NCBI RefSeq assembly: GCF_010692725.1
Contig: NZ_JAAFZB010000096.1
Span: 930,001-994,000 of the forward strand
Reading direction: 5' to 3'
Length of the DNA stretch: 64,000 bases
Source of the DNA: Flavihumibacter soli
Lineage (GTDB): Bacteria > Bacteroidota > Bacteroidia > Sphingobacteriales > Sphingobacteriaceae
Shown here: one piece after another, positions 1 to 64,000 of the stretch
Layout: each line of letters begins with the position of its first letter
Numbering within the stretch: position 1 is the stretch's first letter
Position numbers and translations under genes: made by a program
Notes under the pieces: generated by a model
What the model was told of the DNA's origin: nothing
The model's input: only the letters and a program-made list of their open reading frames with translations
Database searches by the model: none

Positions 1-264
1 ATGGGGCGACCTTTTAGACATCACACTCTTAACCTCTTCCCATGCGTTTACATCGATATTGATAGAGCAGGTGACAAATGAGATGCTATCCAGTAGAGGA
101 TCCTTCACTGTCCGGACGGACACATGATGCTTATTCGTGTTCAAGCTGAAAAGCGTTACTTCCGCACCCTCATTTAAGGCTCCCTTTATCGAATTATACA
201 CCACTATCGGATAGCCACCATGGGGAGGAAACGGAACTCGATTAGTAATGTATAGTATTCTCAT
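1..264 (-). CDS. Glycosyltransferase family 4 protein, N-terminal part (runs off window)
   Basis: Reading the minus strand from the ATG at 264 gives 88 codons open to the window edge. The product begins MRILYITNRVPFPPHGGYP, which is the usual opening of GT4 (GT-B fold) sugar transferases: a first beta strand followed by a proline/glycine-rich nucleotide-fold loop. Such enzymes move a sugar from a nucleotide donor to a growing surface glycan at the cytoplasmic membrane face. The donor-binding C-terminal half lies outside the window, so the substrate cannot be judged. A hairpin separates it from rnhB, so it probably starts its own transcript. Confidence 0.7.
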   Translation of the reverse strand, partial: MRILYITNRVPFPPHGGYPIVVYNSIKGALNEGAEVTLFSLNTNKHHVSVRTVKDPLLDSISFVTCSINIDVNAWEEVKSVMSKRSPH

Positions 265-314
265 AACTCGCTCTTGAATCTAAGACGCCGAGACAATCGC
301 CTCCAGTCAACATG

Positions 315-341
315 ATGAAAAGCCAATTTACGGCTTTTCAT
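315..341 (-). terminator. Hairpin terminator after rnhB
   Basis: A perfect 10-bp inverted repeat, 315-324 with 332-341 (ATGAAAAGCC / GGCTTTTCAT), encloses a 7-nt loop just downstream of the rnhB stop. The AAAAGCC/GGCTTTT layout is typical of intrinsic terminators, although the run of U lies in the stem rather than after it. It would insulate rnhB from the GT4 gene. Confidence 0.55.
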
Positions 342-365
342 ATCAACAGCTGGTACACAATTGTT

Positions 366-965
366 TTAACCAAAAAGTTCGAGTTGGGGATCTGTAATCC
401 GGAAGGTTCGGCGATGATAGGGCGACATACCAAATTCTATGACCGCCTCACGATGACGGGCTGTAGCATAGCCTTTGTTTGTAAACCAGTGATACATTGG
501 AAACTCCTCAGATAACTTATGCATATAGTCGTCACGGTAAGTCTTTGCCAGAATAGAAGCTGCGGCAATAGAAAAGTACTTTCCGTCGCCCTGCACGATG
601 CATTCATGCGGAATATTGGAATAAGCCTTAAACCTGTTACCGTCAACCAGGATAAGTTCGGGAATGAGATTTAACTGTTCAAGTGCTTTGTGCATAGCCA
701 GGAAAGAGGCATTCAGAATATTGATCCTGTCAATTTCTTCATGATCGACCTGGGCGACCGCAAAGGCGAGGGCTTTGGCTTCAATATAATCCCGGAGTTC
801 ATACCGTTCCTTTTCTGTCAGCTGTTTAGAGTCCGTTAAAACTTCATGTTGAAAATCCCGCGGCAGGATAACAGCCGCTGCAAATACCGGCCCGGCAAGA
901 CAGCCTCGCCCGGCTTCATCGCAACCGGCCTCAATCAGTTCATATTGATAGTAGGGTAATAGCAT
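366..965 (-). CDS. rnhB: Ribonuclease HII
   Basis: A 199-residue RNase HII, the usual length. It cuts the RNA strand of RNA-DNA hybrids and removes single misincorporated ribonucleotides from DNA in the cytoplasm. The acidic metal-binding set is visible: D16 and E17 in GCDEAGRG, D108 in LVDGN, and D145 in AKTYRD. The GRG motif after DEAG, which reads the 2'-OH of the ribonucleotide, is intact. A TAAATTTG -7 element sits about 40 bp upstream of the ATG and a hairpin follows the stop, so it appears to be a single-gene transcript. Confidence 0.95.
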
Positions 966-1006
966 TCAGGTAGTTAGATCCAGCAATGTGAGCTGATAAG
1001 TTGCCG

Positions 1007-1014
1007 CAAATTTA
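1007..1014 (-). promoter_or_regulatory. Promoter -7 element for rnhB (TAAATTTG)
   Basis: The minus strand reads TAAATTTG, matching the Bacteroidota -7 consensus TAnnTTTG. A TTTC lies 19 bp further upstream at about 1034-1037, in place of the -33 TTTG. The start codon follows about 40 nt downstream. Confidence 0.5.
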
Positions 1015-1059
1015 ACCGAATGGGGATTATAAATGAAAGGGTTACCGAATTTTAATTCT

Positions 1060-2304
1060 CTACAAAATGCGAATCGATAACATGGTGATATCATCCGAGT
1101 TCATCTCTGCCTTGTAGGTGCTTTTTATGTTACCAAGGATCTTTGTATTCAGATCATCAACCGGCAGGTGCATCGATTTCTTCAGGCTCGCGACCAGCTC
1201 TTCATCGGAAATAAAGACATTTTCTTCCGCACTCTCTACAAGCCCATCAGTATAATGAAAGATCAGGGTGCCGGGCGAGAGCGTCTCGTAACCGGTCTGA
1301 ATAAAGGGAAGTTGGTCAAACGCACCTATCATGGTGGTGCCTTTCTTCAGGAACTTAACATCGTTATTACACAGTAGTATAGGCGCATTGTGCCCCGCAT
1401 TCACATATTGAAATTCCCTGCTCTTTTCGTTATACCTGCCCATAAACAAGGTAATAAAACGCTCGCCATTCGTGTTCGCAGTGACGATTTCATTCAGTTT
1501 AAGAACAACTTTTGCCATGTCACTTTCTACAGAAGCCCATGCACGTAAGCTTGCCTGCAGGTTGGCCATCAGCAATGCGGCTGACACGCCCTTGCCGGAT
1601 ACATCTGCAATACACCAGACAAACTCGCCGGGTCTAACCTCTATAAAATCGAAATAATCGCCGCCGATATTCTGGTTCGGAAGATAGGTGGAACCTACTT
1701 CAACAGATCCTGTCTTAGGCAGTCTCTGCGGCACAAGCATATTCTGTACTTCACCTGCGAGTTCCATATCCCGCTGCATGAGTTCCCTTTGCACACTTTC
1801 CTTAAAGAGCTTTTTATTTTCAAGCGCAACAACGATCACATTGATCAGGGTTTGGACAAAACTAAGGTCATTCCCTATTAACTCCGGTTTGACATTAAAA
1901 TCTCCAAGGAGAACGAAAGCCTGCGAATCTTCCTTATGAAAAATCGGGACGAAATAATCGTAGATACAGACGAGCGGATGAGGATGGGATTTCAGTTCGC
2001 TGATGCCGGTATTATCCTGCAAAATAACGCAGGTTTCCTGAAGTACCTTAGGATTTTCCTTTTGACCTCCAAAGCGCGTTGCACAATAAAAATGACCGCC
2101 TTCCTTAATCAGAAGTCGCATTTTACCGATTTTTAGATGCACGTTCAGAATCACCTGAAGCATTTCAAATAAAACGGTTGCCGGACTGTTCTTGTTAATG
2201 GCCTGAGTGACCTCAAGAAGCGAATTCAGCTCGGCTTGTCTCTTAAGTAGAAGTTGAATTAATTCCCCTTCGTCTGTTTGATTTGAAGTTTGAAGATGTA
2301 CCAA
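1060..2304 (-). CDS. PP2C-type (RsbU/SpoIIE) serine phosphatase with GAF-like sensor
   Basis: A 414-residue cytoplasmic protein with no membrane segment. Residues about 10-180 look like a helical linker plus a GAF-like sensor. The C-terminal half is a PP2C_SIG domain with metal-site motifs GGDYFDF, ADVSGKG and HYTDGLVE. The family dephosphorylates anti-sigma-factor antagonists in partner-switching stress pathways. No antagonist or anti-sigma kinase gene is adjacent, so the target is unknown. The chosen start is TTG at 2304; no better ATG lies upstream, and the N-terminus is uncertain by some residues. It is followed upstream on the same strand by an unrelated ABC permease. Confidence 0.85.
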   Translation of the reverse strand: MVHLQTSNQTDEGELIQLLLKRQAELNSLLEVTQAINKNSPATVLFEMLQVILNVHLKIGKMRLLIKEGGHFYCATRFGGQKENPKVLQETCVILQDNTGISELKSHPHPLVCIYDYFVPIFHKEDSQAFVLLGDFNVKPELIGNDLSFVQTLINVIVVALENKKLFKESVQRELMQRDMELAGEVQNMLVPQRLPKTGSVEVGSTYLPNQNIGGDYFDFIEVRPGEFVWCIADVSGKGVSAALLMANLQASLRAWASVESDMAKVVLKLNEIVTANTNGERFITLFMGRYNEKSREFQYVNAGHNAPILLCNNDVKFLKKGTTMIGAFDQLPFIQTGYETLSPGTLIFHYTDGLVESAEENVFISDEELVASLKKSMHLPVDDLNTKILGNIKSTYKAEMNSDDITMLSIRIL

Positions 2305-2360
2305 TACAAACGCTTCAATTAGTGTGTGATTGCTAAATTTATAAAATTATATGAGAAATG

Positions 2361-3500
2361 CTACACATAAGTATTTTGTGATTTCACATCAAAAGCGTCC
2401 TGAAGCCCAATAGCGACTAAATTGAATGAATACACCATCAGCATAATCGCCAGCCCGGGAAGTATTGCCAGATATGCAGCATCAATAATTATATAACCAT
2501 AATGCTCTTTGATCATTCCACCCCAGGTTGGCATCGGTGGCTGAGCTCCGAAACCCAGAAAGCTCAGGCCGGCTTCAAGAAGTATGGCCGAAGCGAAGTT
2601 TGATGAAGCTACAACCAGTATCGGGCCTGCAAGGTTTGGCAAAATATGCTTTAAAATGATCCGGCCGTCTGAGAAACCCAGCGCTTTAGCAGCCTCTACA
2701 AATTCCACGTGTTTCAAAGCAATGATCTGTCCCCGAACCAGCCGCGCAACCTCCACCCACATGGAAAGACCTACCGCAATAAATATTTGCCAGAAGCCTT
2801 TACCCAGAGCAAAGGAAATGGCAATAACGAGAAGCAGCGCGGGCAAAGACCAAACCACATTCATCAGCCAGCTGATGGTAGCATCCACCCATCCTCCGTA
2901 ATACCCGGCAAGCGCACCAAGGGTAATGCCGATGAACAGTGAGATAAACACTGCCATTACACCCACTGATAAGGAAATCCGGATGCCCAGGATGAGGCGG
3001 CTCAAAAGGTCGCGGCCGTAGATGTCGGTACCCAGCCAGAAGGTTTTCTTTTCAATCTGTTGTTCAACCTGTTGTTGCTGTTCACTAAGACTCTTCCCGG
3101 AGTCGCGCGGTCCCAGGACTTCCTTCAGTGAGATGAAAGTTTCTTCAGCCTGTTCTTCGTCGCCTATGTATTCCCTAATCGATATAGAATCGCCGGCAAA
3201 GCGATATGAGGTAATGGGTACCTGCCTGTACAACAAAGGCTGCCCGTAGAGCATCTGCTGAAATATGTTTAGGGTATCTGATCGGCGGTTTTGACTGATC
3301 TTCAGGATCGTGAAAGAAGAACCCGGTTTCTTGATGCTCAGCTGCAGCATCATATTATTGGCCATCGGCGATCTGTCAGGCATTATCAGATATCCAAGAA
3401 CCCCGGTGGCGAGCATAAGAATGATAATGAAAACTCCGCTTAACGCCAGCTTGTTCCGCCTAAATCTTCTCCATGTACGCTGCGCCGGTGAATAATCCAT
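2361..3500 (-). CDS. ABC transporter permease, DppC/OppC type
   Basis: A 379-residue inner-membrane permease. One N-terminal TM helix (about 20-38) is followed by an unusually long extracytoplasmic segment (about 40-150) rich in Q and E. Then comes GTDIYGRD, the DppC/OppC signature, and five TM helices. The cytoplasmic EAA loop is present as EAAKALG followed by ILPNLAGP. Such permeases pair with a DppB-type partner and two ATPases to import peptides or similar solutes. None of those partners, and no binding protein, is in this window, so the substrate and complex are unresolved. The large periplasmic loop is longer than in classical DppC. Confidence 0.85.
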   Translation of the reverse strand: MDYSPAQRTWRRFRRNKLALSGVFIIILMLATGVLGYLIMPDRSPMANNMMLQLSIKKPGSSFTILKISQNRRSDTLNIFQQMLYGQPLLYRQVPITSYRFAGDSISIREYIGDEEQAEETFISLKEVLGPRDSGKSLSEQQQQVEQQIEKKTFWLGTDIYGRDLLSRLILGIRISLSVGVMAVFISLFIGITLGALAGYYGGWVDATISWLMNVVWSLPALLLVIAISFALGKGFWQIFIAVGLSMWVEVARLVRGQIIALKHVEFVEAAKALGFSDGRIILKHILPNLAGPILVVASSNFASAILLEAGLSFLGFGAQPPMPTWGGMIKEHYGYIIIDAAYLAILPGLAIMLMVYSFNLVAIGLQDAFDVKSQNTYV

Positions 3501-3658
3501 TTGTTTGTTGGTGAGTAATTAGTAAGCGGAGCCTGATCTGATCGAATGGGCGGCACTAAAGCAAACCTGTTTATTATAAGCTTGTAAACATATAAACTCC
3601 CCCTCAAACTACCAAAACCGTAAGTCCGAAAACATTCAAACGTATTAACAAGGTCATC

Positions 3659-4792
3659 TCATCGCACCATCCGGTCTTTCCAGTTGTATTTACCGGAGTT
3701 GCCTGCTATGCCGATATATACAAAATAAAATATATGAATGATTGTTAAGAAAGGCTGATACCATAGTAAAGGCTGCCGGCGGGCAAAGCGGCACATCGGT
3801 ATGAGGAATGCCAGTTCCGCCGAAAACTTCATGAATAAGCTCCCGGCCGAAAGAAGGAAATATACCGGATTAAAGAAACCAAGGATGGTATTAATAATAA
3901 TCAGCACGTTAAAAAGCCAGATCGAAACACCCAGGGCGACGATGCTCTTATTTTTATACTTTGTACTCTTGGAGGCCCAGCGCTTCCTCTGTTGGATAAA
4001 TGCCTTCAGGTCTGGCTTAGCATGTGTATATACCGCGGCCTCTGCTGACTTGCAGAAGCCTATACCCGCCGGATAACGTGATGCCACCTTATGAAGCAAT
4101 AACTCATCATCGCCCGAGGCCAGATCATCGATTCCCTGGAAACCCTTAACTTCATAAAAGACATCGCGGCGATACGCCAGGTTGGCACCATTGCATGTAG
4201 AAGGCATCTTATGGCCAATAGTTGCCGCCCCAAGCCCAATCAGGTAAAGAAATTCCAGCGTTTGCATCCTCTCGAAATCATTTCTTTCCTCAAAAAAAGC
4301 TACCGGGGATGAAATCATCTTTAGATTGTGTTGCTGATAATAGTTAGCAATCGTGGTAAGCCATTTAGTACCCATCCGGCAATCGGCGTCCGTGGTGACG
4401 ATGAGTTCACCGGTCGAGATCCTGATGGCTTCCGATATGGCTTTCTTTTTATAAGAATTCAGCGGCTTGTCTTCGTTCAGTTTGATGAGGATAACACCAC
4501 GATCAGCATATGAACTGATGATTTCCGATGTTCTGTCTGTTGAATGATCATCAACCACGATTATCTCCAGCAGTTCCTTTGGGTAATCCTGCGCCAGTAG
4601 ATCGCTGATCGTATTGCCAAGCTTCGCTTCTTCATTCCGCGCTGCGATAATAATACTTATGTGAATGGCTGGCGGAAGATCTGAACTAAAGTGATCAGGT
4701 AATGCAATCCACCCGGTGCGAAGGTAAAGCACAACAAATACGTACCATAAAGTAAGAAGAGCGGTTAACGAACTAAGAATGATTATTACCAA
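3659..4792 (-). CDS. Membrane glycosyltransferase family 2
   Basis: A 377-residue GT2 enzyme. An N-terminal TM helix (1-22) precedes the GT-A domain with VVDDHSTDRT (UDP/GDP-sugar binding), TTDADCRM (the DxD metal site) and QQRKRWASK, the QxxRW-like acceptor motif of processive or lipid-linked transferases. Three or four TM helices close the C-terminus. It probably transfers a sugar to a lipid or polyprenyl acceptor on the inner membrane. It overlaps the following upstream gene, a flippase-like integral protein, by 20 bp, which implies translational coupling and a shared glycolipid pathway. Confidence 0.85.
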   Translation of the reverse strand: MVIIILSSLTALLTLWYVFVVLYLRTGWIALPDHFSSDLPPAIHISIIIAARNEEAKLGNTISDLLAQDYPKELLEIIVVDDHSTDRTSEIISSYADRGVILIKLNEDKPLNSYKKKAISEAIRISTGELIVTTDADCRMGTKWLTTIANYYQQHNLKMISSPVAFFEERNDFERMQTLEFLYLIGLGAATIGHKMPSTCNGANLAYRRDVFYEVKGFQGIDDLASGDDELLLHKVASRYPAGIGFCKSAEAAVYTHAKPDLKAFIQQRKRWASKSTKYKNKSIVALGVSIWLFNVLIIINTILGFFNPVYFLLSAGSLFMKFSAELAFLIPMCRFARRQPLLWYQPFLTIIHIFYFVYIGIAGNSGKYNWKDRMVR

Positions 4793-5747
4793 AAAAGTTA
4801 AGTTTTAAAACGAATACCGAGCCTAAAATAGCAGGAATAATCAGATTTACCAGCCAGATGCATGCTGCGGCTGCCATAATCGCGATGTCCTGCTGAGTAA
4901 TAAACCCAAAGAAATAAGTAGCTGTCATGCTTCTTACCCCGATATCGAGAAGATCCAGCGAAGGTAACGCTGACTGAATAAAGAAAAGGATGAAGATCAT
5001 CATTGTCATGTCAAACAGAGCGATGTCAGGTAAAAGAAGATGGATAATAAGGCAATACTGCGTGGTAAATACTGCAAAGCGGGCAATACAGTATAAAAAA
5101 ACCTTCCTTAATTCCCTCCCCCTGTAACGTCCCAGGATTCGGAAAAACTTATGGAAAGGCCTGATAAAGCTTATGCGGGTAAGAAGGCCCTGCAACCAGC
5201 GGATATTGAAATAAAAAAGCAGAAATGCCCCGCAAAAAATAAAAACCACAAATGTTAATGTATAAAACAGCAGCGGCTCAGGATTTAGAAAACGCTTCAC
5301 AAACCAGAGCAAAGCCAGCGAACCGAGAATATTGGTAACAACCATTTGCCCGATTGATCCAACGCCCATCGCAATTGCACCGATGATCCGCTTACGTGGC
5401 GAAAGAAAGAATACCCGCCCGCCATATTCACCAATCCGGTTGGGTGTAAATACCGCCCAGGTCAGTCCGCAAAAGACCGATTCAACCGCCTTCCAAATGC
5501 TGATCCGCTCAATTCGCTCAACGAGGTATTTCCACTTAAGCGACTCCAGGAACCAGTTCAGGAACATCATCAAAACGACAGCAGACAATACAAGGTATAA
5601 TCTTCGGATCGACAGAGCGCTGATCAGCGACCTGAAATTGCTGATATTTTCATTATCACTCAGCTTGTAGTAAATGAAGCTAAAGGCCAGGACCAGGATG
5701 GCCGCTTTAATGATTATACTGATTAGCTTTTTTTTCTTCCGGTCCAA
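4773..5747 (-). CDS. LPG-synthase-type flippase domain membrane protein (UPF0104)
   Basis: A 324-residue polytopic membrane protein with about eight TM helices. It matches the lysylphosphatidylglycerol synthase TM domain family through patterns such as FTPNRIGEYGGR near residues 97-108. The aminoacyl-transferase domain of MprF is absent, so it is a stand-alone flippase-like domain with no proven substrate. The apparent start is TTG at 5747, directly before the basic run DRKKKK. It is translationally coupled to the GT2 gene, suggesting that it moves or presents the lipid that the transferase modifies; this is inference. Confidence 0.8.
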   Translation of the reverse strand: MDRKKKKLISIIIKAAILVLAFSFIYYKLSDNENISNFRSLISALSIRRLYLVLSAVVLMMFLNWFLESLKWKYLVERIERISIWKAVESVFCGLTWAVFTPNRIGEYGGRVFFLSPRKRIIGAIAMGVGSIGQMVVTNILGSLALLWFVKRFLNPEPLLFYTLTFVVFIFCGAFLLFYFNIRWLQGLLTRISFIRPFHKFFRILGRYRGRELRKVFLYCIARFAVFTTQYCLIIHLLLPDIALFDMTMMIFILFFIQSALPSLDLLDIGVRSMTATYFFGFITQQDIAIMAAAACIWLVNLIIPAILGSVFVLKLNFFGNNHS

Positions 5748-5966
5748 TAGGTTATAGGTTTCTGCAATGTTAAGAAAAGTGATGCCAGAATTTGTGATTG
5801 TTCAGGTTTTTGGGAAGCTTAAACAAAATAAGCATAAATATCCAGCTTCATCCTTAATTAATAATTAAATTCCCCGAACACGTAGATGAAATGAATTCGA
5901 AGGGATTTAATCTTCAAGCCGAACGAAGTTTGAAACCTTCCAGCAAACTCCTTGCGACCATCTAGT

Positions 5967-5995
5967 GGTTAGTCCACTAATTTAGCGGACTAACC
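5967..5995. repeat. 29-bp near-perfect palindrome, operator-like
   Basis: Two 14-bp arms, GGTTAGTCCACTAA and TTAGCGGACTAACC, flank a central T and match at 13 of 14 positions. Each half is itself a smaller palindrome (TTAGTCCACTAA; TTAGCGGACTAA). There is no T-tract, so a protein-binding operator for a dimeric regulator such as the TetR family is more likely than a terminator. No regulator gene is adjacent. Confidence 0.6.
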
Positions 5996-6029
5996 TTTAC
6001 CTGACCCCTACCGATCTCCTGCCAGTCCG

Positions 6030-6062
6030 CCTGTTATTCTCCTGTTATTCTCCTGATATTCC
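6030..6062 (+). repeat. Three 11-bp direct repeats resembling a Pho box
   Basis: The unit cCTGTTATtct occurs at 6030-6040 and 6041-6051, with a degenerate third copy at 6052-6062 (CTGATAT). Seven-base CTGTTAT blocks separated by 4 bp copy the geometry of the PhoB-family box (CTGTCAT-N4-CTGTCAT). The orientation points toward ruvC. Binding by a response regulator is inference. Confidence 0.4.
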
Positions 6063-6186
6063 CTGGTGGTTTGCTCTTAGAATGCAACATCAGTTAACTG
6101 TAAAGAAACATAACCAGCGTTATATCAATTACGAATGTTTTCTTAACTCTTATAGATGGCATCATAAAAACCTGTAATATTGCTGT

Positions 6187-6753
6187 GTGCTAAAAGAAAG
6201 ATCGAAGGAACGGATCATCCTGGGAATAGACCCGGGAACAAGTGTGATGGGTTACGGCCTTGTCAAGGAAGTAAAGACGCAGGTCGATCTAATCTGTATG
6301 GGCGTTGTCCGCCTGGAGCATCTTGATGATCACCCCTCAAAACTGAAACAGATCTTCGAAAGGACCGTCGCACTGATTGATCAATATCAGCCCGATTGCC
6401 TGTCGATTGAAGCACCTTTCTATGGAAAGAATATCCAGGTGATGCTTAAACTCGGACGGGCACAAGGAGTGGCCATGGCTGCCGCGCTTTCCCGTCAACT
6501 GCCGATCTTCGAATACTCCCCCCGAAAAATAAAACAATCCATTACCGGTAACGGGAATGCAGGGAAAGAGCAGGTTGCTGCCATGCTGAAGACCTTGCTG
6601 AAATTCACTGAGAGCCCGGAATTCCTGGATGCTACAGACGGTCTCGCGGTGGCTGTTTGCCATAGTTTCCAGAAACTTACCTCGGATCCGGATAAGAAAT
6701 CATATACCGGCTGGGACGCTTTTGTCAAGGACAATCTTAAGAGAGTAAAGTAG
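6187..6753 (+). CDS. ruvC: Crossover junction endodeoxyribonuclease RuvC
   Basis: A 188-residue Holliday-junction resolvase with the four catalytic acids D15 (LGIDPGT), E75 (SIEAPF), D148 and D151 (LDATDG). It cleaves junctions that RuvAB has migrated; ruvA is in the same window near 35 kb. The start used is GTG at 6187. A shorter start is possible because homologues begin close to the RIILGIDPG strand. It converges on the HIT gene with only 3 bp between the two stop codons. Confidence 0.95.
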   Translation: MLKERSKERIILGIDPGTSVMGYGLVKEVKTQVDLICMGVVRLEHLDDHPSKLKQIFERTVALIDQYQPDCLSIEAPFYGKNIQVMLKLGRAQGVAMAAALSRQLPIFEYSPRKIKQSITGNGNAGKEQVAAMLKTLLKFTESPEFLDATDGLAVAVCHSFQKLTSDPDKKSYTGWDAFVKDNLKRVK

Positions 6754-6756
6754 AAG

Positions 6757-7167
6757 CTACTCCTCCGTAATGATCTTCAACTGCTCTTTTATTGCCAGAG
6801 CCGTGTCAGCAAGTTCTTCATCCGTTGGATTCAATTTTGGGCTGCTGAAATTCATATCATTCACCCGGTTCATCGGTATAAGATGAATGTGAGCGTGAGG
6901 AACCTCAAGGCCGATCACTGCTACGCCGACTTTCTTACACGGAATTGCTTTCTTAATCCCGTCGGCCACAATACGGGCAAATATCCACAGACCTGCATAA
7001 TCCTCATCACTCAGATCGAAAATATAGTCTACTTCCTTCTTCGGAATTACCAGCACATGCCCCCGGGTAAGTGGTTGAATATCTAAAAAAGCCAGATAGT
7101 CCATTGTCTCCGCCACTTTGTGGGAAGGGATCTCGCCGGAAATGATCTTAGAGAATATTGTAGCCAT
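6757..7167 (-). CDS. HIT family nucleotide-binding hydrolase
   Basis: A 136-residue histidine-triad protein. The HxHxH signature is H91, H93 and H95 in VPHAHIHLIPMN, with H93 the expected nucleophile. N-terminal FSKIISGEIP and RGHVLVIPKKE match the Hint/HinT branch, which hydrolyses AMP-lysine-type phosphoramidates. It acts in the cytoplasm, probably as a dimer. It lies downstream of greA, separated by a repeat-rich spacer. The physiological substrate cannot be read from sequence. Confidence 0.92.
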   Translation of the reverse strand: MATIFSKIISGEIPSHKVAETMDYLAFLDIQPLTRGHVLVIPKKEVDYIFDLSDEDYAGLWIFARIVADGIKKAIPCKKVGVAVIGLEVPHAHIHLIPMNRVNDMNFSSPKLNPTDEELADTALAIKEQLKIITEE

Positions 7168-7306
7168 GATGAGTTATGAGTTTGGAGTTGTGAGTTATGA
7201 GTTACTCCATAAAGATAAGTAGTAAGTTATGAGTTATATCCGTTATGGGAACGATAGTATGACTTACAACTTACTACTTAGTACGTAAAACTTATTACTT
7301 ACAACT
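7168..7306. repeat. Repeat-rich spacer (GAGTTATGAGTT words) with a long stem-loop
   Basis: The 139-bp gap is built from repeats of the word (G)AGTTATGAGTT and its variant AGTAAGTT. A 19-bp inverted repeat, 7216-7234 with 7262-7280, matches at 17 of 19 positions around a 27-nt loop. A further partial copy of the right arm follows at 7287-7303. The hairpin could end greA transcripts, but it is AT-rich and lacks a clean T-tract. Confidence 0.65.
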
Positions 7307-7780
7307 TTACCTGGAGATTTCTAATACTTCGAATTCAATTTTGCCTGCTGGCACAACAATCTCCGCTTTCTGACCAACCGATTTTCCCAGCAATCCCTGG
7401 GCAATAGGTGATTTGACAGAGATCTTTCCGGACTTCATATCGGCTTCTGTTTCGGAGACCAACTGATAGGTCATTTCCGCGCCATTGTTCAAATTCTTAA
7501 TCTTCACAATAGACAAAGCAAGGACCTTTGATGTGTCCAGTTTTGATTCATCAATCAGACGGGCAGTGGCAAGCACATTGGTTAATTTCGAGATCTTGGA
7601 CTCGTGATGCCCCTGCGCTTCTTTCGCCGCATCGTATTCTGCATTTTCAGACAAGTCACCCTTATCCCTGGCTTCTGCAATCGCTTTTGCTATTTGCGCC
7701 CGTCCTTCTGTCTTTAAGAAATGTAATTCTTCCTTAAGTTTTTCTAATCCTTCCTGGGTATAATATGTAACCTCAGCCAT
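7307..7780 (-). CDS. greA: Transcription elongation factor GreA
   Basis: A 157-residue GreA of normal length. The N-terminal coiled coil, which enters the RNA polymerase secondary channel, carries the acidic tip in ARDKGDLSENAEYDAAKE, where D and E residues stimulate transcript cleavage. The C-terminal FKBP-like domain follows, with SPIAQGLLGK. It rescues backtracked polymerase. Same strand as HIT, but the repeat-rich gap suggests separate transcription. Confidence 0.97.
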   Translation of the reverse strand: MAEVTYYTQEGLEKLKEELHFLKTEGRAQIAKAIAEARDKGDLSENAEYDAAKEAQGHHESKISKLTNVLATARLIDESKLDTSKVLALSIVKIKNLNNGAEMTYQLVSETEADMKSGKISVKSPIAQGLLGKSVGQKAEIVVPAGKIEFEVLEISR

Positions 7781-7884
7781 GTCGCTCTGTTTTAATTGAT
7801 AGTAGTATAAAAAACAAACAAGACTATGCCGGCCTAAGCCAATATAGTCTTGCTTTGTGTTTTACGAAGATAATATTTTAGAAA

Positions 7885-8814
7885 TCAGATTTCCAAATTT
7901 TTCAATTTTTCGGACAGGACCTCCGAGATTTTACGATATGAATCGAATGTCCAGCCGGCTACGTGAGGACTCAGGATCACTCGCTCGGTGTGAACAAGAT
8001 CCCTGAACCAGGGCTTTTCGGACAATGCCGGGAACTTTTCGATTTCCAGTACATCGAGTCCCGCTCCCAGGATTCTACCCGAATTAATCCCTTTTAGAAT
8101 AGCCTCCGTATTGACGATCTCTCCCCTTGAAGTATTAAGAAGGAATACAGGCTTTTTAAAATGGAATAAATATTCATCATCCACGAGCTGTCGGGTTTCA
8201 CGGGTTAGCGGGATATGAAAACTAATAACATCGGCTAATTTTACGATCTGCTCCATACTCATCTCTCTAACATAGGCATCACTGTAGCCGGTCTTATATT
8301 TGTCGAACGCTATAACTTCTACATCAAAGCCTGAAAGCTTACGCGCCATTGCACGCCCCGTGTTTCCGTAGCCGATCAATGCAACTGTTTTCCCCATCAG
8401 TTCCCAGCCACGATTTCCTTCACGATCCCACTTACCATTCCGGATCTCGATGTCTCCTTTTCGAAGGTTTACCATCAGTGAGAGAAGCATTGCAATTGCA
8501 TGTTCAGCCACCGCGTCGCGGTTACCTTCAGGAGCATTGATACACGCAATGTCCTTCGATTTAGCGTATTCCTCATCAACATTATCCATGCCTGCTCCGG
8601 CCCTCGCAATAAATCTGAGTTTGGCTCCGGCATCAATCACTTCGCGGTCGACCAGAAATTTAGTTCGGATAGCTAAACCTTCATAATCTGCAATAATCGA
8701 AAGCGCTTCCTCCCGTGAAATGTCGGGCCGGTCGTCACAATGATAACCTAGCTTTGCGGCTTCCTCTTTAAATTTGTGGTGGAGATCATCGACGATCAGG
8801 ATCCTGGGATACAT
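7885..8814 (-). CDS. D-2-hydroxyacid dehydrogenase (3-phosphoglycerate dehydrogenase-like)
   Basis: A 309-residue NAD-dependent dehydrogenase. The dinucleotide motif GYGNTG (148-153) and the catalytic triad R230 (TSRGE), E257/E259 and H284 (SPHVAGW) are visible. It is a short form without the regulatory ACT domain of full SerA. The likely reaction is oxidation or reduction of a 2-hydroxyacid such as 3-phosphoglycerate. No serB or serC lies nearby, so substrate assignment is tentative. Its stop-proximal end faces greA, and rsmA ends 6 bp upstream of its start, which suggests an rsmA-led transcript. Confidence 0.85.
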   Translation of the reverse strand: MYPRILIVDDLHHKFKEEAAKLGYHCDDRPDISREEALSIIADYEGLAIRTKFLVDREVIDAGAKLRFIARAGAGMDNVDEEYAKSKDIACINAPEGNRDAVAEHAIAMLLSLMVNLRKGDIEIRNGKWDREGNRGWELMGKTVALIGYGNTGRAMARKLSGFDVEVIAFDKYKTGYSDAYVREMSMEQIVKLADVISFHIPLTRETRQLVDDEYLFHFKKPVFLLNTSRGEIVNTEAILKGINSGRILGAGLDVLEIEKFPALSEKPWFRDLVHTERVILSPHVAGWTFDSYRKISEVLSEKLKNLEI

Positions 8815-8820
8815 ATATGA

Positions 8821-9609
8821 TTAAACTTCGCTACGGGAATTTGCTATCAGGTTGGTTAGGCGAATAAAGTCAGCGACACTCAGGCGTTCGGCACGCAAGT
8901 CGAATACCGGGTCATCACCCATTTGATCCTTATTGACAAGGGATGCCAAAGCATTTCTCAGCGTTTTGCGGCGCTGGTTAAAGCCAGCCTTTACAACCTG
9001 CCAGAATAACTTTTCATCACAGTCCAGTTGACCAACATTATTTCTTGTCAGGCGGATTACTGCGGAAAGCACTTTTGGAGGGGGATTAAATACACCGGCC
9101 TTCACCGTGAACAAGTATTCTACCTTATAATATGCCTGCAAAAAGACACTAAGTATACCGTACTCTTTGCTGCCGGGTTTTTCGGCACAACGCTGCGCCA
9201 CCTCCTTCTGAAACATGCCAACCACTTCAACCACCTGGTCACGATTATCCAATATTTTAAATAAGATTTGTGAAGATATATTGTAAGGGAAGTTGCCAAT
9301 GATCCCGAACTTACCCGGGAATACATCGCGAAAATTTAACTGCAGAAAATCACCGTTGATCAGCTTATCACCCAGCTGCGGATATTTCTTCTGCAGGAAG
9401 TTGAATGATTCGGTATCAATATCGATCAGGTAGGTTTGATAATCTTTTTGCTGAAGCAGGATATCTGACAGGATACCCATCCCCGGTCCCACCTCGAGCA
9501 CCTGGCCATAATCACCTGCTCCCTGCAGGCTATTCACAATTTTCTCAGCGATATTTTTATCGGTGAGAAAGTGCTGACCAAGATGCTTCTTCGCTTTAAC
9601 TAAACTCAT
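8821..9609 (-). CDS. rsmA: 16S rRNA (adenine1518-N6/adenine1519-N6)-dimethyltransferase
   Basis: A 262-residue KsgA/RsmA. The SAM-binding motif LEVGPGMGIL (about 39-48) and the target-adenine motif NFPYNISSQIL (about 105-115) are complete, and the C-terminal small helical domain is present. It dimethylates two adjacent adenines in the 3' hairpin of 16S rRNA late in 30S assembly. It is divergent from pdxA, its common neighbour in many bacteria (the ksgA-pdxA pairing). A TTAATTTG box close to the ATG may be its -7 element. Confidence 0.97.
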   Translation of the reverse strand: MSLVKAKKHLGQHFLTDKNIAEKIVNSLQGAGDYGQVLEVGPGMGILSDILLQQKDYQTYLIDIDTESFNFLQKKYPQLGDKLINGDFLQLNFRDVFPGKFGIIGNFPYNISSQILFKILDNRDQVVEVVGMFQKEVAQRCAEKPGSKEYGILSVFLQAYYKVEYLFTVKAGVFNPPPKVLSAVIRLTRNNVGQLDCDEKLFWQVVKAGFNQRRKTLRNALASLVNKDQMGDDPVFDLRAERLSVADFIRLTNLIANSRSEV

Positions 9610-9751
9610 TTCATGGGATTTAATGCAAATTAAGGCAAAAAACGTGGGAGAATTGCCATATTTGATGCGTTCCCGGTCAATCCGGGCTTCAGAAATAAAT
9701 TAAAGTCTTTATTTTGCAAGGTCTTCCCAAAGTATATTAGGCAGCATATAT

Positions 9752-10807
9752 ATGAACGATAAAATTAAAGTCGGAATTTCTATTGGTGATGTGAACGGAA
9801 TCGGTTTGGAAGTGGTCATTAAAACCTTAATGGACTCCCGTATTCTGGACTATTGCACTCCGATAGTTTACGGCCATACCAAGGTGGCCTCTTTCCATCG
9901 GAAGACATTAGCGATCAACGACTTCAGCTTTAACGTGATCAGTACACCGTCACAGGCCCATGAAAAAAGGCCAAACATGATTAATTGCTGGGAAGAGGAC
10001 GTAAAAATAGAGCTGGGTCAGATCACAGAAACAGGTGGAAAATATGCTTTTCTTTCTCTTGAGCGTGCGATGGAAGATCTGCTGGCAGGAAATATCGATG
10101 CACTTGTCACTGCCCCAATTAATAAGCATAACATTCAAAATGAAGATTTTCAGTTTGCAGGACACACGGAGTATATACAGGCAAAAACCAGTTCGCCTGA
10201 CTCTTTAATGTTCCTGGTAAGCGATGAACTGCGCGTCGGTGTGGTTACCGGGCACATCCCGGTATCCGAAGTTCCGCAGAAAGTAACTGTTGAAAAGATC
10301 CTTAGTAAACTTAGCCTTATGAACCAGAGCCTTAAAAAGGATTTCTGGATCCAAAAGCCGAAGATCGCGGTGTTGGGTTTAAACCCGCACGCAGGGGATA
10401 ACGGGCTGATAGGGAATGAAGAGATTGAAACTATAATTCCTGCTATTGAGCAGGCTAATAACCAGGGTATATTTACCTTCGGCCCGTATTCATCAGATGG
10501 CTTTTTCGCGAACAATACTTACCTGCAGTTTGACGCCGTATTGGCAATGTACCATGACCAGGGACTAATTCCGTTTAAGCAGATCAGCTTTCATAACGGT
10601 GTGAACTTTACCGCCGGCCTGCCGGTGGTCAGAACTTCGCCAGACCATGGCACCGGTTATGATATTGCCGGGAAGAATCTGGCATCCGAACAATCGTTCA
10701 GAGAAGCGCTATTTGCAGCAGTTAATATCGTTGAACGTCGTCGGGAAAGTGCGGAACTGACAGCAAACCCGTTAAAAATTAGCCGCTTGTCAAAAGACAG
10801 GGATTAA
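9752..10807 (+). CDS. pdxA: 4-hydroxythreonine-4-phosphate dehydrogenase
   Basis: A 351-residue PdxA, which oxidises 4-phosphohydroxy-L-threonine with NAD(P) in the deoxyxylulose-5-phosphate-dependent vitamin B6 pathway. Metal-ligand histidines H168 (TGHIP), H213 (NPHAGDNG) and H268 (MYHDQG) are in place, as is the substrate loop GHTEY. The pathway's other input comes from Dxs, which is also in this window. A TTATTTTG box about 35 bp upstream may be the -7 element. The ATG follows in a short AT-rich leader. Confidence 0.96.
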   Translation: MNDKIKVGISIGDVNGIGLEVVIKTLMDSRILDYCTPIVYGHTKVASFHRKTLAINDFSFNVISTPSQAHEKRPNMINCWEEDVKIELGQITETGGKYAFLSLERAMEDLLAGNIDALVTAPINKHNIQNEDFQFAGHTEYIQAKTSSPDSLMFLVSDELRVGVVTGHIPVSEVPQKVTVEKILSKLSLMNQSLKKDFWIQKPKIAVLGLNPHAGDNGLIGNEEIETIIPAIEQANNQGIFTFGPYSSDGFFANNTYLQFDAVLAMYHDQGLIPFKQISFHNGVNFTAGLPVVRTSPDHGTGYDIAGKNLASEQSFREALFAAVNIVERRRESAELTANPLKISRLSKDRD

Positions 10808-10869
10808 CCAGCATCTTTCTCCGGTAATTTAGGTGTTTTAAAATCCCTGATAACAGCACCCGTAGTGAT

Positions 10870-10887
10870 TTCAGGTAGATTCCTGAA
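10870..10887. promoter_or_regulatory. 18-bp palindrome upstream of yceD
   Basis: TTCAGG and CCTGAA form a perfect 6-bp inverted repeat with a 6-bp spacer, about 65 bp upstream of the yceD -7 element. No T-tract follows, so an operator fits better than a terminator. It could also be chance. Confidence 0.25.
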
Positions 10888-10950
10888 GGACCAATTACAT
10901 AAGGCAGAGTCCAATTTACAAAAAAGCATTTTCAACTAAATAATTTTTCC

Positions 10951-10958
10951 TAAATTTG
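10951..10958 (+). promoter_or_regulatory. Promoter -7 element for the yceD-rpmF lipid block
   Basis: TAAATTTG matches TAnnTTTG exactly and lies 19 bp before the TTG start of yceD. A TTTT stretch about 18 bp upstream may stand in for the -33 TTTG. It would drive yceD-rpmF and perhaps the lipid genes after them. Confidence 0.55.
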
Positions 10959-10977
10959 CAGGCTTAATTGGAGTGCT

Positions 10978-11514
10978 TTGAAATCGCTACAGGAATATAG
11001 AATCCCATTTAAAGGTCTTAAGCTCGAAAAACACAATTTCAGATTTGAAGTTGATGAGGCCTTTTTTAGTGAATTCGAATATTCGTTAGTGAAATCAGGC
11101 AAACTGATTGTTGATCTTGAGCTGGACAAGCAGGAAACTATGCTAATCCTGCGATTTACAATCAACGGTGAAATTTACATGAACTGTGATGTTTGTCTGT
11201 CCAACTATCCGGCTGCTGTTAGTATTGAAGAACGGCAGATCGTTAAGTTTACAGGCGATGAAGACCTGGAGGATGATACGGAAGAGATCATCATGTTAAG
11301 CCGTAATGAATTTGAAATAGATGTTTCAGGGCTCATCTACGAATTTATCAATCTGGCGGTGCCATATATCAGCCGTTGCGGTGATGAGGGAAATACCGAA
11401 TGGTGTGATAAAGATATGATCCGGAAGCTAGATGAACTTTCGGGCGTTAATCAAAATGAAGATAATAATACCGACGACCCACGCTGGGAAGCGTTAAAGA
11501 ACATAAAAAAGTAA
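10978..11514 (+). CDS. yceD: DUF177 (YceD) family protein
   Basis: A 178-residue YceD/DUF177 protein. The conserved core contains the CDVCLSNYP motif (about 72-80), and an acidic stretch follows (EDLEDDTEEI). The family is almost always encoded directly before rpmF, as here, and has been linked to 23S rRNA or large-subunit maturation. The start appears to be TTG at 10978; an in-frame ATG is not available nearby. The two cysteines in the CxxC look metal-capable, although this is not proven. The 20-bp gap to rpmF implies co-transcription. Confidence 0.88.
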   Translation: MKSLQEYRIPFKGLKLEKHNFRFEVDEAFFSEFEYSLVKSGKLIVDLELDKQETMLILRFTINGEIYMNCDVCLSNYPAAVSIEERQIVKFTGDEDLEDDTEEIIMLSRNEFEIDVSGLIYEFINLAVPYISRCGDEGNTEWCDKDMIRKLDELSGVNQNEDNNTDDPRWEALKNIKK

Positions 11515-11534
11515 ATAATTAACATCAACACAAA

Positions 11535-11726
11535 ATGGCACATCCAAAACGGAAAATATCTAAGTCCAGAAGAGACAAAAGAAGAACGCATTACAAAGCG
11601 GTGGCACCTGGCTTAACTACCTGCCAAACTACCGGAGCCATACATTTACCTCACCGTGCTTATAACGTGGATGGTAACTTGTATTACAATGGCAAGCTGG
11701 TTATTGAGAATACCTCAATTGCATAA
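11535..11726 (+). CDS. rpmF: 50S ribosomal protein L32
   Basis: A 63-residue L32 beginning with the classic [19 protein letters not shown]. It is a structural protein of the large subunit. Many L32 proteins carry two CxxC zinc knuckles. Here only one cysteine (TTCQTTG) remains, and the second pair is replaced by HRAYNVDG, so this is a zinc-free form. It sits in the usual yceD-rpmF-plsX-fabH order that links ribosome and lipid synthesis. Confidence 0.95.
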
Positions 11727-11928
11727 GTTACTTTCTTACATGAATCGATCCGGTTCCAAACACGGCATCCAAACTGGTGTTAAGTGTTTCAATGCCAGCA
11801 ATATTCCGGCAAAGGATTTCTTCATTACAATAGATTAAGCTTATGATGGAGTTATCATGGTTTTCACACCCTGTAAGCAGAGTAGCTGGCCATGAGCATT
11901 CTATCTCAATTAACATTAAAATAACCGG

Positions 11929-12870
11929 ATGAAAATCGGCTTAGATATAATGGGCGGAGATTATGCTCCCAAAGCAACAGTTTTGGGAGCAATCGCAGCC
12001 CTAAAAGCCTTAACAGCAAACCAAAAGCTGGTTCTTTTTGGAGATAAAGATCAAATCTTACCTCTCTTATCAGAGCAGGGGATCTCTCCTGATTGCTTTG
12101 AATACGTTCATACAACCGAAGAGATCGGGATGGGTGAACACGCGACGAAAGCAGTCTTTCAAAAACCCAATTCCAGTATCAGTTTAGGATTCAAGTATTT
12201 AAAGGAAGGCAAAATAGATTCGTTTGCTTCTGCTGGAAATACGGGGGCAATGCTTGTTGGAGCGATGTTCAGTGTTAAAACCATTCCAGGAGTTATACGA
12301 CCCGCTATCGCCACCAATGTCCCGAAGCTTAAAAGTGGCTTTGGAATTATGCTTGATGTAGGTGCTAATGCCGACTGCAAACCGGATGTATTACTTCAGT
12401 TTGGTGTCTTAGGCAGTCTTTACGCCGAGCACATTTACAAAATGACAAATCCCAAGGTCGGACTCATGAACCTTGGAGAAGAAGAAGAAAAAGGGAATAT
12501 GCTTACCCAGGCTACCTTTCCCTTAATGAAAGACACCAACCTTTTTAATTTTATCGGAAATATTGAAGGCCGTGATCTCTTTAATGACAAAGCTGATGTT
12601 ATTGTTTGCGATGGATTTACCGGCAACGTGACTTTGAAACTTGCTGAGACATTTTACATTCTTACATTAAAAAAGGGGTTTAAGGACGAGTTCTTCGATC
12701 GCTTCAACTATGAGCAATACGGTGGCAGCCCCATCTTAGGAGTGAATGCGCCGGTAATCATTGGCCATGGAATATCAAGTCCTGAAGCGATAAAAAACAT
12801 GATCTTACTTTCCCAGACAGTTATAGAGGCCAACCTGATTGATAAGATCAGGGAAGCGTTTAATAAATAA
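11929..12870 (+). CDS. plsX: Phosphate acyltransferase PlsX
   Basis: A 313-residue PlsX. It makes acyl-phosphate from acyl-ACP, the first step of the PlsX/PlsY route to lysophosphatidate. The family signatures are the N-terminal IGLDIMGGDYAP, SAGNTGAMLVGA (about 99-110) and DVGANADCK. It acts at the inner face of the membrane. A 202-bp gap after rpmF with no strong terminator leaves open whether it is read from the yceD promoter or its own. Confidence 0.96.
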   Translation: MKIGLDIMGGDYAPKATVLGAIAALKALTANQKLVLFGDKDQILPLLSEQGISPDCFEYVHTTEEIGMGEHATKAVFQKPNSSISLGFKYLKEGKIDSFASAGNTGAMLVGAMFSVKTIPGVIRPAIATNVPKLKSGFGIMLDVGANADCKPDVLLQFGVLGSLYAEHIYKMTNPKVGLMNLGEEEEKGNMLTQATFPLMKDTNLFNFIGNIEGRDLFNDKADVIVCDGFTGNVTLKLAETFYILTLKKGFKDEFFDRFNYEQYGGSPILGVNAPVIIGHGISSPEAIKNMILLSQTVIEANLIDKIREAFNK

Positions 12871-12887
12871 TCTAAATCCATTTCCTC

Positions 12888-13874
12888 ATGCAAAAAATTC
12901 ATGCTGCAATTACCGCGGTTAACGGGTATGTACCCGAATATATTTTAACCAATAAAGAGTTGGAAGGAATGGTTGACACGAATGATGAGTGGATAACCTC
13001 CCGCACGGGTATAAAGGAACGCCGCATCTTGAAAGGTCATTTTGGAACTTCGGAAATGGCAGTTCATGCCGTCAACGGCCTTCTTAAGAAAAGAGGGATC
13101 AGCGCTGATGAGATTGACCTGATCATCTTTTGCACCACTACACCGGATATGGCGTTTCCTGCTTCAGCAAATATCCTGGCCGACAAGATCGGTGCTATCA
13201 ATGCCTGGGGTTATGACCTTAACGCTGCCTGCTCAGGCTTTGTATTCGGACTAACTACCGGCTCACAGTTTATTGAATCAGGCAAACACCAGAAGGTCCT
13301 GGTTGTTGGCGGAGATAAAATGTCTTCCATTATTAACTATAAAGACCGTTCCAGCTGTATCATATTCGGCGACGGATGCGGTGCTGTTTTACTTGAGCCA
13401 AACACCGAAGGATACGGCGTTATTGATTCCATCCTTCGAAGCGACGGGTCCGGGGGACAATACCTGAAACAAAATGCAGGTGGTTCATTAAATCCTGCAA
13501 GTCATGAAACAATTGACAACGACGACCATTATTTATATCAGGAAGGACAAGCTGTCTTCAAGTTTGCTGTAACCAACATGGCTGATGTGGCTGCGGAGGT
13601 TATGGAGCGTAATAACCTTAGTTCGGAAGACGTTGACTGGCTTGTGCCACACCAGGCAAATAAACGAATTATTGATGCCACCACTAACCGTACCGGCCTG
13701 AGCTCGGATAAGGTAATGGTGAACATTGAAAAATACGGGAATACGACAAACGGGACGATTCCGCTGTGCTTATGGGAATGGGAAGGCAAGGTTAAAAAGG
13801 GAGATAACTTAATCCTTGCCGCTTTCGGAGGCGGTTTCACCTGGGGATCGGTGTATCTCAAGTGGGCTTATTAA
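12888..13874 (+). CDS. fabH: Beta-ketoacyl-ACP synthase III
   Basis: A 328-residue FabH that condenses acetyl-CoA, or a branched primer, with malonyl-ACP to start fatty-acid chains. The Cys-His-Asn catalytic triad is C115 (NAACSGF), H255 (PHQANKR) and N285 (YGNTTNG). The TRTGIKERR motif near residues 39-47 is the expected CoA-contact region. It follows plsX by 17 bp, giving a plsX-fabH pair as in many bacteria. Primer preference cannot be read from sequence. Confidence 0.96.
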   Translation: MQKIHAAITAVNGYVPEYILTNKELEGMVDTNDEWITSRTGIKERRILKGHFGTSEMAVHAVNGLLKKRGISADEIDLIIFCTTTPDMAFPASANILADKIGAINAWGYDLNAACSGFVFGLTTGSQFIESGKHQKVLVVGGDKMSSIINYKDRSSCIIFGDGCGAVLLEPNTEGYGVIDSILRSDGSGGQYLKQNAGGSLNPASHETIDNDDHYLYQEGQAVFKFAVTNMADVAAEVMERNNLSSEDVDWLVPHQANKRIIDATTNRTGLSSDKVMVNIEKYGNTTNGTIPLCLWEWEGKVKKGDNLILAAFGGGFTWGSVYLKWAY

Positions 13875-13944
13875 AAAAGTCCTTACTTTATTTTTTTGTT
13901 ATAATTTTAGCTCATATTTATTTCTATAAACTAAACCCCAAAAA

Positions 13945-14427
13945 ATGGATATTAAACAAATTCAGGAACTCATTAAATTTGTCAGCAGGTCTGGCGTAAA
14001 TGAAGTTTCAATTGAACAGAAAGAGTTTAAAATTACCATCAAAACCAACCAGGCACCTACCTATGTAACGGCGAGCCTTCCACCGGCGCAAGCACCTTTG
14101 CCAGTGCCACAAGCTGCTGTAGCTGCCGCTCCGGTTGCAGAAGGCAAACCTGCAGCTGCAGAACCTGCCATCGATGATTCATCCAGATATATCACTATAA
14201 AATCGCCAATGATCGGTACCTTTTATCGTTCGGCAAGCCCTGACAAACCATCGTTTGTCAATGTTGGCGACGAGGTAAAAACGGGCCAGGTGGTTTGTAT
14301 TATCGAAGCGATGAAACTCTTTAACGAAATTGAATCTGAGGTTTCCGGAAAGATTGTGAAGATCCTTGTAGATAATTCAAGTCCGGTTGAGTACGATCAG
14401 CCATTGTTTTTAGTAGAACCAATGTAA
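13945..14427 (+). CDS. accB: Acetyl-CoA carboxylase biotin carboxyl carrier protein
   Basis: A 160-residue BCCP. The N-terminal segment (1-40) is followed by an Ala/Pro-rich flexible linker (about 42-75) and the biotinyl domain, with biotin attachment at K124 in IIEAMKLF. It carries CO2 from biotin carboxylase to the carboxyltransferase. accC lies directly downstream across a palindromic spacer. accA and accD are not in the window. Confidence 0.97.
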   Translation: MDIKQIQELIKFVSRSGVNEVSIEQKEFKITIKTNQAPTYVTASLPPAQAPLPVPQAAVAAAPVAEGKPAAAEPAIDDSSRYITIKSPMIGTFYRSASPDKPSFVNVGDEVKTGQVVCIIEAMKLFNEIESEVSGKIVKILVDNSSPVEYDQPLFLVEPM

Positions 14428-14500
14428 TTTGTTAGTTCGCTAATTTGACAATTAGTTCCTGATTCCTAACAAATTAACAAATTGTCTCATTGACAAATCG
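14426..14500. repeat. Nested palindromes between accB and accC
   Basis: A perfect 10-bp inverted repeat (AATTTGTTAG at 14426-14435, CTAACAAATT at 14466-14475) encloses a second perfect hairpin, CTAATT-tgac-AATTAG at 14440-14455. A third pair of words, ATTGTC and GACAAT-like, follows at about 14480-14497. The outer repeat begins inside the accB stop codon. It lacks a T-tract. Confidence 0.65.
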
Positions 14501-14506
14501 AAATCT

Positions 14507-15847
14507 ATGTTCAAAAAAATACTTATTGCAAATCGCGGAGAGATAGCCCTTCGAATTATCCGCACCTGTAAAGAAATGGGTGTGAAGACAGTGGCTGTTT
14601 ATTCGACCGCAGATCGCGATAGCCTTCATGTTCGTTTTGCTGATGAAGCCGTTTGCATCGGACCACCAGCGAGCAAAGACTCTTATCTTAATATACCTAA
14701 CATTATTTCCGCAGCAGAGTTAACTAATGCGGATGCTATTCACCCCGGATACGGTTTCTTATCCGAAAACTCCAAGTTTTCGGCGATTTGCCATGAATAT
14801 GGCATTAAATTCATTGGTGCCACCGCCGAGCAGATCAATGGCATGGGCGATAAGGCTTCAGCCAAGGAAACAATGAAAAAGGCTGGTGTACCAACTATTC
14901 CGGGTTCAGAGGGTTTGTTAACCGACGTAAAAAGCGGGATCAAGATAGCTAATGAAGTTGGTTACCCGGTTATACTTAAGGCAACAGCAGGGGGCGGCGG
15001 TCGTGGTATGCGTATCGTCTGGAAGGACGAGGAGTTTGAAGCTGCCTGGGATTCAGCCCGCCAGGAATCAGGCGCTGCATTTGGCAACGACGGTCTGTAT
15101 CTTGAAAAATTTGTTGAAGATCCGCGGCACATAGAGATACAGGTGATCGGGGATCAGTATGGCAAGGTATGTCACCTTTCTGAACGCGATTGCTCTATTC
15201 AACGCCGTCATCAGAAACTTACTGAAGAAGCCCCTTCCCCGTTCATGACTTCTGAACTCCGCGAGAAAATGGGAATTGCCGCTATTAAAGGAGCTCAGGC
15301 TGTCAATTACGAAGGAGCCGGAACGGTTGAATTTCTTGTTGACAAACACCGGAACTTCTATTTCATGGAGATGAATACCCGTATTCAGGTAGAGCATCCG
15401 GTTACAGAAGAGGTGATTAACTTTGACCTGATCAAGGAACAGATCAAGGTAGCTGCAGGCATTCCAATCTCCGGTAAAAATTATGAACCAACAATGCACG
15501 CAATTGAATGTCGCATCAATGCCGAAGATCCGTTTAATAATTTCAGACCTTCACCAGGAAAAATAACTCATTTTCATTCGCCGGGCGGTCACGGTGTCAG
15601 GGTAGATACACATGTTTATGCAGGTTACCAGATTCCGCCAAACTACGATTCGATGATAGCAAAGCTGATCTGCGTGGCTCAGACACGCGAAGAAGCGATC
15701 TGCACGATGGAAAGAGCACTAAGTGAATTTGTGATCGAAGGGGTGAAAACCACAATCCCTTTTCATTTGAGATTAATGAAAGATGCTAATTTCAGGGCTG
15801 GTAATTTCACGACCAAGTTCATGGAAACTTTTGATCTAACTGAATAG
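14507..15847 (+). CDS. accC: Acetyl-CoA carboxylase, biotin carboxylase subunit
   Basis: A 446-residue biotin carboxylase, full length. Domains run in order: carboxylase N-domain (1-115) starting [20 protein letters not shown]-grasp (115-325) with the glycine-rich loop AGGGGRGMR, and C-domain (335-445). The catalytic [14 protein letters not shown] segment is intact. It carboxylates the biotin of AccB using ATP and bicarbonate in the first step of malonyl-CoA synthesis. A hairpin follows the stop. Confidence 0.97.
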
Positions 15848-15875
15848 GCACCATCCAATAACAAAATATATCCGT

Positions 15876-15908
15876 AAATACCATTCTATAATAAAGGATG
15901 GTATTTTT
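15876..15908 (+). terminator. Terminator after accC, overlapping a tatC -7-like box
   Basis: A perfect 9-bp stem, AAATACCAT (15876-15884) with ATGGTATTT (15898-15906), runs into a T5 tract. The right arm contains TATTTTTG (15902-15909), an exact TAnnTTTG promoter word 11 bp before the tatC ATG. Confidence 0.6.
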
Positions 15909-15919
15909 GTTTAATTAAT

Positions 15920-16795
15920 ATGAGCGAGACTGAAAGTTCACTGATAAAGGCTGTAAAAGAGAAAGGAAAGAACCTGGAAGCCGAAATGTCGTTTTTTGAT
16001 CATCTGGACGTGCTGCGCAAGCACCTGATCCGATCATCGCTGGCAATCCTGGTTTTCACGGTCCTTGCTTTTGTATTTTATGATTTCATATTTGATAAGA
16101 TCATAATGGGGCCGAAAAGCCCACAATTCTGGACTTACCGGATCATGTGTTCGCTGGCTGAACGTTTCAACCTTGGCCCTGACTTCTGTATCACAGAAAT
16201 CCCGTTTAACATCATTAATACAGAAATGGCCGGGCAATTCACCCTCCAGATGAATTCCTCCCTGATGATCGGTATTGTGCTGGGTTTTCCCTACCTGCTG
16301 TTTGAGATCTGGCGTTTTGTTAAACCGGCACTGCATGATAAGGAAAGAAAATCGGCAAGCGGATTTACTTTTTATGCAACCTTGTTATTTTTAATAGGAA
16401 TACTCTTTGGGTACTATATCATTGCTCCTCTTTCTATCAGCTTTTTAGCACAATATTCTGTGAGCGATGTTATCAATAATCAGATTACGATCGATTCTTA
16501 CCTTTCAACTGTAGCTACGCTGACGATAGGGTCAGGCATCATATTCGAACTGCCGATCATTATATTCATCTTATCGAAACTGGGGGTGATGACTCCCAAA
16601 TTTATGCGCTCGTCCAGAAGGTATGCCACTGTTATTATTCTGATCATTGCCGCGATAGTAACACCAACACCTGACCTGCTTACCATGCTTACAGTTAGCT
16701 TCCCGCTGTTTCTTCTGTACGAGGTAAGTATTTATATCTCTGCCCGGGTTGAGCAGAGAAAATTGAAAGCGGAGGCAGAGTTCTACAACTCATAG
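15920..16795 (+). CDS. tatC: Twin-arginine translocase subunit TatC
   Basis: A 291-residue TatC with six TM helices. The N-terminal cytoplasmic FFDHLDVLRKHLIRS matches the conserved signal-peptide recognition site, and the first periplasmic loop is long. The second signature, FEIWRFVKPALHDKERK, is present. TatC binds twin-arginine signal peptides and recruits TatA. Here the tatA paralogues lie about 23 kb away rather than adjacent. The N-terminal extension (about 20 residues, charged) is longer than in E. coli. Confidence 0.96.
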   Translation: MSETESSLIKAVKEKGKNLEAEMSFFDHLDVLRKHLIRSSLAILVFTVLAFVFYDFIFDKIIMGPKSPQFWTYRIMCSLAERFNLGPDFCITEIPFNIINTEMAGQFTLQMNSSLMIGIVLGFPYLLFEIWRFVKPALHDKERKSASGFTFYATLLFLIGILFGYYIIAPLSISFLAQYSVSDVINNQITIDSYLSTVATLTIGSGIIFELPIIIFILSKLGVMTPKFMRSSRRYATVIILIIAAIVTPTPDLLTMLTVSFPLFLLYEVSIYISARVEQRKLKAEAEFYNS

Positions 16796-16841
16796 AGGTA
16801 TATCTATAAAATAGTTACGTTTAACTTGCATTATTAAATCT

Positions 16842-16849
16842 TACTTTTA
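16842..16849 (+). promoter_or_regulatory. Possible -7 element close to the rpiB start
   Basis: TACTTTTA differs from TAnnTTTG at the last base and ends 5 bp before the rpiB ATG. A TTTA lies 18 bp upstream. If used, the transcript would be nearly leaderless. Confidence 0.3.
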
Positions 16850-16854
16850 CAATA

Positions 16855-17289
16855 ATGAACGAACATAAAACTATTGCAATCGGAGCTGATCATGCCGGTT
16901 TCGAATACAAACAATTCTTAAAAGACCAGTTTCAGGACAGCCAGGTAAAGGACTATGGCACCTATAGTGCAGATTCAGTGGATTATCCCGACTTCGCTCA
17001 TCCTGTGGCCGGTGCTGTTGAAAATGGGGAAAAAGATTTCGGCATCCTGATCTGCGGCAGCGCAAACGGAGTGGCAATGACCGCAAACAAGCATAAAGGC
17101 GTAAGAGCCGCGATATGCTGGAATGAGGAGCTTGCTGAACTAGCACGCAGCCATAACGATGCGAATGTACTTTGCATCCCCGCGCGTTTTGTCTCTCAGG
17201 ATCTTGCCAAAAGGATCACTGAGAAATTCATTAATACACCTTTTGAAGGTGGCCGTCACTCGAACCGCGTTGACAAAATTTCCTGCTAA
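16855..17289 (+). CDS. rpiB: Ribose-5-phosphate isomerase B
   Basis: A 144-residue RpiB that interconverts ribose-5-phosphate and ribulose-5-phosphate in the pentose phosphate pathway. Family motifs are IGADHAGFEYK at the N-terminus and the anion-binding loop GSANGVAMTANK (about 69-80), preceded by the catalytic Cys in LICG. LacA/B-type galactose-6-phosphate isomerases are related, but the lone copy and length favour RpiB. The M28 peptidase gene follows by 20 bp. Confidence 0.94.
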   Translation: MNEHKTIAIGADHAGFEYKQFLKDQFQDSQVKDYGTYSADSVDYPDFAHPVAGAVENGEKDFGILICGSANGVAMTANKHKGVRAAICWNEELAELARSHNDANVLCIPARFVSQDLAKRITEKFINTPFEGGRHSNRVDKISC

Positions 17290-17308
17290 ACTATAACCTT
17301 AATAAAAA

Positions 17309-18910
17309 ATGAGAAAACACCTTTTATGGGCGTTAGCGCTTGGTATTACTGTTCAGGCAACTGCCCAGGACAAGAATGCCCAGAAATTCGCTAAACAAAT
17401 CAGCCCAAAGTACGCTAAAAAGCATTTGAGCGTTTTGGCATCTGATGAATTTGAAGGCCGTGAAACCGGTAAAGCCGGTGCCGAAAAAGCTGCTAATTAC
17501 ATCGCGGCGGAATTCAAAAACCTGGGCCTTACGGCACCGGTAAACGGCTCCTACTTTCAGGAAGTTAACCTGGTAGAGAGTACTCTTGAGGCTAAATCTT
17601 TTTCAGTCAATAATACACCTTTAACTTATGGTAAGGATTATTATTTTGGCGGTTCACCTTCTGCAACTACCATTAACAGTAATGAGATCGTTTTCATTGG
17701 TTATGGTATCGATAGCGATTCTTACAGTGACCTGAAAAATACTGATATCACAGGTAAATTAGTTATGGTCATCAATAAGGGAGAGCCTATGAAAAATGGC
17801 ATCTCTGCTATCACCAAAACTACTGAAACATCGGAATGGTCAAAGAGCCGGAACAAACGTATCCAGTATATTCAAAGCAAAAACCCACTTGCGATTCTTG
17901 CTGTCAGTCCTGACGTAGCGGTGCTTCTAGAAAAGAACGGAGCATACTTTACTTCGGCTGGCGGAAGGTTATCCCTTAAGTCTGACAAACCTGCAACTGC
18001 AGGCAGAGGTGCCGCAGTAATAAACATTGCTCCCGCTGTTGCAGATCTGTTCCTGAAATCTTCCGGAAAAACTTATGAGAGTCTGAAAGCGGCAATAGAT
18101 AACGATTCTGCTCCGCAAACTCAGACCATCCAGACAAATGTGAATGCCGCATTCGGTCAAAAGGTTAAAGATGTAAAATCATCAAACGTGCTGGGTTTTT
18201 TACAAGGTACTGACCTTAAAGATGAGGTGTTAGTTATCTCTTCACATTATGACCACGTAGGATTAACTACAAGCGGAACAGATAAAGTTAACAATGGTGC
18301 TGACGACGATGGTTCCGGTACAACAGGCGTTATTGCAATTGCCCGTGCCTATGCGAAAGCTAAAAAAGCAGGCAAAGGTCCAAGAAGAAGCATCTTATTT
18401 CTGGCAGTGACAGGTGAAGAGAAAGGCCTGTTAGGTTCGGAATGGTACTCTGAGCACCCGGTTTTCCCATTGGAGAATACGATAACGGATCTGAACATTG
18501 ATATGATCGGTCGCACAGGCACTGCTTACAAAGGCAACATCGATTCAGCAAATTACTGCTACCTGATCGGGTCAGATAAATTAAGTACTGACCTGCACCG
18601 GATCAGCGAAGAAGCAAATTCGACTTACACGAATTTAAAGATCGATTATAAGTTCAATGATCCAAAGGATCCTGAGCGTATCTATTACCGTTCTGATCAT
18701 TATAATTTTGCCAAGCATGGCATACCGATCATTTTTTACTTCAACGGAGTTCACGAGGATTATCATAAACCAAGTGATGAAGTAAGCAAGATCAACTTTC
18801 CATTACTCGCGAAACGAGCTCAACTGGTTTATTATACCAGCTGGGAACTTGCCAACCGCGATAAGAGACCAGTTGTAGACGTAAAGAATGACATGCCTGC
18901 GAGCAGATAA
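17309..18910 (+). CDS. Secreted M28 family metallopeptidase
   Basis: A 533-residue exported peptidase. A signal peptide (1-19, ending ATAQ) precedes a PA-domain-like insertion (about 110-270) and the M28 zinc aminopeptidase core. Zinc-site motifs are SSHYDHVG, NGADDDGSG, the catalytic pair in TGEEKGLLGS, D in DMIGR, and a late H in VHEDYHKP. It probably trims peptides in the periplasm or outside the cell. It ends in a strong intrinsic terminator and may share a transcript with rpiB. Confidence 0.92.
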   Translation: MRKHLLWALALGITVQATAQDKNAQKFAKQISPKYAKKHLSVLASDEFEGRETGKAGAEKAANYIAAEFKNLGLTAPVNGSYFQEVNLVESTLEAKSFSVNNTPLTYGKDYYFGGSPSATTINSNEIVFIGYGIDSDSYSDLKNTDITGKLVMVINKGEPMKNGISAITKTTETSEWSKSRNKRIQYIQSKNPLAILAVSPDVAVLLEKNGAYFTSAGGRLSLKSDKPATAGRGAAVINIAPAVADLFLKSSGKTYESLKAAIDNDSAPQTQTIQTNVNAAFGQKVKDVKSSNVLGFLQGTDLKDEVLVISSHYDHVGLTTSGTDKVNNGADDDGSGTTGVIAIARAYAKAKKAGKGPRRSILFLAVTGEEKGLLGSEWYSEHPVFPLENTITDLNIDMIGRTGTAYKGNIDSANYCYLIGSDKLSTDLHRISEEANSTYTNLKIDYKFNDPKDPERIYYRSDHYNFAKHGIPIIFYFNGVHEDYHKPSDEVSKINFPLLAKRAQLVYYTSWELANRDKRPVVDVKNDMPASR

Positions 18911-18924
18911 TAAATAGAATAAAC

Positions 18925-18960
18925 AAAAAAGCCGTACTGATAACCAGTACGGCTTTTTTG
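18925..18960 (+). terminator. Rho-independent terminator after the M28 peptidase
   Basis: A perfect 9-bp GC-rich stem, GCCGTACTG (18931-18939) with CAGTACGGC (18945-18953), has a 5-nt loop. It is flanked by A6 and followed by T6, a textbook structure that may also work on the opposite strand. Confidence 0.93.
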
Positions 18961-19127
18961 TGCTTTGATCTGGGGAGCAGGGATGTCGGGGGTTTCAGAT
19001 CTCCAAAATTCAATAGTTTGAACAATAAGATTGACCTTTAGCTTGTTGTATTTACTTATTATGGGTGATTTTCCATTAAAACATTGTTTAATTGCCGCCA
19101 TTCATATCAAAAAGCTAAATTCGCATA

Positions 19128-20507
19128 ATGACAAAATACGCCGCTGATTTTACTATCGCTTCTCACAGCAAGTCTTTTGACCTCGATCATCGTAAGATCA
19201 TTAATTATAATATCGGAAAATATGATACGGCTGTTGAACGTAGCCTGACGAAGTTTCACAACCTGGAAAATTCTAAAAGGAAGGCTCATGTGGTTAAATG
19301 GAAGGTCATGGAAAACCTCGACAAGCTATTGCCGGAATTCGAAGCTAACTTCCAACGGAAAGGTGGAAAGGTTATATGGGCTAACGACGCGGAGGAAGCC
19401 AACCAGGAGATCCTGAACATCATAAAGAAGGCGGGCGCTAAAACGGTTATTAAATCCAAGTCGATGGTGACTGAGGAGATCGAGCTTAATGAATTTCTAG
19501 AACATCATAGTATAACAACGCTGGAAAGTGACCTTGGTGAATACATTGTTCAGCTCTTGGGTCAAAAGCCATATCACATTGTTACCCCGGCTATGCACCT
19601 GAGTAAAACCGATATTGCCCGGCTATTTCACCGGAAATTCGGCACCCCAATTGACGCAACACCGGAACAGCTTACATTAAAAGCCCGGGAACTTCTTCGG
19701 GAAAAATACACTTCCGCTGATGTGGGAATAACTGGCGGAAATTTTTTAATCGCAGACACGGGGAGCATGGCGCTTACTGAAAATGAAGGCAATGCCAGGT
19801 TGACAACTACGTTTCCGAAAATCCACATCGCAGTTATAGGCATCGAAAAGATTGTCCCCTCTCTTACGGATCTGGACCTCTTTTGGCCTTTACTTGCATC
19901 TCATGGTACTGGACAGAATCTTACTGTATATAATACTATTCTGGGAGGTCCGCGGCAGGAAGGAGAAACCGACGGACCCGAAGAGATGTATATCGTTCTT
20001 CTTGATAACGGCCGTACTAATCTGCTTGCGCAAAAAGACCAGCGCCAGGGACTTTATTGCATTCGCTGTGGTGCATGTTTAAATGCATGCCCGGTTTATA
20101 AGAACATCGGCGGCCATACTTACGAAAGTACATATAGCGGTCCCATCGGTTCCATTATCACCCCCCACATGCAGGGAATGGAGAACTTCAAACATCTTAG
20201 CTATGCCTCCAGCCTATGCGGTAAATGCACGGAAGTTTGTCCGGTTAAGATTGACATCCATAAAATGCTGTTACTCAACCGGAGAGACGCTGTTGAAGAA
20301 GGTATAGCAGGCAAAGCCGAAAAGCTTGGCTGGAAAGGCTGGAAAAGCGGGATGATGAAACGCAGCATGATGGACATGCTTTCCGGAGGATGGAAGAACA
20401 GGCTTTTGAGAATGTTCTTCAGGAAAACCTGGGGAGACACCCGAAGCTTACCTGAGGTAGCACCTAAATCCTTTAATAAGCTGTGGAAGGAACAAAATCC
20501 GGAATAA
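19128..20507 (+). CDS. LutB-like LUD domain and 4Fe-4S protein
   Basis: A 459-residue protein. An LUD (lactate utilisation) domain spans about 55-290. Two 4Fe-4S motifs follow: CIRCGACLNACPVYK (about 306-320) and CGKCTEVCPVKI (about 364-375). The C-terminal tail is basic. This architecture matches LutB, the iron-sulfur subunit of the L-lactate oxidising LutABC complex. Neither LutA (CCG domain) nor LutC is adjacent, so the partners are elsewhere or the role differs. A TAAATTCG box ends 4 bp before the ATG. Confidence 0.88.
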   Translation: MTKYAADFTIASHSKSFDLDHRKIINYNIGKYDTAVERSLTKFHNLENSKRKAHVVKWKVMENLDKLLPEFEANFQRKGGKVIWANDAEEANQEILNIIKKAGAKTVIKSKSMVTEEIELNEFLEHHSITTLESDLGEYIVQLLGQKPYHIVTPAMHLSKTDIARLFHRKFGTPIDATPEQLTLKARELLREKYTSADVGITGGNFLIADTGSMALTENEGNARLTTTFPKIHIAVIGIEKIVPSLTDLDLFWPLLASHGTGQNLTVYNTILGGPRQEGETDGPEEMYIVLLDNGRTNLLAQKDQRQGLYCIRCGACLNACPVYKNIGGHTYESTYSGPIGSIITPHMQGMENFKHLSYASSLCGKCTEVCPVKIDIHKMLLLNRRDAVEEGIAGKAEKLGWKGWKSGMMKRSMMDMLSGGWKNRLLRMFFRKTWGDTRSLPEVAPKSFNKLWKEQNPE

Positions 20508-20550
20508 TTTTTTAACCTTAAATATTAGCACAACGAACTTTTAAACTTTA

Positions 20551-21330
20551 ATGATGACAAATAAGATCCTCCCGATATTTGCAATTTTAGCAGTATCCAT
20601 GTATTCAGTTAAAGCCCAGGACGCAAAACCAGCGGATACGGAAGTTTGGTCGCCAATACCTGCGGAAATCACACCGGGCAGAGCTAATTCAGATGCTCCT
20701 TCTGACGCTATTATTCTTTTTGACGGAAAGAACCTGGATCAATGGGTTTCAGTAAAGGACACAAATTCTCCCGCAAAATGGTTAGTAAGCAATAATGTTT
20801 TAACGGTTAACAAGAGCTCCGGAAATATTCAGACTAAAAGATCCTTTGGTAGCTATCAGCTTCATATCGAATGGAAAATTCCTGAAAATATAAAGGAAGA
20901 AGGGCAGTCTAAAGGAAATAGCGGTATATTCTTAGCATCTACCGGTCCCGGCGATGAAGGATATGAACTACAGGTTTTGGATTCATACAACAATAAGACT
21001 TATGTAAATGGTCAGGCAGGAAGTATCTATAAGCAATTTCCACCACTGGTCAACTCCTCTAGAAAACCCGGCGAGTGGCAATCATATGACGTGGTCTGGA
21101 CAGCTCCTGTCTTTAATTCAGACGGTACATTAAAAACATCGGCCCATGTCACAGTTTTCCATAATGGAATACTGATTCAGAATGATGCAGAGTTGCAAGG
21201 TCCGACGAAGTATATCGGGAAAGCTTCCTACAGTAAAGCACACGGAAAGTCACCCATAAAGCTGCAGTCTCACGGTGATCCGAGTGCGCCTATAAGTTTC
21301 CGCAATATTTGGGTTAGAGAACTAAATTAA
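20551..21330 (+). CDS. Exported DUF1080 (3-keto-disaccharide hydrolase family) protein
   Basis: A 259-residue exported protein. A signal peptide (about 1-23, ending VKAQD) is followed by a DUF1080 concanavalin-like jelly roll starting IILFDGKNLDQWV. Family motifs include NSGIFL and GYELQVLDSYNN. Characterised DUF1080 proteins cleave 3-keto-glycosides, but many Bacteroidota copies are untested. It could start at either of two adjacent ATGs. It is 43 bp downstream of the LutB-like gene and ends at a strong terminator. Confidence 0.88.
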   Translation: MMTNKILPIFAILAVSMYSVKAQDAKPADTEVWSPIPAEITPGRANSDAPSDAIILFDGKNLDQWVSVKDTNSPAKWLVSNNVLTVNKSSGNIQTKRSFGSYQLHIEWKIPENIKEEGQSKGNSGIFLASTGPGDEGYELQVLDSYNNKTYVNGQAGSIYKQFPPLVNSSRKPGEWQSYDVVWTAPVFNSDGTLKTSAHVTVFHNGILIQNDAELQGPTKYIGKASYSKAHGKSPIKLQSHGDPSAPISFRNIWVRELN

Positions 21331-21366
21331 GGAAAAAGCTTTTTTAAGCTTTCTACCAATCATATA

Positions 21367-21399
21367 AGAGACTGCCTTCGTCGGCAGTCTCTTTTTTTT
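21367..21399 (+). terminator. Rho-independent terminator after the DUF1080 gene
   Basis: A perfect 10-bp stem, AGAGACTGCC (21367-21376) with GGCAGTCTCT (21383-21392), has a 6-nt TTCGTC loop and a T8 tract. Confidence 0.95.
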
Positions 21400-21468
21400 A
21401 TAGTCTTTGATTGGATTCAAGCTTAATTCTTTGCATAACGATGGTGTTAAAATCAGTAATTTACCCGC

Positions 21469-23451
21469 ATGAATTTCGAACGGAAACACCTTAGCGATCA
21501 GGCCCTGTTGAATATTTACAGGCACTTATTGAAACCCAGAATGATCGAAGAGAAGATGCTGATTCTACTTCGCCAGGGTCGCATTGGAAAATGGTTTTCA
21601 GGAATCGGCCAGGAAGCTATTGCAGTCGGATCTACGCTCGCCATGCATGCAGATGAATATATCCTGCCCATGCACCGTAATCTTGGAGTGTTTACAAGCC
21701 GCGAGATCCCGCTGTCAAAATTGATGGCACAGTGGCAGGGAAAAAATTCGGGGTTCACTAAAGGTCGTGATCGCTCATTTCATTTCGGCACCCAGCAATA
21801 TAAGATCGTTGGCATGATCTCGCACCTGGGTCCTCAGTTGGCTATTGCCGATGGCATTGCCCTGGCAGACAAACTACAAAAAGATAAGAAAGCCACCCTG
21901 GTGTTTACAGGCGAAGGGGCAACAAGTGAAGGCGACTTTCACGAAGCTTTAAACGTCGCCTCTGTGTGGGACCTGCCTGTGATCTTTATTATCGAAAACA
22001 ACGGCTACGGTCTTTCAACGCCTACAAACGAACAGTATCGTTGCGAACGTCTTGTTGACCGGGCACCCGGTTACGGAATGGAAGGTCATCGTATTGACGG
22101 GAATAACATCCTTGAAGTCTACCATACAATAAATGATATAGCGGAAGAAATTCGAATAAGGCCCCGCCCGGTGCTGGTGGAATGCATGACTTTCAGAATG
22201 AGGGGACACGAGGAAGCTTCAGGGACTAAATATGTGCCTGATGAATTATTCGCTCATTGGGCCGAAAAGGATCCGCTGGGTAATTATGAGCGTTTCCTGC
22301 TTGAGGAAAACATTTTGAATGAGAATCTTATTCGCGAAATAAGATCTGAATTCAAGAATGAGATTGAACGCGATATCGAAATGGTGTTTGCTGAGGAAGA
22401 TATCATTGCTGTTACGGAAACAGAATCTGCTGACATGTACTATCCTTTCGACGAGAAAGTTGATAGCATGCCTTCCGAGGGTCATCGGTCGGATAAGCGA
22501 TATCTGGACGCTATAAGCGATGCATTGCGTCAGGGTATGCACAAATACCCTAACCTGGTAATTATGGGCCAGGATATCGCCGAATACGGAGGCGCCTTTA
22601 AAATCACTCAGGGTTTCGTGGCAGAGTTTGGCAAAGACAGGGTGCGGAATACGCCTATTTGCGAATCGGCAATTGTAGGTGCTGCATTGGGATTATCTAT
22701 CAACGGGTATAAGTCTGTTATGGAAATGCAATTCGCTGACTTCGCAACATGCGGCTTTAACCAAATAGTTAACAACCTTGCCAAGACCCATTACCGGTGG
22801 GCTGAAAAAGCAGATGTTGTTGTCAGGATGCCTACCGGAGCCGGAACAGGTGCAGGACCATTCCATTCTCAAAGTAACGAAGCCTGGTTCACCAAAACGC
22901 CCGGCCTTAAAGTAGTCTACCCCGCATTTCCTTCAGATGCGAAAGGCCTGCTGCTTGCAGCTATTAACGATCCGAACCCGGTTATCTATTTTGAACATAA
23001 GTATTTGTACCGTGGTCTGACGGAACAAATTTATGACGCACCTTATGAAATTGAAATCGGGAAGGCTAACCTGCTTCGGCAAGGCGAACAGGTAAGTATC
23101 ATAACTTATGGCTTAGGTGTTCACTGGGCATTAGAATATTTAGATCAGCATCCTGAGATATCGGCGGACCTTCTTGATCTGAGGAGTCTTCAGCCCTGGG
23201 ATAAGGAAGCCGTTGAGCTTACGGTAAAGAAGTCCGGACGTGTGCTCCTGCTCCATGAAGATACATTAACCAGCGGATTTGGTGGAGAGATCAGCGCTCA
23301 TATTGCGGAGCATTGCTTCAGGTATCTTGACGCGCCTGTGATCCGTTGTGCAAGTCTGGATACGGCAATCCCTATGAATAAGGCACTTGAAGAAAATTTC
23401 CTGGCAAAGTCGCGTCTGCATGCCGATCTAACGCGACTTCTGAATTACTGA
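21469..23451 (+). CDS. 2-oxoacid dehydrogenase E1, fused alpha and beta subunits
   Basis: A 660-residue fusion. The alpha half (1-325) carries the thiamine-diphosphate motif GEGATSEGDFHEALN...ENNGYGL. The beta half (about 340-660) has MGQDIAEYGGAFK, ESAIVGAALG and a C-terminal transketolase-like domain. It decarboxylates a 2-oxoacid and transfers the acyl group to the lipoyl domain of an E2 core. Branched-chain oxoacids are the most likely substrate for this fused form; pyruvate is possible. E2 and E3 genes are not in the window. It converges on the SprT-like gene with 2 bp between stops. Confidence 0.9.
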   Translation: MNFERKHLSDQALLNIYRHLLKPRMIEEKMLILLRQGRIGKWFSGIGQEAIAVGSTLAMHADEYILPMHRNLGVFTSREIPLSKLMAQWQGKNSGFTKGRDRSFHFGTQQYKIVGMISHLGPQLAIADGIALADKLQKDKKATLVFTGEGATSEGDFHEALNVASVWDLPVIFIIENNGYGLSTPTNEQYRCERLVDRAPGYGMEGHRIDGNNILEVYHTINDIAEEIRIRPRPVLVECMTFRMRGHEEASGTKYVPDELFAHWAEKDPLGNYERFLLEENILNENLIREIRSEFKNEIERDIEMVFAEEDIIAVTETESADMYYPFDEKVDSMPSEGHRSDKRYLDAISDALRQGMHKYPNLVIMGQDIAEYGGAFKITQGFVAEFGKDRVRNTPICESAIVGAALGLSINGYKSVMEMQFADFATCGFNQIVNNLAKTHYRWAEKADVVVRMPTGAGTGAGPFHSQSNEAWFTKTPGLKVVYPAFPSDAKGLLLAAINDPNPVIYFEHKYLYRGLTEQIYDAPYEIEIGKANLLRQGEQVSIITYGLGVHWALEYLDQHPEISADLLDLRSLQPWDKEAVELTVKKSGRVLLLHEDTLTSGFGGEISAHIAEHCFRYLDAPVIRCASLDTAIPMNKALEENFLAKSRLHADLTRLLNY

Positions 23452-23453
23452 AT

Positions 23454-24077
23454 TTATACGGCTTCGGATAATGGAATAACTTCAGCTAAGGGGCTGAACA
23501 AGTAAACCGCCCCGCTTTTTAGTTCTACACAGCGATAACGTTTCCTTACCCGTATTTCCTTTCTGAATACCCGCCCGTTCTTCATCGAGAATAAGCTGCT
23601 CTCAGGCAATTTCTCTACACTGACGGTATTGTCACCCTCTGGCTTTGTATCGTAGCTCCTGAGCACCCTAAACAGGTTTAAATCAGTACAACTCGAAGCA
23701 GAAGGATTATTCAGATATGTTATGATCGCCCTCTGAACATCCTGCGGAAATGCATGTGCCTCAAAGAACGGTCTCATCATCTTTTTGAAATTTAGCTTCC
23801 ATTCAGTGCCATGCGGCTTTGCCTTACGCTTATGTTCGTTCCATGTCAGCAAGTGAGCAAACTCATGAACGGTTGTTACAAGAAAGGCGTAACGATTGAG
23901 ATTAAAGTTAACCGAAATCCGGTGTCCGCTTCCTTTAAACGGCGGCCGATAGTCGCCATACTTAGTATTGCGGTTTTTTGAAATTTTGAATTCGCATTGA
24001 AAGTAATCGATCCAGCGGCCAACTATGGGTGCTGTTCCTTCAGGCAGATATTTCTCAAGGATGCTTACTTTATCCAT
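23454..24077 (-). CDS. SprT-like zinc metalloprotease domain protein
   Basis: A 207-residue protein with a SprT-like zincin core. The HExxH site is H71/E72/H75 (VHEFAH), with a third candidate ligand H89 in KPHGTEW. The C-terminal third contains a KxGxxF-type beta segment ending in RKRYRCVELKSGAVYLF. SprT/Spartan relatives cut DNA-protein crosslinks, but the bacterial function is mostly unproven. It lies downstream of feoB with a 37-bp gap and may be carried on the feo transcript. Confidence 0.8.
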   Translation of the reverse strand: MDKVSILEKYLPEGTAPIVGRWIDYFQCEFKISKNRNTKYGDYRPPFKGSGHRISVNFNLNRYAFLVTTVHEFAHLLTWNEHKRKAKPHGTEWKLNFKKMMRPFFEAHAFPQDVQRAIITYLNNPSASSCTDLNLFRVLRSYDTKPEGDNTVSVEKLPESSLFSMKNGRVFRKEIRVRKRYRCVELKSGAVYLFSPLAEVIPLSEAV

Positions 24078-24114
24078 CAGCGCAAGTTATGAAGAAACGC
24101 TTTTCCTTCGGAAT

Positions 24115-26229
24115 TTATTTCATCAACTGGTAGACGATAAGGCTGGAGATATATGCCATACCTGTCATGTATGCAAACTGGATTGCCGGCCATTTCCAGT
24201 GCTTAGTCTCACGGTATACAATTGCAATTGTACTTATACATTGCATAGCGAAAGCATAAAAGATCATCAATGAGAAAGCAACCGCAGCGGTAAATACAGG
24301 TAACCCGGTTTCGGGATCTTTTGCTGATTGCATTTTCTCGCGAACCGATTCCATATGTGCGTCATCTCCGTCAACGCTATAGATCGTGGCGATCGTTCCG
24401 ACAAACACTTCACGTGCTGCAAATGAGGTAATAAGCGCTATTCCGATCTTCCAGTCAAAGCCCAAAGGTTTTATAACCGGCTCAATAGATTTACCTAAAA
24501 TTCCGGCGTAGGAATTTTCCAGCTTCGATGAAGCCTTTAGCCGGTCCAATTCTTCCGGAGAGTAGCGTTCTGTGAATTCAGTGGCCTGATATTCCTTTTC
24601 AATCTGCTTGAATCGTTCTCCCGGGCCGTATGAAGCTAATACCCATAAGACGATAGATACGGCAACGATCACCTTTCCAGCTTCCAGCACAAAGGTCTTT
24701 ACCTTTTCATACATCGTCAGCGCTACATTATTCCACCGCGGCATCCTGTAGACAGGGAGTTCCATTATGAAGTAACCCCGTTCCCGAGATTTAATAATAT
24801 ATTTCATGACCAATGCCACCAGGATAGCACTGATAATACTGAGAACATATAAAGACATCAGGACAATACCCTGCAGGTTGATAAACCCGAAAACCTTTTC
24901 ATCAGGAACAACCAGCGAAATCAACAGTGTATAAACCGGCAGCCTTGCCGAACAGGTAATTAAGGGAGTTACCATTATCGTGATCATCCGGTCCTTCCAG
25001 CTTTCGATATTTCGGGTACTCATTATCGAAGGTACTGCGCAAGCAAATCCACCAATCATCGGAACAACCGATTTACCACTGAGACCTACCTTTCGCATGA
25101 TCTTGTCCATCATAAAAGTAACCCGGGCCATGTAGCCGGTATCTTCCAGGATAGATATAAACGCGAACAGAATAGCAATCTGTGGGATAAAAACCAGCAC
25201 ACCGCTTAAACCGGCTAAAATGCCGTCGATCAGCAAATCCGTAAACACCCCTGCTGGCAAATACTGATGGCCAGCTTCGCCAAGCCAGACGAACAATTGT
25301 TCGATCAGGCTCATGGGATATTCAGACCAGGCAAAGATTGACTGAAAAATGAGAAGCAGGATTACAAAAAAGATCAGGAATCCGAAGATTTTGTGTGTAA
25401 GTACCTTGTCAATACGATTACTTACTGTTTCCTGCTTTGCATCAATTTTCCGTGTAATGGTATCATATAATACCTCGTTAATGAAATTATAACGGGCGAT
25501 AGTCTCAGCTGCCTGTGCCTTTTGCGAATGAAAAGAAAACTCCTGCTCAATCTCTTCAATCCGGTCACTCTGATCCGCCGACAAAAAATGAAGCTGCTCG
25601 TGCTGATGGGCAAACTGCAGGGCTACATACGGAAGGTCTACCATCATCTCTGCCTGTATCTTCTGAACCAGACCCGGTGCTAAAGCCTCGACTTCGATAG
25701 ATTCAACCTGAAGAGGAATTTTGCCGGCATTACAAATCGCCTCCTTTAACTTATCAATGCCCTGTTGATTTCGGGCGGAAATAGGTATAACCTGAACTCC
25801 CAGCTTTCTTGACAGAGCATCAACCGAGATCTCCAATCCGTTTCGTTTTGCAAGATCCATCATATTTAAAGCTATGATTACCGGGATCTTGAGATCGGCT
25901 ATTTGTGTATAAAGGAGTAAGTTTCTTTTAAGGTTCGACGCGTCCGCTACAAAAACGATCAAATCGGGATGAACCGAACTCTTCTTATCAGCGAGAGCTT
26001 CCATCACGATCAGCTCATCCTTACTCTTCGGGTAAAGACTGTAAGTACCTGGAAGGTCTATTATTTGTGGAATCCGGCCGTCGGGAAGTTTACTGTAGCC
26101 GGTTTTTTTATCAACAGTAACGCCTGGAAAATTTCCAATCTTTTGGTTTAACCCCGTTAAAACATTAAAAAGAGTAGATTTTCCGGCATTGGGATTTCCA
26201 ATGAGAGCAATTTTAAAATCGCCGTTCAC
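24115..26229 (-). CDS. feoB: Ferrous iron transporter FeoB
   Basis: A 704-residue inner-membrane Fe(II) transporter. The N-terminal G domain has G1 (GNPNAGKS, 11-18), G3 (DLPG, 58-61) and G4 (NMMD, 122-125). A guanine-dissociation-inhibitor helix region and a C-terminal bundle of about eight TM helices follow, with paired Gate motifs, the second near SFAAREVFVGT. GTP hydrolysis gates ferrous iron uptake. It sits 3 bp downstream of feoA, so the two are one operon. Confidence 0.97.
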   Translation of the reverse strand: MNGDFKIALIGNPNAGKSTLFNVLTGLNQKIGNFPGVTVDKKTGYSKLPDGRIPQIIDLPGTYSLYPKSKDELIVMEALADKKSSVHPDLIVFVADASNLKRNLLLYTQIADLKIPVIIALNMMDLAKRNGLEISVDALSRKLGVQVIPISARNQQGIDKLKEAICNAGKIPLQVESIEVEALAPGLVQKIQAEMMVDLPYVALQFAHQHEQLHFLSADQSDRIEEIEQEFSFHSQKAQAAETIARYNFINEVLYDTITRKIDAKQETVSNRIDKVLTHKIFGFLIFFVILLLIFQSIFAWSEYPMSLIEQLFVWLGEAGHQYLPAGVFTDLLIDGILAGLSGVLVFIPQIAILFAFISILEDTGYMARVTFMMDKIMRKVGLSGKSVVPMIGGFACAVPSIMSTRNIESWKDRMITIMVTPLITCSARLPVYTLLISLVVPDEKVFGFINLQGIVLMSLYVLSIISAILVALVMKYIIKSRERGYFIMELPVYRMPRWNNVALTMYEKVKTFVLEAGKVIVAVSIVLWVLASYGPGERFKQIEKEYQATEFTERYSPEELDRLKASSKLENSYAGILGKSIEPVIKPLGFDWKIGIALITSFAAREVFVGTIATIYSVDGDDAHMESVREKMQSAKDPETGLPVFTAAVAFSLMIFYAFAMQCISTIAIVYRETKHWKWPAIQFAYMTGMAYISSLIVYQLMK

Positions 26230-26232
26230 TTA

Positions 26233-26448
26233 TTATTGCAGTATAATGGTCGAAGCTTCCAGCTTGCGAAGGCTTAACTGATATCCGGAAACTGTGATAG
26301 CCATAGGATCGCCAAGAGGAGCATAACGTTCAACAACGATTGATTCGCCAGGCAAACATCCCATCTCCATTAACTTAACTGACATTTCTAAATCTGTAAA
26401 CTCTTTGATTATGCCGGTTTGACCTGGCTCCAGTTGCGATAGCTTCAT
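26233..26448 (-). CDS. feoA: Ferrous iron transport protein FeoA
   Basis: A 71-residue FeoA with the SH3-like fold pattern: LEPGQTGIIKEF, MGCLPGESI and GDPMAITVSGYQLSLRK. It is a small cytoplasmic partner needed for FeoB activity. It is the first gene of feoAB and is preceded by a complete Bacteroidota promoter containing an inverted repeat. Confidence 0.95.
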   Translation of the reverse strand: MKLSQLEPGQTGIIKEFTDLEMSVKLMEMGCLPGESIVVERYAPLGDPMAITVSGYQLSLRKLEASTIILQ

Positions 26449-26465
26449 ACCCTGTATTGTTGGGC

Positions 26466-26497
26466 CAAAAATATATCTTATTTATATTAAATCCAAA
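26466..26497 (-). promoter_or_regulatory. feoAB promoter (TTTG-N20-TATTTTTG)
   Basis: On the minus strand a -33 TTTG (26494-26497) and a -7 TATTTTTG (26466-26473) are separated by 20 bp, an excellent fit to the Bacteroidota sigma-A promoter. The feoA ATG follows 17 bp downstream. Confidence 0.8.
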
Positions 26498-26501
26498 TAA
26501 G
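26477..26501. promoter_or_regulatory. Inverted repeat in the feoAB promoter, candidate iron operator
   Basis: CTTATTT (26477-26483) and AAATAAG (26495-26501) form perfect 7-bp arms 11 bp apart. They fill the promoter spacer and overlap the -33. A repressor bound there would block RNA polymerase. Iron-dependent control by a Fur or DtxR family protein is inferred from the gene downstream. Confidence 0.45.
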
Positions 26502-26534
26502 AAGGTCCTATATGCCTGTCAAATAAAAATGACT

Positions 26535-26672
26535 CTATCTTTTTGAAGCAAAAGATTTCCCAATGGGGTGTTTCGTGAAGTGCGGACAATCACATCCTTT
26601 CTTGAAAATACCACAGGATGAGAAGCTTAGCGCAATAACAAAAAGGAAGAATACTTTAAACCAGCTTTTCAT
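26535..26672 (-). CDS. Small lipoprotein, 45 residues
   Basis: A short gene read from ATG at 26672 to TAG at 26535. The product opens MKSWFKVFFLFVIALSFSSCG, a textbook lipoprotein signal with lipobox cysteine at residue 21. The mature part of about 25 residues has GIFKKGCDCPHF, with two more cysteines in a CxC. It overlaps the 3' end of the VanZ-like gene by 17 bp, so it is translationally coupled to it. Function is unknown; a membrane-anchored metal- or thiol-active peptide is one possibility. Confidence 0.7.
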   Translation of the reverse strand: MKSWFKVFFLFVIALSFSSCGIFKKGCDCPHFTKHPIGKSFASKR

Positions 26673-27051
26673 TGAATCTGAAACGATGTAAAAAAATATA
26701 ACCAAAAATACCCATACCTACACCTGTCATGTCACAAAAAAAGTCCCACCATTCGGCGGAGCGATAGGTAAAAACAGTTAGCTGTAAAATTTCAATTCCC
26801 CCGCCCAGCAATGTGGTTATCAAAAGGATCTTGAGAATGGTTATTATACGGTATGTGTAGCTCAGTTGTTGCCGGATCTTTCCATAAAAAAGCAGAACAG
26901 TCAACACGAAGAAGAACCCCAAATGAACAAGCTTATCAAAGCCTTCAAAGACAGGGATCCGCCCGGAACCCTTCATTGGTATATCACAAAGAATTAACAC
27001 CAATACCGCCCAAATTATGGCCAGATATTGGTGTTTCAGAGTATTAATCAT
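26656..27051 (-). CDS. VanZ family membrane protein
   Basis: A 131-residue protein with four TM helices. It carries VanZ-like features: D in GFDKLVHLGFFF and the ..EILQ...YRSAEWWDFFCDMTGVGMG motif. VanZ proteins are of unclear function; the founder gives teicoplanin resistance, and no other van genes are present. It starts exactly at the last base of gcvH, so the two genes overlap by one base and form an operon gcvH-vanZ-lipoprotein, a neighbourhood I recall from other Bacteroidota. Confidence 0.82.
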   Translation of the reverse strand: MINTLKHQYLAIIWAVLVLILCDIPMKGSGRIPVFEGFDKLVHLGFFFVLTVLLFYGKIRQQLSYTYRIITILKILLITTLLGGGIEILQLTVFTYRSAEWWDFFCDMTGVGMGIFGYIFLHRFRFNEKLV

Positions 27052-27431
27052 TAAGCGCCGACCTGTGACTGGTATTCCTCAGCAGATAAAAGATGCTCAA
27101 GGTCACCGGCTTCTGAAATGTCAATTTTTACCATCCAGCCTTCTCCATAAGGATCGCTGTTAACCAACTCAGGGTTGGTGTCCAGACTCTTGTTGAATTC
27201 GGCGATGCGACCGCTGATTGGCATGAAAAGATCAGAAACAGTTTTAACAGCTTCAACAGTCCCAAACACATCCTCTTTTTTGATCTCTTCGCCTACGGTA
27301 TTGATATCAACATAAACAATGTCACCTAATTCACGCTGAGCAAATTCTGTAATACCAATAACGGCCTGGCTACCTTCAACACGAATCCATTCGTGATCCT
27401 TAGTATACTTTAATTCTGGAGGGAAATTCAT
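27051..27431 (-). CDS. gcvH: Glycine cleavage system H protein
   Basis: A 126-residue H protein. Lipoate is attached at K63 in [15 protein letters not shown]. The opening [13 protein letters not shown] is typical. It shuttles the aminomethyl group between the P, T and L proteins during glycine cleavage. The gcvP and gcvT genes are not here, but glyA is near 55 kb. It has its own complete promoter and does not depend on sprA upstream. Confidence 0.97.
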
Positions 27432-27451
27432 TTTGCTAAAATTTAGTTGTT

Positions 27452-27482
27452 CAAAAATAGGATAAGTGCGTTGCTTTGCAAA
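27452..27482 (-). promoter_or_regulatory. gcvH promoter (TTTG-N19-TATTTTTG)
   Basis: A -33 TTTG (27479-27482) and a -7 TATTTTTG (27452-27459) are separated by 19 bp on the minus strand. The gcvH ATG follows 20 bp after the -7. Both elements match the Bacteroidota consensus perfectly. Confidence 0.82.
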
Positions 27483-27598
27483 TTAAGAATGATGAAATAC
27501 GGGCCCGACAAAATCTCATGGGAGTCTGCATTAAATTTTTTGACGATCAATCAGGTTAAAAATAACCATATTCAAACAACTCAATTTTCAATTACCAG

Positions 27599-30500
27599 CT
27601 ACTGCAGGGTAAATCTTAGGCTAACACCAAAGTTGCTGAACGAAGTATTGAACGTCTGAGAGGTATAGGGCTTGGTAATATTACCGTCATAGAACATACT
27701 GATATTAAATCGCTGGTTTAATACATAGTCGATAGACGGGTTGATGGTGATATTCTGCGCTCCTGAAGAAACTTCAGCGTCTTCGACGTCTGCCCGGAAG
27801 ATAATAGTTTTTCTGTCTCTCAATGCGAAGTCAAGTTTGAAGTTCATGTCGTTATTTATTTTTAGACCCCGGAACAAGCCAAAAGGAAACCGGAACTTCG
27901 TGGTACGAAAACCAAAACCGACTACTATTGCTTCTTCTTTGAGTTGAGCCAGCTGGCTGTTGGCGAGGCTAAAGCTTAGAGCTCTGGATTTACGATACTC
28001 CAAGTTGGTAGTCATGCCGTTGTTAAGTCGCATATCTACTCCGAGCAAAGGAATGAACTGTTCAAACAATGTTACCTGCGAAAATTGGTAACGGGGAAGG
28101 AAATCGCCGTTCGCATCCCTGACACTGACCGCACCATTTGCCTCTTGATACCTTAAAAGCGAATTAAATCCGTTGACGTTATATATCGACCTGTAGGCAT
28201 GACTAAGATCGAAAGAAGCGAACAACTCGCTGAAGAAATCATATTTGGTAAGCCCGTTATAATTTACATTCCAGTTAGGTACAGGAATTTTCGGAAATCC
28301 ACTCAGGCTAACCGTACCGGCATCTTTGCCGGTATAGGCTGCAAGGAATGCAGCGATCACCACATCCTGTGAATTTTTCCCATAACCTTCCGCAAATCCA
28401 CCCACGTTTCCAATAGAATTTGGGTTCTCTGTTCCGAGACGATTGGAAACTACCTGGCGATTGGCTTCAAACTGCCTGAAGAGCCTTGACGAATTATTTA
28501 TTTTGTTCTCCTTATCAAAAGCTGTACGCAGCGTAAAGTAGCTTATACTGTAATCACCAGTTGTAATCGGACTTAAATTTTCGAAGGAGTTACTGGATGG
28601 CAGAAATCTGAAGTTCGTGGAGTAATTGAAGTTTTTTGTACGCTGGCCAATCAGCTCTATCCGGAAATCCCTGAAAGGCTCAAAAATTCCCCGGTAGCTA
28701 ATGTCTTCTTTGTCGTTAGTTACATATAGCTGGCTTTGAAGCGAATCCGTTGTGATCCACCCGTTTGCCAGAGCACGTCCCCTGATGTCGCGCTGGCTGC
28801 CGAACACAAAGTCATAGCCAGGAGCGTTGGCATCCAAATCCTGGCCTAAAAAGTCCGTTTCAGGAAGGTAACCCGGCAAAAAGGTACCCTCTGTGCGCGT
28901 ATATGCGCCGGTCACATTCTTCAAGCCTGTTACAATATTCAGCAGGAAATTTCCAAAATTATTATTGCTTGCATTATTAGCCTTACGAAGGAAACCGAAC
29001 TTATTGTAAAGCGCAACCATGCTGAGGGTAGGGTTTACTTGCATAATCCGTGTGTTTTGGATTGCGTTTCCAAAATCTATCTGAGGATCTCTAAGCGTGA
29101 GCAGCGGTTCGCTCCTCCAGTTATAATTGGAGCCGTAACGCGTTGCAAGGCTGACCCAGTTCAATGCCGGAATCTTATTTAGGGGAACATTGTACGTGAG
29201 ATTCAATGTATGTCCGTAGTCGGTAGTACGTCCCAGTCTTTTCAGGTTATTCCAAATAGTATCACGAGCGTCTTCATCAACACGGCCCGCAGGTTCATCT
29301 ATAATAGAATAGTTCGTTGCATTAAAGTCCAACTGCACTGACTTCGTTAAATTCCAGCTGATGCCATATAAACGGGTCATCAGGAAGTTCTTGTTGAAAG
29401 TGGTCATAGCCGGCAAAAAGTTATTCGGATCGTTGTTGCGCAGGGTGTTCTCCGAATACAGACGATCCACATCTATCCGGAAGTTCAAAACGGAAGGAAG
29501 CAAACTAAAATTAAAGTCCTTAATAACGCCCAGGCTTTTTGATTTAATTAGCTTGTCAAAAGGGGTAACTGACTTAGGTTGATTCGAGTAATTATATGCA
29601 AGGCCTGCCCGGTATGATTTCTGTATTGTCCTCTCATTAATAAAATCGCGGTGGTTATATTCATTGAATGCATAAGTCCCGCTCCAGTTCTCAATATCCC
29701 AGAATCTTACAGGGGCATCAGTAGTTCGTATCTTGCGGACATTGGTAAAGTTGAGACTTCTCCTGGTGGTGTAGTCTTCCGTATTGAACCTGATCGAATC
29801 CCTCACATGCTCCGGTGAATTTCTTAATACAGTCTTTAGTTCAATATCCGGAGTTCTTGGGTCATACTGCGGAGTTCCGACCTGCGAAGAGTAGTTAACG
29901 AACATCGGGATCTTTATTCCCGAGCGGTCGGAGAAAAACTTACCCAGCTCGACACTCGAAGATAAATCGAATAACAGATCATCTGCCCGGCTTCGCTCAC
30001 CTACCCTCTTATCTATGGAGCCAAAACCGATAGTGCTTTTACTTCCCGACAGAGTAACATCAGCGAAATCGGCAAGTTGGGCATTCAATCTCGCTGTTGC
30101 GGCCCAGCCCCCACGCTCGTCGAAGTCGGTAAGCCTAAGTTCATTAAACCAGACCTGGACCGATTTATCCAGCCCATCATCAGGGCCCGGATTAGCCTGG
30201 TTACGCAGAGGGTTACGCACGCCGAGCATATAAACGCGGACCTTACTGAGGTCTGGCTGTCCCAGCACTGTGATGGAGCTTAAACCTTCCGTGTAAGTAA
30301 ACGGAACATTGATCGGCCAGGGTTGCCCGTTCAATACTGCATTGTTTCGAGCGGTCTTAGCGATCTTGAATAAATTGATATCGATATCCAGCCTGTTTTG
30401 TTCGGGCCAGATGACATTTGGATCACGGGAACCGGGAGTGGTGATCTTTAAGGGCAGGTTATATTCATAGTAATTATCCTGATTATCGGAACCTACCCTG

Positions 30501-33500
30501 ATAAAAGCGCTGACCTCATTATCACCGACTAAATCGCCCTCGGCATGGATAAACATTTCCATACGACGGTATGACCTGAAATCATTAAATGTAGTCCGGT
30601 AGGCTGCCCTTCCGTATCCATCTCTCAAGTTTTTTACAGTCACGGCAAGTGACTGTTCGTTCTGCTGGGTCTCGCCCCTGAAGTTACTGAAATCACGTTC
30701 GCGTTCGATCCCCGGTGGAACGACATACGGTATGGGTGTGCGCCGTCCATTCTCCTCTATATTGATAGTTGTAACTTCAAGCGTCGAATTGTCAATACCG
30801 GGATTAATTAAGGCCGGATCCGCGATAACCTTTGCCGGGCTATTTTCGGTGTTATACCTGCGCCACTCACCACGTACCAGCTGAAGCTTGCCAAAGCGCA
30901 TAACGGTGGTATCAGCAAAGCCGGTCATGAACATACGGATGAAACGGATCGATTTAAAATCCTGGATATTGCCCACCTTTTCCTTTATCTCAGCAAGGGG
31001 AATCTTAAACTGTATCCATCGAACCCTATCCGTGCTTCCATTGGCCAGTTTTACTTCTGCAGGTACAATATCAACCACGTAGTTGGAGCCAATTGTAAGC
31101 AGGTCCTGGGGGCGTATCGAAACTTTATATTGAAAATACTCATCTGCCTGGGTGGAATTATTATCCCTGTTAATATCTTCTCCGTCCGGCAGAGGTGTTC
31201 CAGCCGAATTCTCAATACCGGTCTGATCCAGGGATTGCTGAGTAGTTTTAGAATTCCCTTCACTTCCGTTATATCGCTCATATCGCTTTAAAATTCCTGC
31301 ATTTAAGTCATCCAGGTTTCCGCCAAGATAGTACTGGTAATCATCTGAAGCCGGATCGACTTCAAGTGCCTGCGCGGCCGTAGCATTAACCTGTGTTCGC
31401 ACCTGGTTAAGAAATGCAGAAAACTGTTGTCTTTCATCGCCGCTACTCAAGCCATCAAGCCCGATATCCTGAAACTGCCTGGCATCCGGATTATTATCGA
31501 ACGCCTGGATAACAGGTTGTAGCTTAGGAACGCGTCCCCATATAGTCTGATCAGTCTTGGACAGGTCTCCATCAACCGGTAAACCGTTCTCCAATCCCTT
31601 TCGTCCGTCCTTTAAAATATCCTCTGATATATTCCCAAGGTTAATATAAAGATCGCCCCCCTGGCTATTGGGCTCGTAGAGAAATGGATCCAGTACCCAC
31701 ATCTCAACAAACTCAATATTAAGCGATTCAAAATCAGTTGTTTCCAGCTTTCGAAAAATACCACCCCAGCGGCTTTGCGGGTTGGTCAGGCTTCCATCCT
31801 GGTTTAAGCCGGAGGTTGTAAAGTTATATGGCCCCCGCAAACTCGGATAATAGCTTAAATCAAACGTGGGCAGCGTCAGGGGTTGGCCTGTGACAGACTG
31901 CTTGAACGGAAATACTTCCCTTTCAAATACTTCCCTCACATAGTGGTTGGAAAGCTCAGATTTGTTGCCTTTGATATTGTCAGGAGTTGACGAATTCTGG
32001 GTCCTGAAAAAGATCGGGTCGATATTATAGAAAGCGAGGCGCGCCCGGTTAAAATTGTAGGACAGATCATTTATAAGCTGTGCTTCCGGAAACAATTGCG
32101 GCGTACCGGAAATCTGCCAGGGAGTTGCGCTTTTAATATCGATAACGGAGCGGCTTGCTTCAAAATCGTCCAGGTAGCTGGCACCGTTTGAGCTGCCCGC
32201 AAAGTTTAATGCAGAGGGATGGCCGGGTATCAGGTTAGCATATTCGCCGCTGAACGTTATGGACGAAGGTTCCTTGGTATTAATGAATGGCAGCTTGTCA
32301 ACCATCCGGGTTAGCCAGCGCGACTCCGAATTATAGTTCAAATCTAATCCCCATATAGTATTAGAGATCGCTTCCTCCCCGATATTCATCTTTTGAGTAA
32401 GCGGTTTCTCTGTCAGGTTCATTATGGTACCGCCGAGATTCAGCTTATTGTTAACACGGTAATCAAACCTCGAGCCCATTAACGATTTCTGCTGTATCCC
32501 AAAAAGCTCATTGTTTTCAAGCCTGATCCGGATAGGTTGCCCGGAATTTAAAAGGGCCTGGTTGAGTATCCGCACACGGCCGATGTTATAGTCAACCGTA
32601 AAGTCGGCGCCCTCCTGTAAAGGCAGGGTTCCGGCAACAACCTGGACTGACCCCTGCGGTATATTGATCGCATTCAGTTGAAACTCTGAGCCTGCCTGCG
32701 ATTGGTATGTGCCCTGAATGTAATAACGGTTAAGCTTCTGAAAAAGCTGCTGGGCCTCCACTTTGGTCGAGTCATACAAAGGCTGGAAAACATATCGATC
32801 AATAAGGGCCTGCTCTGTTAGCGGATTAAACTTAGCGGCCAGGTCCGCGCCGAACGGTTCTACCTGCGGAAACGTAATTCTCCCATTCAGGGGATCGATC
32901 GTTATGCCTTCGATAAAGTCAAAAAAACCGTCCGGAACCCGGTCGTTCTGCTGATTTAAGTTATCCAGGTTTGTCAACTGCAGCCACAACTGCCCAGTTG
33001 TATTCACACCTTCGGTGATCTGTGGCATCTCGACACCGGAATTTTCATCCAACCTGAACACGTTGAGCCGAAAATCGTTACGGCTAACCTGGTATGCCCC
33101 TAAGGAGTAAATGTTCTTCATCATCAGATCCCAGGTCGGCAGGTTAGTCTTCAATGTTTCATTTTTCAGAAGTTTGACAAACAAAACTTTCGGACTTGCA
33201 ATATCTACCGGAACGTCGCTTGACAGTTCGCCCACCTGATATTCAACACCGTTGACAGTATACCTGTAAGCAACTGCCAGCACCTCATCAGCATTCAAAG
33301 CAGAATTTAAGGAAATATAACCTAGCTGACTGTTCAAGGTAAATTCCCTGTCAGTTAATTTGCGGGCATAAGTCAGCTTCGAAAAGTTATCTGTGCCTCC
33401 AGTAGCCTGGAAATAAGCATTTACATCATTCGAATTCGTGAGTCTCACTCCCGGGGGAAGATTTTGCAATAAATTATTCGACTGCTGCGGAAACCCCGGT

Positions 33501-34645
33501 CCGACAAAGCCGGCAGGCAATACCGAAAAGCCGGCGCCTCCCTGTACCTGGGTTGTATTATAAGGCTGGTTCTCCCCAAGATCGATGAGTCCCAGCACAT
33601 CGCGCGAGTCAGAAGTGCTGCTTAAACGGTTCGTCACCCATACTTCGATCTTCGTGATATTAACATTGGACGTTATAACCGGGATATTCGAAAGGGCATT
33701 ATTGTAATTATTTCTGAAATACTGGGCCAGGAAGTAATGTTTATTCACCTCATAATTATCGGCAGAAATGCGAAACTCATTTTGTTGTGATCCGTTGGTA
33801 ATGGTAATTTCCTTTGACTGCGATTTTTGCTGCGAAAAAATGCTGGTTACATTCAGACGGCCAAACTGCAGTTGTGTTTTTAATCCAAACAGTGACTGAC
33901 TGCCGGTGATCAGGCTGGAACTTAAAGGCAGGCTAACATTGCCCGCTTCTATCTTTTGGATGATCTCATCCTCTCTACCGGTATAATCTAATTTTATTTG
34001 GTTCTCAAAATCAAACTGCGCTTCGGTATTATAATTAGTCGTGATTCGCAGCTTATCGCCTATCTGGCCCACCACATTCATTTGAATCCGCTGGTTAAAA
34101 TCGAAGTTCCCCTGATTACGCTGCCGTTCATTGAACAGCGGATTTTCATTACGGTTAAGTCGTCCTGCGAAAGTCAGTTCAGCAGAACCCTGCGGACGTA
34201 TGTCAATGGTTGAGCCTCCGAAGATCTTTTCGAACGTTTTGCTGTTTACCTTAACCGGCGGAATAAAACCAGGAGCCCGTGCCTCAGCTAGGGGGAGATC
34301 TGAAAGCTCACGCCAGTAATTCCTCTTGATTATCTGGTTTTCAAGGCGCTGGTATTCCTCGATACTGAGATACTGCGGTGGCCTGTAAAGCCGGTCACCA
34401 AGCCGTTCTCTTATAATGTACTGTTTGCTTATCGGATCAAACTCTACAGTTCTTCGGATATTTGACGGATTTGGCAGATAGATACCCGGAGTTCGCTGGA
34501 CTGGAAGAGTCTTGTAATCTTTAAATGGATAAGCCAGTTTAACGGTATCAGTTTGAGAGCTGGTATTCTGCGCTTTTACCGTCCCCCCCGATAATGTCGC
34601 AAAAAAACATACTTTCAGTAATATAAAAGCAAAAGCGTTTTTCAA
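27599..34645 (-). CDS. sprA: Type IX secretion translocon / gliding protein SprA
   Basis: A 2348-residue outer-membrane protein, full size for SprA. A signal peptide (about 1-26, ending VKAQ) is followed by the SprA N-terminal region with QYLSIEEYQRLE and TIDIRPQGSAELTFAGR, long alternating beta-strand stretches, and a C-terminal aromatic strand (NFGVSLRFTLQ). SprA forms a very large single-chain beta barrel through which T9SS cargo leaves the cell, with a lateral gate. The order ruvA-sprA-gcvH is a Bacteroidota hallmark. Other T9SS genes lie outside the window, so gliding itself is not shown. It is 23 bp downstream of ruvA, likely co-transcribed. Confidence 0.97.
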   Translation of the reverse strand: MKNAFAFILLKVCFFATLSGGTVKAQNTSSQTDTVKLAYPFKDYKTLPVQRTPGIYLPNPSNIRRTVEFDPISKQYIIRERLGDRLYRPPQYLSIEEYQRLENQIIKRNYWRELSDLPLAEARAPGFIPPVKVNSKTFEKIFGGSTIDIRPQGSAELTFAGRLNRNENPLFNERQRNQGNFDFNQRIQMNVVGQIGDKLRITTNYNTEAQFDFENQIKLDYTGREDEIIQKIEAGNVSLPLSSSLITGSQSLFGLKTQLQFGRLNVTSIFSQQKSQSKEITITNGSQQNEFRISADNYEVNKHYFLAQYFRNNYNNALSNIPVITSNVNITKIEVWVTNRLSSTSDSRDVLGLIDLGENQPYNTTQVQGGAGFSVLPAGFVGPGFPQQSNNLLQNLPPGVRLTNSNDVNAYFQATGGTDNFSKLTYARKLTDREFTLNSQLGYISLNSALNADEVLAVAYRYTVNGVEYQVGELSSDVPVDIASPKVLFVKLLKNETLKTNLPTWDLMMKNIYSLGAYQVSRNDFRLNVFRLDENSGVEMPQITEGVNTTGQLWLQLTNLDNLNQQNDRVPDGFFDFIEGITIDPLNGRITFPQVEPFGADLAAKFNPLTEQALIDRYVFQPLYDSTKVEAQQLFQKLNRYYIQGTYQSQAGSEFQLNAINIPQGSVQVVAGTLPLQEGADFTVDYNIGRVRILNQALLNSGQPIRIRLENNELFGIQQKSLMGSRFDYRVNNKLNLGGTIMNLTEKPLTQKMNIGEEAISNTIWGLDLNYNSESRWLTRMVDKLPFINTKEPSSITFSGEYANLIPGHPSALNFAGSSNGASYLDDFEASRSVIDIKSATPWQISGTPQLFPEAQLINDLSYNFNRARLAFYNIDPIFFRTQNSSTPDNIKGNKSELSNHYVREVFEREVFPFKQSVTGQPLTLPTFDLSYYPSLRGPYNFTTSGLNQDGSLTNPQSRWGGIFRKLETTDFESLNIEFVEMWVLDPFLYEPNSQGGDLYINLGNISEDILKDGRKGLENGLPVDGDLSKTDQTIWGRVPKLQPVIQAFDNNPDARQFQDIGLDGLSSGDERQQFSAFLNQVRTQVNATAAQALEVDPASDDYQYYLGGNLDDLNAGILKRYERYNGSEGNSKTTQQSLDQTGIENSAGTPLPDGEDINRDNNSTQADEYFQYKVSIRPQDLLTIGSNYVVDIVPAEVKLANGSTDRVRWIQFKIPLAEIKEKVGNIQDFKSIRFIRMFMTGFADTTVMRFGKLQLVRGEWRRYNTENSPAKVIADPALINPGIDNSTLEVTTINIEENGRRTPIPYVVPPGIERERDFSNFRGETQQNEQSLAVTVKNLRDGYGRAAYRTTFNDFRSYRRMEMFIHAEGDLVGDNEVSAFIRVGSDNQDNYYEYNLPLKITTPGSRDPNVIWPEQNRLDIDINLFKIAKTARNNAVLNGQPWPINVPFTYTEGLSSITVLGQPDLSKVRVYMLGVRNPLRNQANPGPDDGLDKSVQVWFNELRLTDFDERGGWAATARLNAQLADFADVTLSGSKSTIGFGSIDKRVGERSRADDLLFDLSSSVELGKFFSDRSGIKIPMFVNYSSQVGTPQYDPRTPDIELKTVLRNSPEHVRDSIRFNTEDYTTRRSLNFTNVRKIRTTDAPVRFWDIENWSGTYAFNEYNHRDFINERTIQKSYRAGLAYNYSNQPKSVTPFDKLIKSKSLGVIKDFNFSLLPSVLNFRIDVDRLYSENTLRNNDPNNFLPAMTTFNKNFLMTRLYGISWNLTKSVQLDFNATNYSIIDEPAGRVDEDARDTIWNNLKRLGRTTDYGHTLNLTYNVPLNKIPALNWVSLATRYGSNYNWRSEPLLTLRDPQIDFGNAIQNTRIMQVNPTLSMVALYNKFGFLRKANNASNNNFGNFLLNIVTGLKNVTGAYTRTEGTFLPGYLPETDFLGQDLDANAPGYDFVFGSQRDIRGRALANGWITTDSLQSQLYVTNDKEDISYRGIFEPFRDFRIELIGQRTKNFNYSTNFRFLPSSNSFENLSPITTGDYSISYFTLRTAFDKENKINNSSRLFRQFEANRQVVSNRLGTENPNSIGNVGGFAEGYGKNSQDVVIAAFLAAYTGKDAGTVSLSGFPKIPVPNWNVNYNGLTKYDFFSELFASFDLSHAYRSIYNVNGFNSLLRYQEANGAVSVRDANGDFLPRYQFSQVTLFEQFIPLLGVDMRLNNGMTTNLEYRKSRALSFSLANSQLAQLKEEAIVVGFGFRTTKFRFPFGLFRGLKINNDMNFKLDFALRDRKTIIFRADVEDAEVSSGAQNITINPSIDYVLNQRFNISMFYDGNITKPYTSQTFNTSFSNFGVSLRFTLQ

Positions 34646-34668
34646 ACTCAGATTTTTCTTGAAAGTAA

Positions 34669-35253
34669 TTATAAGCTTTTCAAGGCAATTTTTATCAATT
34701 GTTCAACTGATAAATTTTCGGACGAGTTACTGATTGACTGGGTTAAAGTTTTATCGGCTACAGCCTTGTTGAAGCCCAGCATAACCAGCGCGGATAACGC
34801 TTCTTCCTTTGCTGTAGTATGTTGCGGAACTGAAATAAGCGAATCCGGGCCTTCTTTTTTAAGCTTATCCTGAAGTTCAAGAATGATACGCTGGGCAGAC
34901 TTAGGCCCGATACCTTTTATACGCTGAATGAGTGGGACGTCGCCTTTTACAATAGCGGTTTGAATCTCCACAGGTGTTATCGAAGAGAGTATCATTCTGC
35001 CGGTATTAGCTCCAATTCCTGAAACAGAGATCAGGTGCAGAAATAAGCGGCGCTCACCCTCGTCGAAGAAGCCATAGAGCGTATGGGCATCCTCTTTTAC
35101 ATGGAGCCACAAATACAATTTACACCGCTCTTTATCCTGTATCGCCGAAAAAGTATTGAGTGAAATATTGATATGATACCCAATCCCGTTGGTTTCAATT
35201 ACTACATAAGTGGGGGCCTTGAAAGCCAGCTTACCATCAATATAATCGTACAT
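34669..35253 (-). CDS. ruvA: Holliday junction branch migration protein RuvA
   Basis: A 194-residue RuvA. The N-terminal OB fold starts MYDYIDGKLAFK. Two helix-hairpin-helix motifs follow (VSGIGANTGRMIL; IKGIGPKSAQRIILELQDKL), then a flexible acidic linker and a C-terminal RuvB-binding domain. It holds four-way junctions for RuvB. It lies 3 bp after the malic enzyme gene and just before sprA, so the three form one transcription unit. Confidence 0.97.
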   Translation of the reverse strand: MYDYIDGKLAFKAPTYVVIETNGIGYHINISLNTFSAIQDKERCKLYLWLHVKEDAHTLYGFFDEGERRLFLHLISVSGIGANTGRMILSSITPVEIQTAIVKGDVPLIQRIKGIGPKSAQRIILELQDKLKKEGPDSLISVPQHTTAKEEALSALVMLGFNKAVADKTLTQSISNSSENLSVEQLIKIALKSL

Positions 35254-35256
35254 AAT

Positions 35257-37587
35257 CTATTTTGAACTTGGCTTGCGCATCCGGTTAAATAAACCTTTAC
35301 GTGGAGCGTCTGCCTCTTTCCCATCTTGCTTGGACTGGGCATCAACAACAGCAATGGTAACCATATTCACGATCTCTCTTACGGAACTTCCCAACTGCAG
35401 GACATGTACCGGCTTGTTCAGTCCAAGTAAGATCGGACCAACTGCTTCGGCACCGCCTAGTTCCTGGAGAAGTTTGTAGGCAATATTCCCCGATTCCAGG
35501 TTCGGGAATACCAGTACGTTAGCCGGGGCACCATTCAAAACGCTGAACGGGAAATTATCCTTTAATAAGTTTGAATTCATTGCAAAGTTCGCCTGCATTT
35601 CCCCGTCGACTACAATTTCCGGATAATGCTCGTGCATCATAGTCACTGCTTCCCTGGCTTTTTCAGGTACCTCGCCATCATTAGAGCCAAAATTGGAATA
35701 AGAGAGAAGAGCGATCCGCGGTGAAATATTAAACTTTTTGACATAACGATTGAGCAGTATCGTGATATCAACCAGTTCCTCAGCAGTCGGGTTTACGTTA
35801 ACGGTTGTGTCCCCAAAAAACACAGGTCCCTTTTTGGTAAGCATCATATACATGCCTGCAACGCGATTTACGCCAGCCTCTGTACCGATAACCTGCAGCG
35901 CAGGTTTAATAGTAGTTGCATAATTCTTGGTAAGTCCTGAGATCAATGCATCAGCCTCACCAAACTGCACCATGGTAGAACCGTAGTAATTACGGTCGCG
36001 CATCAGTTTCTTTGCTTCAAAAAGTGTTAGTCCGCGCCGCTGACGTTTATTAAAAAGGTATTCGGCATATTTCAAAGACTTCTCAGTCTCCTCAAGTGGA
36101 TTAATGATCTCCACACCGTCAAGCTCCAGTTCGTTTTCCAGAATGATCTCACGGATCCTTTCCCTGTTTCCTAACAAGATTGGGATAGCAATACCCTCTT
36201 CTCTAACGATCTGTGCGGCTTTTAATATTTTATAGTTATCTGCCTCGGCAAATACGATACGTTTAGGACCCGATTTTGCTTTGTTGGTTACCGCACGAAG
36301 GAGGGCGTCATCCATTCCCAGGCGGGTTTTTAACTCATCTTTATAGGCTTCCCAGTCGCTGATGACTTTACGGGCAACACCTGACTCAATAGCTGCCTTA
36401 GCTACCGCAGGCGAAACAGCCGTTATCAGCCGGAAATCGATAGGCTTCGGGATAATATAGTCCTTACCGAATTTTAAATTCTTTGTGTTATAAGCCAGAT
36501 TTACGGCTTCAGGAACAGGCATCTTGGCAAGTTCTGCGATAGCTTTAACCGCAGCGATCTTCATCTCCTCATTAATTGCCGTAGCCCTAACATCCAGTGC
36601 TCCCCGGAAGATATATGGAAATCCAAGCACATTATTAACCTGGTTCGGATAGTCAGATCGGCCGGTTGCCATAATAATGTCTTTACGAGTACGACAAGCC
36701 AGTTCATAACTTATCTCCGGATTGGGATTTGCCATAGCAAAGACGATCGGGTTTTTAGCCATTGTCTTTAGCATCTCGGCGGTTAATACATCCGGAGACG
36801 ACAGGCCGATAAATACATCCGCATCTTTAACAGCCTCTTCCAGGGTGCTAATCTTTCGGCTGGTGGCAAATTCAAGCTTCGTACCTTCAAGATTTGCACG
36901 GTCCTTACGGATCACCCCCGAGCGGTCGAGCATTACTATATTCTCACGCTTAGCACCCATACTTACGTACAGTCTCGAACAGGAAATAGCCGCGGCACCA
37001 GCACCGTTCACTACAATCTTTACGCGGTCGAGTTTTTTTCTCTGCAATTCGCAGGCATTGATCAATGCCGCAGATGAAATGATAGCAGTACCATGCTGGT
37101 CATCATGCATCACCGGAATGCTCATTTCCTCCTTCAGTCGACGCTCGATCTCAAAGCATTCCGGAGCCTTGATATCCTCCAGGTTTATACCTCCGAAAGT
37201 GGGCTCCAGAGCTTTAACAATATTGACAAATTCGTCTATATTCTTGGTGTCAAGTTCCAGGTCAAAAACATCGATATCCGCAAATATCTTAAACAAAATA
37301 CCTTTACCCTCCATAACCGGTTTCCCGGCCTCAGGACCAATATCGCCGAGCCCGAGTACAGCGGTACCATTGCTGATTACAGCAACCAGGTTTCCTTTGG
37401 CGGTATACTTATAAACGTCTTCTTTATTCTCTGCTATTTTTAAGCAAGGCTCTGCCACACCTGGTGAATATGCCAGTGCGAGATCTCGCTGTGAATTGGT
37501 AGGCTTGGTAGAAACAACTTGGATTTTGCCCGGGCGCCCTTGCGAATGATAGTCCAGTGCGTCTTGCTTTCGGTTAGTCTTACTCAT
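35257..37587 (-). CDS. maeB: NADP-dependent malic enzyme with phosphotransacetylase-like domain
   Basis: A 776-residue two-domain MaeB. Residues 1-430 are the malic enzyme, with [10 protein letters not shown], the metal/substrate region [12 protein letters not shown] and the Rossmann motif [11 protein letters not shown]. Residues about 440-765 are a phosphate-acetyltransferase-like regulatory domain, usually catalytically silent. It converts malate to pyruvate and CO2 with NADPH, supplying reductant for lipid synthesis. A TAATTTTG -7 element lies 24 bp before the ATG. Confidence 0.95.
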
Positions 37588-37611
37588 TAATCAGCTCATT
37601 GGTGAGAGCGG

Positions 37612-37619
37612 CAAAATTA
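37612..37619 (-). promoter_or_regulatory. Promoter -7 element for maeB-ruvA-sprA
   Basis: The minus strand reads TAATTTTG, an exact TAnnTTTG, 24 bp before the maeB start. No clear -33 is seen. It is the most likely promoter for the three-gene unit. Confidence 0.55.
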
Positions 37620-37684
37620 CAATTCTTTTCGGGATTGACTGACGAAAACGTTTAAGTAAGGCTTAAGACCGATAATGGCAAAAC

Positions 37685-39079
37685 TTAACCTTTGTTAATC
37701 TTTAATCTCATTCCTGGCTGTACCGTATTCTTTTTCAAGCCGTTCAGGGCTTTTATCCTTGACACTGAAGTTCCCGAGAATTTGCCGGCAATTTCTGATA
37801 AGGTGTCTCCAACTTTTACAATATAGGTGACATACGACGGTGAAACCTTTTTAGATTTAGGGATTGTCCGCTCATACTTCAGGCGAACCACCTGACCGGG
37901 AACGACCTCCAGGTTCTTCAGGTTGTTGTAAACCTTCAGGTCCTGAACCTCAAGGCCATATTGATTAGCTACCATATCCAGGGTCTGCCCTTCCTTGACC
38001 CTATGAGTTTCCGGTATTGTAATTGGGCTAGGGTCCGAGACACGATTACTCGCAGCAATGACCTGCGGCTGCTCGTGAACCTCCGAGTTTAGTACATCAT
38101 ACAAGGATGCATACAACTGCTTGCTGATAGCAGGGATAACAAGCTGCTTTGGCGAAGCCGGCGTCCCGTTTACAACCTGTTTCTTATACGAAGGATTCAA
38201 TATGCGCAATTCGTTTACATCTATTTCGGCTGCCTGGGCAATGCTTGAAAATGATACCATACGGTTTACATCAATAACCTCCGTAAAAATATTGAACGCC
38301 GCTTCCTGAGGAATGATCTCATGCTTCTCATAATAATTCATGGCGTAAACTGTCGCAATGAAGGCAGGTACATAGTTTTGAGTTTCACGCGGGAGGAAAG
38401 GCCTTACTTTCCAAAAATCAGCTTCGCCGCCCGAGCGGGCAATAGCCCGTGTAACAGCACCAGTACCACAGTTAAAGGCAGCTATAGCCAGCAACCAGTC
38501 TCCAATCCTATTGTACGCGTCTTTAAGGTAGACTGCCGCAGCATGACTGGCCTGCACAGGGTCTTTTCGTTCATCTACATAGCTGTCCATCAAAAGGCCA
38601 TAGCCCTTTGCTGTGGTATACATAAACTGCCATGGCCCCACCGCTCCGGAACGTGAAACTGCATGCGGATTTAACGCTGATTCAATGATAGTAACATATT
38701 TCAGCTCAACAGGCACGCCGACTTCTCTTAAAGATTTTTCAAAAATCGGAAAATAATATTTGGACAAGCCGAGCACCTTTCCAATCTGCGCTTTGCGTTT
38801 GTATACATAGATGTCAATGTAATTCTGAACATGCTCATTGTAAGACAATGGAACCGATTGTTCAAGGGAATCCAGACGACGCTTATAGACTAAGTTTTGG
38901 TATGAATGCAGTGGATTATCGACAGCAGATCTGAATCCGGTGTCCCTGAAGTTCACAGTTTTGATTTGATTGCTGTTCAAGGCAATCGAATCAGGCTGAT
39001 ACTGTCCTGTCTTCATACTTGCCGACGCCGTTGCGCACGCAAGAGAAAGCAGGGCCATAGCCATGGCTTTTTTCATCAT
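37685..39079 (-). CDS. Membrane-bound lytic murein transglycosylase D-like, two LysM domains
   Basis: A 464-residue exported enzyme. A signal peptide (about 1-21) precedes an SLT domain (about 115-260) with catalytic E133 in IIESALNP and the AVGPWQFM and NCGTGAV motifs. Two LysM modules follow at about 353-397 and 418-462. It cleaves peptidoglycan to 1,6-anhydro products and holds onto glycan through LysM. No lipobox is present, so it is periplasmic rather than a lipoprotein. The leader contains two short hairpins. Confidence 0.93.
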   Translation of the reverse strand: MMKKAMAMALLSLACATASASMKTGQYQPDSIALNSNQIKTVNFRDTGFRSAVDNPLHSYQNLVYKRRLDSLEQSVPLSYNEHVQNYIDIYVYKRKAQIGKVLGLSKYYFPIFEKSLREVGVPVELKYVTIIESALNPHAVSRSGAVGPWQFMYTTAKGYGLLMDSYVDERKDPVQASHAAAVYLKDAYNRIGDWLLAIAAFNCGTGAVTRAIARSGGEADFWKVRPFLPRETQNYVPAFIATVYAMNYYEKHEIIPQEAAFNIFTEVIDVNRMVSFSSIAQAAEIDVNELRILNPSYKKQVVNGTPASPKQLVIPAISKQLYASLYDVLNSEVHEQPQVIAASNRVSDPSPITIPETHRVKEGQTLDMVANQYGLEVQDLKVYNNLKNLEVVPGQVVRLKYERTIPKSKKVSPSYVTYIVKVGDTLSEIAGKFSGTSVSRIKALNGLKKNTVQPGMRLKINKG

Positions 39080-39526
39080 AACTTAAGTTTTTTTTAACCC
39101 GGTTGGGTTCCCCCTTCAAACAAATTTCCATGCGGAAATTCCTAAACTACAACTTTAATGAAACTAAACGAAAGATTTTAACTGGCAGATGAAACTCTTT
39201 CGTACAAAGTCAAACTGACTAATAACGAGCTTTTAATGATTTTAGTATGACGAATAAAATTGACGTATACGACTGATAGTCAGAAAGGTTTATCCGTGAA
39301 GCACTCGAAGCAGAATACCATGGAAAAATATTCCGAAGAGAATTCGGGTCGAAAGCAAAAGAAAATCTGATCCAGGTAGAGGAATTGTTCAGACCAAGTA
39401 GTGCTACATGACCTATACCCATGTGCTGCAAATTGATCCGCGATGCGATATGTGAAAACAGAAAAGGCCACCCTTTTATAAGGCAGCCTATTTATTCAGT
39501 TTAAAATCTACCAGGAAAAATCCTGG
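39080..39526. other. 447-bp gap between mltD-like and tatA genes
   Basis: No intact gene was found. The mltD side has two hairpins: AACCC/GGGTT at 39096-39109 and AATTTCC/GGAAATT at 39123-39140. The middle (about 39279-39454) holds short broken plus-strand reading frames with weak similarity to a tyrosine-recombinase C-terminus. The tatA side ends in a terminator-like hairpin. Confidence 0.6.
39279..39454 (+). pseudogene. Possible decayed tyrosine recombinase C-terminus
   Basis: One frame reads NLIQVEELFRPSS up to a TGA at 39409. A shifted frame then reads YMTYTHVLQ to a TGA at about 39452. Together they recall the recombinase tail IQELLGHSSxxTTxIYTHV that ends in the catalytic tyrosine. There is no start codon, a frame change is needed, and the match is short. 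It may be chance. Confidence 0.2.
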
Positions 39527-39527
39527 T
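39510..39527 (-). terminator. Hairpin at the end of the second tatA gene
   Basis: A perfect 7-bp stem, ACCAGGA (39510-39516) with TCCTGGT (39521-39527), has a 4-nt loop. It overlaps the last base of the TAA stop. The downstream minus strand reads AGATTTT, a weak U-tract. Confidence 0.5.
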
Positions 39528-39733
39528 TATTTAGGCTCGTTTGATGCAGCGTTCGTATTGCTATTCGAAGAATTTTCTTCGCCGCTTTGAGCGCTCTTAA
39601 ACTCTTTAATACCTTTTCCCATTCCGCGCATAAGCTCAGGGATTTTTTTGCCGCCGAACAGTAATAAAACTACGGCAATGATCAGGACAATTTCAGTAAC
39701 CCCTAATCCTATTAACAAGATTGAATTGAACAT
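39527..39733 (-). CDS. tatA: Twin-arginine translocase subunit TatA, short paralogue
   Basis: A 68-residue TatA/E. One N-terminal TM helix (about 8-24) ends in the [23 protein letters not shown] hinge and amphipathic helix, with FGGKK in place of FGxxK. The tail is short and Asn/Ser-rich. TatA oligomers form the variable pore used by folded Tat substrates. It follows its longer paralogue by 14 bp. TatC is near 16 kb. Confidence 0.93.
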
Positions 39734-39747
39734 AAGTTTTAAATTTA

Positions 39748-40047
39748 TTATACAGTTTTAGGATTATCAGTGCCAGGGACTGTTGAATCCGAATCATCGG
39801 ACCGACCATAGGAATCAGGTTTTGGAACCGGATTTCCTAAATCCATATCATTTGTAACACTGTTAATGTTGTTATGAATCTCTCTTTTAACACCATCAGA
39901 GGCGTCTTTAAACTCCCGGATCCCTTTTCCAAGACCCCGAGCCAGTTCGGGAAGTTTTTTACCTCCGAAAAGCAGCAAGGCCACGAACATGATCAACATG
40001 ATCTCCGGAGTTCCCATGTTCATGAATAATAATGTTGAACTATACAT
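39748..40047 (-). CDS. tatA: Twin-arginine translocase subunit TatA/E, long paralogue
   Basis: A 99-residue TatA-like protein with the same TM-hinge-amphipathic design ([25 protein letters not shown]) as the gene after it, plus a tail of about 45 polar residues. The N-terminus MGTPEIMLI differs from the paralogue's GVTEIVLI. It could supply a TatB-like role, but no TatB signature is seen. A TATATTTG -7 element is 23 bp upstream, so the pair is one transcript. Confidence 0.92.
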
Positions 40048-40069
40048 TTTATTAGTTATTTATACTTTA

Positions 40070-40077
40070 CAAATATA
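40070..40077 (-). promoter_or_regulatory. Promoter -7 element for the tatA pair
   Basis: The minus strand reads TATATTTG, an exact consensus match, 23 bp before the start of the long tatA gene. It lies in the gap after envC. Confidence 0.55.
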
Positions 40078-40103
40078 GACAATTTTAAAATCGCCCGTTG
40101 TTA

Positions 40104-41369
40104 TTAATTCGCCAGCCAGGTTGAAGGATTCATCGCTGTGGCTCCTTTTCTTACTTCAAAGTGAACTTCCGTTGTTCCATCAGTCGGATCGGTGATAACA
40201 GTTCCGATCGTTTGTTTCACCGATACTTTATCACCCCGTGATACACTAACAGTGCGCAGGTTTGAGTAAACTGTGAAATACTCGCCGTGTCTTATTAATA
40301 CGGCATATGAGCCTGCAAAGTTTTGTACTGCCGCAACATCTCCGGAAAAGACTGCTCTAACCGACGCTCCTTCAGCCGTCTTTATATCGACCCCATTATT
40401 CTCGGTGGTCACATTTGTGCCATATTTATGAATTCCGAACCCTTCGGTTATAATTCCACTGCTGACTGGCCAGGGCAGGCGTCCCCGGTTCCCTAAGAAG
40501 TCGGAAGATAATTTGGCTGCCTCCGGCGTAGCCGCGAGGATACTGGAACCCTTTGAAATGGGTTTGGCAGCAGGTGCCTCCTTGTTCTCTGCCTTTGCTT
40601 TTGCGGCAGCGACCCGCGCTTCTTCCTCGGCACGTTTTCGGGCTTCCTCAATTTCCCGGTTGATGGCGTTGGTCAAAGCCCGGTTGAGGCGCGCAGACTC
40701 GCGCTGCTTCTGTGTAAGCTCTTGCTTTAGCTGCTTTTCCTGGCGGCTAAGACCTGATAATACTTTAGACTTATTATTCTTTTCCTTCCCGAGTGTTACT
40801 TTTTCCTTTTCCTGGTCGCCTAACAACGATGTCTTTTCTCTCTTGTTATGATCCAGCTCAATAATCTTAATATTCAGATCCTTCTGAGTACCCTGTATAT
40901 ATTTCGCCTGTTTTTTACGATAGGTACTGAACTGCTGAAGATATTTCAGTCGTTTATATGCCTGGTTGAAATCCTGTGCTGCGAAAATAAACATGAGTTT
41001 GCTGTATGCACTCTGATTGCGGAAAGCAAAGAGAACCATTCCTGCATATTCCTTTTTTAGCTTTTCGAGCTGAGACTGAAGGGAGCGCACCGCATTTGAG
41101 TTGTCTGAGATCTGGTTATCAAGAAGCCTAACCTCTGAATTGATCGTATTGATCTTTTCTTCCCTAAGGCGGATCTGGGTGTTTAAAGCCTTGATCTGCT
41201 TCAATGATAAACTTTTACTACTTGAAGTCACTCTCAGACTGCGGCTCAGGCTTTCGATCTCGCGCGTTAGGGCTTCCTTACGGCGCTTGAGCTCAGCGCT
41301 GCTCTGTGCAAAAGCCTGCTGTGCAAATCCTATCACTAAGAAAAAAAGAAGAAATTTTAAAAACCTCAT
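40104..41369 (-). CDS. EnvC-like murein hydrolase activator (degenerate LytM)
   Basis: A 421-residue exported protein. A signal peptide (about 1-21) is followed by long coiled coils (about 22-250) and a C-terminal M23/LytM fold (about 295-418). The zinc ligands are mostly lost: the HxxxD position reads NNGVD, the HxH position reads EVHFEV, and the YxHL position reads YSNL. That makes it a non-catalytic regulator like EnvC, which activates amidases at the division septum. A -7 element touches its start codon. Its neighbours dut, TPR and DUF4292 form a set I recall as conserved in Bacteroidota. Confidence 0.9.
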   Translation of the reverse strand: MRFLKFLLFFLVIGFAQQAFAQSSAELKRRKEALTREIESLSRSLRVTSSSKSLSLKQIKALNTQIRLREEKINTINSEVRLLDNQISDNSNAVRSLQSQLEKLKKEYAGMVLFAFRNQSAYSKLMFIFAAQDFNQAYKRLKYLQQFSTYRKKQAKYIQGTQKDLNIKIIELDHNKREKTSLLGDQEKEKVTLGKEKNNKSKVLSGLSRQEKQLKQELTQKQRESARLNRALTNAINREIEEARKRAEEEARVAAAKAKAENKEAPAAKPISKGSSILAATPEAAKLSSDFLGNRGRLPWPVSSGIITEGFGIHKYGTNVTTENNGVDIKTAEGASVRAVFSGDVAAVQNFAGSYAVLIRHGEYFTVYSNLRTVSVSRGDKVSVKQTIGTVITDPTDGTTEVHFEVRKGATAMNPSTWLAN

Positions 41370-41374
41370 CGCCG

Positions 41375-41382
41375 CAAATGTA
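41375..41382 (-). promoter_or_regulatory. Promoter -7 element almost touching the envC-like start
   Basis: The minus strand reads TACATTTG, ending 5 bp before the ATG at 41369. Transcription starting 5-7 bp after the -7 would give a leaderless or near-leaderless mRNA. Confidence 0.5.
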
Positions 41383-41388
41383 TCTAAT

Positions 41389-42171
41389 TTAATTTTTCAC
41401 TGTGAATCTTTTCGGCACACTAAACGGCATATCAACAGCTTGATCCAGCTCTACCCGGCTATATTTAAGATTAATAACAATGTTTTTACGTTCAGCCTGT
41501 GACTTTATACTGACCTGATGCGGAACAGGTTGTCCTTGCACCGCGATAAAATCACTGTAGTCAGCCAAAAGATCCTGCGCAGCTTCTTCATCCTTAAGCG
41601 ATGTCTTAACGACCTTGTTAATTCCATCGACCTGAACATTATAGATCAGTGAACCGATCGCACCGCTCAACATAGTCAGGTTTCCCTGTATACCCAATTC
41701 TGATTTTTCAGTTACAACTTCTTTTATTGGGTTACCGGCGATTATTGCCTCAAGGGTGCTGAACTTTATCTGATCGTTCGCAAATTCATAAATATAACTG
41801 AAGGGTTTATTTATATAGGTGCTCTCAAACCTGTTTAGTACTTTGATGCTGTCGGGTGTGATAAGAGCCCTTGCAACTTCCAGCCCGGCAGTTGCCGTTA
41901 CTGACACCCAGATAGCCTCACCTGAGCGAATGCGGACATTCATCGTCGCATCATTACTGTTACCGTTTAAGTTAAGGTCAGCTTTTGCTTTTATTGACAG
42001 GGTTGAGTAATGCAGGGCAGCATTATTGATGGCGTTCAGTTTTTCGGCTTTACTGGATTTGCCGGCCGCCGGGATATTAGCTGACGAAACAAGGGCTTTT
42101 TTAGTTTTACAACTGATAAAGAGGGAGAATACAAGTACCAGAAGGATACTACTCAATAAATTTCTTAGCAT
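41389..42171 (-). CDS. DUF4292 lipoprotein
   Basis: A 260-residue lipoprotein. The signal ends in FISCKTKK, with the lipobox Cys near residue 21. The rest is beta-rich and resembles LolB/LolA-like outer-membrane lipoproteins (LKAKADLNLNGNSN; ARALITPDSIKVLNR), which is the fold expected of DUF4292. It probably binds a lipid or lipoprotein in the periplasm, but this is not proven. It overlaps the TPR gene upstream by 23 bp. Confidence 0.85.
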   Translation of the reverse strand: MLRNLLSSILLVLVFSLFISCKTKKALVSSANIPAAGKSSKAEKLNAINNAALHYSTLSIKAKADLNLNGNSNDATMNVRIRSGEAIWVSVTATAGLEVARALITPDSIKVLNRFESTYINKPFSYIYEFANDQIKFSTLEAIIAGNPIKEVVTEKSELGIQGNLTMLSGAIGSLIYNVQVDGINKVVKTSLKDEEAAQDLLADYSDFIAVQGQPVPHQVSIKSQAERKNIVINLKYSRVELDQAVDMPFSVPKRFTVKN

Positions 42172-43891
42172 TAATTTTTGATTCTAATTTGTTTGTGCCT
42201 CCCCCGAGAGTTCTTGCTTTCCTCCATTGCTCCACTGCCTTTTCTTTTTGACCGAGATGAAACAGAATATCTCCGTAGTGTTCAACTTGCACTGCACTAC
42301 TGTTTTGGCTGTGAGAAATTGCTCTTTCAATCCAGATCTGAGCTTCCCGGTATTTCTTTAACTTGAATAAGATCCACGCATATGTGTCTTCTGAAGATGG
42401 GTTGTCCGGATCAAGCTGAAGGGAACGTTTCGACATTTTTTCAGCCTTATCAAGGTTCTCACCCCTTAACGATAAATAGTAGGCATAATTGTTCAGAGTG
42501 TAACTATTATCCGGGCTGATTTCCAGGGCTTTTTCATAAGCCTGGTCGGATTCGGGGAACCGTTTCAGGGCATTATACGAATCACCGAGCCCTGAATAGA
42601 TCTGCGTGAGAACTTCATTATTTTCGCTTTCCAGGGAAGCCGCGTTTTTTAAGTAAGCGACCGCCCTTTCGTGTTTTTGAGTCTGGGCATAGGCCATGCT
42701 GGTTAAAAGGTATAATGCGGCCTGGTTTGGGAATATGCTTAACGCTGCTTCTCCGTCTGTGATTGCTTCGTTAAATTTATTACTGCTAAGTTCTATCCTT
42801 AATAATTGCTCCCATATCTGATAGACCTGGTCATTCAGTTTCAATGCCTGACGGTAAGCTCCCGCTGCTTCATCAAATTTGTGCTCCTGAAAAAGAACAT
42901 CCCCATAAACAGCATAGGATTTCGGATCGTCCGAATGAACTTTAATTAGGATAGCAGCAAGCTCATGAGCCTGACTCATGGCTTTAGGATCAGGAAATTG
43001 CGGAAAGAAAGAAAGTGTTATTCTAACTTTTTCATCAATGCTGAAGGATGAATTGGCAAAAGCATGTTTGAGCTCCTCAAAGGCTTCATCATATCGCTTT
43101 AGAGCCCGATAGGTATCAGCAAGGCTTAAACGTACAAGAACATCTCCGGAATCGATGATCAGGGCCTTTTTTAAAGTTTCAAGTGCCTTTTCCGGACTTC
43201 CTGACCGATTGTAAATATCAGCGAGATTTAACAGGCTTTTAAGATCCTCCGGATTTGAAGTAACCTGCTTCTCAAGTTCAGCGGCAGCTTTCTCAGGTTT
43301 ACCCTGTCTGATAAAGACTCTTTGCCGGGCTTCAGAAAGTTCCTCAGAAGATCCGTAGAGTTTTTCAATCTCATTATAAACAGCATTTGCTTCGCTAATC
43401 TTATCCTGAAAGACAAGAGCGTTAGCCTTATCGAAATAATGATTTTCATTACCGGGATCTATCACCGTAAGTTCATCCAGAACAAGAACCAACTGTGGCA
43501 TATTGTTGGTCTTCTTATATATGTCGGCAAGGAGCAGCCAGTACCATTTGTTATCCGGATTAACTGTAACCGCATTTCTAACGTGGTATTCAGCATCCTG
43601 CTCCTGGTTCTTCGAGTGATACAGCGCCGCCAGCTCATACATGGAAGCATCATTCGCCGGATCAATTTCCACTACCCGCTTAAAGTAATCTTCGGCAAGC
43701 TTTGTGTTCTGAATTAATTTTTCATGAAGGCCGTCAAAATAAAGCTGCTTTACCAACAGACTGTCTGAAGTCGATAGTACCTTTCCGGCCACGACCACGA
43801 GCTGAGTTTTCTCAGACTTTGATTTTTTCTGCGCTAAACATGTCAAGCAGCAAAGGCCGAAAAAAATTGTTAGAACTGATGTTTTGAACAT
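42149..43891 (-). CDS. Exported TPR-repeat protein
   Basis: A 580-residue protein when started at the ATG at 43891. This start gives a signal peptide (MFKTSVLTIFFGLCCLTCLAQ). A longer frame to 43960 would run 65 bp into dut and is unlikely. At least ten tetratricopeptide repeats fill residues about 35-570 (examples: ADIYNRSGSPEKALETL; YGDVLFQEHKFDEAAGAY). It is likely a periplasmic scaffold; the partner is unknown. It starts 4 bp after the dut stop and overlaps DUF4292, so the order is dut-TPR-DUF4292. Confidence 0.88.
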   Translation of the reverse strand: MFKTSVLTIFFGLCCLTCLAQKKSKSEKTQLVVVAGKVLSTSDSLLVKQLYFDGLHEKLIQNTKLAEDYFKRVVEIDPANDASMYELAALYHSKNQEQDAEYHVRNAVTVNPDNKWYWLLLADIYKKTNNMPQLVLVLDELTVIDPGNENHYFDKANALVFQDKISEANAVYNEIEKLYGSSEELSEARQRVFIRQGKPEKAAAELEKQVTSNPEDLKSLLNLADIYNRSGSPEKALETLKKALIIDSGDVLVRLSLADTYRALKRYDEAFEELKHAFANSSFSIDEKVRITLSFFPQFPDPKAMSQAHELAAILIKVHSDDPKSYAVYGDVLFQEHKFDEAAGAYRQALKLNDQVYQIWEQLLRIELSSNKFNEAITDGEAALSIFPNQAALYLLTSMAYAQTQKHERAVAYLKNAASLESENNEVLTQIYSGLGDSYNALKRFPESDQAYEKALEISPDNSYTLNNYAYYLSLRGENLDKAEKMSKRSLQLDPDNPSSEDTYAWILFKLKKYREAQIWIERAISHSQNSSAVQVEHYGDILFHLGQKEKAVEQWRKARTLGGGTNKLESKINAKKFIE

Positions 43892-43895
43892 GATA

Positions 43896-44330
43896 TTAGT
43901 GTCCTGTATGGCCATAGCCTCCTGCACCCCGCACTGTCTCGCTAAGGAGTTCCACCTCATCCCACCTCACCTGCTCATGACTGGCCACAATCATTTGAGC
44001 AACTCGGTCTCCATCCTTTACTTCAAAATCTGTATCTGAAAAATTTATAAGCAATATCTTGATTTCACCCCGATAATCAGCATCAATAGTACCTGGTGTA
44101 TTCAGAATTGATATACCATGCTTCAAGGCCAGTCCGCTCCGCGGCCGTATCTGCGCTTCATAACCAACCGGTAGCTCGATAAAGAGCCCGGTCGGGATAA
44201 GCTTTCGTTGCATAGGCTTCAGCACAATACTTTCTTCCAGACTTGCACGAAGGTCCATTCCGGCAGAAGAGTGTGTCTCATAAGCCGGAAGAGGGTGGGC
44301 AGATTTATTTATGATCCTGACTTGTAACAT
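43896..44330 (-). CDS. dut: Deoxyuridine 5'-triphosphate nucleotidohydrolase
   Basis: A 144-residue trimeric dUTPase that hydrolyses dUTP to dUMP and keeps uracil out of DNA. All five motifs can be read: [41 protein letters not shown], and a C-terminal [10 protein letters not shown]. In the last, Y replaces the usual stacking F. It overlaps the Wzx-type gene by 26 bp. Confidence 0.96.
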
Positions 44331-45810
44331 TACCGATCTTTAGATTTCTTCTTTCTATTAAAAATACCGCTATTATAAAGATCCCTACCAGAAGAGTCAT
44401 AGCTAAAAACCAGATAATAGTTCCCGGACGAAATATTGACAAACTAATAAAATCGCCGGCGGCATAAAGTACTAAGGTAAAAATTAAATAGCCTAATATC
44501 TTTCTAAGATTGTAAGGAACTGAATAATATCGTTGGCCCACAAGGTAACAAACAAGAGCCATCGCCAGATAACAAATAAGTGTAGCAATTGCCGAACCGG
44601 TGTAACCGTATAACGGGATAAGGGCATAGTTTAGAACTATAGTTAATATAGCTCCCAGAATGGTAAAGTATAATCCGAATCGAGTTTTATCGGCCAGCTT
44701 AAACCAAATTGATAAGTTCTGGTAGATACCCAGAAAAAGGTAAGCCATTAATAAAATTGGGACAACAACGAGACCTTCAAAATAGGCTGGACTTAATATA
44801 TACTTAATAATATCCAGATAGAGTGTTACTCCAAGAAAGATCAGGCAGCAAACAATTACGAAATAATTCATCACTCGCGCGTAAACGAAACGTGCGTCAA
44901 CCTGCTTATACATCGAGAAAAAGAAAGGTTCGGAAGCCATTCGGAATGTTTGAATTGCCAGCTGCATGAAAATTGCCAGCTTAAAGCAATTGCCAAAAAT
45001 TCCTAATTGTATCGTATTCTCAGTGGAGGAATAAGGCAGTTCCTTTTGCAGAATAATCCTGCTGAAGGATTCGTTAACTGAACCGGCCAGACCGGCAAAC
45101 AGTAGGGGAAAGGAGTAGAAAACCATTTTTTTCAAAAGAACCACATCCAGTTTACCGCCACCTGAACGCAATTCCTTAGATAGGAACAAAATGGTAACCG
45201 TACTGGCAATCAGGTTCGAAATGAAAACATAACCGACACCGATCTCGGGATTATAAAATCTTAGAAGAAAATTCCCTGTATCGTTCTTAAAAAGATAAGG
45301 ACAAAGCACCAGGAAAAACAGGTTAAAAAAAACGTTGACGCCTATATTTAAAAGTTTGATGCCAACAAATTTTAACGACTTATTTTGCTGACGCAGCCTT
45401 ACAAAAGGAATTGAAGATATCGCATCCAATGCTAATATGACGGCGAAATAAATAACATATTCGGAATGCTCAGGGTAATCGATCCATGCAGCTACCGGTC
45501 CTGCAAACGCTATCAAAATGATGGCAAATATCACAGAAGAGGTTATTATAGCTGTTAACGCTGTACCGTATACCTGCTTTTCGTCACTGTTTTCTTTATT
45601 TGCGAACCTGAAAAAGCCTGTCTCCAAGCCATAGGTAAACACAATTAAAAGGAAAGTTACATAGGCATAAATATTGGTCATAACTCCGTTATCATACACA
45701 CTTAGCGTACGAACGTAAACGGGAACCAGCAAATAGTTGATAAGCCTGCCTACTATAGAACTTAAGCCATAGACAGCAGTTTGTGAAGCAAGCTTTTTAA
45801 GTGAAGACAA
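44305..45810 (-). CDS. Polysaccharide flippase, Wzx/MATE-like superfamily
   Basis: A 501-residue polytopic membrane protein with about 14 TM helices. It opens [31 protein letters not shown], as is typical of O-antigen/teichoic-acid flippases of the MOP superfamily. It probably flips an undecaprenyl-linked oligosaccharide. The start appears to be TTG at 45810. It overlaps dut by 26 bp, so a surface-glycan gene is placed at the head of the dut-TPR-DUF4292 set. The glycan substrate is unknown. Confidence 0.88.
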
Positions 45811-45838
45811 GCGTAGATATATTTTATGATAAGACTAA

Positions 45839-46120
45839 TTAATTTAACTTCCTTCTTATCACTTCAAAATTACGGTAGTTCTTGAGTTCGGATTCGGAGA
45901 CCTCGACCTTTTCTACTTCCGCCCTGTCTGAGCCTTTATGGCAGAATTCCAGAAGCATCTCAAGCGCAAAGTCATCGCCTTCCGCTTCGATAAATACGGA
46001 ACCGTCTTCATCATTCAGAACAACCCCTTTAACACCAAGCTGATCTGCGACAGCTTTCGTTGTGGCCCTGTAAAAAACTCCCTGTACCTTTCCGCTGACA
46101 CGAATATCCAGATGCTTCAT
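45839..46120 (-). CDS. acyP: Acylphosphatase
   Basis: A 93-residue acylphosphatase. The catalytic residues are R18 in GVFYRAT and N36 in VVLNDEDG. It hydrolyses carboxyl-phosphate bonds of small acyl phosphates in the cytoplasm; the physiological target is uncertain. It lies 28 bp upstream of the Wzx-type start on the same strand. Confidence 0.93.
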   Translation of the reverse strand: MKHLDIRVSGKVQGVFYRATTKAVADQLGVKGVVLNDEDGSVFIEAEGDDFALEMLLEFCHKGSDRAEVEKVEVSESELKNYRNFEVIRRKLN

Positions 46121-46168
46121 AGAATTTAATTGAGTGATGATTATTAATGGAGCATGATTACATAACTC

Positions 46169-47113
46169 CTAAAACTGCAAGTTACAGATATCCTCTTTGC
46201 GCTGTAAAAAATCTTCCCAGATATTTTTCACTATAACAGAAGCCGGAAGTATTTCCCTGATCATCGCGGAAACCTGACCTATCTCAAGTTCGCCTTCGAT
46301 GAGATCGCCTTCAAACATTCCTTTTTTTGCCCGGCCCCGGCCCAGCAACTTGATCAGTTCATCCTTATCTGCACCACGTATTTCCGCCTGTTCAACCTGC
46401 TCGAAAAACTCATTTTTCATCAGCCTTACCGGAATCACAGATTTCATACTCAGCTTGGTTTCACCTTCCGTCGCAGAAATTATTGCTTCCTTGAATTTCT
46501 GATGGGCGGAAGATTCAACTGAGGCAGCAAAGGCTGATCCTACCTGAACAGCATCTGCTCCAAGGGACATCGCAGCCAGCATTGAGCGGCCATCCGCTAT
46601 GCCTCCAGCCGCGATCACGGGGATCGAAACGACATCCCGGACAAAAGGTAAAAGACAAAATGTGGTGGTTTCTTCCCGGCCGTTATGGCCTCCGGCTTCA
46701 AAGCCCTCGGCGACTATTGCATCAGCCCCGCTGGTTTCTGCCTTAAGTGCAAATTTTGTATTAGCAACTACATGCACCACTGTTATATCCTTCGATTTCA
46801 GAAAGCTGGTCCATGTTGCCGGGTTTCCCGCAGAAGTAAAGACAATCCTAACACCTTCCTCGGTGATGACATCCATTATCTGGTCAATATCGGGATATAA
46901 TAAGGGTACATTGATGCCAAACGGCTTGCCTGTGGCAGCTTTACACTTTCGCACATGCTCTCGCAAAACATCGGGATACATGGAGCCGGCACCAATCAAA
47001 CCAAGTCCTCCCGCATTAGAAACTGCGGATGCCAGACGCCAGCCACTACACCAAACCATACCTGCCTGAATGATTGGATACTCAATTCCCAGTAACTTTT
47101 TGATCCGGTTCAT
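46169..47113 (-). CDS. FMN-dependent nitronate monooxygenase / FabK-like enzyme
   Basis: A 314-residue TIM-barrel flavoprotein. Motifs are IIQAGMVWCSGWRLA at the N-terminus, AEGFEAGGHNGRE in the middle, with the catalytic His in GGHNG, and the FMN-phosphate site AAGGIADGRS. The family splits into nitronate monooxygenases and FabK enoyl-ACP reductases, and this sequence could be either. A FabK role would fit the fatty-acid genes elsewhere in the window. It is 26 bp downstream of the amidohydrolase gene. Confidence 0.85.
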   Translation of the reverse strand: MNRIKKLLGIEYPIIQAGMVWCSGWRLASAVSNAGGLGLIGAGSMYPDVLREHVRKCKAATGKPFGINVPLLYPDIDQIMDVITEEGVRIVFTSAGNPATWTSFLKSKDITVVHVVANTKFALKAETSGADAIVAEGFEAGGHNGREETTTFCLLPFVRDVVSIPVIAAGGIADGRSMLAAMSLGADAVQVGSAFAASVESSAHQKFKEAIISATEGETKLSMKSVIPVRLMKNEFFEQVEQAEIRGADKDELIKLLGRGRAKKGMFEGDLIEGELEIGQVSAMIREILPASVIVKNIWEDFLQRKEDICNLQF

Positions 47114-47139
47114 GAAGGCAAAATAGGAAATTATGCGAT

Positions 47140-48315
47140 TTAAACCAGTCTTTTCACTTTAGACTTATCACTGAGCTTGACGCCCTGGGTCTCTGTTATC
47201 AGGTTAAGTCCGGGCTTTTTACCTCGTTCAATCGATCCAAAGTTGCCGTCAATACCTAAGAACTTCGCACCATTCAGCGTCGCCCACTTGATCGTTGTGA
47301 TTAATGGAAGAGAAGGGAAATACTTGTTTAACGTCATCAGCTCAGAGAGAACACAGAGCTTATCGTTTGAAGCAAGACTGTCAGTTCCTATGGTTATGTT
47401 GAAATCATGCGGAAGAAACATATCGAGCTTAGGCAATTTGCTTTCTATATAGAGGTTGGCATTGGGACAGAAACACCAGGTGACATCACGGCCGAACCTT
47501 CTTACAAAATAAATGTCTTTTAAACTGGTATAAATATTATGTACCAGCAAAATTTTCTGGTCTTTGGGTAAAAGAGGAATGATTGATTGCACAGAGTTCC
47601 GTGCCTGGGGTTTAAAATATTCTACATCCAGTCCCAGAGACTTATAGAACTCAAGAAACCCACCAGTTTTATATCGGTACAGCTTGTTTTCTTCTTCAGT
47701 TTCCTGGTTGTGCAAACTGAATAGGTTTTCATTACCCTCGCTGTAATTACGGAAACTCTTAAATAGTTCCTTCGACACAGAATATGCGGAATGAGGTGTG
47801 ATAGATGCTGATAAAGGATAAAACTCTTCTTTCAGTTCCAGGCCCTTATCGAAAACTTCTTCTGCTTTCTCAGGATTGAAGCCCATGACCTCAACATAGG
47901 TATGATAATATAGCTTGCTTTCCTGTTTTACCTTTTTAGAAGCAATATTATTAGAAATATCTCCAACTGCCACAATACCATTATCAAACATCGATTTATC
48001 TGCTTTCTGCATTTCAGCGAGAATTACAGCATCATCGGCCTGGCGTTGCTTGATCACAGCCTCTACAAAAGGGATAACTCCCTGCCCTTTCGGCAGTTTC
48101 TGATGCATATGAGATAGCTCAAGATGACAATGGGAGTTGACAAATCCGGGAACGATTATTCCTTCATGCTTTTCGATTGGATCGGTAATCGATTCAGCGC
48201 TATCGCGATCAAAAAGCTTAATAATTTCTCCCTGATCATTTATTGAAACCACACCATCTTTAATGGGCTCTGCTGATACAGGAAATATATAATTTGCTGA
48301 AAGGTATTTAATCAT
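47140..48315 (-). CDS. Amidohydrolase family metal-dependent hydrolase
   Basis: A 391-residue amidohydrolase when started at the ATG at 48315; an upstream start at 48333 is possible. Metal-site motifs are VNSHCHLE (HxH), SITPHSAYS, LVHN and GTDSLASND. It resembles the aminofutalosine/guanine/chlorohydrolase branch that removes amino groups from purine-like rings. No other menaquinone-futalosine genes are nearby, so the substrate is open. A TAACTTTG -7 box lies about 50 bp upstream, divergent from rlmN. Confidence 0.85.
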   Translation of the reverse strand: MIKYLSANYIFPVSAEPIKDGVVSINDQGEIIKLFDRDSAESITDPIEKHEGIIVPGFVNSHCHLELSHMHQKLPKGQGVIPFVEAVIKQRQADDAVILAEMQKADKSMFDNGIVAVGDISNNIASKKVKQESKLYYHTYVEVMGFNPEKAEEVFDKGLELKEEFYPLSASITPHSAYSVSKELFKSFRNYSEGNENLFSLHNQETEEENKLYRYKTGGFLEFYKSLGLDVEYFKPQARNSVQSIIPLLPKDQKILLVHNIYTSLKDIYFVRRFGRDVTWCFCPNANLYIESKLPKLDMFLPHDFNITIGTDSLASNDKLCVLSELMTLNKYFPSLPLITTIKWATLNGAKFLGIDGNFGSIERGKKPGLNLITETQGVKLSDKSKVKRLV

Positions 48316-48363
48316 TGTTCTTAATCCGGTCAATTTTTAATTTTTTTTACCGGAAACCCCGGT

Positions 48364-48371
48364 CAAAGTTA
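48364..48371 (-). promoter_or_regulatory. Promoter -7 element for the amidohydrolase gene
   Basis: The minus strand reads TAACTTTG, an exact match, about 49 bp before the ATG. A short hairpin, ACCGG/CCGGT (48349-48353 and 48359-48363), lies just inside the expected leader. Confidence 0.5.
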
Positions 48372-48454
48372 CTATAAAATTATTTTTAAACTAAAATGAC
48401 ATTCAGTTCATTTTTTACGTTTGTTATGTTTCCTTATCACCAAAAGGGAATTGG

Positions 48455-48462
48455 TAACTTTG
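48455..48462 (+). promoter_or_regulatory. Promoter -7 element at the rlmN start
   Basis: TAACTTTG ends 6 bp before the ATG at 48469, implying a nearly leaderless mRNA. It also argues against the longer reading frame that begins at 48421. Confidence 0.5.
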
Positions 48463-48468
48463 CGGGCA

Positions 48469-49524
48469 ATGAGCAAAAATCAAAAAACTGATATTCGTAG
48501 TTTATCTGTGGAGATCCTGAAACAGCAGTTCACTGCAATGGGGGAGCCGGCTTTTCGCGCTAAACAAGTTTATGATTGGTTGTGGGTCAAAGCCTGTACC
48601 AATTTTCAGGATATGAGCAACCTTCCTAAATCGCTACGCGAAAAACTGGGAGAAAGCTACACTATAAATCACATTACAGTTGATCAGTCGCAATTCAGTG
48701 CTGACCGAACTATTAAGAATACTTTCAAACTTTACGACGGAAACATTATTGAGGGTGTTTTAATTCCTGCTACTGAAAGAATGACTGCCTGCGTGAGCTC
48801 CCAGGTGGGTTGCAGTTTAAGCTGCAAATTCTGCGCAACCGGTTATATGGAACGTAAACGAAATCTAAATCCCGATGAGATCTATGACCAGGTTGTGCTT
48901 ATTGCCAAACAGGCGAACGACAATTACCAGATGCCTCTAAGCAACATTGTCTATATGGGAATGGGAGAACCCTTGTTGAATTATTCGAACGTAATGAAAT
49001 CGATAGAGCGGATCACCGCCGAGGACGGCTTAAACATGGCGGCCAAGAGGATCACTGTATCGACGGCTGGCATTGCCAAAATGATCAAAAAGCTGGGCGA
49101 CGATCAGGTCCGGTTTAATCTTGCCCTTTCCTTACATGCCGCAAACGATGAGAAAAGGAATACTATCATGCCTATTAACGAGCAAAATTCATTAAAAGCA
49201 CTCGCAGAGGCTTTAAAATATTATTTTGCGAAGACTAAAAACCCCGTTACCTACGAATATATCGTATTTGATAATTTCAACGACGGAATTGAAGATGCTA
49301 TTGAACTTGCAAAATTTTGCAGACACCTCCCATGCAAGGTTAATATTATCGAATATAATCCTATTTCCTTTGCCGCTTACCAGAATGCCGAGACTGATAA
49401 AATTGACGCCTTTGCCGATTATTTACGTCACCAGGGTATAACTACAAATATTCGCAGGAGCCGGGGCAAGGATATTGATGCGGCTTGTGGTCAGCTGGCA
49501 GTTAAGGAGAAAGCTGTTAATTAG
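48469..49524 (+). CDS. rlmN: 23S rRNA (adenine2503-C2)/tRNA methyltransferase RlmN
   Basis: A 351-residue radical-SAM enzyme. The iron-sulfur CxxxCxxC motif is C115, C119 and C122 (CSLSCKFC). The SAM-binding GMGEP motif and the C-terminal catalytic Cys in DAACGQL are present. It methylates A2503 of 23S rRNA and A37 of some tRNAs. ATG 48469 is preferred because homologues start there and a -7 element lies just upstream. It is divergent from the amidohydrolase gene. Confidence 0.95.
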   Translation: MSKNQKTDIRSLSVEILKQQFTAMGEPAFRAKQVYDWLWVKACTNFQDMSNLPKSLREKLGESYTINHITVDQSQFSADRTIKNTFKLYDGNIIEGVLIPATERMTACVSSQVGCSLSCKFCATGYMERKRNLNPDEIYDQVVLIAKQANDNYQMPLSNIVYMGMGEPLLNYSNVMKSIERITAEDGLNMAAKRITVSTAGIAKMIKKLGDDQVRFNLALSLHAANDEKRNTIMPINEQNSLKALAEALKYYFAKTKNPVTYEYIVFDNFNDGIEDAIELAKFCRHLPCKVNIIEYNPISFAAYQNAETDKIDAFADYLRHQGITTNIRRSRGKDIDAACGQLAVKEKAVN

Positions 49525-49582
49525 CCTCGAAATTTCCTGACATCTCATAGCAGTAGAAGCGCAGAAAGATAACCTGCCAACC

Positions 49583-51193
49583 TTATATATCCTGGTAGAT
49601 ATCCCGAAACGTACTCTTTAGTCCGAACGTAAACCACCTGGTATTGCTCGTGGCAATACTATTATTTTCCTGACGCGATATCACTCCAGCTTCCAGCCGT
49701 AAATTTGTTTTAGGGTTGATAACGTAACCAACCCGTGCGTTAATAAAGCTAAGGTTAGTTTTTATGCCCTGGGTGATCGTATTACCATAATTCCCAAGCC
49801 GTTGAATATGCGCTTCAAAAATATTTTTGCCGCTATTAGTTTCACCTTCATCCAGTCCATACTGGGCAAGATTCGCTTGGGCCGTGAGCTGCCAGCGCTT
49901 GAATGCATAGTCCCATATCGTTAATATCTCCCGAAAATTGGCGCCCATTGGATGCGCAAGCGGCTCATTATAATGACCGTAATTTAATATTTGAGTTCTT
50001 CCGGAGTAAGCATAGGGCCGGGCGGTGTTAAATTCAGCCAGGAAGTTAAGATTTGCAACTTTAAACGCGCTATGCCCACGTAGGCCTAACTGAACACCAA
50101 ATTTATTCCCATGATATCCATTCCCTTTGAAAAATTCTTTTGCCTTGAATTCATCAAGAAGAAACTGGCCATAGACCGCCAGATTTTCTAAAGCCTCATA
50201 TTTACCGGTAAACCCGAGTACGGAGTTATCGGGTGAACCGCTTGAAGCCTCCAGCGGTCGTAAGAAGATAACCGGATTAGCATACGACCAATCGAAGCCG
50301 CGTTTGTTACCCGCATCATCAGTTTGCGACCAGATCACCGCATCAAAAAAACCAATTGATAACTTGTTGTTTACGTTCCAATCCAGGTAATGAAACACAG
50401 CGCCTTTTTTACGATAACCCACATCGTAAGATACCCTGGCCGCAGACGGATCCTGCATGGCTGCCCACATTGTCATATACTGAACATTCCCCAGGTTGCC
50501 TGTGAGCCGGATAAAGGGATAATTTGAAGCATAGTCGGAAAGTATCATTGACCGGTAACCATCGCCAATGAAAGTTTTGTCCTGACCAATAGTTATGTTC
50601 AGGAACTTCGCCGGGGTATAGGAAACAAGAGCTGACACATATGACCAGTCCTTTACTTCACTGCGTCCGAATGAGCGGTCATAGGACTGTCCCGGCACAA
50701 CAAGCTGGCTATCAATATACCTACGGTAATAGCCTGCAAACTTTCCCTGGTTTTCAAAACCACTGGTATAGAATGAAAATTTCTTACCGACCGTTCCGCC
50801 TACCTGGAAGCCTCTTGTATTGAGCCAGGTAGTGTTCTGATCCTCGGTATCCTGGCCGATTCTGAAATCCGGAAGAAAATCTATATAGGCTGTAAATTCA
50901 TCCCCCTTTACGTCCACGAGATGTTCCTTCAATAATTTGCGGTATCCCCAGGATCCTTTGATTGTATCACTAATGCCGCTATTAAAAATTGAATCTGCGG
51001 AACTTTTGAGCAGGCTGTCATCGAGGAATATTGGTCTGAGGGAACTATGAAGCCGGCTTTTTTGATCATAGATCTGGCGGCTTAACTTCTGGTAAATTCC
51101 AAATGAGTAGGGCTGGGCAAGATTTGGAGTCTGGCCGGAGGAACTGGAAACACCAAGGACGGCCAATGCGAAAATTACTATCTTTTTGATCAT
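49583..51193 (-). CDS. RemB/Wzi-like outer-membrane beta-barrel protein
   Basis: A 536-residue exported protein when started at the ATG at 51193, which gives a clean signal peptide (MIKKIVIFALAVLGVSSSSGQ). The rest is beta-rich, with many alternating aromatic strands and an aromatic C-terminal segment (TRWFTFGLKSTFRDI). It resembles RemB, a mobile surface protein of gliding flavobacteria, and Wzi-type capsule-anchoring barrels. Exact family is uncertain. It stands alone between rlmN and a histidine kinase. Confidence 0.75.
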   Translation of the reverse strand: MIKKIVIFALAVLGVSSSSGQTPNLAQPYSFGIYQKLSRQIYDQKSRLHSSLRPIFLDDSLLKSSADSIFNSGISDTIKGSWGYRKLLKEHLVDVKGDEFTAYIDFLPDFRIGQDTEDQNTTWLNTRGFQVGGTVGKKFSFYTSGFENQGKFAGYYRRYIDSQLVVPGQSYDRSFGRSEVKDWSYVSALVSYTPAKFLNITIGQDKTFIGDGYRSMILSDYASNYPFIRLTGNLGNVQYMTMWAAMQDPSAARVSYDVGYRKKGAVFHYLDWNVNNKLSIGFFDAVIWSQTDDAGNKRGFDWSYANPVIFLRPLEASSGSPDNSVLGFTGKYEALENLAVYGQFLLDEFKAKEFFKGNGYHGNKFGVQLGLRGHSAFKVANLNFLAEFNTARPYAYSGRTQILNYGHYNEPLAHPMGANFREILTIWDYAFKRWQLTAQANLAQYGLDEGETNSGKNIFEAHIQRLGNYGNTITQGIKTNLSFINARVGYVINPKTNLRLEAGVISRQENNSIATSNTRWFTFGLKSTFRDIYQDI

Positions 51194-51277
51194 TAAGTTT
51201 GACTGGAAGGTTAGGTATTTCAATATACTATTTAGATGCAGTAATTCCGAAGGAATGGTGCATTAATAAAGTTAATG

Positions 51278-54200
51278 CTAAGTATTCAGGTAGGATCTTA
51301 TTTTTTCATACAGGGCGGCCGGGATAAAAGGCTTCATAACAAAATCGTTCATTCCGCATTCAAAGATCTTCATCTTCTCTTTTGAAACGATAGATGCAGT
51401 GAGCGCTATAATAGGCAGCTTACGGTAATAGTCGCCGCTTAACTTCCTTATGGCACGCGTTGCTTCCAAACCATCCATTACGGGCATTTGCAGATCCATG
51501 AGTATCATATCATAAGGAACCTTCTGTACTTGTTCGAGCGCCACCTGCCCATTTTCAGCAAAATCTACTTTAATACCCCACTTACCCAGCACTTTACCTG
51601 CCAGCAGTCGATTTATATAATTATCATCTACCACAAGGATCGTGGAGTTTAAAGGAATATCGGCAAGTGTGATAGCCGGCGATATGGATGTTTGCTCGGA
51701 TTGCTCAAACTCGATAATAAAATTGAAACTCGAACCTTTGCCGACTTCACTGTCGACAGTTATCTGCGAATTATGCAGTTCTATTAACCGTTTTGTAATG
51801 GCAAGCCCCAGGCCAGTTCCCCCGTATTTACGGGTAGTGTCAGAACTTGCCTGGGTATAAGTTTCAAATATATAGTCAACTTTTTCAGGGGCTATTCCAA
51901 TGCCCGTATCAGACACTTCGAAACTCACTTTAATTGTTTTTTCCTTTTCTTCAATCAAATCCAGTTTCAATTTAACCTCACCGGACTCGGTAAATTTAAC
52001 TGCGTTACCCAGAAGGTTAATTAGGATCTGGTAAAGACGAGTATGGTCCCCGATCACATATAAAGGGATGCGGTGATCAATCTCCGACTTCAGTTTAACG
52101 TCTTTATCGACCGTTTTAAACTGAAGTGTATTCAATGTTTGAGATACCAGGTCTTTTAAATTAACATCGGCTTTCTCCAGGACCATATTACCCGTTTCTA
52201 TCTTGGTAAAGTCAAGGACATCATTTATTAATGACAGAAGGTTTTGCGAAGAAAAATTAAGAATTTTTAAATTTTCAAGCTGCGCTTCTGTGGGATTATC
52301 GTCCATGAGAATATGGGTGATACCGATCACTGCGTTCAACGGCGTCCGGATCTCATGGCTCATCACTGATAAAAACGTTTCCTTGGCTTTGCTTAATTGC
52401 AGCGCCTCTTCCCGGGTTTTGATGAGCTCCTGCTCGACAAGTTTCCTTTTACTGATGTCATTAACAATCGTTACCTGCTGGTCAAAACTACCATCGGCAG
52501 TGAATGTAGGTGTATTTGAAACGGATACCCAAACCGGTGAGCGGTCTTTACGGTAGAAGATCGCCTCTATAAACGATGGCTGCAATTTCAACGTCTGCTG
52601 ACGCATGTATTCCAACTGCTCCTGATCGGTTTCCTCCCCGGCGGTCAAGTCCCCGGCCCTTTGGCCTTTAAGTTCTTCCAGGCTGAAGCCAGACATGTAT
52701 TCAAAAGCTTCGTTTACCCACTTTATGCTCCCTGTATTATCGCTTATGACCACACCGTTCATGGTTTTACTTGCAACCAGGGATAATAGCGTTAGCTGTT
52801 CCTCAGCATATTTACGTTCGGTAATATCTACTATGATTTCAACCTGACGCTCAATTTCTCCCTCGATGTTTAGAATAGGTGTAGACGATGTAAATATCCA
52901 GAATGGAGTACCATCTTTTTTATACACCAGTAACTCTACGCTATAAGGCTTTTTATTCTCGATGTTTCGAACGGTGATATCCAGAATTTCCTTCTGTGTC
53001 CTTTCGCCCGTTAAAACGTCGCCCAGTTGCCTGCCAATAAGCTCTTCTGCCTGATAACCGATTATATCTGTCAGCGCTTCATTTACCCAGGTCACATTCC
53101 CTTTCTCGTTTCGAATTACCACGCCGGTTGAGGATTTGCTGGCGACCATTGAAAGCGTTTGCAGCTCTTCCTCCGCCCGTTTACGGGCAGTAATGTCGAT
53201 GATAACCTCAACCTCCTTATCTACTTCTCCCGCGGCATTCAGAATAACGGAATTAATAACAGAGATCCAGATCGGTTCCCCATCTTTACGATAAGCAAGT
53301 AGATCTACCGCAAATGACATCTTATTTTTGGTAAATTCACGGGCCTTTTCAAGCACCTTGCTGTCCGTTTTTTCTCCTTTAAGGACATCGCCAAGTTTCT
53401 TGCCCTTAAGATCTGAAAGGTTGTAACCAGTGATTCGTTCAAATGCCTCATTTGCCCAGATCACGTTATTACCTATGCTGATGATCACCCCGTTATCTAC
53501 CTTGCTGGCAACCAGCGATAGCATCTCAAGCTCCTCAACAACTTTTTTCTGATAGGTGATGTCCCTGCCGTTTGCATACCATTTCCCCCGGTTAACTGCA
53601 ACAGACCAGCCAACCCATTTAGTTTCACCGGATTTGGCAGATACACGCGTTTCTACTTCAAAGGCTTTAACATTGTTGCGAAGACCTCGTTCGATAACCG
53701 GCAGGAGTTTGTATATTTCATCTTCAGGGAGGAAATGCCATATCGGATGGCCTATCGTTTCTTCAATAGTATAACCCAGTATCTTCTCGACAGAGCGGTT
53801 CACCATTTGTATATTGGTCTCCCTGTCCATAACACAATGCAGCTCGGCTGAGCTGTCGAACATGTTATATATCTCCTCGTATTTAATTAAAGTCTCCTGT
53901 ATTTCCCGGTTCTTTTTTCGCATCTCCAGATGAGACATTACCTCACCAGCCAGAACCTTCAGAGCGTCCTGCTGTTCGTCGGTTAATCTACCGGGTTTTG
54001 TATCTAAAACACAAATAGAACCTAGCCGGTAGCCACTCGGACTTAAAAGAGGGGCGCCTGCATAGAATCTGATATAGGGATCTTTATGCACCAGCGGACT
54101 GTCATCAAAACGTTCATCGAGTAACGCGTCTTCTACCTGGAATATATTATCATCCTGGATCGTGTAGGCACAAAAGGCTTCGTGAAGCTGGGTTTCCTTG

Positions 54201-54400
54201 AGATTAAGACCGATACTGGACTTGATCCATTGACGCTCGCTGTCAAGAAAAGTGATAAGTGCGAAAGGCGTCTTACATATGTAGGACGCCAGACGTGTAA
54301 TCGAATCAAACTCCTTTTCAGGGGAGGTATCTAGTATGTGATAATCTAAAAGAGTCTCGAGGCGGTTATTCACCGTCTCGTTCAATTCAGGCAGGGCCAT
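51278..54400 (-). CDS. Hybrid histidine kinase: GAF, four PAS, HisKA, HATPase, receiver
   Basis: A 1040-residue cytoplasmic sensor kinase with no TM segment. In order: GAF (about 15-160), PAS1 (about 170-290), PAS2-PAS4 (about 295-655), HisKA with phospho-acceptor His in MSHEIRTPLN (near 685), HATPase (about 790-905) with N/G boxes (TGIGIAPEK; GGTGLGLAI), and a receiver (about 925-1038) with phospho-acceptor Asp in LMDLQMPVMDG. PAS2-4 are clearly related to one another, indicating internal duplication. It lacks its own output domain, so it needs a phosphotransfer partner. It lies 27 bp downstream of glyA. Confidence 0.93.
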   Translation of the reverse strand: MALPELNETVNNRLETLLDYHILDTSPEKEFDSITRLASYICKTPFALITFLDSERQWIKSSIGLNLKETQLHEAFCAYTIQDDNIFQVEDALLDERFDDSPLVHKDPYIRFYAGAPLLSPSGYRLGSICVLDTKPGRLTDEQQDALKVLAGEVMSHLEMRKKNREIQETLIKYEEIYNMFDSSAELHCVMDRETNIQMVNRSVEKILGYTIEETIGHPIWHFLPEDEIYKLLPVIERGLRNNVKAFEVETRVSAKSGETKWVGWSVAVNRGKWYANGRDITYQKKVVEELEMLSLVASKVDNGVIISIGNNVIWANEAFERITGYNLSDLKGKKLGDVLKGEKTDSKVLEKAREFTKNKMSFAVDLLAYRKDGEPIWISVINSVILNAAGEVDKEVEVIIDITARKRAEEELQTLSMVASKSSTGVVIRNEKGNVTWVNEALTDIIGYQAEELIGRQLGDVLTGERTQKEILDITVRNIENKKPYSVELLVYKKDGTPFWIFTSSTPILNIEGEIERQVEIIVDITERKYAEEQLTLLSLVASKTMNGVVISDNTGSIKWVNEAFEYMSGFSLEELKGQRAGDLTAGEETDQEQLEYMRQQTLKLQPSFIEAIFYRKDRSPVWVSVSNTPTFTADGSFDQQVTIVNDISKRKLVEQELIKTREEALQLSKAKETFLSVMSHEIRTPLNAVIGITHILMDDNPTEAQLENLKILNFSSQNLLSLINDVLDFTKIETGNMVLEKADVNLKDLVSQTLNTLQFKTVDKDVKLKSEIDHRIPLYVIGDHTRLYQILINLLGNAVKFTESGEVKLKLDLIEEKEKTIKVSFEVSDTGIGIAPEKVDYIFETYTQASSDTTRKYGGTGLGLAITKRLIELHNSQITVDSEVGKGSSFNFIIEFEQSEQTSISPAITLADIPLNSTILVVDDNYINRLLAGKVLGKWGIKVDFAENGQVALEQVQKVPYDMILMDLQMPVMDGLEATRAIRKLSGDYYRKLPIIALTASIVSKEKMKIFECGMNDFVMKPFIPAALYEKIRSYLNT

Positions 54401-54427
54401 ATATTTTCCAGGTGATCAGAAAATTCA

Positions 54428-55699
54428 TTATACGTAAAGAGGATACTTCTCCATCATCTCTTCAACCTGTTTACGGATCTTTTTCAAATTAGGTTCACTG
54501 TCAGGATCTGAGATTACCTGGTCAATCAGATCGACAATTTTATCCATATGCTTTTCCTTCATACCACGTGTAGTGATTGCAGCCGTTCCCACACGGATCC
54601 CTGAAGTCACGAATGGCGATTTGTCATCAAAAGGAACCATATTTTTGTTGGTTGTAATTCCAGCCTCCTCCAAAACGCTTTCTGCCAGTTTACCTGTAAT
54701 GTTCTTGTTCCGGAGATCGATAAGCATCAGGTGGTTATCTGTGCCACCAGAGATAATCTCATAACCGCGTTCAACCAAAGCATTTGCCATAGCGTGAGCA
54801 TTCTTTTTCACCTGGATGACATACTTCATGTAATCTTCGCTGAGTGCTTCTCCAAAGGCAACAGCCTTAGCAGCGATAATGTGCTCAAGCGGGCCACCCT
54901 GTGTGCCCGGAAATACTCCGCTGTCAAGCAGGGCTGACATCATACGAAGTTCACCCTTCGGTGTTTTCAGGCCGAAAGGATTCTCGAAGTCCTCGCCCAT
55001 CATGATCATACCCCCGCGAGGGCCACGCAATGTCTTATGTGTAGTTGTGGTAACAACATGACAGTGTGGGAGGGGATCGTTAAGAAGCCCGCGGGCTATA
55101 AGGCCTGCAGGATGAGAAATGTCGGCAAGTACCAATGCGCCCACCTCGTCTGCTACCTGGCGGATAAACTTATAATCCCAGTCACGTGAATAGGCTGAAG
55201 CACCACAGATAATCACCTTCGGCTTCTCCGCAAGTGCAACTTCTTCAAGTTTTTTATAATCAATTAGCCCGGTTTCCTTCTCAACCCCGTAAAAATGCGG
55301 CTTATATAATTTACCTGAAAAGTTAACCGGCGAACCGTGTGTAAGGTGCCCGCCATGAGAAAGGTCAAAACCCAGGATTTTATCTCCGGCATTAAGAAGT
55401 GCCAGAAATACTGAAGCGTTCGCCTGGGCACCAGAGTGCGGCTGTACATTGACCCAGCTGGCGTTGAAAAGCTGCTTCGCGCGCTCAATAGCTATATTTT
55501 CAATCTCATCGACAACTTCGCAACCGCCATAATAACGTTTGCCGGGTAAGCCTTCAGCGTACTTATTGGTCAGGACGGAACCTGCCGCCTCCATAACCTG
55601 CTTGCTTACGAAATTCTCGGATGCTATTAGCTCTATGCCTGTTTCCTGACGATCTGATTCTTCTTCGATCAGATCAAACACAAGTTTATCTCTCTTCAT
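54428..55699 (-). CDS. glyA: Serine hydroxymethyltransferase
   Basis: A 423-residue SHMT when started at the ATG at 55699. The PLP lysine is K222 in [23 protein letters not shown] and the GKRYYGG loop are intact. It interconverts serine and glycine with tetrahydrofolate. A longer frame to 55753 is rejected because a TAAGTTTG promoter element sits at 55751-55758. The product feeds the glycine cleavage system, whose H protein is encoded near 27 kb. Confidence 0.96.
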
Positions 55700-55750
55700 T
55701 AAATTAGGCTTTATTAATTTTAAGGTACTTTGCTTCACGGACTTTGACGG

Positions 55751-55758
55751 CAAACTTA
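55751..55758 (-). promoter_or_regulatory. Promoter -7 element for glyA
   Basis: The minus strand reads TAAGTTTG, an exact consensus match, 51 bp before the preferred ATG. It supports the shorter glyA start. Confidence 0.55.
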
Positions 55759-55778
55759 CATATTATCAATCACATCCA

Positions 55779-56525
55779 TTAGCTTTTAGATTCAACAGAA
55801 AAATCATTAAATCCCAAGCCGGTTTCTATTGAAATAAGCTGTTGCTGAAGCATCTCAAGCATGGCCAGAAAGTTGTAGACAAAGTGAACTTTATTTTCAG
55901 AAAGCTTCAAGAGTTCTTCAAAATCAAGGGTCTTATTAATTCTGATCAGGTCCGCGATCAGCTTCTTTTGAAGCTCTATGGTGTAAGGATACTGAATAAC
56001 TGTATGCACAGGTGCTGCAGTACGTTCTTCATAACGCTTCATCACCCTCTCATAAACCACCAGGAGCTTATAAAGATCGAACGACACCAACTCGTCGCCC
56101 GGCTCTGACTGTTCGTCTACCAGCTTCATGTCGGAAGCTATATTTCCGCGTATTTCCTGCTTTAGTCGCTCCTCCTCGAATCGCCTGAGCTCCTCTGATA
56201 CCTGTTTAAACCTTTTATATTCGATAAGTTTAGCAAGCAGTTCCTCCTTCAGGTCAATCTCGTTTCCAGCTTCATCCAGCTCAGGACGTGGTAAGAGCAT
56301 CCTGGATTTAATGCGCATCAGCGTTGCAGCAACAAATATAAATTCACTGGCAAGTTCAATATTCAAGGCACTCAGATGCTCAAGGTAATTCAGGAAATCA
56401 TCGGTAATGCGAGCAATAGGCACATCATGAATGTCAAGTTCATCCCTTTCAATGAAAAACAGCAGCAGGTCGAAGGGGCCTTCGAACTGAGGTAGTTTAA
56501 TCGCAAAACCTTCCGGCTCTATCAT
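55779..56525 (-). CDS. scpA: Segregation and condensation protein A
   Basis: A 248-residue ScpA kleisin. The N-terminal SMC-binding part has KLPQFEGPFDLLLFFIE and DIHDVPIARITDDFL. A charged central linker and the C-terminal winged helix (LSENKVHFVYNFLAMLEM) follow. It bridges the SMC heads of the condensin complex for chromosome segregation; scpB and smc are not in the window. It is divergent from dxs across a 110-bp gap. Confidence 0.95.
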   Translation of the reverse strand: MIEPEGFAIKLPQFEGPFDLLLFFIERDELDIHDVPIARITDDFLNYLEHLSALNIELASEFIFVAATLMRIKSRMLLPRPELDEAGNEIDLKEELLAKLIEYKRFKQVSEELRRFEEERLKQEIRGNIASDMKLVDEQSEPGDELVSFDLYKLLVVYERVMKRYEERTAAPVHTVIQYPYTIELQKKLIADLIRINKTLDFEELLKLSENKVHFVYNFLAMLEMLQQQLISIETGLGFNDFSVESKS

Positions 56526-56572
56526 ATGTTGCTGTTTTAAATTATAGCTGTTTTAGTCACAAGAAACACTTC

Positions 56573-56588
56573 ATCGGTAAAAACCGAT
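56573..56588. promoter_or_regulatory. 16-bp palindrome between scpA and dxs
   Basis: ATCGGT and ACCGAT are perfect 6-bp arms with an AAAA spacer. The site lies about 20 bp upstream of the dxs -7 element and about 48 bp from the scpA ATG, suitable for an operator serving either gene. No evidence of its regulator. Confidence 0.25.
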
Positions 56589-56608
56589 AAAAATATAGTC
56601 AAATACCT

Positions 56609-56616
56609 TAATTTTG
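56609..56616 (+). promoter_or_regulatory. Promoter -7 element for dxs
   Basis: TAATTTTG matches the consensus and ends 19 bp before the dxs ATG. No good -33 is visible. Confidence 0.5.
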
Positions 56617-56635
56617 TAATTCATTTTCAAAATAC

Positions 56636-58564
56636 ATGGAAGTTAAGGCCGGAAACCTGCTTGAGCAAATCAATTACCCTTCTGATCTCAAGAAATTTAA
56701 AGAGGACGAACTGGAGAATATCTGCAGTGAATTACGTCAATTCATTATTGATACGGTGTCAGTCAACGGCGGACATTTCGGCTCAAGTCTCGGCGTAGTT
56801 GAACTTACCGTTGCTCTGCATTATGTGCTCAACACCCCATATGACCAGCTCGTTTGGGACGTGGGTCACCAGGCATACGGGCATAAGATCCTGACCGGCC
56901 GTCGGGCAGACTTTCATACGAACAGATTATATGAAGGAATCAGCGGATTTCCTAAGCGCAGTGAAAGCCCCTACGACACCTTTGGCGTAGGTCACTCATC
57001 AACATCCATATCCGCTGCCTTAGGGATGGCAGTAGCTTCCCAGTATAAAGGTGAAACCGATCGTCAGCATGTAGCCGTCATTGGTGATGGCTCAATGACC
57101 GCAGGTCTTGCATTTGAAGGATTAAACCATGCGGGAATTGAAAACTCGAACCTGCTGGTAATTTTGAATGACAACTGCATGTCTATAGACCCGAATGTCG
57201 GCGCGTTGAAAGAATACCTGACTGACATCACCACTTCCAAATCTTACAACCGCTTCAGAGATGACATCTCACATGTCCTTAACAAAATATCTGAACTCGG
57301 CCCCAATGCTCATGAAGTAGTCAAGAAGATAGAAAAAAGTATTAAGGGAAGCTTGCTTAAAAGAAGTAATTTCTTTGAAGCCTTGAAGTTCCGCTATTTT
57401 GGACCTATTGATGGGCATGATGTGAAGCACCTTGCCAAAGTGATTAAGGACCTGCGGGATATTCCCGGACCGAAGCTTCTTCATTGTGTGACCGTAAAGG
57501 GCAAAGGATATGCCCTGGCAGAAAAAGACCAAACGAAATGGCATTCGCCGGGTTTATTCGACAAGATAACGGGCGAAATTAAGAAAAGTGTCATTGAAAA
57601 GCCGCAAGCTCCAAAATACCAGGATGTATTCGGCCATACGATCGTTGAGTTAGCAGAGCAGAATCCAAAAATCATGGGTATTACCCCTGCTATGCCTTCA
57701 GGATGTTCATTGAATATCATGATGAAAGCGATGCCTGACCGGGCATTTGATGTGGGTATTGCCGAACAACATGCAGTTACATTCTCCGCGGGTTTAGCCA
57801 CTCAGGGTATGATACCTTTTTGCAACATCTATTCCAGCTTTATGCAGCGGGCCTATGACCAGGTTATCCATGATGTCGCTATTCAGAAATTAAATATTGT
57901 TTTCTGCCTCGACAGAGCAGGTATTGCCGGAGCTGATGGTCCAACACATCACGGTGCCTATGATCTTGCTTATATGCGATGCATACCTAACATGATCGTA
58001 TCTGCCCCAATGAATGAAGAAGAGCTTCGCAACCTGATGTTCACTGCTCAACAGGAGGATATGGGACCTTTCTCCATTCGCTACCCGCGTGGCAATGGGG
58101 TAATGCCGGAGTGGAAAAGGCCTCTACAGGCAATTCCCGTAGGCAAAGGCCGAAAGATATGCGATGGTGAAGATGTAGCGATCCTTTCGATAGGCCATAT
58201 AGGTAACGAAGCAGTAAAAGCCTGCCTGGAGCTTAACGCTGAGGGGATACATCCGGCTCACTATGATATGAGGTTCGTAAAACCACTTGATGAGCAGCTG
58301 CTGCACGCAGTATTTTCTAAGTTTAGTAAGGTTGTAACGATTGAAGACGGATGCCTGCAGGGTGGCATGGGCAGCGCTATAGCAGAGTTCATGACCGACC
58401 ACCAGTACAGTGCTAAATTGGTGCGGCTGGGTATCCCGGATAAAATTATTGAACATGGCGAGCAGCCGGAACTTTGGGCAGAATGCGGCTATGATGCTGC
58501 ATCGATTATGGAAGTCGTCAAAAAGCTTACCGTAAGTCGTACAACAAAATCAATAGCTTCTTAG
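56636..58564 (+). CDS. dxs: 1-deoxy-D-xylulose-5-phosphate synthase
   Basis: A 642-residue DXS of normal length. The thiamine-diphosphate motif is VIGDGSMTAG...ILNDNCMSI. The transketolase pyrimidine domain has DVGIAEQHAVTFSAGLA and a C-terminal domain follows. It condenses pyruvate and glyceraldehyde-3-phosphate, the first step of the non-mevalonate isoprenoid route and an input to vitamin B6 synthesis through PdxA. Isoprenoids also supply undecaprenyl carriers for the glycan genes that follow on the other strand. Confidence 0.97.
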   Translation: MEVKAGNLLEQINYPSDLKKFKEDELENICSELRQFIIDTVSVNGGHFGSSLGVVELTVALHYVLNTPYDQLVWDVGHQAYGHKILTGRRADFHTNRLYEGISGFPKRSESPYDTFGVGHSSTSISAALGMAVASQYKGETDRQHVAVIGDGSMTAGLAFEGLNHAGIENSNLLVILNDNCMSIDPNVGALKEYLTDITTSKSYNRFRDDISHVLNKISELGPNAHEVVKKIEKSIKGSLLKRSNFFEALKFRYFGPIDGHDVKHLAKVIKDLRDIPGPKLLHCVTVKGKGYALAEKDQTKWHSPGLFDKITGEIKKSVIEKPQAPKYQDVFGHTIVELAEQNPKIMGITPAMPSGCSLNIMMKAMPDRAFDVGIAEQHAVTFSAGLATQGMIPFCNIYSSFMQRAYDQVIHDVAIQKLNIVFCLDRAGIAGADGPTHHGAYDLAYMRCIPNMIVSAPMNEEELRNLMFTAQQEDMGPFSIRYPRGNGVMPEWKRPLQAIPVGKGRKICDGEDVAILSIGHIGNEAVKACLELNAEGIHPAHYDMRFVKPLDEQLLHAVFSKFSKVVTIEDGCLQGGMGSAIAEFMTDHQYSAKLVRLGIPDKIIEHGEQPELWAECGYDAASIMEVVKKLTVSRTTKSIAS

Positions 58565-58582
58565 AACGGCGCTGGCCTTTCC

Positions 58583-59641
58583 TTATTTCATGAGAAGTTT
58601 ATAGGCGGCCATTAAAAACAGACCGATCAAAGCACCGGCAACCATGGCGACAGGGTACTTCAACCTGTTCTTTTTTAATGGCAGTTCAGGTTCATCGACC
58701 ACCTGAACTGTCGGAGTTTCCTGAGCGAGCATCGTTTTACTTACCTCGAGATTTTGGACAGTTTCTGAGAATATCGTGCTTAATACCATTTTATCCCGTT
58801 CCTGCACTTCCACATTCGCATTCGCGGAAACATATGCGGGATTTAAATCCAGTAATTGCTGGTTAGCTGCCGATGCGGAATAGGTTTTTTTATTCAGAAT
58901 CCTACCGATACTGTCAGCCCGGGTCTGAAGTCTCCGAACATTATTTCTTAAACGGCTGGTTTTTGTTGTAATGTAAAAATCTGTCGCCTGTTTGATCATT
59001 CTTTCACAGAACAACTGTGCCAGACGCTCATCTCGCATCACTGTGTTAACTTCAAAAAACCCCAGTTTCTTATCTACTTTTGCAATGGCAAACTCATCTT
59101 CAACAACACGCTTGTTTATTTCCTGCAGCAAGCTATCCTGAAGGCGGCTAAATTTCTGCCCGCCGACCGGAAAGTAAATTCTTTTATTATCCGGACTATA
59201 CTTCAGCCATTTCTTATCCAGCTTGTATACTTCTGAATACTTGTCTGCAAGGGACAGACGTCCGTTAGTATCATATGGAGTGAGTAAGGTAGCCTTGATA
59301 AGCCTTTTGCTTCTCAGGAGTTCCTGAACATTATCCCCGGCGAGTACGCCGCTTCCTCCGCCGATACCGTCCAGATTAAATCCAAATTGTCCTGCTAATG
59401 CGGCAAGGCCGCCACCACCTGCCGACTTGGAGTCATCTACAACAAAAGTCAGGCGCGCAGTATAGGTAACCGGCCACTTCCAGGCGAGTGCAGCGCCCAG
59501 CAGGACACCTGCAAGAACTGCTATTCCCAGTTGCTTTTTAAAGCTGTATACGTACTTCAGATCCCTCAGCCAACCTTTGACAATCTGCTTAAATGAAAAT
59601 TCCGGCTCGTAAGGATATGATGAATTAGTTTCCCGGTTCAT
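58583..59641 (-). CDS. Wzz-type polysaccharide chain-length / export co-polymerase
   Basis: A 352-residue membrane protein. TM helices at about 38-58 and 325-348 flank a periplasmic helical domain. The GGGGLAALAGQFGFNL segment is typical of Wzz/Wzc N-terminal domains in Bacteroidota. No tyrosine kinase domain is attached and no separate kinase is adjacent. It probably controls chain length and couples the polymerase to the outer-membrane exporter. The SLBB export gene ends 1 bp upstream of its start, so the two are coupled. Confidence 0.88.
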   Translation of the reverse strand: MNRETNSSYPYEPEFSFKQIVKGWLRDLKYVYSFKKQLGIAVLAGVLLGAALAWKWPVTYTARLTFVVDDSKSAGGGGLAALAGQFGFNLDGIGGGSGVLAGDNVQELLRSKRLIKATLLTPYDTNGRLSLADKYSEVYKLDKKWLKYSPDNKRIYFPVGGQKFSRLQDSLLQEINKRVVEDEFAIAKVDKKLGFFEVNTVMRDERLAQLFCERMIKQATDFYITTKTSRLRNNVRRLQTRADSIGRILNKKTYSASAANQQLLDLNPAYVSANANVEVQERDKMVLSTIFSETVQNLEVSKTMLAQETPTVQVVDEPELPLKKNRLKYPVAMVAGALIGLFLMAAYKLLMK

Positions 59642-59642
59642 A

Positions 59643-61979
59643 TTACAGGTTTAAAATGGCGATCAGACCGACTAAAGCTGTTATAGCAGAGGTAATAGCC
59701 GTTATTTCCGCAAACCCTAATTTCAGCCTGAAGTCTTTGCTCTTTTCCGGAACAATAATACGGCTGCCCGGCTTTACAGAAGGATAATTGCGGAAGAAAA
59801 GAAAATTGCGGACCGGCTTGTTCAGGCCGTTCGGATACTGAACATAGGCCCCCTTCAGCCTGGCATTCTCTTGTGCCCCGCCCGCTGCATTGATATAGTA
59901 CTTAAATCGCCTTTTCTCGTAATTCACATACTGAGGATTATTGACCGCGCCCGTTACCTGAACGAATTGTATTTCCTTAGGAATATAGATGCTGTCACCC
60001 GGCAGCAGTATCATGCTTTTACGCTTAAGGGGGTCAGTCGGTACGTTTGTGAGGTCAAGATTTACCCGCGTATTGTTACGGAATACCTGTGCGTCAGCCA
60101 GCGATGCATAGGGGCTTAGCCCACCAGCCCGTTGAATAAACTCAAGAACAGTTTCATCGCGCTTTTGAACCGCATATTCACCCGGAAAAAGCACCTCGCC
60201 CATTACATTTATATTTCCAATTGGCCGATAATTCACAAGTCGGGGAACATATATATAGTCGAGCGCCTGCAGTTCCACTTCTGCGCTAGCCGGAGTTTTA
60301 TTATCAAGATTAACCGTAAAGGTTTCCACAAGCTGGTTAGCGACGCTGTCTGTGTCGTTGCGGATTATACGGGAGATTTCCACCCTGTGGTCCGCTGCCT
60401 GTTCCTGGAATCCGCCAGCCATGGCAATAACATCGGCTAGTTTCATTCCTTCTCTAAAAGTAAAGGTGCCCGGTTTACGAACGTTCCCGTTAACAGTTAC
60501 CTGACGCTGATCTATAAACGACGCGCGATCCAGTATCATGACCGAATCCTCACGCAACAGCGGAATATCATTACGGCCTTCTATTATATCCAGAGGTTTG
60601 AATGAAATGAGTTCCTTATCCAGGTTTGGCAGGGTGCGTTTTATGTAGCCTCTCTGCGTGTAAGCGTCGTCCTTTATGCCGCGCGCCTCTTTTAATAAAG
60701 CCGAAAGGCTGAAGCCAGCACTTAATTCATATACTCCCGGACGATTAACAGCCCCTTCCAATATCACGCGATTTGAAAAACGATTTTGTATCGAACCGAT
60801 GCTTACCTTATCGCCGTTACCGGGCACAAAATCCCCAAACATACTTGCAGGTACGTCCTTCACCTGGCGCTCTATTTCGTTCACCTGCTCAACTTTGGCT
60901 ATTCCCCTGTAGGCTACATCGGTATAACCGCCTGCATATTCTACCAGGTTGGTCAAAGTTTCCTCTGCCTTCAGCTCATAGATTGCAGCACGTTTAACTT
61001 CGCCGTCAATACTGACTCGCTTTCTGTAAACCGGAATCCGGATCACATCCTGATCCTCCAGGCGTATATTTCCTGAAAGGAGCCCTTTCTGCAGGAAACT
61101 GTAAAAATCAACCGTCCTATAGACCTTATTATTCCTGATCAGTTCTATATTCCTTAATGAGCCGTTGGCACTAGGACCACCAGACAGATATAACGCATTG
61201 AATAAAGTGGAGAGGGAGGATAATGTATAAGAACCGGGTGTTTTTACTTCGCCTACAAGCGTGATCCGGATACTTCGCGTATTACCCAGGTTGACTGCCA
61301 GCTGGCTGCGACCACTTCGCAAAGCCGGATAAACAACCGCCATTTTATTCCTGATGACACTGGTTGCCTGCTCGATAGTAAAACCGTTCAGATTGACAAT
61401 CCCCGCGTAAGGTATCTGCAAATTACCTTCCGGACTTATTTTGCTACGCACAGAACTTTCGTTTAGACCTGTCACAAGGATGATAAGCTCATCACCGGGC
61501 CCGAGTACATATCCTTTCGGAGTTGCAACTGAGAAATCCGGTTCAAATTTGATATTACTTTGATTGAAAAATTCTGTTCCGTAAAGGCTTAACACTACCG
61601 GTTTTACAGTCGGAGTTGTAGGTGGCACTGCTGCCGGCTTAGTTACCGGATTCAGGGTATCCCGCTCAAAACTGATATCCTCCTTTTGTGCTGTACCTGC
61701 GGCAGTCTTCTTCTTATTAAGGCCCAGCATAGTAACTCGCTTTTTAAAAAGATCAACTTCAATGGGATCCATTCCCCGTTTCTGCATAAGCTGATAAGCT
61801 TCCTCTTCGGGCACACCTGACTCTTTAAGTTTATTCCAAACCTGTATGATCTGCTCATCAGAGAGCTGCCCTACCTTAACTTTCTGAATATTGTTCATAG
61901 AAATTTCCTGAGCACGCAAGGCCTGGAAAGGCAATATGAAAGTGAGTATAAGTATGAGAAAAGCAGATCTTATGAGCAT
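59643..61979 (-). CDS. SLBB-domain polysaccharide export protein (Wza-like)
   Basis: A 778-residue export protein. A signal peptide (about 1-23, ending LRAQ) is followed by a helical region (about 30-90), a poly_export domain with LGPGDELIILVTG (about 155-235), about six SLBB beta-grasp repeats to residue 720, and a C-terminal hydrophobic helix (about 753-775). It would form the periplasmic/outer-membrane conduit for exopolysaccharide. It is larger than E. coli Wza because of the extra SLBB repeats. A TATATTTG -7 element lies 57 bp upstream. Confidence 0.9.
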   Translation of the reverse strand: MLIRSAFLILILTFILPFQALRAQEISMNNIQKVKVGQLSDEQIIQVWNKLKESGVPEEEAYQLMQKRGMDPIEVDLFKKRVTMLGLNKKKTAAGTAQKEDISFERDTLNPVTKPAAVPPTTPTVKPVVLSLYGTEFFNQSNIKFEPDFSVATPKGYVLGPGDELIILVTGLNESSVRSKISPEGNLQIPYAGIVNLNGFTIEQATSVIRNKMAVVYPALRSGRSQLAVNLGNTRSIRITLVGEVKTPGSYTLSSLSTLFNALYLSGGPSANGSLRNIELIRNNKVYRTVDFYSFLQKGLLSGNIRLEDQDVIRIPVYRKRVSIDGEVKRAAIYELKAEETLTNLVEYAGGYTDVAYRGIAKVEQVNEIERQVKDVPASMFGDFVPGNGDKVSIGSIQNRFSNRVILEGAVNRPGVYELSAGFSLSALLKEARGIKDDAYTQRGYIKRTLPNLDKELISFKPLDIIEGRNDIPLLREDSVMILDRASFIDQRQVTVNGNVRKPGTFTFREGMKLADVIAMAGGFQEQAADHRVEISRIIRNDTDSVANQLVETFTVNLDNKTPASAEVELQALDYIYVPRLVNYRPIGNINVMGEVLFPGEYAVQKRDETVLEFIQRAGGLSPYASLADAQVFRNNTRVNLDLTNVPTDPLKRKSMILLPGDSIYIPKEIQFVQVTGAVNNPQYVNYEKRRFKYYINAAGGAQENARLKGAYVQYPNGLNKPVRNFLFFRNYPSVKPGSRIIVPEKSKDFRLKLGFAEITAITSAITALVGLIAILNL

Positions 61980-62036
61980 GAAAGGATAATTACTATAAGC
62001 GTGAAGAAATAAAGTAATGAAAAACTATATAAAGTG

Positions 62037-62044
62037 CAAATATA
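62037..62044 (-). promoter_or_regulatory. Promoter -7 element for the SLBB-Wzz pair
   Basis: The minus strand reads TATATTTG, an exact match, in the 120-bp gap after the Wzi-like gene. It would give a leader of about 50 nt for the SLBB gene. Confidence 0.5.
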
Positions 62045-62076
62045 GGATAAGTATTAAAAGTCTTTCAGTGACTCGC

Positions 62077-62101
62077 AAAAAGCAAAACGGTCAGCTTTTT
62101 T
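62077..62101 (-). terminator. AT-rich hairpin after the Wzi-like gene
   Basis: AAAAAGC (62077-62083) pairs with GCTTTTT (62094-62100) around a 10-nt loop and overlaps the stop codon. The stem is weak (two GC pairs), but its transcript ends in U5. Confidence 0.4.
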
Positions 62102-63743
62102 AGAGCCCGTAAGAAACACCGAACCTGAACTCCTGTGGTGCGACATTTGTTTGAATATCCGGTCTGATAACGCCAGCTTGCTTAAAGTAAGCCGCCTGAA
62201 GATAAAGCTTGTGCTTCAGCTCATAATTCACTTCCAGCGACAGCATTTTCTGATAATCAAATCCCCCTTCTAAAAACTTCGGTTGAGGCTGAGCGAAGTA
62301 CTGATCGTGCACCGTTCCATCTTGCCCCTTACGTATGTAGTCGAGTTGCAGCCGGGTTGTTAGTCTTGCAACCGGGTTGTACTTTAAAAAAGCTGTTGTA
62401 CGGTCAGCATTTTGCCCTATCCAATCACCCAGAAGATAGTCGTGACTAGTATAATTCTGTATCGGGGCCAGATTCTGGTAAACAAAGGGATTGATCCGGC
62501 TATATTCAATCCCGGCCGTCAGATATGGCATGAACAAATCGGTGATGCTGCCTCCTATTTGAAAGCCTACCTGATTACGGCTCTCTTCATTGTCGAATAT
62601 TGATGATGTCCGAATCTCATCAATGAAGAGTGAGGCATACAAATGAGTATTCCTGATATGATCCCGCGAACTTGCCTGGAAAAAGAACTGACCATTAGCG
62701 CCCGTGTTAATCTTATAACGGCTACTGTAGTGATCATAAGCTTTAAAGAACATCACCGGGATAAAGTACCCAATATCCGCCCTATCACTGTAGACAATAG
62801 ATTCTCCGATACTAAGACTCAGGCCCCTGACAGGAAGAAAGGTAAAACTATGAGAAGCTAAAAATTTTGGAATATAAGTTTCCCGGATACCCCCATAAAC
62901 ATCGTTCCCGGTTGAATATGTGTGCGCCGAGTCGATCATGTTTGAATGAAGCCAGGCATGCGAATAGTGGAATTTAAGCCATTTCAGCGGCTGGTAATCT
63001 AGTCTTATATAAGGATAGGCAGGAGCCTTCTCCGACAGTATAATACGGCCTCCCTCACCATAGCCCCATATTTGCTGATCTTTTCCTAATGAAACTGAGC
63101 CATTATTCCAGCCATAGGCAATACTCCCCCTCAGATCGGTATAATTCAGACTGTTACTCTTTTGACTGATCGTCTTGACAATTCCTGGATTGGCTGTGAA
63201 CTGACGTGTGCTATCAATACCATCCCCACTTTCGGTAATATCCCGGAAGGTGGCCTGGAAGCTGAAGTGCGTACCCGCATGACCCCAAAAGTTGAGTCCA
63301 TTAGCCCAGGTAAAAACGTTTTTGCCCTGGCCTGCTGCGAATGAACTTTGTAGAACAGGGTCTCCGCGTAAAATGAATCCGTCTTTTTTAACTGATAAAA
63401 GGCGCCAGCGACCGGCCTCATCCTTTTTGAAAAAGCCGCTGCTGTCCGGAAGAGAATTGTCAAACTCTGCATATTCCTGCAGAAAAAAGTTCAGCTCCTT
63501 CTTCTCTGTCGAACTTAAATAAGTCGTGCTGTCCCTTATTTCCGAAAGCTTCACATAAATGTGCTTCCTGCTGAAGGGCTGTATAAGATCATCCAGTTCA
63601 ATGAGACCTTTTTGTGCCTGACGCTGAAGAAAAGGATAGACGGGGGTATTAGGGTTCTCCCAGACGACCTGGGAATTAGCTGGCTGGAGGTTAAGGCCTG
63701 TGATCAGTAAAATAAGTAGGAATTTAGTAAGCGTTCTGGTCAC
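62100..63743 (-). CDS. Wzi-like capsule assembly outer-membrane protein
   Basis: About 547 residues, assuming the GTG start at 63743. That start gives the signal peptide VTRTLTKFLLILLITGLNLQ and overlaps the sugar transferase by 20 bp; a longer frame to 63824 would overlap it by 101 bp and is less likely. A short N-terminal region (TPVYPFLQRQAQKGLIELDD) precedes a long beta barrel. Wzi-type proteins attach or help assemble capsule at the surface. It is translationally coupled to the sugar transferase, consistent with one exopolysaccharide operon. Confidence 0.78.
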   Translation of the reverse strand: MTRTLTKFLLILLITGLNLQPANSQVVWENPNTPVYPFLQRQAQKGLIELDDLIQPFSRKHIYVKLSEIRDSTTYLSSTEKKELNFFLQEYAEFDNSLPDSSGFFKKDEAGRWRLLSVKKDGFILRGDPVLQSSFAAGQGKNVFTWANGLNFWGHAGTHFSFQATFRDITESGDGIDSTRQFTANPGIVKTISQKSNSLNYTDLRGSIAYGWNNGSVSLGKDQQIWGYGEGGRIILSEKAPAYPYIRLDYQPLKWLKFHYSHAWLHSNMIDSAHTYSTGNDVYGGIRETYIPKFLASHSFTFLPVRGLSLSIGESIVYSDRADIGYFIPVMFFKAYDHYSSRYKINTGANGQFFFQASSRDHIRNTHLYASLFIDEIRTSSIFDNEESRNQVGFQIGGSITDLFMPYLTAGIEYSRINPFVYQNLAPIQNYTSHDYLLGDWIGQNADRTTAFLKYNPVARLTTRLQLDYIRKGQDGTVHDQYFAQPQPKFLEGGFDYQKMLSLEVNYELKHKLYLQAAYFKQAGVIRPDIQTNVAPQEFRFGVSYGL

Positions 63744-64000
63744 CGCGGAAAATGTTAATGATTGTTTGAAGAATGATCTGGCAGTCGAGCCAAAAGGTCC
63801 ATTTATGAATATAAAAAAGATCAAAGTTTACGCGTTTCTGCATGTCTTCAGGAGTCTGCGTCTCTCCGCGGCAGCCATTTACCTGTGCCAGACCGCTGAT
63901 GCCGGGCTTAACAAGATGACGCAGCATATATCGGTCAACTGTTTCGATTGAGGCGAGGTTCAAAGGAGTAGGGTGAGGCCTTGGCCCTACAACCGACATA
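63724..64000 (-). CDS. Bacterial sugar transferase, C-terminal part (runs off window)
   Basis: The final 91 or so residues of an initiating sugar-1-phosphate transferase. SVVGPRPHPTP is the conserved motif near the active site, followed by RHLVKPGISGLAQVNG and the C-terminal ending IHKWTFWLDCQIILQTI. The family (WcaJ/PssY type) moves a sugar-1-phosphate onto undecaprenyl phosphate as the first step of exopolysaccharide assembly. The N-terminal membrane part lies beyond the window. Confidence 0.88.
   Translation of the reverse strand, partial: MSVVGPRPHPTPLNLASIETVDRYMLRHLVKPGISGLAQVNGCRGETQTPEDMQKRVNFDLFYIHKWTFWLDCQIILQTIINIFRGDQNAY

Follow-up and report, generated by a model that had tools for sequence, protein, structure and literature searches.

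FeoC-type accessory proteins of the Feo system are cytoplasmic, and the SWIM zinc finger carries further Cys and His residues. A small lipoprotein, LptM, can govern the maturation of an outer-membrane translocon, according to the portion of the study accessible to us (PMC10567701). For lipoproteins bound for the cell surface, the accessible part of the literature defines the export signal (LES) as K-(D/E)2 or Q-A-(D/E)2 after the Cys in Capnocytophaga, and gives the consensus SDDDD or SDDFE in B. fragilis and F. johnsoniae (PMC5080379). Here we describe a predicted lipoprotein of 45 residues with a conserved Cys pair, encoded beside feoA in Flavihumibacter soli. The window analysed is a stretch of 64,000 nucleotides (contig NZ_JAAFZB010000096.1, positions 930,001 to 994,000); the features discussed, numbered from its first letter, are collected in Table 1.

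Table 1. Features of the lipoprotein locus, in window coordinates.
Feature	Position	Strand	Details and basis
Lipoprotein gene	26535..26672	minus	ATG start at 26672, TAG stop at 26537-26535, 45 aa; translation and orthologs
Type II signal peptide, codons 1-19	26616..26672	minus	Lipobox SFSS/C; sequence, conserved in alignment A1
Mature peptide, codons 20-45	26538..26615	minus	Lipid Cys20, basic linker, Cys pair, variable tail; translation and alignments
C-D-C-P core, codons 27-30	26583..26594	minus	Both Cys and the Pro invariant across the 18 rows of A1 and the 20 genus orthologs
VanZ-like membrane protein	26656..27051	minus	PF04892, E 1.6e-7; overlaps the lipoprotein gene by 17 bp
gcvH	27051..27431	minus	PF01597, E 6.6e-43; upstream in the same gene run
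sprA/sov, T9SS outer-membrane translocon	27599..34645	minus	TIGR04189, 2633 bits; upstream in the same run
feoA	26233..26448	minus	PF04023, E 6.1e-20
feoB	24115..26229	minus	TIGR00437, E 2.4e-164
SprT-like gene	23454..24077	minus	PF10263, E 4.6e-6; recurrent neighbour of the family
Operator-like palindrome	26478..26500	minus	TTATTTGGATTTAATATAAATAA, between the lipoprotein gene and feoA; 20/20 genus loci
TAnnTTTG promoter element	26466..26473	minus	TATTTTTG, 25 nt before the feoA ATG; 20/20 genus loci

A short lipoprotein gene maintained in the genus

Translation of the minus strand across the gene yields MKSWFKVFFLFVIALSFSSCGIFKKGCDCPHFTKHPIGKSFASKR, followed by a stop. The product begins with the hallmarks of a type II signal peptide, namely an N-terminal basic residue, a hydrophobic stretch and a lipobox ending in Cys (LSFSS/C20), and continues into a 26-residue mature part that contains GCDCPHF, with the cysteine pair arranged as C27-D-C29-P30. 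C20 is invariant in alignment A1, whose 18 rows came from plain tblastn and were chosen independently of any motif. We infer from the lipobox sequence that the mature protein is lipidated at this residue. A longer, TTG-started form of the gene proved superfluous, the ATG at 26672 being the start conserved among orthologs.

Searches of 41 genomes, comprising our own and its relatives, returned a match at E ≤ 10 in 35, including all 20 of the genus; each of the 19 other genus genomes searched holds an ortholog, with best E values from 6.2e-12 to 1.4e-4. The gene lies between vanZ and feoA in all 20 genus genomes, our own included, and its overlap with the VanZ frame is likewise kept in every case (17 bp in 15 loci, 11 bp in four and 4 bp in one). 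Pairwise comparison of the 20 genus orthologs gave pN/pS values of 0.50 for residues 7–19 (signal peptide), 0.165 for residues 20–32 (core) and 0.86 for the tail; pS approaches saturation, which makes these ratios rough and leaves only the contrast between regions readable. Across the 13-codon core, variable columns at codon positions 1, 2 and 3 number 7, 4 and 13 of 13, respectively, while the other two reading frames contain stops in 4 and 20 of the 20 rows. The lipid Cys, both later Cys residues and the Pro are invariant in the 20 genus orthologs and in A1, where the evidence for the motif is non-circular; the rows of alignments A2 and A3 were partly picked by motif, so the invariant Cys and Pro found there are not independent evidence.

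Together, the orthologs, synteny, pN/pS and codon-position pattern rule out a chance open reading frame and provide good support for a real, conserved gene whose Cys core is under purifying selection. The first-pass annotation, made from the sequence of the window, had claimed a 45-residue lipoprotein gene here, and the orthologs, fixed gene order and selection within the genus bear it out. Its claim of a 17 bp overlap with the VanZ frame is also correct, that frame ending at 26656, and the check that it had proposed, conservation of the lipobox and the Cys pair in orthologous loci, gave a positive result.

Distribution and architecture across Bacteroidia

Beyond the genus, a 38-row profile detected a family member in at least 151 of 295 Bacteroidia genomes (E ≤ 1e-4). 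Earlier profiles had returned at least 99 (18 rows, E ≤ 0.01) and at least 136 (29 rows, E ≤ 1e-3) of the same 295; up to 24 candidates per genome were scored in these searches, and all three counts are therefore lower bounds. A draw of 148 genomes from the phylum, class members among them, gave eight matches, all eight in class Bacteroidia. For the analysis of anatomy and neighbours we used all matches to the 29-row profile at E ≤ 1e-4, which amount to 113 loci from 111 genomes and 35 families, with the other 32 of 145 rows excluded.

In the shared architecture, a type II signal peptide leads to a Cys predicted to be lipidated; a basic linker of only 5–14 residues connects it to the motif C-x(1-3)-C-P-x-[F/W], behind which comes a variable tail or almost nothing, some members stopping directly behind the motif (for example, ...KKCDCPRL). 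The lipid Cys followed by C-x(1-3)-C-P is present in 108 of the 113 loci, a count that is partly circular, as are the other class motif counts, the profile having been trained on such sequences. The five loci lacking the full motif also lack any recurrent neighbour. Among the 108, the Cys residues are separated by one residue in 59, by two in 47 and by three in 2, and the second position after the Pro is occupied by W in 40 and by F in 38. The linker contains two or more basic residues in 107 of these loci and an acidic residue (D or E) in 22. The tail is Lys-rich (14%) and contains His in 65 of the 108 loci, at 5.3% overall vs 1.8% in neighbour proteins; that background is drawn from neighbouring proteins, not from small lipoproteins, and the excess is only suggestive. 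In the window protein, the linker G-I-F-K-K-G contains no acid and thus no LES, as far as that signal is defined in the accessible part of PMC5080379. Because the linker is basic and the acidic surface-export signal is absent, the lipoprotein is predicted to face the periplasm.

Two pattern searches complement the profiles. A DNA-pattern scan of named genomes found at least 119 stretches, and among the 119 listed a signal-peptide-like stretch precedes the first Cys in 87. VanZ or GcvH upstream, or FeoA downstream, accompanies 81 of these 87 vs none of the 32 without such a stretch, again among the matches listed. The 87 divide into 35 with VanZ or GcvH upstream only, 16 with FeoA downstream only, 30 with both and 6 with neither. 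The pattern itself required Cys and Lys, so their conservation in this set is no evidence; the signal peptides do count, as do the neighbours, which were not used to find the loci. A regular expression built on the anatomy recovered 100 of the 113 loci and produced no match in 1.43 Mb of flanking control strand-bases.

Several individual loci depart from the common form. At L296 (G167:C9), two family matches stand in tandem on one strand (91166-91300 and 91521-91658). Loci L233 (G253) and L109 encode cousin small lipoproteins with a C-terminal CGCPNK(R/K)G(L/M)VGY, and the L233 cousin gene adjoins a gene that, on reading its sequence, resembles a glycosyltransferase gene.

Gene neighbourhoods

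On the minus strand of the window, the order is sprA, gcvH, vanZ, the lipoprotein gene, feoA, feoB and the SprT-like gene. FeoA is found in at least 282 and MlaE in at least 285 of the 295 class genomes; because both are near-universal, their presence is uninformative, and it is adjacency that carries information. Adjacency of feoA was counted on the 113 fetched loci themselves, the FeoA profile matches listed being a partial set: in 61 loci from 19 of the 35 families, feoA lies downstream in the same orientation at a distance of up to 2 kb, and in 59 loci it is at most 400 bp from the match. A divergent mlaE, with an ABC ATPase gene beside it, lies no more than 500 bp upstream in 59 loci from 20 families. 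A SprT-like gene lies downstream without feoA in 22 loci (six families), and 21 loci have no recurrent neighbour at all. VanZ is upstream in seven of the 113 loci, all of them in the window's family, where seven of eight loci have it. The gcvH gene occurs within 4 kb in all eight loci of that family and in six loci of family f16 (L202, L265, L266, L273, L276 and L283), the latter without VanZ, and sprA occurs within 4 kb in three loci, all of the window's family.

Pairing with VanZ as a general rule is rejected by these neighbour counts over 35 families; the VanZ link is lineage-specific. Adjacency to feoA is real but not obligatory. When the regular expression was applied upstream of feoA in 56 profile-negative genomes, two of these regions being shortened by contig ends, it found five further members and no match in the other 51, and the idea of a universal companion of feoA is accordingly rejected. 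This count is slightly low, because G076, counted among the 51 negatives, shows by eye a similar open reading frame that ends in KCDCPHL and has no ATG in the frame read; the region upstream of feoA in G217, also read by eye, contains no such frame.

Other arrangements were seen among the loci. In loci L180–L292, the recurrent arrangement has mlaF-mlaE pointing away from the lipoprotein gene on one side and feoA-feoB and/or the SprT-like gene following on the other; some of these loci continue with a gene that, from its sequence, resembles one for a mannose-1-phosphate guanylyltransferase (cluster 7) or an aminotransferase (cluster 4). In many Sphingobacteriaceae loci, sprA, gcvH and vanZ are joined by the lipoprotein gene in a single same-strand run (26535 to 34645 in the window), such that the T9SS translocon gene stands ahead of the glycine cleavage and VanZ genes. 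At L286 (G031:C2:55588-63689), the lipoprotein frame continues into that of FeoA with no stop between them, leaving 190 codons open, possibly as an odd fusion of an exported and a cytoplasmic part. FeoA matches in open frames of about 800–900 codons, probably fused FeoA-FeoB, occur without a lipoprotein match in G131, G163, G194, G056 and G097, while G117, G150, G191 and G181 have both a long FeoA frame and a lipoprotein match.

A palindrome and a promoter element ahead of feoA

The gap between the lipoprotein gene and feoA contains a palindrome, of the form TTATTTGG...AAATAA in the genus, and the motif TAnnTTTG, which we take to be the Bacteroidota -7 element, 26–27 nt after the palindrome start in all 20 genus loci. 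A looser version of the palindrome is present in 13 of 55 lipoprotein-feoA gaps from five families (six of the 13 in the window's own family), compared with 0.14 expected from mononucleotide shuffles, a mild control, and in none of 55 stretches of 200 nt before the lipoprotein match. The remaining 42 gaps do not contain it, and the rule is therefore shown for some families only. Related forms of the palindrome appear in other families, for example TATTTAGA-N5-TCTAAATA. Among 44 loci outside the window's family, TAnnTTTG occurs in the gap in 22 and, in 29, within the 160 nt that precede the profile match, with 3.2 expected in each case under the same mild control.

The palindrome and TAnnTTTG (26466-26500) may together constitute a metal-responsive operator upstream of feoA, and where the palindrome is present the feo operon seems to begin downstream of the lipoprotein gene. 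The lipoprotein gene itself seems to lie outside the palindrome regulon, because the motif occurs in the gap and in none of the 55 regions before the lipoprotein gene. Judged by these motifs, the gene adjoins feoA-feoB but appears to have no promoter or operator in common with them. Since both elements stand between its coding sequence and feoA, the lipoprotein gene looks like a neighbour of a regulated feo operon and not like a subunit of it.

Possible functions

We favour, with a probability of roughly 0.4, a reading in which the lipid-tethered, periplasm-facing thiol pair is a transition-metal site. The lipidated protein would project into the periplasm on its short basic linker and hold two thiols close to the membrane, where they could coordinate a transition metal, Fe(II), Zn or Cu(I), in a site perhaps completed between two copies or with a partner. 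The protein would then serve the envelope as a small metal buffer or relay tethered to the membrane. Expression is probably driven by the gene's own promoter in many families and would come from the end of the sprA-gcvH-vanZ run in Sphingobacteriaceae; given these arrangements, the lipoprotein may act constantly beside the metal-regulated Feo importer, and not as a VanZ partner. A metal site is preferred because the variable Cys spacing fits coordination better than redox chemistry, the tail is rich in His and, of the downstream genes found, feoA is the commonest. Against it, a monomer with two Cys residues could not complete a tetrahedral site, mlaE adjoins the gene about as often as feoA does, and the gene order may reflect inheritance rather than function; in addition, the feo promoter is separate and the lipoprotein is kept in the 22 SprT-like loci without feoA. 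The first-pass annotation had suggested that the protein binds a metal next to the feo operon. The prominence of feoA downstream, the Cys pair and the His-enriched tail suit the metal part of that suggestion, which is a prediction, but the link to the operon is loosened by the palindrome and promoter that follow the lipoprotein gene and by its survival where feo is not a neighbour.

Sequence does not separate a metal site from a redox role, and the chief competitor is a thiol-disulfide helper, in which the tethered Cys pair would reduce, isomerise or guide disulfides during outer-membrane assembly, possibly of SprA here. In its favour, the CxC or CxxC pair would sit near the membrane, the window gene ends a same-strand run containing sprA, and LptM, which helps LptD gain its native disulfides in E. 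coli, provides a small-lipoprotein precedent in the part of PMC10567701 available. The same source, however, proposes that LptM mimics LPS binding and does not use a Cys pair of its own; sprA is a near neighbour in only the three loci of the window's family, and spacings of one, two or three residues (59, 47 and 2 of 108) are, we infer, unlike a conserved redox active site. On balance this role is possible but doubtful. More doubtful again is an extension of the metal reading, a dedicated, lipid-tethered two-thiol relay of about 25 residues at the conserved mla/feo crossroads that would pass metal across the periplasm or guard the outer membrane from it; if true, the protein would rank with the smallest lipoproteins that handle metals and would have escaped notice for being so short.

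The remaining readings tie the protein to one neighbour each. Contact with the divergently encoded MlaE/MlaF system would account for the mlaE and ABC ATPase genes upstream in about half of the loci, but a divergent gene does not share an operon, vanZ is the upstream gene in the genus, the best MlaE match of genome G000 is on another contig, and a peptide of 20–30 residues cannot be a lipid channel, all of which makes a Mla partner improbable. A dedicated periplasmic Fe(II) donor for FeoB, that is, an accessory subunit of Feo, is a little more improbable: the downstream position of feoA in 19 families speaks for it, whereas the promoter element and operator-like motif that separate the two genes, the persistence of the lipoprotein where feo is elsewhere and the 51 of 56 feoA loci in profile-negative genomes without a detectable copy speak against it. 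Least probable of all is a protein pair with VanZ acting together in the envelope, which the first-pass annotation had put forward as one option. An overlap is indeed conserved in all 20 genus loci, and Pedobacter loci retain the lipoprotein beside VanZ with feo not adjacent; over the class, however, VanZ is upstream in a single family and the lipoprotein persists without it. A pairing inferred from one gene overlap can thus be lineage-specific while the wide set of neighbours differs.

Relation to known families

The window protein scored under the cut-off of every Pfam and NCBIfam model listed in library scans, and for the 29 members of A2 the best matches were to SWIM in Pfam (E 0.0045) and PG1828 in NCBIfam (E 0.0099). 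A profile search of the PDB gave nothing below E 0.28; of the five sequences at E 0.28–0.88, two were fragments of Notch 1, two were YifL/LptM, matched in the signal-peptide end, and the fifth was a lytic conversion lipoprotein. The literature within reach, with subscription journals mostly beyond it, contained no account of the family or of a feo-linked lipoprotein. Because the models stayed below cut-off and neither the PDB search nor this literature supplied a description, the proteins look like a new, apparently undescribed family of very small lipoproteins. It occurs in about half of the sampled Bacteroidia without a model in Pfam or NCBIfam, and with its conserved Cys pair and recurrent feo/mla address it gives work on metal or redox biology of the envelope a small, concrete target.

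Likeness to described lipoproteins lies in the signal peptide. LptM (YifL; NF047847) is also a small lipoprotein with a similar signal peptide, and the matches are confined to that end: the window protein scores 12.7 bits against a cut-off of 27.7, over residues 1–21 only. The PG1828 family (NF050142), which shares the small-lipoprotein signal peptide, likewise aligns with residues 1–21 only, at 12.7 bits against a cut-off of 50. The SWIM zinc finger (PF04434) has a similar CxC core and matches 4 of the 29 A2 members weakly, the best being the E value given above, but the window protein has no reported match to it at E ≤ 0.1, and the further Cys and His residues of the finger are not conserved in the lipoprotein family. 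FeoC-type accessory proteins resemble the family in being encoded beside feoA-feoB. Set against them by their general properties, not by direct comparison, the present protein differs in being a predicted secreted lipoprotein whose gene is followed by a promoter element and an operator-like motif before feoA.
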